Assembly: GCA_012513195.1 (NCBI GenBank)
Contig: JAAZCR010000249.1
Coordinates: 1-8,675 of the forward strand
DNA: 8,675 bases
Reading direction: 5' to 3'
Source: Bacilli bacterium
GTDB taxonomy: Bacteria > Bacillota_I > Bacilli_A > Haloplasmatales > Haloplasmataceae
This document shows positions 1-8,675 of the stretch, piece by piece; position 1 is the stretch's first letter, and each line of letters begins with the position of its first letter. Made by a program: the position numbers and the translations under genes. Below the pieces are notes generated by a model, which saw only the letters and a program-made list of their open reading frames with translations, ran no database searches and was not told the DNA's origin.

Positions 1-287
1 AGAATAAAGTCGTCTTCATAAGCGAAATCAATGGGTTTATCTTCAGGTAGAAAGTCGACATCTTCATCACTAAAGATGGGGAGTTTTAGTTCATCGTGTT
101 CTTGTAATGATACAGAAAAATCTTGTTTTACATTTATTCCATTAAGATAAACATCTTTACTCATTCTTAATTGATGGATGAGTTTTTTTGAACAGTGATA
201 ATATTTAAGTAGATCTAAGATTGTTTGGTTATGAAAATCTTGAGGAATGGTTAATACTAAATAATGTGCTTCTTTTCGATAATCCAT
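1..287 (-). CDS. RluA-family pseudouridine synthase, N-terminal part (cut by window edge)
   Basis: Reading the minus strand from the ATG at 287-285 gives 95 open codons that run off the window, beginning MDYRKEAHYLVLTI. A Shine-Dalgarno AGGTGG lies just upstream (about 293-298). Residues about 20-68 look like the small S4-type RNA-binding domain of RluA/RluD-like enzymes (LLKYYHCSKKLIHQL, then VYLNGINV). They are followed by the linker DKPIDFAYEDDFI, the usual entry to the catalytic domain (ILYEDxxLLVVNKP in the family). The catalytic Asp and the rest of the protein lie outside the window. The family isomerises uridine to pseudouridine in 23S rRNA or tRNA; the exact site cannot be told from this piece. 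The gene is divergent from the mscS-like gene, with about 64 bp between them. Confidence 0.8.
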   Translation of the reverse strand, partial: MDYRKEAHYLVLTIPQDFHNQTILDLLKYYHCSKKLIHQLRMSKDVYLNGINVKQDFSVSLQEHDELKLPIFSDEDVDFLPEDKPIDFAYEDDFI

Positions 288-304
288 AGTACCACCTAGA
301 TTAT

Positions 305-333
305 TTGACATTTACATATCTTTAGTTTACCAT
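305..333 (+). promoter_or_regulatory. Probable sigma-A promoter of the mscS-like gene
   Basis: A perfect -35 box TTGACA (305-310) is followed after 17 bp by TACCAT (328-333), four of six matches to TATAAT. Transcription would start near 340, leaving a 5' leader of about 12 nt before the ATG at 352 or about 30 nt before the in-frame ATG at 370. Confidence 0.5.
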
Positions 334-351
334 ATGAAGTAAGGATAATAA

Positions 352-1176
352 ATGCGAGGTGCGAAAATTATGAAATTCTTTTTTCAATCATCCATCGAAT
401 GGCCCGAAATTGATGTTCAAAAAGTCTTTAATTTTATAATCACTTATGGACTAAGAATTATTTATGCATTAATCATCCTTTTTGTTGGTAGAAAACTAAT
501 CAAATGGTTGATTAAACGCATCAATAAACATTTAGATAAGTCCCATGTTGATACTTCTCTTAAGACATTTTTAGCACCATTAATCAACATAACACTTAAC
601 ATCCTGTTAGTTCTATCACTAATTGGGATGTTTGGGATTGAAGTTACCAGTTTTGTGGCGATTTTAGGCGCTATAAGTTTATCAGTAGGTTTAGCTTTTC
701 AAGGTAGTTTGGCTAATTTTGCGGGTGGGGTGTTGATTCTTGTCTTAAAACCTTTCCGTGTAGGTGATTTCATTGAAACTAGTGCATATAGTGGAACTGT
801 CAAAGAAATTCATATTTTCTATACAATATTAACTACAGTGGATAATCGAAAAGTAATAATCCCTAATGCGAATCTATCAAATGCGAGTTTAATCAACCAT
901 TCCTCCTATCCTTATCGAAGATTAGAAATGAAGTTTTCCTTTACGATGGATAATGATATCAATAAAGTCAAATCAGTGATTGAACAAATTATTAATGAAC
1001 AAGATTTTGTGTTAAAAGAACCAGCACCTTCTATCTTCTTTAGTGATATGAATCAAAAGAGAATTAATATCAGTGTTTATGTATGGGTTAATAATCAGGA
1101 TATGTTGAAAGTGCAGGATGAGTTAATGTTTAAATTTAAAGAGGCTTTCGATAGGGAAGGATTAATCTTAGCGTAA
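352..1176 (+). CDS. mscS: Small-conductance mechanosensitive channel, MscS family
   Basis: The 274-residue protein is close to the length of E. coli MscS (286). It would form a membrane channel that opens under membrane tension and releases solutes on hypo-osmotic shock. Three hydrophobic segments are visible, at about residues 23-47, 72-96 and 100-131. The third is the Gly/Ala-rich pore helix typical of the family (GAISLSVGLAFQGSLANF, from residue 106), followed by LVLKPFRVGD (130-139), which leads into the cytoplasmic beta domain. The conserved PN of that domain is at residues 171-172 (KVIIPNANL), and the alpha/beta C-terminal domain runs from about 190. Two starts are possible: 352 with AAGGA at 341-345, or 370 (Met7) with GAGGTG at 356-361. 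The second fits a short leader from the promoter at 305-333. The gene stands alone and ends in a two-way terminator. Confidence 0.93.
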   Translation: MRGAKIMKFFFQSSIEWPEIDVQKVFNFIITYGLRIIYALIILFVGRKLIKWLIKRINKHLDKSHVDTSLKTFLAPLINITLNILLVLSLIGMFGIEVTSFVAILGAISLSVGLAFQGSLANFAGGVLILVLKPFRVGDFIETSAYSGTVKEIHIFYTILTTVDNRKVIIPNANLSNASLINHSSYPYRRLEMKFSFTMDNDINKVKSVIEQIINEQDFVLKEPAPSIFFSDMNQKRINISVYVWVNNQDMLKVQDELMFKFKEAFDREGLILA

Positions 1177-1188
1177 TATCCAATATAA

Positions 1189-1210
1189 AAAGGGACTTCA
1201 CAGTCCCTTT
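1189..1210. terminator. Bidirectional rho-independent terminator
   Basis: A perfect 9-bp stem AAAGGGACT/AGTCCCTTT with loop TCAC lies between the convergent mscS-like gene and the YhjQ-like gene. T-rich tails follow on both strands (TTTAGTTATTTT on plus, TTTTTATATT on minus). The stop codon of the minus-strand gene overlaps the stem edge. Confidence 0.85.
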
Positions 1211-1550
1211 AGTTATTTTCTAAGAATTCATAAATAATATCGAGAGTTTCTTCGCAAACTTGACCAGTTAGTGCAGTTTTTTCATCACTAAACTTCGCAC
1301 ATTCGGTTTTGGTGTCTTCAATCACTTTCGTACATAAACTCGTAAAATCCTTTAGATAAGGTGAGTTATTGATAAATGCTTGAGCCAAAAAAATCGTATA
1401 ATTACTACATTCATTCAAAAGTCTTATTAACTGACCTCTTAGGCGTAGATCTAAGGAAGAGAGACTAAAATCAATACATTCTAAACATATTTGATTTAAA
1501 TCATGCAGATAATCAATACAGTCTTGATGTAGGGCGTTTTCTACTACCAT
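1209..1550 (-). CDS. Small Cys-containing helical protein, YhjQ/DUF326 (four-helix copper-binding) like
   Basis: A 113-residue, soluble, almost all-helical protein with seven cysteines (11, 22, 25, 48, 73, 84, 99) and no signal peptide. Its pattern of CLEC (22-25), then C48, a hydrophobic helix, SLCTKV (71-76), TECAKF (82-87) and VCEET (98-102) follows the order of the YhjQ/DUF326 family of four-helix bundles. That family includes the copper-storage Csp proteins, which line the bundle core with many Cys. Here several expected Cys positions hold other residues, so metal capacity may be low or lost. The match is by eye from remembered family sequences, so function is unproven. The start at 1550 is supported by AAGGAGG at 1558-1564. 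The gene lies 62 bp after rlmI on the same strand and may be co-transcribed with it. Its ribosome site is inside an inverted repeat. Confidence 0.6.
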   Translation of the reverse strand: MVVENALHQDCIDYLHDLNQICLECIDFSLSSLDLRLRGQLIRLLNECSNYTIFLAQAFINNSPYLKDFTSLCTKVIEDTKTECAKFSDEKTALTGQVCEETLDIIYEFLENN

Positions 1551-1557
1551 TTTTTAA

Positions 1558-1594
1558 CCTCCTTGTCTTTATTATTATGAGTAGAACAAGGAGG
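1558..1594 (-). promoter_or_regulatory. Hairpin that would hide the Shine-Dalgarno site of the YhjQ-like gene
   Basis: A perfect 9-bp inverted repeat, CCTCCTTGT (1558-1566) and ACAAGGAGG (1586-1594), is separated by 19 nt. In the minus-strand RNA the downstream arm is ACAAGGAGG, the ribosome site of the gene starting at 1550. The upstream arm CCUCCUUGU copies the anti-Shine-Dalgarno end of 16S rRNA. No T-run follows, so it does not look like a terminator. The structure would reduce translation unless opened; what opens it is unknown. Confidence 0.55.
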
Positions 1595-1612
1595 ATTAAT
1601 ACTAGAATGATA

Positions 1613-2785
1613 TCAATCAACTTGGAGAATATAGAGCTTTAGGTAATGAGATTCATCATAGCCAAAAAGAATGGGATGATCTTTATCTTGCGTGCGATAT
1701 TCGATTACTCTAATGGTTTTCTTCGCATCAAGAGCGGCTTCTTCTAACATTTGGCGGAATAAATCAGGAGTCATATAATAGGAACAAGATGCTGTAACTA
1801 AGATGCCCCCAGGTTTAACTATCTTCATAGCGCGTAAATTGATTTCTTTATAGCCACGATAAGCATTTTCTAATTTTTTGGCTGACTTCGTAAATGCTGG
1901 TGGGTCAAGGATTACCATATCATATTGTTTCTTTTGATCTGCATAAGTTTTTAGTAAATCAAAGGCATTTGCACAGATGAAGTTAATTTTATCGCTAACT
2001 TGATTTAATGCGGCATTCTTTTTCGCAAGTTCTATAGCTTCTTCAGAGATATCGACTGCATCAACATGTTTAGCGCTATGACAGGCAGCATGTAACGCAA
2101 AACCACCTGTATGCGTGAAACAATCAAGTACGGTTTTATCTTTCACAAATGGCGTAATCGCATGGTGGTTGGCTTTTTGGTCAAGGAAACTTCCCGTTTT
2201 TTGCCCCTCAGCGATATCAACATAGAATTTAACCCCGTACTCATCAACGATAGTTAGAGGATCAAATTCATTATAAAGATAGCCTTTTTGTTCAGGAAGT
2301 CCCTCAAGTAAGCGTACCGAGTTATCGTTACGCTCATAAACACCTTTAGGTTTTACAATTTCTACTAACAATTTCACGATTAAGTCTTTATATTGATCAA
2401 TTCCTAAAGTTAGGGTTTGAATAGATAAATAATCGTTAAATTTATCAACGATGAGTCCTGGTAATTCATCCGCTTCTCCAAAGATTAAACGATAACTTTC
2501 ACCTGGCATAACAAGTTTACGGTACTCATAAGCTTTCTCGATGCGTCTTCTAAAGAAGGTTTCATCGATTTCTTCATTGATATTTCTAGTCATAATACGA
2601 ACGATGATTTGCGATTTAGGATTAATATAACCTTTCCCAATGAATTTATTCTTATGATTATAAACCGTTACGATATCTCCAGGTTTAAAATCACCTTCGA
2701 TATAATCAACTTCATTTTTGTATACCCACGGATGGTTGTTTTCAATCCGTTTTTTTATTCCACTTTTTAAGATTACTTTTGTCAT
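1613..2785 (-). CDS. rlmI: RlmI-family 23S rRNA (cytosine-C5) methyltransferase
   Basis: A 390-residue, SAM-dependent rRNA methyltransferase, the usual length for RlmI/YwbD-type enzymes. E. coli RlmI makes m5C at position 1962 of 23S rRNA. An N-terminal PUA RNA-binding domain (about 1-75; HPWVYKNEV at 18-26) is followed by a central domain (IFGEADELPGLIVD, 101-114). The Rossmann methyltransferase domain starts near 190. The family motif GQKTGSFLDQ is at 194-203, the SAM-binding motif DCFTHTGGF at 221-229, the acidic residues of VDAVDIS at 241-247, the motif IV DPPAF at 294-298, and the likely catalytic Cys in SCSYYMT (C334). The ATG at 2785 is preceded by GAGGT (2794-2798). A good promoter lies upstream at 2821-2850. 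The YhjQ-like gene follows 62 bp downstream with no obvious terminator between them. Confidence 0.92.
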   Translation of the reverse strand: MTKVILKSGIKKRIENNHPWVYKNEVDYIEGDFKPGDIVTVYNHKNKFIGKGYINPKSQIIVRIMTRNINEEIDETFFRRRIEKAYEYRKLVMPGESYRLIFGEADELPGLIVDKFNDYLSIQTLTLGIDQYKDLIVKLLVEIVKPKGVYERNDNSVRLLEGLPEQKGYLYNEFDPLTIVDEYGVKFYVDIAEGQKTGSFLDQKANHHAITPFVKDKTVLDCFTHTGGFALHAACHSAKHVDAVDISEEAIELAKKNAALNQVSDKINFICANAFDLLKTYADQKKQYDMVILDPPAFTKSAKKLENAYRGYKEINLRAMKIVKPGGILVTASCSYYMTPDLFRQMLEEAALDAKKTIRVIEYRTQDKDHPILFGYDESHYLKLYILQVD

Positions 2786-2820
2786 GGTGTCTACCTCACA
2801 TAGTTAGATTAATCAAACAT

Positions 2821-2850
2821 ATTATATACCCATACTGGTAATTTTATCAA
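2821..2850 (-). promoter_or_regulatory. Sigma-A type promoter of rlmI
   Basis: On the minus strand, TTGATA (2845-2850, five of six to TTGACA) is followed after 18 bp by a perfect TATAAT (2821-2826). Transcription would begin near 2814, giving a leader of about 30 nt before the rlmI ATG. Confidence 0.65.
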
Positions 2851-2863
2851 TGCATGGTATTTA

Positions 2864-2896
2864 CCTCCTCGACAAATAATATATTTAACAAGGAGG
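2864..2896 (+). promoter_or_regulatory. Short inverted repeat covering the Shine-Dalgarno site of the small hypothetical gene
   Basis: CCTCCT (2864-2869) is the exact complement of AGGAGG (2891-2896), the ribosome site of the gene starting at 2905. The 21-nt loop between them is AT-rich. Only six pairs form, so stability is doubtful, but the arrangement is the same as the longer hairpin at 1558-1594. Function is inferred only from geometry. Confidence 0.3.
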
Positions 2897-2904
2897 GATG
2901 CCTA

Positions 2905-3078
2905 ATGAAACCTGCCCAAAAGAAAGAAAAAGAACGCATAGTTATTGATAATGATAATTATCAAGTAGAGATCGGTGAGGATATTAGTATCCCTGTGATT
3001 TCTGAAAATTATGTGGATATTCGTAAACCAAAGGAGAATGACATAAAAAACAAAACTAATGATGATAAGAAAAAATAA
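2905..3078 (+). CDS. Small charged hypothetical protein, 57 residues
   Basis: I do not recognise this protein. It starts MKPAQKKEKERIVIDNDNY and is very hydrophilic, rich in Lys, Asp, Glu and Asn. It has a short beta-like centre (YQVEIGEDISIPVISENYVDI) and a Lys/Asp/Asn tail, and no Cys, membrane segment or signal peptide. The ATG at 2905 is chosen because AAGGAGG (2890-2896) lies eight bases upstream; a longer in-frame reading from 2854 has no ribosome site at its start. The stop codon lies inside the terminator shared with zur. The good ribosome site, sensible length and terminator support a real gene, probably a cytosolic nucleic-acid- or ribosome-associated protein, but nothing in it proves this. 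Confidence 0.65.
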   Translation: MKPAQKKEKERIVIDNDNYQVEIGEDISIPVISENYVDIRKPKENDIKNKTNDDKKK

Positions 3079-3107
3079 GAAATATAGGTGCCTATATTTC
3101 TTATTTT
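3072..3107. terminator. Long perfect bidirectional terminator between the small gene and zur
   Basis: Sixteen uninterrupted base pairs (3072-3087 with 3092-3107) surround a 4-nt loop GTGC. The AT-rich outer arms provide A-tracts and T-tracts on both strands, with TTTTGTTTTT continuing on the plus strand. The stop codons of both convergent genes (3076-3078 plus, 3101-3103 minus) lie inside the stem. Confidence 0.88.
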
Positions 3108-3520
3108 GTTTTTCCTTGACAATTAGGACAGATACCGAATAATTCCAATTTGTGTTTTAAAATTGTAAAGGATGTTAATTGTTCGATTTGTTTTTCAAAC
3201 TCTGCAAAGGGACAGAAATCAATTTTTATCATTTTATGACATTTATCACACACTAAATAATGATGATGCTCATCGCGATTTAAGATATATGATGCTTTAT
3301 TGCCATCTTTCATTAAGGGGATTTGGACGATGTTTTTATTTAAGAAGACTTCTAATGTCCGATAAACAGTTGAAAGATTAATGGAGTCTTCTTCATTTTG
3401 AATTAATCGATAGATTTCTTCAGCGGTTAAAGGTTTATCTGCTTTATCTAGTATATCAAGAATTAATAAGCGACTCTTTGTTTGTTTAAGACCTTTTTTT
3501 AATAATATATCTTCCATCAT
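3101..3520 (-). CDS. zur: Fur-family metal repressor, probably zinc-responsive Zur
   Basis: A 139-residue Fur-family regulator. The N-terminal winged helix covers about 1-82, with the recognition helix signature STVYRTLE at 50-57. The C-terminal dimerisation/metal domain has HHHYLVCDKC (85-94) and a second CPNC (131-134), so the four-Cys structural zinc site C91/C94/C131/C134 is complete. Regulatory-metal histidines are H85-H87 and H96 of the same domain. Fur, Zur and PerR cannot be told apart safely by sequence alone. Its place as the last gene of a znuACB operon, with a Fur-like palindrome at the operon promoter, makes Zur the best call and implies autoregulation. Start: ATG 3520 or 3517, with AGGTGA at 3525-3530 overlapping the end of znuB; the gap to znuB is four bases. 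Confidence 0.88.
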   Translation of the reverse strand: MMEDILLKKGLKQTKSRLLILDILDKADKPLTAEEIYRLIQNEEDSINLSTVYRTLEVFLNKNIVQIPLMKDGNKASYILNRDEHHHYLVCDKCHKMIKIDFCPFAEFEKQIEQLTSFTILKHKLELFGICPNCQGKTK

Positions 3521-3524
3521 TTCA

Positions 3525-4352
3525 TCACCTAGATCTTAAAACTTTGAATAAATAAACAAAGACAAATATAATCCCATTAATCACAACAATCGTGGCTCCT
3601 GGTGGAGTATTGAGGATGATGGCAAGGAGAATTCCTAAAACAATGCTTATTATACTTATGATTAGGGAGTAAATAATGGTTTTCTTGAAACTTCGCGCTA
3701 TTTGTAGACTAATAACGGTAGGGAAAATGATTAAACTAGAGATTAACATCGTTCCGACAACCCTTATTCCTAACACAACTGTAAGAGAAGTAAGTATTGA
3801 GAGAATATAGTTTAATCGTTTCGTCTTTAGTCCTAATACTTGGGCAAAGTCTTCATCGTAGGTTAAAGCGAAGAAGTCATGATAGAAATATAATACAGTA
3901 AGAATGACGATTATTGATAAGATTAATGATAAATAGACATCAACATTACTCACTAACAATATATCCCCAAATAAATAGTTGGATAAATTAACAGTAAAAC
4001 CACTAGTGCTACTTGCGATGATATAACCAAGAGCGACAGAAAAAGAACTAACTAAGCCAATGGCCGCATCACCATGGACATCGGCTTTTTCATTTAGTTT
4101 TAATACTAAGAACGAAGAAAGGATTACTAAAGGAACGGATACATAAATGGGGGTTATACCTAGAAATAGTGCCAAGGCAATAGTACCAAAACTAACATGG
4201 GCTAGTCCATCGCCAATAAATGAGAATTTCCTTAGCACAAGAAAGATGCCTAATAGTGAAGAAGAGATTGCAACTAAGATACCAACGAAGATGGCTTTAT
4301 GGATGAAACTTGAACTTAAGGCTTCGATTAAAGTTTCAAATATATCATGCAT
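3525..4352 (-). CDS. znuB: Zinc ABC transporter permease ZnuB (ABC-3 family)
   Basis: A membrane permease of about 275 residues with about eight hydrophobic segments, of the ABC-3 family that imports zinc or manganese with a cluster A-I binding lipoprotein. Recognisable stretches include LGIFLVLRKFSFIGDGLAHVSFGTIALALFLG near the N-terminus, the conserved Asp/His-containing FSFIGDGLAHVSFG of this family, and GTMLISSLIIFPTVISLQ in the later half. I place the start at 4352 (MHDIFETLI), not at the upstream ATG 4373, because GAGGAG (4360-4365) stands seven bases before it. With this start the gene overlaps the end of znuC by eight bases (ATGCATGA), which suggests translational coupling. The stop TGA overlaps the ribosome site of zur. 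Confidence 0.92.
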   Translation of the reverse strand: MHDIFETLIEALSSSFIHKAIFVGILVAISSSLLGIFLVLRKFSFIGDGLAHVSFGTIALALFLGITPIYVSVPLVILSSFLVLKLNEKADVHGDAAIGLVSSFSVALGYIIASSTSGFTVNLSNYLFGDILLVSNVDVYLSLILSIIVILTVLYFYHDFFALTYDEDFAQVLGLKTKRLNYILSILTSLTVVLGIRVVGTMLISSLIIFPTVISLQIARSFKKTIIYSLIISIISIVLGILLAIILNTPPGATIVVINGIIFVFVYLFKVLRSR

Positions 4353-5028
4353 GATGATGCTCCTCAATATCAAGATAGTTTTCTTTTAAACCGTAATAAA
4401 GAATCGTTCGGTTAATGTAGAGAATTTTATTATAACCCGATTCTTTATTACCAGTATCATGGGTGATATGTAGGATAGTTATGCCATCTTCTTGGTTTAA
4501 GCGATTTAAGAATTGATAGAACTCCTGTTTGAAGTGCGGGTCAAGAGCGCTAGTAGGTTCATCAAGTATGAGTAATTGCGGATTATTGACGATCGCTCGC
4601 GCCAGTAATACTCGTTGTTGTTCGCCACCAGAGAGTTCTCCTATGCGGCGATATCTTAGATGATATATACCAAGTTTTTTCAATACTTCTTCAATCCGTT
4701 TATGATCATTTGCGGTAAATAATTTAGGACGTTTGTGATTGCCTAATAAACCTAATGAGACAATTTCTTTAACACTTGCAGGAAACATTTTATCGTTGTT
4801 GTTGTTTTTCTGAGGTAAATAACCAACTGTCTCTGCCTTAATAGTGATTGCGCCTTGATAGTCATTTATTAAGCCTAAAATAGCTTTAACAAGGGTGGTT
4901 TTACCTGCACCATTAGGTCCAATAATATTTACATAATCACCTTTATTAACAGTAAAACTCACATCTTTTACGACATCATCATGCCCATAAGCAATATTGA
5001 GATTTTCAACTTCAAGGATATTATTCAT
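4345..5028 (-). CDS. znuC: Zinc ABC transporter ATP-binding protein ZnuC
   Basis: A 227-residue ABC ATPase that would power ZnuB. Walker A GPNGAGKTT is at 37-45, Q-loop Gln73 (YLPQK), signature LSGGEQQ at 132-138, Walker B LLILDEP at 152-158, D-loop SALD at 160-163 and switch His190 (HITHD). The C-terminal end EEHHHA is a small His cluster that could touch metal, though this is speculative. The start ATG 5028 has AAGGGG at 5039-5044 and overlaps the znuA stop by eight bases (ATGAATAA). The other end overlaps znuB by eight bases. This tight chaining is typical of subunits made in fixed ratio. Confidence 0.95.
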   Translation of the reverse strand: MNNILEVENLNIAYGHDDVVKDVSFTVNKGDYVNIIGPNGAGKTTLVKAILGLINDYQGAITIKAETVGYLPQKNNNNDKMFPASVKEIVSLGLLGNHKRPKLFTANDHKRIEEVLKKLGIYHLRYRRIGELSGGEQQRVLLARAIVNNPQLLILDEPTSALDPHFKQEFYQFLNRLNQEDGITILHITHDTGNKESGYNKILYINRTILYYGLKENYLDIEEHHHA

Positions 5029-5950
5029 GGTAATTTAACCCCTTCTTTAAGTTTTCAATATTTTGATACATTAAATCTAGATATGTTACACCGCTTTCAT
5101 AATCCGCTTTCGTTATATAACCAGCACCATTTAGTGGTAAGAGTTTTGCGCCTGTTTCTTTGGCGATTATTTCTGCGACTTCAGGGTTAATTAGTTCCTC
5201 ATAGAAGATGGTTCTATTTCCAGTGGTTTCAATTACTTTAACGAGGTTTTGAAGATTTTTGGTTGTTGGTAAAGTATCAGGAGAGAATCCTTTGTATGGT
5301 GATACATGCTCAACACCATACCTTTCAGCAAGATAACCAAATACAAAGTGGCCACCAAAGATAATCGTCTTATGTTCAATTTTAGTGAATAAATCTTGAT
5401 AAGCTAAATCCAGTTTTACTAACTCTTGTTTATAATTAGATGCATTTTGACGATAGAAATCAGCATTATCGGGATCTATTTTAATAATGTTTTCTAAAAT
5501 ATTATCAACGATTTTTTGTGCCAGGATGGGATCTACCCAAATATGAGGATCAACATCATGATGATGTTTATGGTCATGGTCATCATCGTCTTCATGATGT
5601 AATTCAAGATTATCACTTACATTAACCACTAACACTTTGTCTTCATCTAGTACATCGATTAGTTTATCAGCCCAGACTTCAAGAAATGGACCTGTATAGA
5701 TAAAGAGTTTACTTTTACGAATTGTTAAAATATCTTGTGGTTTTAATTGATAGGTGTGTGGTTCATTGCCTGGCGGGAGAATCATTTTAACACTTAGTTT
5801 ATCTTGGGTGATTTGTCTTGTAAAATCGTATAAAGGAAAAATTGTGGTCGTAATGGTTACATTATAATTACTTCTAGTACTACAACCAGTGACTAAAAAT
5901 AAACTTATAAACATTACCAAGATTATTATCAAGTTTTTTATTTTCATCAT
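5021..5950 (-). CDS. znuA: Zinc-binding lipoprotein ZnuA (cluster A-I solute-binding protein)
   Basis: A 309-residue lipoprotein that captures zinc outside the cell for ZnuBC. The hydrophobic signal (about 5-22) ends in the lipobox LVTGC with Cys23 as the lipidated residue. Family zinc ligands are visible: His65 (GNEPHTYQ), His136 (VDPHIWVD) and His201 (FGGHFVFGYLAERYG). The fourth carboxylate position near 251-284 is not certain by eye. Between the first two ligands is the Asp/His-rich loop (residues 117-136, HHEDDDDHDHKHHHDVDPH), which marks zinc rather than manganese proteins. Start: ATG 5950 or the adjacent ATG 5947; AAAGGTGG lies just upstream. First gene of the operon, directly behind the Zur-type palindrome. 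Confidence 0.94.
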   Translation of the reverse strand: MMKIKNLIIILVMFISLFLVTGCSTRSNYNVTITTTIFPLYDFTRQITQDKLSVKMILPPGNEPHTYQLKPQDILTIRKSKLFIYTGPFLEVWADKLIDVLDEDKVLVVNVSDNLELHHEDDDDHDHKHHHDVDPHIWVDPILAQKIVDNILENIIKIDPDNADFYRQNASNYKQELVKLDLAYQDLFTKIEHKTIIFGGHFVFGYLAERYGVEHVSPYKGFSPDTLPTTKNLQNLVKVIETTGNRTIFYEELINPEVAEIIAKETGAKLLPLNGAGYITKADYESGVTYLDLMYQNIENLKKGLNYHE

Positions 5951-5992
5951 CTGACCACCTTTCTAATTACATTATGATTTACAACATTTTAT

Positions 5993-6021
5993 ATTATGCC
6001 TAATTTTAGATGCAAATGCAA
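5993..6021 (-). promoter_or_regulatory. Probable promoter of the znuACB-zur operon
   Basis: On the minus strand, TTGCAT (6016-6021) is followed after 17 bp by CATAAT (5993-5998). The -35 lies inside the palindrome at 6004-6038, so a bound repressor would block RNA polymerase. A perfect TTGACA at 6040-6045 has no -10 at a proper distance. Confidence 0.45.
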
Positions 6022-6038
6022 ATCATTTGCATCTAAAA
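6004..6038. promoter_or_regulatory. Zur-type operator palindrome upstream of znuA
   Basis: Two nested symmetries are present. The outer one is a perfect 15-bp inverted repeat, TTTTAGATGCAAATG (6004-6018) and CATTTGCATCTAAAA (6024-6038), with a 5-bp centre. The inner one is ATGCAAAT-C-ATTTGCAT (6016-6032), an 8-1-8 palindrome containing the 7-1-7 symmetry typical of Fur-family sites. GCAAAT also occurs as a direct repeat (6012 and 6018), so two overlapping dimers could bind. Position over the operon promoter and the zur gene in the same operon support Zur autoregulation. Confidence 0.75.
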
Positions 6039-6045
6039 ATGTCAA

Positions 6046-6077
6046 AAGAAAAAGGTTGTAAGTTTAAATACAACCTT
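6046..6077 (-). terminator. Rho-independent terminator of the zinc-ribbon gene
   Basis: A perfect 9-bp stem AAGGTTGTA/TACAACCTT (6052-6060 with 6069-6077) is followed on the minus strand by TTTTCTTTT. It separates the small zinc-ribbon gene from the znu promoter immediately downstream. Confidence 0.8.
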
Positions 6078-6088
6078 AATGAGCACGA

Positions 6089-6250
6089 TTACCGACGTGT
6101 GTTCGTTCTTTGTGCTTTTCTTTGTTTGCGGCATTCTGGGCATCTAACTGGTTCGTTTTCAAAACCTTTTTCTTTGTAGAATGCTTGTTCGCCTTCGGTA
6201 AAGATGAAATCTTTGCCACAATCTTTACATTTGATTACTTTGTCAGCCAT
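6089..6250 (-). CDS. Small zinc-ribbon protein, 53 residues
   Basis: Reading from the ATG at 6250 to the TAA at 6089 gives MADKVIKCKDCGKDFIFTEG, a middle section EQAFYKEKGFENEP, and VRCPECRKQRKAQRTNTRR. The two knuckles CxxC (residues 8-11, CKDC) and CPEC (37-40) form a four-Cys zinc ribbon. The FTEGEQAFYKEKGF stretch matches the widespread small zinc-ribbon family (zinc-binding domain of the zf-trcl/probable zinc-binding type). The Arg/Lys-rich tail suggests nucleic-acid or ribosome contact. The molecular role is not established. AGAAGGAGGG at about 6256-6265 is a strong ribosome site. It lies directly upstream of the zinc uptake operon but has its own terminator, and I see no second Zur box at its own promoter. 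Confidence 0.85.
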   Translation of the reverse strand: MADKVIKCKDCGKDFIFTEGEQAFYKEKGFENEPVRCPECRKQRKAQRTNTRR

Positions 6251-6254
6251 GGTT

Positions 6255-6310
6255 TCCCTCCTTCTAATTAGGAGTAATATTTAGTTCCCTTAGAAGAAGG
6301 GACTAATATT
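6255..6310 (-). promoter_or_regulatory. 5' leader of the zinc-ribbon gene with two mutually exclusive hairpins
   Basis: In minus-strand RNA one hairpin pairs TCCCTT with AAGGGA around CTTCT (6286-6302) and extends imperfectly to 6276-6310. An alternative pairs TCCCTTCTTCTA (6291-6302) with TAGAAGGAGGGA (6255-6266), twelve pairs with one G-U. The second arm is the ribosome site itself. The same bases 6291-6302 take part in both, so the leader can exist in a ribosome-site-open or closed form. The trigger is unknown; no riboswitch class is recognised. Confidence 0.45.
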
Positions 6311-6333
6311 AGAGCCTAAGTGATTTCTTGAAT

Positions 6334-6362
6334 ATTGTAACACATTGTAAATAATAACACAA
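6334..6362 (-). promoter_or_regulatory. Probable promoter of the zinc-ribbon gene
   Basis: On the minus strand, TTGTGT (6357-6362) is followed after 17 bp by TACAAT (6334-6339). Transcription would start near 6327, giving a leader of about 77 nt that contains the alternative hairpins at 6255-6310. Confidence 0.5.
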
Positions 6363-6635
6363 TAGTTTTTACTCAGAATAGTTACTATTTTATATTATTT
6401 CTATAAAATGATATTTTATGCATGATTTTAGATAATAAATTGATTTTTTTATAGGTGTTAGTATTGATATTTTTAGGAATGTAATGAGAGAAATGATAGT
6501 GAATTAGAAGTTAATTTAATAAAAATGTCCTTTTTATAAGGACATAAATAGTTATATGTAATAGTAAAAAAATAATGAAATATACATAAGGTTAGTTTTA
6601 TTAGAATCATGATTCGTATAGTAGAAGATATATTA
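6363..6635. other. AT-rich intergenic region, trailer side of the CRISPR array
   Basis: About 270 bp with no convincing ORF on either strand. It holds the minus-strand terminator at 6517-6545 and a 12-bp palindrome GAATCATGATTC (6604-6615) of unknown meaning. I see no leader-like or cas-related sequence. The array orientation makes this the trailer side. Confidence 0.6.
6517..6545 (-). terminator. Rho-independent terminator of the CRISPR transcript
   Basis: A perfect 8-bp stem ATGTCCTT/AAGGACAT (6525-6532 with 6538-6545) with a 5-nt loop is followed on the minus strand by TTTTTATT. It lies about 90 bp beyond the last, degenerate repeat in the direction inferred for pre-crRNA transcription, so it would end that transcript. 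Confidence 0.7.
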
Positions 6636-6787
6636 TTGTTTTAATGGATCATGCACTTCAACTTGAAAACCAAAACCCAATCGTACACCATCGTATCTTG
6701 TTTCAATCCTTGTTTTAATGGATCATGCACTTCAACTCTTTTTCATGCGATGATACTTATCGAACACTTCCGTTTCAATCCTTGTTT
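6636..6787 (-). CRISPR. CRISPR array, trailer-side part (two repeats plus a split repeat)
   Basis: The repeat is 37 nt, beginning GTTTCAATCCTTG, continuing TTTTAATGGATC and ending (A/T)TGCACTTCAAC on the plus strand. One full copy is at 6700-6736. A 27-nt copy that has lost its first ten bases is at 6636-6662. Only the first 16 bases survive at 6772-6787, where the IS element begins. Spacers are 6663-6699 (37 nt) and 6737-6771 (35 nt). Read on the minus strand the repeat ends GGATTGAAAC, which contains the 8-nt ATTGAAAC tag known at the 5' end of crRNAs of many type I-A/I-B and III systems. The array is therefore transcribed leftward and the degenerate copy is the terminal repeat. These repeats carry A at position 26. 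Confidence 0.93.
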
Positions 6788-6844
6788 CGTATATTAAAGT
6801 TAAGAGTTAGTTCTCTTAGTATAGTAATATTAATATAATTATAC

Positions 6845-6856
6845 TATAATTATAAT
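6845..6856 (+). promoter_or_regulatory. Likely -10 region for the bridge RNA
   Basis: Two tandem TATAAT hexamers (6845-6850 and 6851-6856) precede the first base-paired segment of the structured RNA. From the first one, a start seven or eight bases downstream falls on GG at 6858-6859, the first bases of a perfect 10-bp stem. No good -35 is visible at the usual distance, so the call rests on the -10 and the position. Confidence 0.45.
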
Positions 6857-7014
6857 TGGAAGTGTAGTTATATATTGTGAACATCGAGTTCGTAAAAACG
6901 ATTATACTTTAGTTTATATAATCGTCTACACTTCCCTTTGTTAGTACGAGCTAAGAGAACGATGACTCTTAGCTTTTCTTTTTTATATGGATATAAAAAA
7001 GAAAGTCTATAAGA

Positions 7015-7062
7015 AGGGCACATCCTTGTTTGAACTATCAAGTTCGCCATTAAAATTGCCCT
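7015..7062 (+). other. Target-binding loop of the bridge RNA, matching the CRISPR repeat
   Basis: Stem AGGGCA/TGCCCT (7015-7020 with 7057-7062) opens into an internal loop capped by GAACT-ATCA-AGTTC (7032-7045). The left side holds ATCCTTGTTT (7022-7031), identical to repeat bases 7-16 just left of the insertion. The right side holds CCATTAAAA (7047-7055), the exact reverse complement of TTTTAATGG, repeat bases 14-22. In IS621 the left guide copies the top strand of the left target and the right guide is the complement of the right target, exactly as seen here. Together the guides specify the 16-bp site ATCCTTGTTTTAATGG. Confidence 0.88.
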
Positions 7063-7068
7063 AAATAT

Positions 7069-7151
7069 CATTTTAAGCTCAGAGCTAGTTTATATCTAAT
7101 TGAACTTTCAAGTTCGCATCAATAACGAAAAATAGACCGAGTCTTAAAATG
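7069..7151 (+). other. Donor-binding loop of the bridge RNA, matching the element ends
   Basis: A perfect 9-bp stem CATTTTAAG/CTTAAAATG (7069-7077 with 7143-7151), extended by CTC/GAG (7078-7080 with 7139-7141), leads to a second stem GTTTAT/ATAGAC (7088-7093 with 7132-7137, one G-U). It is capped by GAACT-TTCA-AGTTC (7102-7115), nearly the same cap as the target loop. Left of the cap, TATCTAATT (7093-7101) equals the right end of the element plus core (8507-8515). Right of the cap, ACGAAA (7125-7130) is the complement of TTTCGT at the left junction (6785-6790). Confidence 0.78.
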
Positions 7152-7189
7152 GTCAAACCGTATTTCATCGTGAAAGGGAGGATAAAGTA

Positions 7190-8389
7190 GTGAAGATTCC
7201 TTGTGTAGCAGTGGATGTTTCCAAAGGTAAAAGTTTTTTTCAAGGTTTCATTGATTTAGACAAACCAATAAACAAAGCTACACCCATAAATCATGATTTA
7301 GAAGGTTTTGAATTAATGACTAAAATAGGTGATAAGTTAAAACAAGAGTATAATGATGTAGTTTATATTTTTGAAGCTACTGGTATCTATCACAAGAACT
7401 TACAGTCTTATCTAGATAACCGCAAAGAGAAATATATTATTTTAAATCCTTTAGAAGCAGCTAAAGTACGTAAAAGTCATTTAAGATCAACAAAGACTGA
7501 TAAAAGAGATTGTCTAAGTATCGCTAAGGCTTACTTCTTAAGAGACTACCCCATTCATCAAAAACAAGATGATATCTATCAAGAACTTCAAAGTATGAAT
7601 AGACATTATGAGTATCTAGTAAAGAAACTTAGATTAATGAAAACTCATTTTAGAACTCTTTTAGATGTTGTCTTTCCAATGTTTGATAAACTATTCGAAA
7701 ATATATATACCTCAATCCCTATTACTGTTTTAAAACTATTCTCTCATCCTATAGAACTTAAAAAAAGAAAACTAGAATCAATTACTAAACACTTAGTTCA
7801 TAATACAAATCATCGTGATTCATATTGTAGAAAGGAAGCAATTAGACTTAAACAATATGCCACTACTGTAGTTTCTGGTGTTAATTATGATAATTATCTA
7901 GTTTCTTTACTAAAGTCTGAAGTAATTCAAATTGAAAACCAATTAAAAGAACTAGACTTATGTATCAATAAGATGAAGACCTTAGCAGAGAATATACCTC
8001 TATATTACCAGTTACAAACTATCCCAGGAATAGGTGAAGTACTGGCAGTAAGATTAATAGCAGAAATGGGTGATTTAAGTCGTTTTACTTCAAAATGGAA
8101 ACTAGTAGCTTATGCTGGTTTAGATCCAACTGTATATCAATCAGGACAAATGACAGGTGAACACTTGCGAATTACTAAAAAGGGTAATAAGCGGTTAAGA
8201 ACATTGGTTTATCTAGCTGTAAGTTCAAATATTAAAAGTAAGAAACCTAATTCAATTAAAGAATATTACAAGAAAAAAAGGCAGCAGGCTAACCCTTTAG
8301 CCCATAAAGCTGCCCTTGTAGCTTGTGCTAATAAATTATTACGCATAATTTATAGCATGAGCAAAAGTGGAACCAATTTCCACTACTAA
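7190..8389 (+). CDS. IS110-family transposase (DEDD RuvC-like recombinase with Tnp20 domain)
   Basis: A 399-residue RNA-guided recombinase of the IS110 family. The N-terminal RuvC-like domain has the four acidic residues in order: Asp9 (VAVDVSKGKS), Glu62 (IFEATGIYH), and Asp104 with Asp107 (STKTDKRDCLS). A helical, coiled-coil-like linker spans about 125-265. The C-terminal Tnp20 domain includes QTIPGIGEVLAVRLIAEMGD (276-295) and AGLDPTVYQSGQMTG (309-323), where Ser318 is the expected nucleophilic serine that attaches to DNA. All catalytic residues are present and the frame is open throughout. The start is GTG at 7190, with AAAGGGAGG (7173-7181) eight bases before it. At 399 residues it is longer than IS621 transposase, mainly in the linker. 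It would act with the bridge RNA encoded upstream. Confidence 0.95.
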   Translation: MKIPCVAVDVSKGKSFFQGFIDLDKPINKATPINHDLEGFELMTKIGDKLKQEYNDVVYIFEATGIYHKNLQSYLDNRKEKYIILNPLEAAKVRKSHLRSTKTDKRDCLSIAKAYFLRDYPIHQKQDDIYQELQSMNRHYEYLVKKLRLMKTHFRTLLDVVFPMFDKLFENIYTSIPITVLKLFSHPIELKKRKLESITKHLVHNTNHRDSYCRKEAIRLKQYATTVVSGVNYDNYLVSLLKSEVIQIENQLKELDLCINKMKTLAENIPLYYQLQTIPGIGEVLAVRLIAEMGDLSRFTSKWKLVAYAGLDPTVYQSGQMTGEHLRITKKGNKRLRTLVYLAVSSNIKSKKPNSIKEYYKKKRQQANPLAHKAALVACANKLLRIIYSMSKSGTNFHY

Positions 8390-8426
8390 TAAATTAACAC
8401 CTTAAATATCATACCATTCTTTAAAA

Positions 8427-8448
8427 AAACTAGTACCTATACTAGTTT
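8427..8448. repeat. Inverted repeat in the right end of the IS element
   Basis: AAACTAGTA (8427-8435) and TACTAGTTT (8440-8448) form a perfect 9-bp hairpin with loop CCTA between the transposase stop and the terminator. The following run CTTTTAG is weak for termination. It may protect the mRNA end or help recognise the right end. Confidence 0.5.
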
Positions 8449-8456
8449 CTTTTAGC

Positions 8457-8491
8457 ATGCCCATAAAACTAATAGGGCATTTTTTTATTTT
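8457..8491 (+). terminator. Rho-independent terminator of the transposase gene
   Basis: Stem ATGCCC/GGGCAT (8457-8462 with 8475-8480) is followed by seven T (8480-8486) and ATTTT. It works on the plus strand only; the minus strand has no T-run after the stem, so it should not stop leftward CRISPR transcription. Confidence 0.85.
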
Positions 8492-8513
8492 CCTATTGAC
8501 TTTTATTATCTAA

Positions 8514-8675
8514 TTTTAATTGATCTTGCACTTCAACAGTTAATTATAGAAAGGAGGAAAAGCGGTGCGTTGGGGTTTCAATCCTTGTTTTAATGGATCT
8601 TGCACTTCAACTTTCGCCACATCATCACCTTCTTCCTAAAAATCAAGTTTCAATCCTTGTTTTAATGGATCTTGC
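8514..8675 (-). CRISPR. CRISPR array, leader-side part (runs off the window)
   Basis: The array resumes after the IS element with the 24-nt end of the split repeat (8514-8537). Spacer 8538-8574 (37 nt), a perfect repeat 8575-8611, spacer 8612-8646 (35 nt) and a repeat from 8647 cut at its 29th base by the window end follow. Repeats here carry T at position 26 (GGATCTTGC), where the trailer-side copies have A. The leader and newer spacers should lie to the right. The array belongs with the part at 6636-6787; no cas gene is in the window. Confidence 0.95.

What the first reader, a model, noticed from the sequence alone, without database searches (positions are those of the whole stretch)
7015..7062. 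IS110 bridge RNA whose target guides spell the CRISPR repeat
Seen: inside one stem-loop upstream of the transposase, ATCCTTGTTT copies repeat bases 7-16 and CCATTAAAA is the exact complement of repeat bases 14-22. The two flank a small hairpin in the order expected of left and right target guides. The element sits at exactly this place in a repeat. Known: IS110-family elements (IS621 is the type case) use a bridge RNA with such loops. Inference: this element is programmed to insert into the CRISPR repeats of its host, making the array a safe, multi-copy landing site. I cannot say from here whether this has been described.
Basis: partly seen in the sequence, partly recalled or inferred. Interest (0 to 1): 0.95.

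Follow-up and report, generated by a model that had tools for sequence, protein, structure and literature searches.

The report
RNA-guided jumping gene targets CRISPR repeats
A bacterial jumping gene of the IS110 family carries a predicted guide RNA whose two target-reading stretches match its host's CRISPR repeat, and at four separate places in this one genome its left end is joined to the same base of such a repeat, so it likely uses the immune system's own repeats as its landing site.

Summary
The element (6788-8513 plus a T-run core) splits a repeat there; rejoined flanks give 36 of 37 repeat bases. The 16-base target has three exact matches in the 1.84 Mb genome, all CRISPR repeats. Three more contigs end inside further left ends of the element, and all four left junctions lie at the same repeat base, with different spacers and flanks. 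In homologues, guides co-vary with flanks on both sides (0 of 20,000 permutations each). Relatives lie at T-runs, 11 of 20 behind terminator-like hairpins; no CRISPR array was detected at any of 83 fetched relative loci (duplicates included). So this lineage was probably retargeted from such T-runs to the repeat of a host with a type I-B system. The element is IS110-group by the sequence features tested. A Tn7-like case of CRISPR-repeat targeting is in print (title seen only); my searches listed none for IS110. Transcript and recombination are untested.

The parts
6788..8513 (+). IS110 element body (1726 bp; the T-run core of about 3 bases is shared with the target)
   Evidence: Ends CGTATAYT and TTATCTAA recur in homologues; rejoined flanks restore the repeat, 36 of 37
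6772..6787 (+). Left half of the split CRISPR repeat (left target + core)
   Evidence: same half-repeat at four left junctions, one of them with 1 mismatch
8514..8537 (+). Right half of the split CRISPR repeat (core + right target)
   Evidence: one mismatch (G to T) to consensus
6626..6662 (-). Degenerate terminal CRISPR repeat (leader-distal end)
   Evidence: families D1-D3
6700..6736 (-). Intact CRISPR repeat
   Evidence: Rfam RF01320, 50.9 bits
8575..8611 (-). Intact CRISPR repeat
   Evidence: Rfam RF01320, 53 bits
8647..8675 (-). CRISPR repeat cut by contig end
   Evidence: Rfam RF01320, 43.8 bits
6858..6935 (+). 5' stem-loop of the predicted bridge RNA
   Evidence: Fold; counterparts visible upstream in homologues by eye
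7015..7062 (+). Target-binding loop
   Evidence: Fold; stem and inner hairpin with compensatory changes in 20 sequences
7022..7031 (+). Left target guide, ATCCTTGTTT = repeat bases 7-16
   Evidence: co-variation in homologues
7047..7055 (+). Right target guide, CCATTAAAA = reverse complement of repeat bases 14-22
   Evidence: co-variation in homologues
7067..7153 (+). Predicted donor-binding stem-loop
   Evidence: Outer stem in the fold. The inner hairpin 7102-7115 is supported by compensatory changes (helix 3), but the window's own minimum-energy fold draws other pairs there
7093..7101 (+). Left donor guide, TATCTAATT = right element end and core, 8507-8515
7125..7130 (+). Right donor guide, ACGAAA = reverse complement of 6785-6790 (TTTCGT)
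   Evidence: ACGAAA in 19 of the 20 aligned sequences, window included (AGGAAA in L019)
7190..8389 (+). IS110 transposase (recombinase), 399 aa, open throughout
8496..8501 (+). -35 TTGACT of a promoter predicted to form only at the circle junction
6790..6795 (+). -10 TATATT of the same junction promoter, spacing 17 in the inferred circle

Best explanation
This is an IS110-group insertion sequence whose predicted bridge RNA carries left and right target guides that match its host's CRISPR repeat, so its transposase is likely led to insert after base 16 of those repeats, where four left-end junctions in this genome in fact lie. Shown: the guide matches, the insertion point, four junctions beside different spacers, guide-flank co-variation in homologues, and compensatory changes in the RNA helices. 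Inferred from IS621: the element excises as a circle; the joined ends make a promoter (TTGACT, 17 bases, TATATT) that drives bridge RNA and transposase; the RNA pairs with both strands of a repeat through its target loop and with the circle junction through its donor loop; the transposase exchanges strands at the shared T-run. Also inferred: relatives aim at T-runs, often of intrinsic terminators, and this lineage changed its guides to a repeat that keeps the TTTT core.
For: Guides 10 of 10 and 9 of 9 to the repeat; the 16-mer is exact only in CRISPR repeats of the own genome. Own contigs C210, C271 and C60 end inside further left ends, joined to GTTTCAATCCTTGTTT (C60: one mismatch) with different spacers and flanks. 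Left guide against left flank, 21 elements: mean longest shared word 6.95 for true pairs, 4.60 for swapped pairs; right, 20 elements: 7.6 against 5.5; 0 of 20,000 permutations reach either total, with or without the window. No other element's left guide shares more than 5 bases with this left target and no other right guide more than 7 with the repeat's right target. Helices: 98.1% of cells paired and 9 of 13 pairs with changes on both sides, 0 of 500 shuffles for either. Junction promoter with TTGA and spacing 17 in 15 of 18 elements, given a TTT core. A type I-B cas operon is in the genome.
Against: No transcript and no recombination assay. Only one copy is assembled through its guides; the other three contigs end before them, and no other right junction was found. 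Six of 21 left guides share only 4 or 5 bases with their flanks (L008, L011, L012, L018, L041, L064) and one of 20 right guides only 4 (L015), so guides and present sites are not always in step. Congener G003 holds a truncated right end (L085) beside TTTTAATGG followed by 15 bases that are at best a decayed repeat (9 of 15; 0.7% of background positions do as well). The window's own fold does not draw the conserved inner donor hairpin. One measure of pair variety was no better than shuffles (190 of 500). Permutations do not correct for relatedness.
Confidence: 0.88

Rival explanations
1. The element inserts at T-runs in general and the CRISPR repeat was hit because it contains TTTT; the longer guide match is not what chose the site.
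For: The readable relatives have T-runs at the core and T-rich guides; the window is 32% G+C, so T-runs should be common.
Against: The window guides match 16 bases, well beyond the T-run. All four left junctions found are in CRISPR repeats. Guides co-vary with flanks across the family.
Confidence: 0.04
2. One guided insertion into one repeat, then copied to other arrays by homologous recombination between repeats rather than by transposition.
For: CRISPR repeats and element copies are shared homology; only one side of three of the four insertions is assembled, and the C271 left end is identical to the window's over 95 bases.
Against: The four flanks and spacers outside the left junction all differ, so each exchange would have to fall within the 16-base half repeat or further left; the C60 and C210 left ends differ from the window's (98 and 97%).
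Confidence: 0.07
3. The loop match is a coincidence or an alignment artefact and the element is not RNA-guided.
For: No transcript data.
Against: Exact matches in a conserved, co-varying loop, with the guide order published for IS621.
Confidence: 0.01

Closest known systems
IS621 and the IS110 bridge RNA system (PMC11208160; passages read)
   Same: DEDD plus Tnp20-domain recombinase, RNA-coding region upstream of the gene, target loop with a left guide that pairs with the bottom strand and a right guide that pairs with the top strand, donor loop, repeated short sequence as target (REP elements for IS621)
   Different: Target is a CRISPR repeat; T-run core instead of CT; 16-base guide match against an 11-bp target; 399 aa against 328 (chain 8wt6)
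IS1111 group / seekRNA elements such as ISKpn4 (attC) and ISPa11 (REP) (PMC11187229; passages read)
   Same: RNA-guided, each aims at one recurring host sequence; natural reprogramming reported
   Different: There the longer non-coding region is downstream of tnp and the guide order is reversed
Tn7-like transposons that target CRISPR repeats (Chacon Machado and Peters, Mob DNA 2025; only the title seen, in the reference list of PMC12765450; paper not held)
   Same: A transposon using CRISPR repeats as target, going by the title
   Different: Different transposase family; no second gene of that kind in this element
ISC1229, an IS110-family element of Saccharolobus with Cbp1 binding sites that resemble CRISPR repeats (PMC10883916; passages read)
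   Same: IS110-family element with a CRISPR-repeat-like motif, in the 3' flank (7 sites) or the ORF (2 sites)
   Different: There a protein-binding motif; guide targeting is not discussed in the passages I read; not tested here

Membership tests
IS110 group | DEDD RuvC-like domain and Tnp20 domain with conserved serine | tested here: met
   PF01548 and PF02371, NF033542 above cut-off; D9, E62, D104, D107 and S318 invariant in 37 aligned proteins; that these are the catalytic residues is recalled
IS110 group | Longer non-coding region upstream of tnp | tested here: met
   402 bases upstream (6788-7189) against 124 downstream (8390-8513)
IS110 group | Target loop with left guide 5' and right guide 3', matching the insertion site | tested here: met
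IS110 group | Donor loop with guides matching the element ends | tested here: met
   9 of 9 to the right end; 6 bases (ACGAAA) to the left end, beyond which a bulge would be needed; inner hairpin by co-variation, not in the window's own fold
IS110 group | Circular intermediate with a promoter formed at the junction | tested here: inconclusive
   Predicted only: TTGACT-17-TATATT in the inferred circle; TTGA with spacing 17 in 15 of 18 elements
IS110 group | Bridge RNA expressed and recombinase active | not testable with these tools
   No RNA or biochemical data
IS1111 group | Longer non-coding region (guide RNA) downstream of tnp | tested here: not met
IS1111 group | Subterminal inverted repeats of 11-13 bp | not tested
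Tn7-like / CRISPR-associated transposons | TnsB, TnsC, TniQ genes in the element | tested here: not met
   Only two ORFs of 60 aa or more overlap the element: the IS110 transposase and a 67-aa frame on the - strand over the RNA region
Casposons | Cas1 integrase inside the element | tested here: not met
   The one Cas1 match of the genome is in the cas operon on C271

The most novel reading that the evidence does not exclude
A lineage of IS110 elements has made the CRISPR repeat its dedicated niche, and its bridge RNA talks to the immune system: the left guide AUCCUUGUUU is antisense to AAACAAGGAU in the host pre-crRNA, across the presumed Cas6 cut site, so bridge RNA and crRNA could titrate each other, tying transposition to CRISPR activity.
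Probability: 0.15. Interest if true: 0.92.

Novelty: new variant of a known kind. Interest (0 to 1): 0.82.

Why it matters
If true, it shows in nature a bridge-RNA element moved from its relatives' kind of target to a new one by changes in two short guides, and the new target is the adaptive immune memory itself: multi-copy, non-coding, renewed at one end, and perhaps tolerant of insertions at the old end. It makes two questions testable: how bridge RNAs are reprogrammed in evolution, and whether mobile elements can live inside CRISPR arrays without silencing them. It also offers a compact family (T-run core, about 10 + 9 base guides) with many natural guide-target pairs for work on bridge recombinases.

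Tried and rejected
Single-protein scans of genome contigs and viral contigs gave no relatives; an alignment query did. The 86% identical relative P0002 was not located as DNA, so the nearest relative's target is unknown. A viral-contig scan for a repeat half plus left end gave one hit (L108); by eye it is a chance match with no CRISPR repeat around it. Regular repeats beside L063 read like a tandem gene repeat, not a CRISPR array (by eye). Plasmid relatives (24 records, 8 listed at 32-33% identity) were not pursued. A first pair count used a structure that I had placed out of register; the correct one is. A first rejoining of the repeat used a wrong offset; the correct one is. That relatives target terminators holds for 11 of 20 relatives with a stable hairpin before the T-run (z of -2.5 or lower against 200 plain shuffles of each), not for the rest. 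I did not predict a protein structure. The confidence of the best explanation went from 0.90 to 0.88 so that it and the rivals sum to 1.

Rows left out of the co-variation count: of the 83 relative loci (duplicates included) I used 25 relatives, plus the window, whose loop could be read. Left out: duplicates named; loci where my pattern found no left end of the CGTATAYT type (L020-L023, L025, L028-L031, L033-L035, L039, L040, L062); L070 (ambiguous loop); L027, L038, L043, L045, L046, L072-L074, L091, L092 (no readable loop or end); L047, L048, L050-L061 (distant, not listed at the E-value limit); L106, L107, L109, L110, L111 (fetched later; L106, L107 and L109 show the same ends as L009, L010 and L036). 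Guide strings were entered by hand; loops of L026, L032 and L036 were assigned by eye.

Full report
What was checked. The window is contig C120 of a 1.84 Mb draft genome in 314 contigs, 91% complete. It ends inside a CRISPR array with a 37-base repeat (Rfam CRISPR-DR7). After base 16 of one repeat lies an IS110 element of 1726 bp plus a shared T-run. Its transposase (7190-8389) has both IS110 Pfam domains, passes the NCBIfam cut-off for 'IS110 family RNA-guided transposase', and its C-terminal part matches ISCro4 and IS621 chains of the PDB.

Anatomy. Folding 6857-7165 gives a 5' stem-loop, two further hairpins, a target loop with 7021-7030 and 7047-7056 open on either side of a small hairpin, and a donor stem-loop. 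In 20 aligned sequences, window included, the target stem, its inner hairpin and the inner donor hairpin keep pairing in 98.1% of cells, with changes on both sides in 9 of 13 pairs; 0 of 500 shuffles reach either value, while the number of further pair types is ordinary (190 of 500). The window's own minimum-energy fold does not draw the inner donor hairpin. The donor guides fit the element ends: 9 of 9 bases on the right, 6 bases on the left. If the circle joint keeps three Ts, as the junctions suggest, the right end supplies TTGACT and the left end TATATT at 17 bases; TTGA with this spacing holds in 15 of 18 elements.

Target. The guides together spell a 16-base target. In the own genome it occurs exactly three times, all CRISPR repeats of this contig; the one single-mismatch site is a repeat of another array. 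Of 40 relatives searched (own genome included) only the own genome and one congener, G003, have exact matches, three each; the three in G003 also lie in CRISPR repeats.

More copies. A DNA search of the own genome and seven family members found left-end pieces on three other own contigs, C210, C271 and C60. At all four left junctions the element follows GTTTCAATCCTTGTTT, with one mismatch in C60, and the spacers and outer flanks differ. C271 carries a type I-B cas operon (cas1, cas2, cas4, cas8b, cas7, cas5 and a cas3 piece); C210 continues into recG. Congener G003 has an array beside what reads as the same gene start; its four repeats there are not split, but its spacers differ too (by eye), so it shows a matching array without the element rather than the same empty site. 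In each of the four cases the element lies in the second or third repeat from the end that carries a degenerate repeat (by eye). That this is the leader-distal end is taken from G003, where a cas6b gene and an AT-rich stretch precede the GTTGAAG side of the first repeat. Insertions near the old end would cost few spacers; this is inference from n = 4, and older insertions also drift to that end as spacers are added.

Homologues. One genome-contig scan, one viral scan and four whole-genome searches (matches in 13 of 395, 12 of 160, 3 of 90 and 11 of 392 genomes in the last four, overlapping sets) gave 83 relative loci, duplicates and distant relatives included. A simple scan for spaced repeats flags one of them, L063, which reads as a tandem gene repeat; arrays beyond short contig ends would be missed. 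In 26 elements, window included, the target loop could be read: 21 with a left flank, 20 with a right flank. Guides match their own flanks better than others' (6.95 against 4.60; 7.6 against 5.5 mean longest shared word) and 0 of 20,000 permutations reach the total on either side, with or without the window. Examples: L009 GCTTCTTTT, L013 ACCTCTTTT, L024 TAGTCATTT on the left; L007 TTTTCTTT, L019 TTTCTTTT, L032 TTTTGTTT on the right. Against: six left guides (L008, L011, L012, L018, L041, L064) share only 4 or 5 bases with their flanks and one right guide (L015) only 4. Eleven of 20 relatives have a stable hairpin running into the T-run, as in intrinsic terminators; the window flank does not (z 0.7). 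So the family's usual target seems to be a T-run, often of a terminator, and the window element has guides for a repeat that keeps TTTT.

Remnants in the congener. G003 has a transposase fragment at the end of contig C45, in a stretch that by eye matches this window's locus downstream of znuA, and a C-terminal fragment with a right end on C156, within 0.2 kb of a cas6b gene. The latter's right end is followed by TTTTAATGG, which is the right target, and then by 15 bases of which 9 agree with the repeat; 0.7% of background positions do as well. It is either a decayed repeat or a non-CRISPR site; it has no guides left to test.

Literature. Searches combining IS110 with CRISPR repeat, CRISPR array, bridge RNA, target site, insertion site and transcription terminator, and transposons with CRISPR repeats (the lists of 8, 54 and 59 were capped at 30 of 36, 20 of 24 and 10 of 257) listed no paper that by title or start of abstract reports an IS110 element targeting CRISPR repeats. 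I read passages of PMC11208160, PMC11187229, PMC10883916 and PMC12765450 and opened no other listed paper. One reference title reports Tn7-like transposons that target CRISPR repeats; that paper is not held. Preprints and most subscription journals are not in the library, so an earlier report may exist.

Verdict. Observation confirmed, interpretation supported. The strongest new facts are the four same-phase left junctions and the family-wide co-variation of guides and flanks. Still inferred: transcription, circle formation, guided recombination, harmlessness to the host, and any crosstalk between bridge RNA and crRNA.

Noticed in passing
6858-6935: The 5' stem-loop holds GAACATCGAGTTC followed by GTAAAAAC, looking like a third guide loop, but a similar stretch recurs in many relatives (by eye), so perhaps a protein-docking part.
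   Followed up: no
7022-7031: The left guide is antisense to the repeat part of the host's pre-crRNA across the presumed Cas6 cleavage site (cut position recalled).
   Followed up: no
L085:3794-3962 and L105 (end): Decayed remnants of the same element family in the congener, one near cas6b and a CRISPR array, one at what reads as the counterpart of this window's locus.
   Followed up: partly
L063:2897-4197: An IS110 relative for which no left end was found lies beside a long run of regularly spaced repeats that looks like a repeat-protein gene.
   Followed up: no
L024 flanks: This relative's left and right flanks both hold GTATAGTCA, so its target is itself a short direct repeat.
   Followed up: no
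3101-5950: Ordinary-looking metal-uptake genes: Fur-family regulator, ABC permease and ATPase, ZnuA-like binding protein.
   Followed up: no
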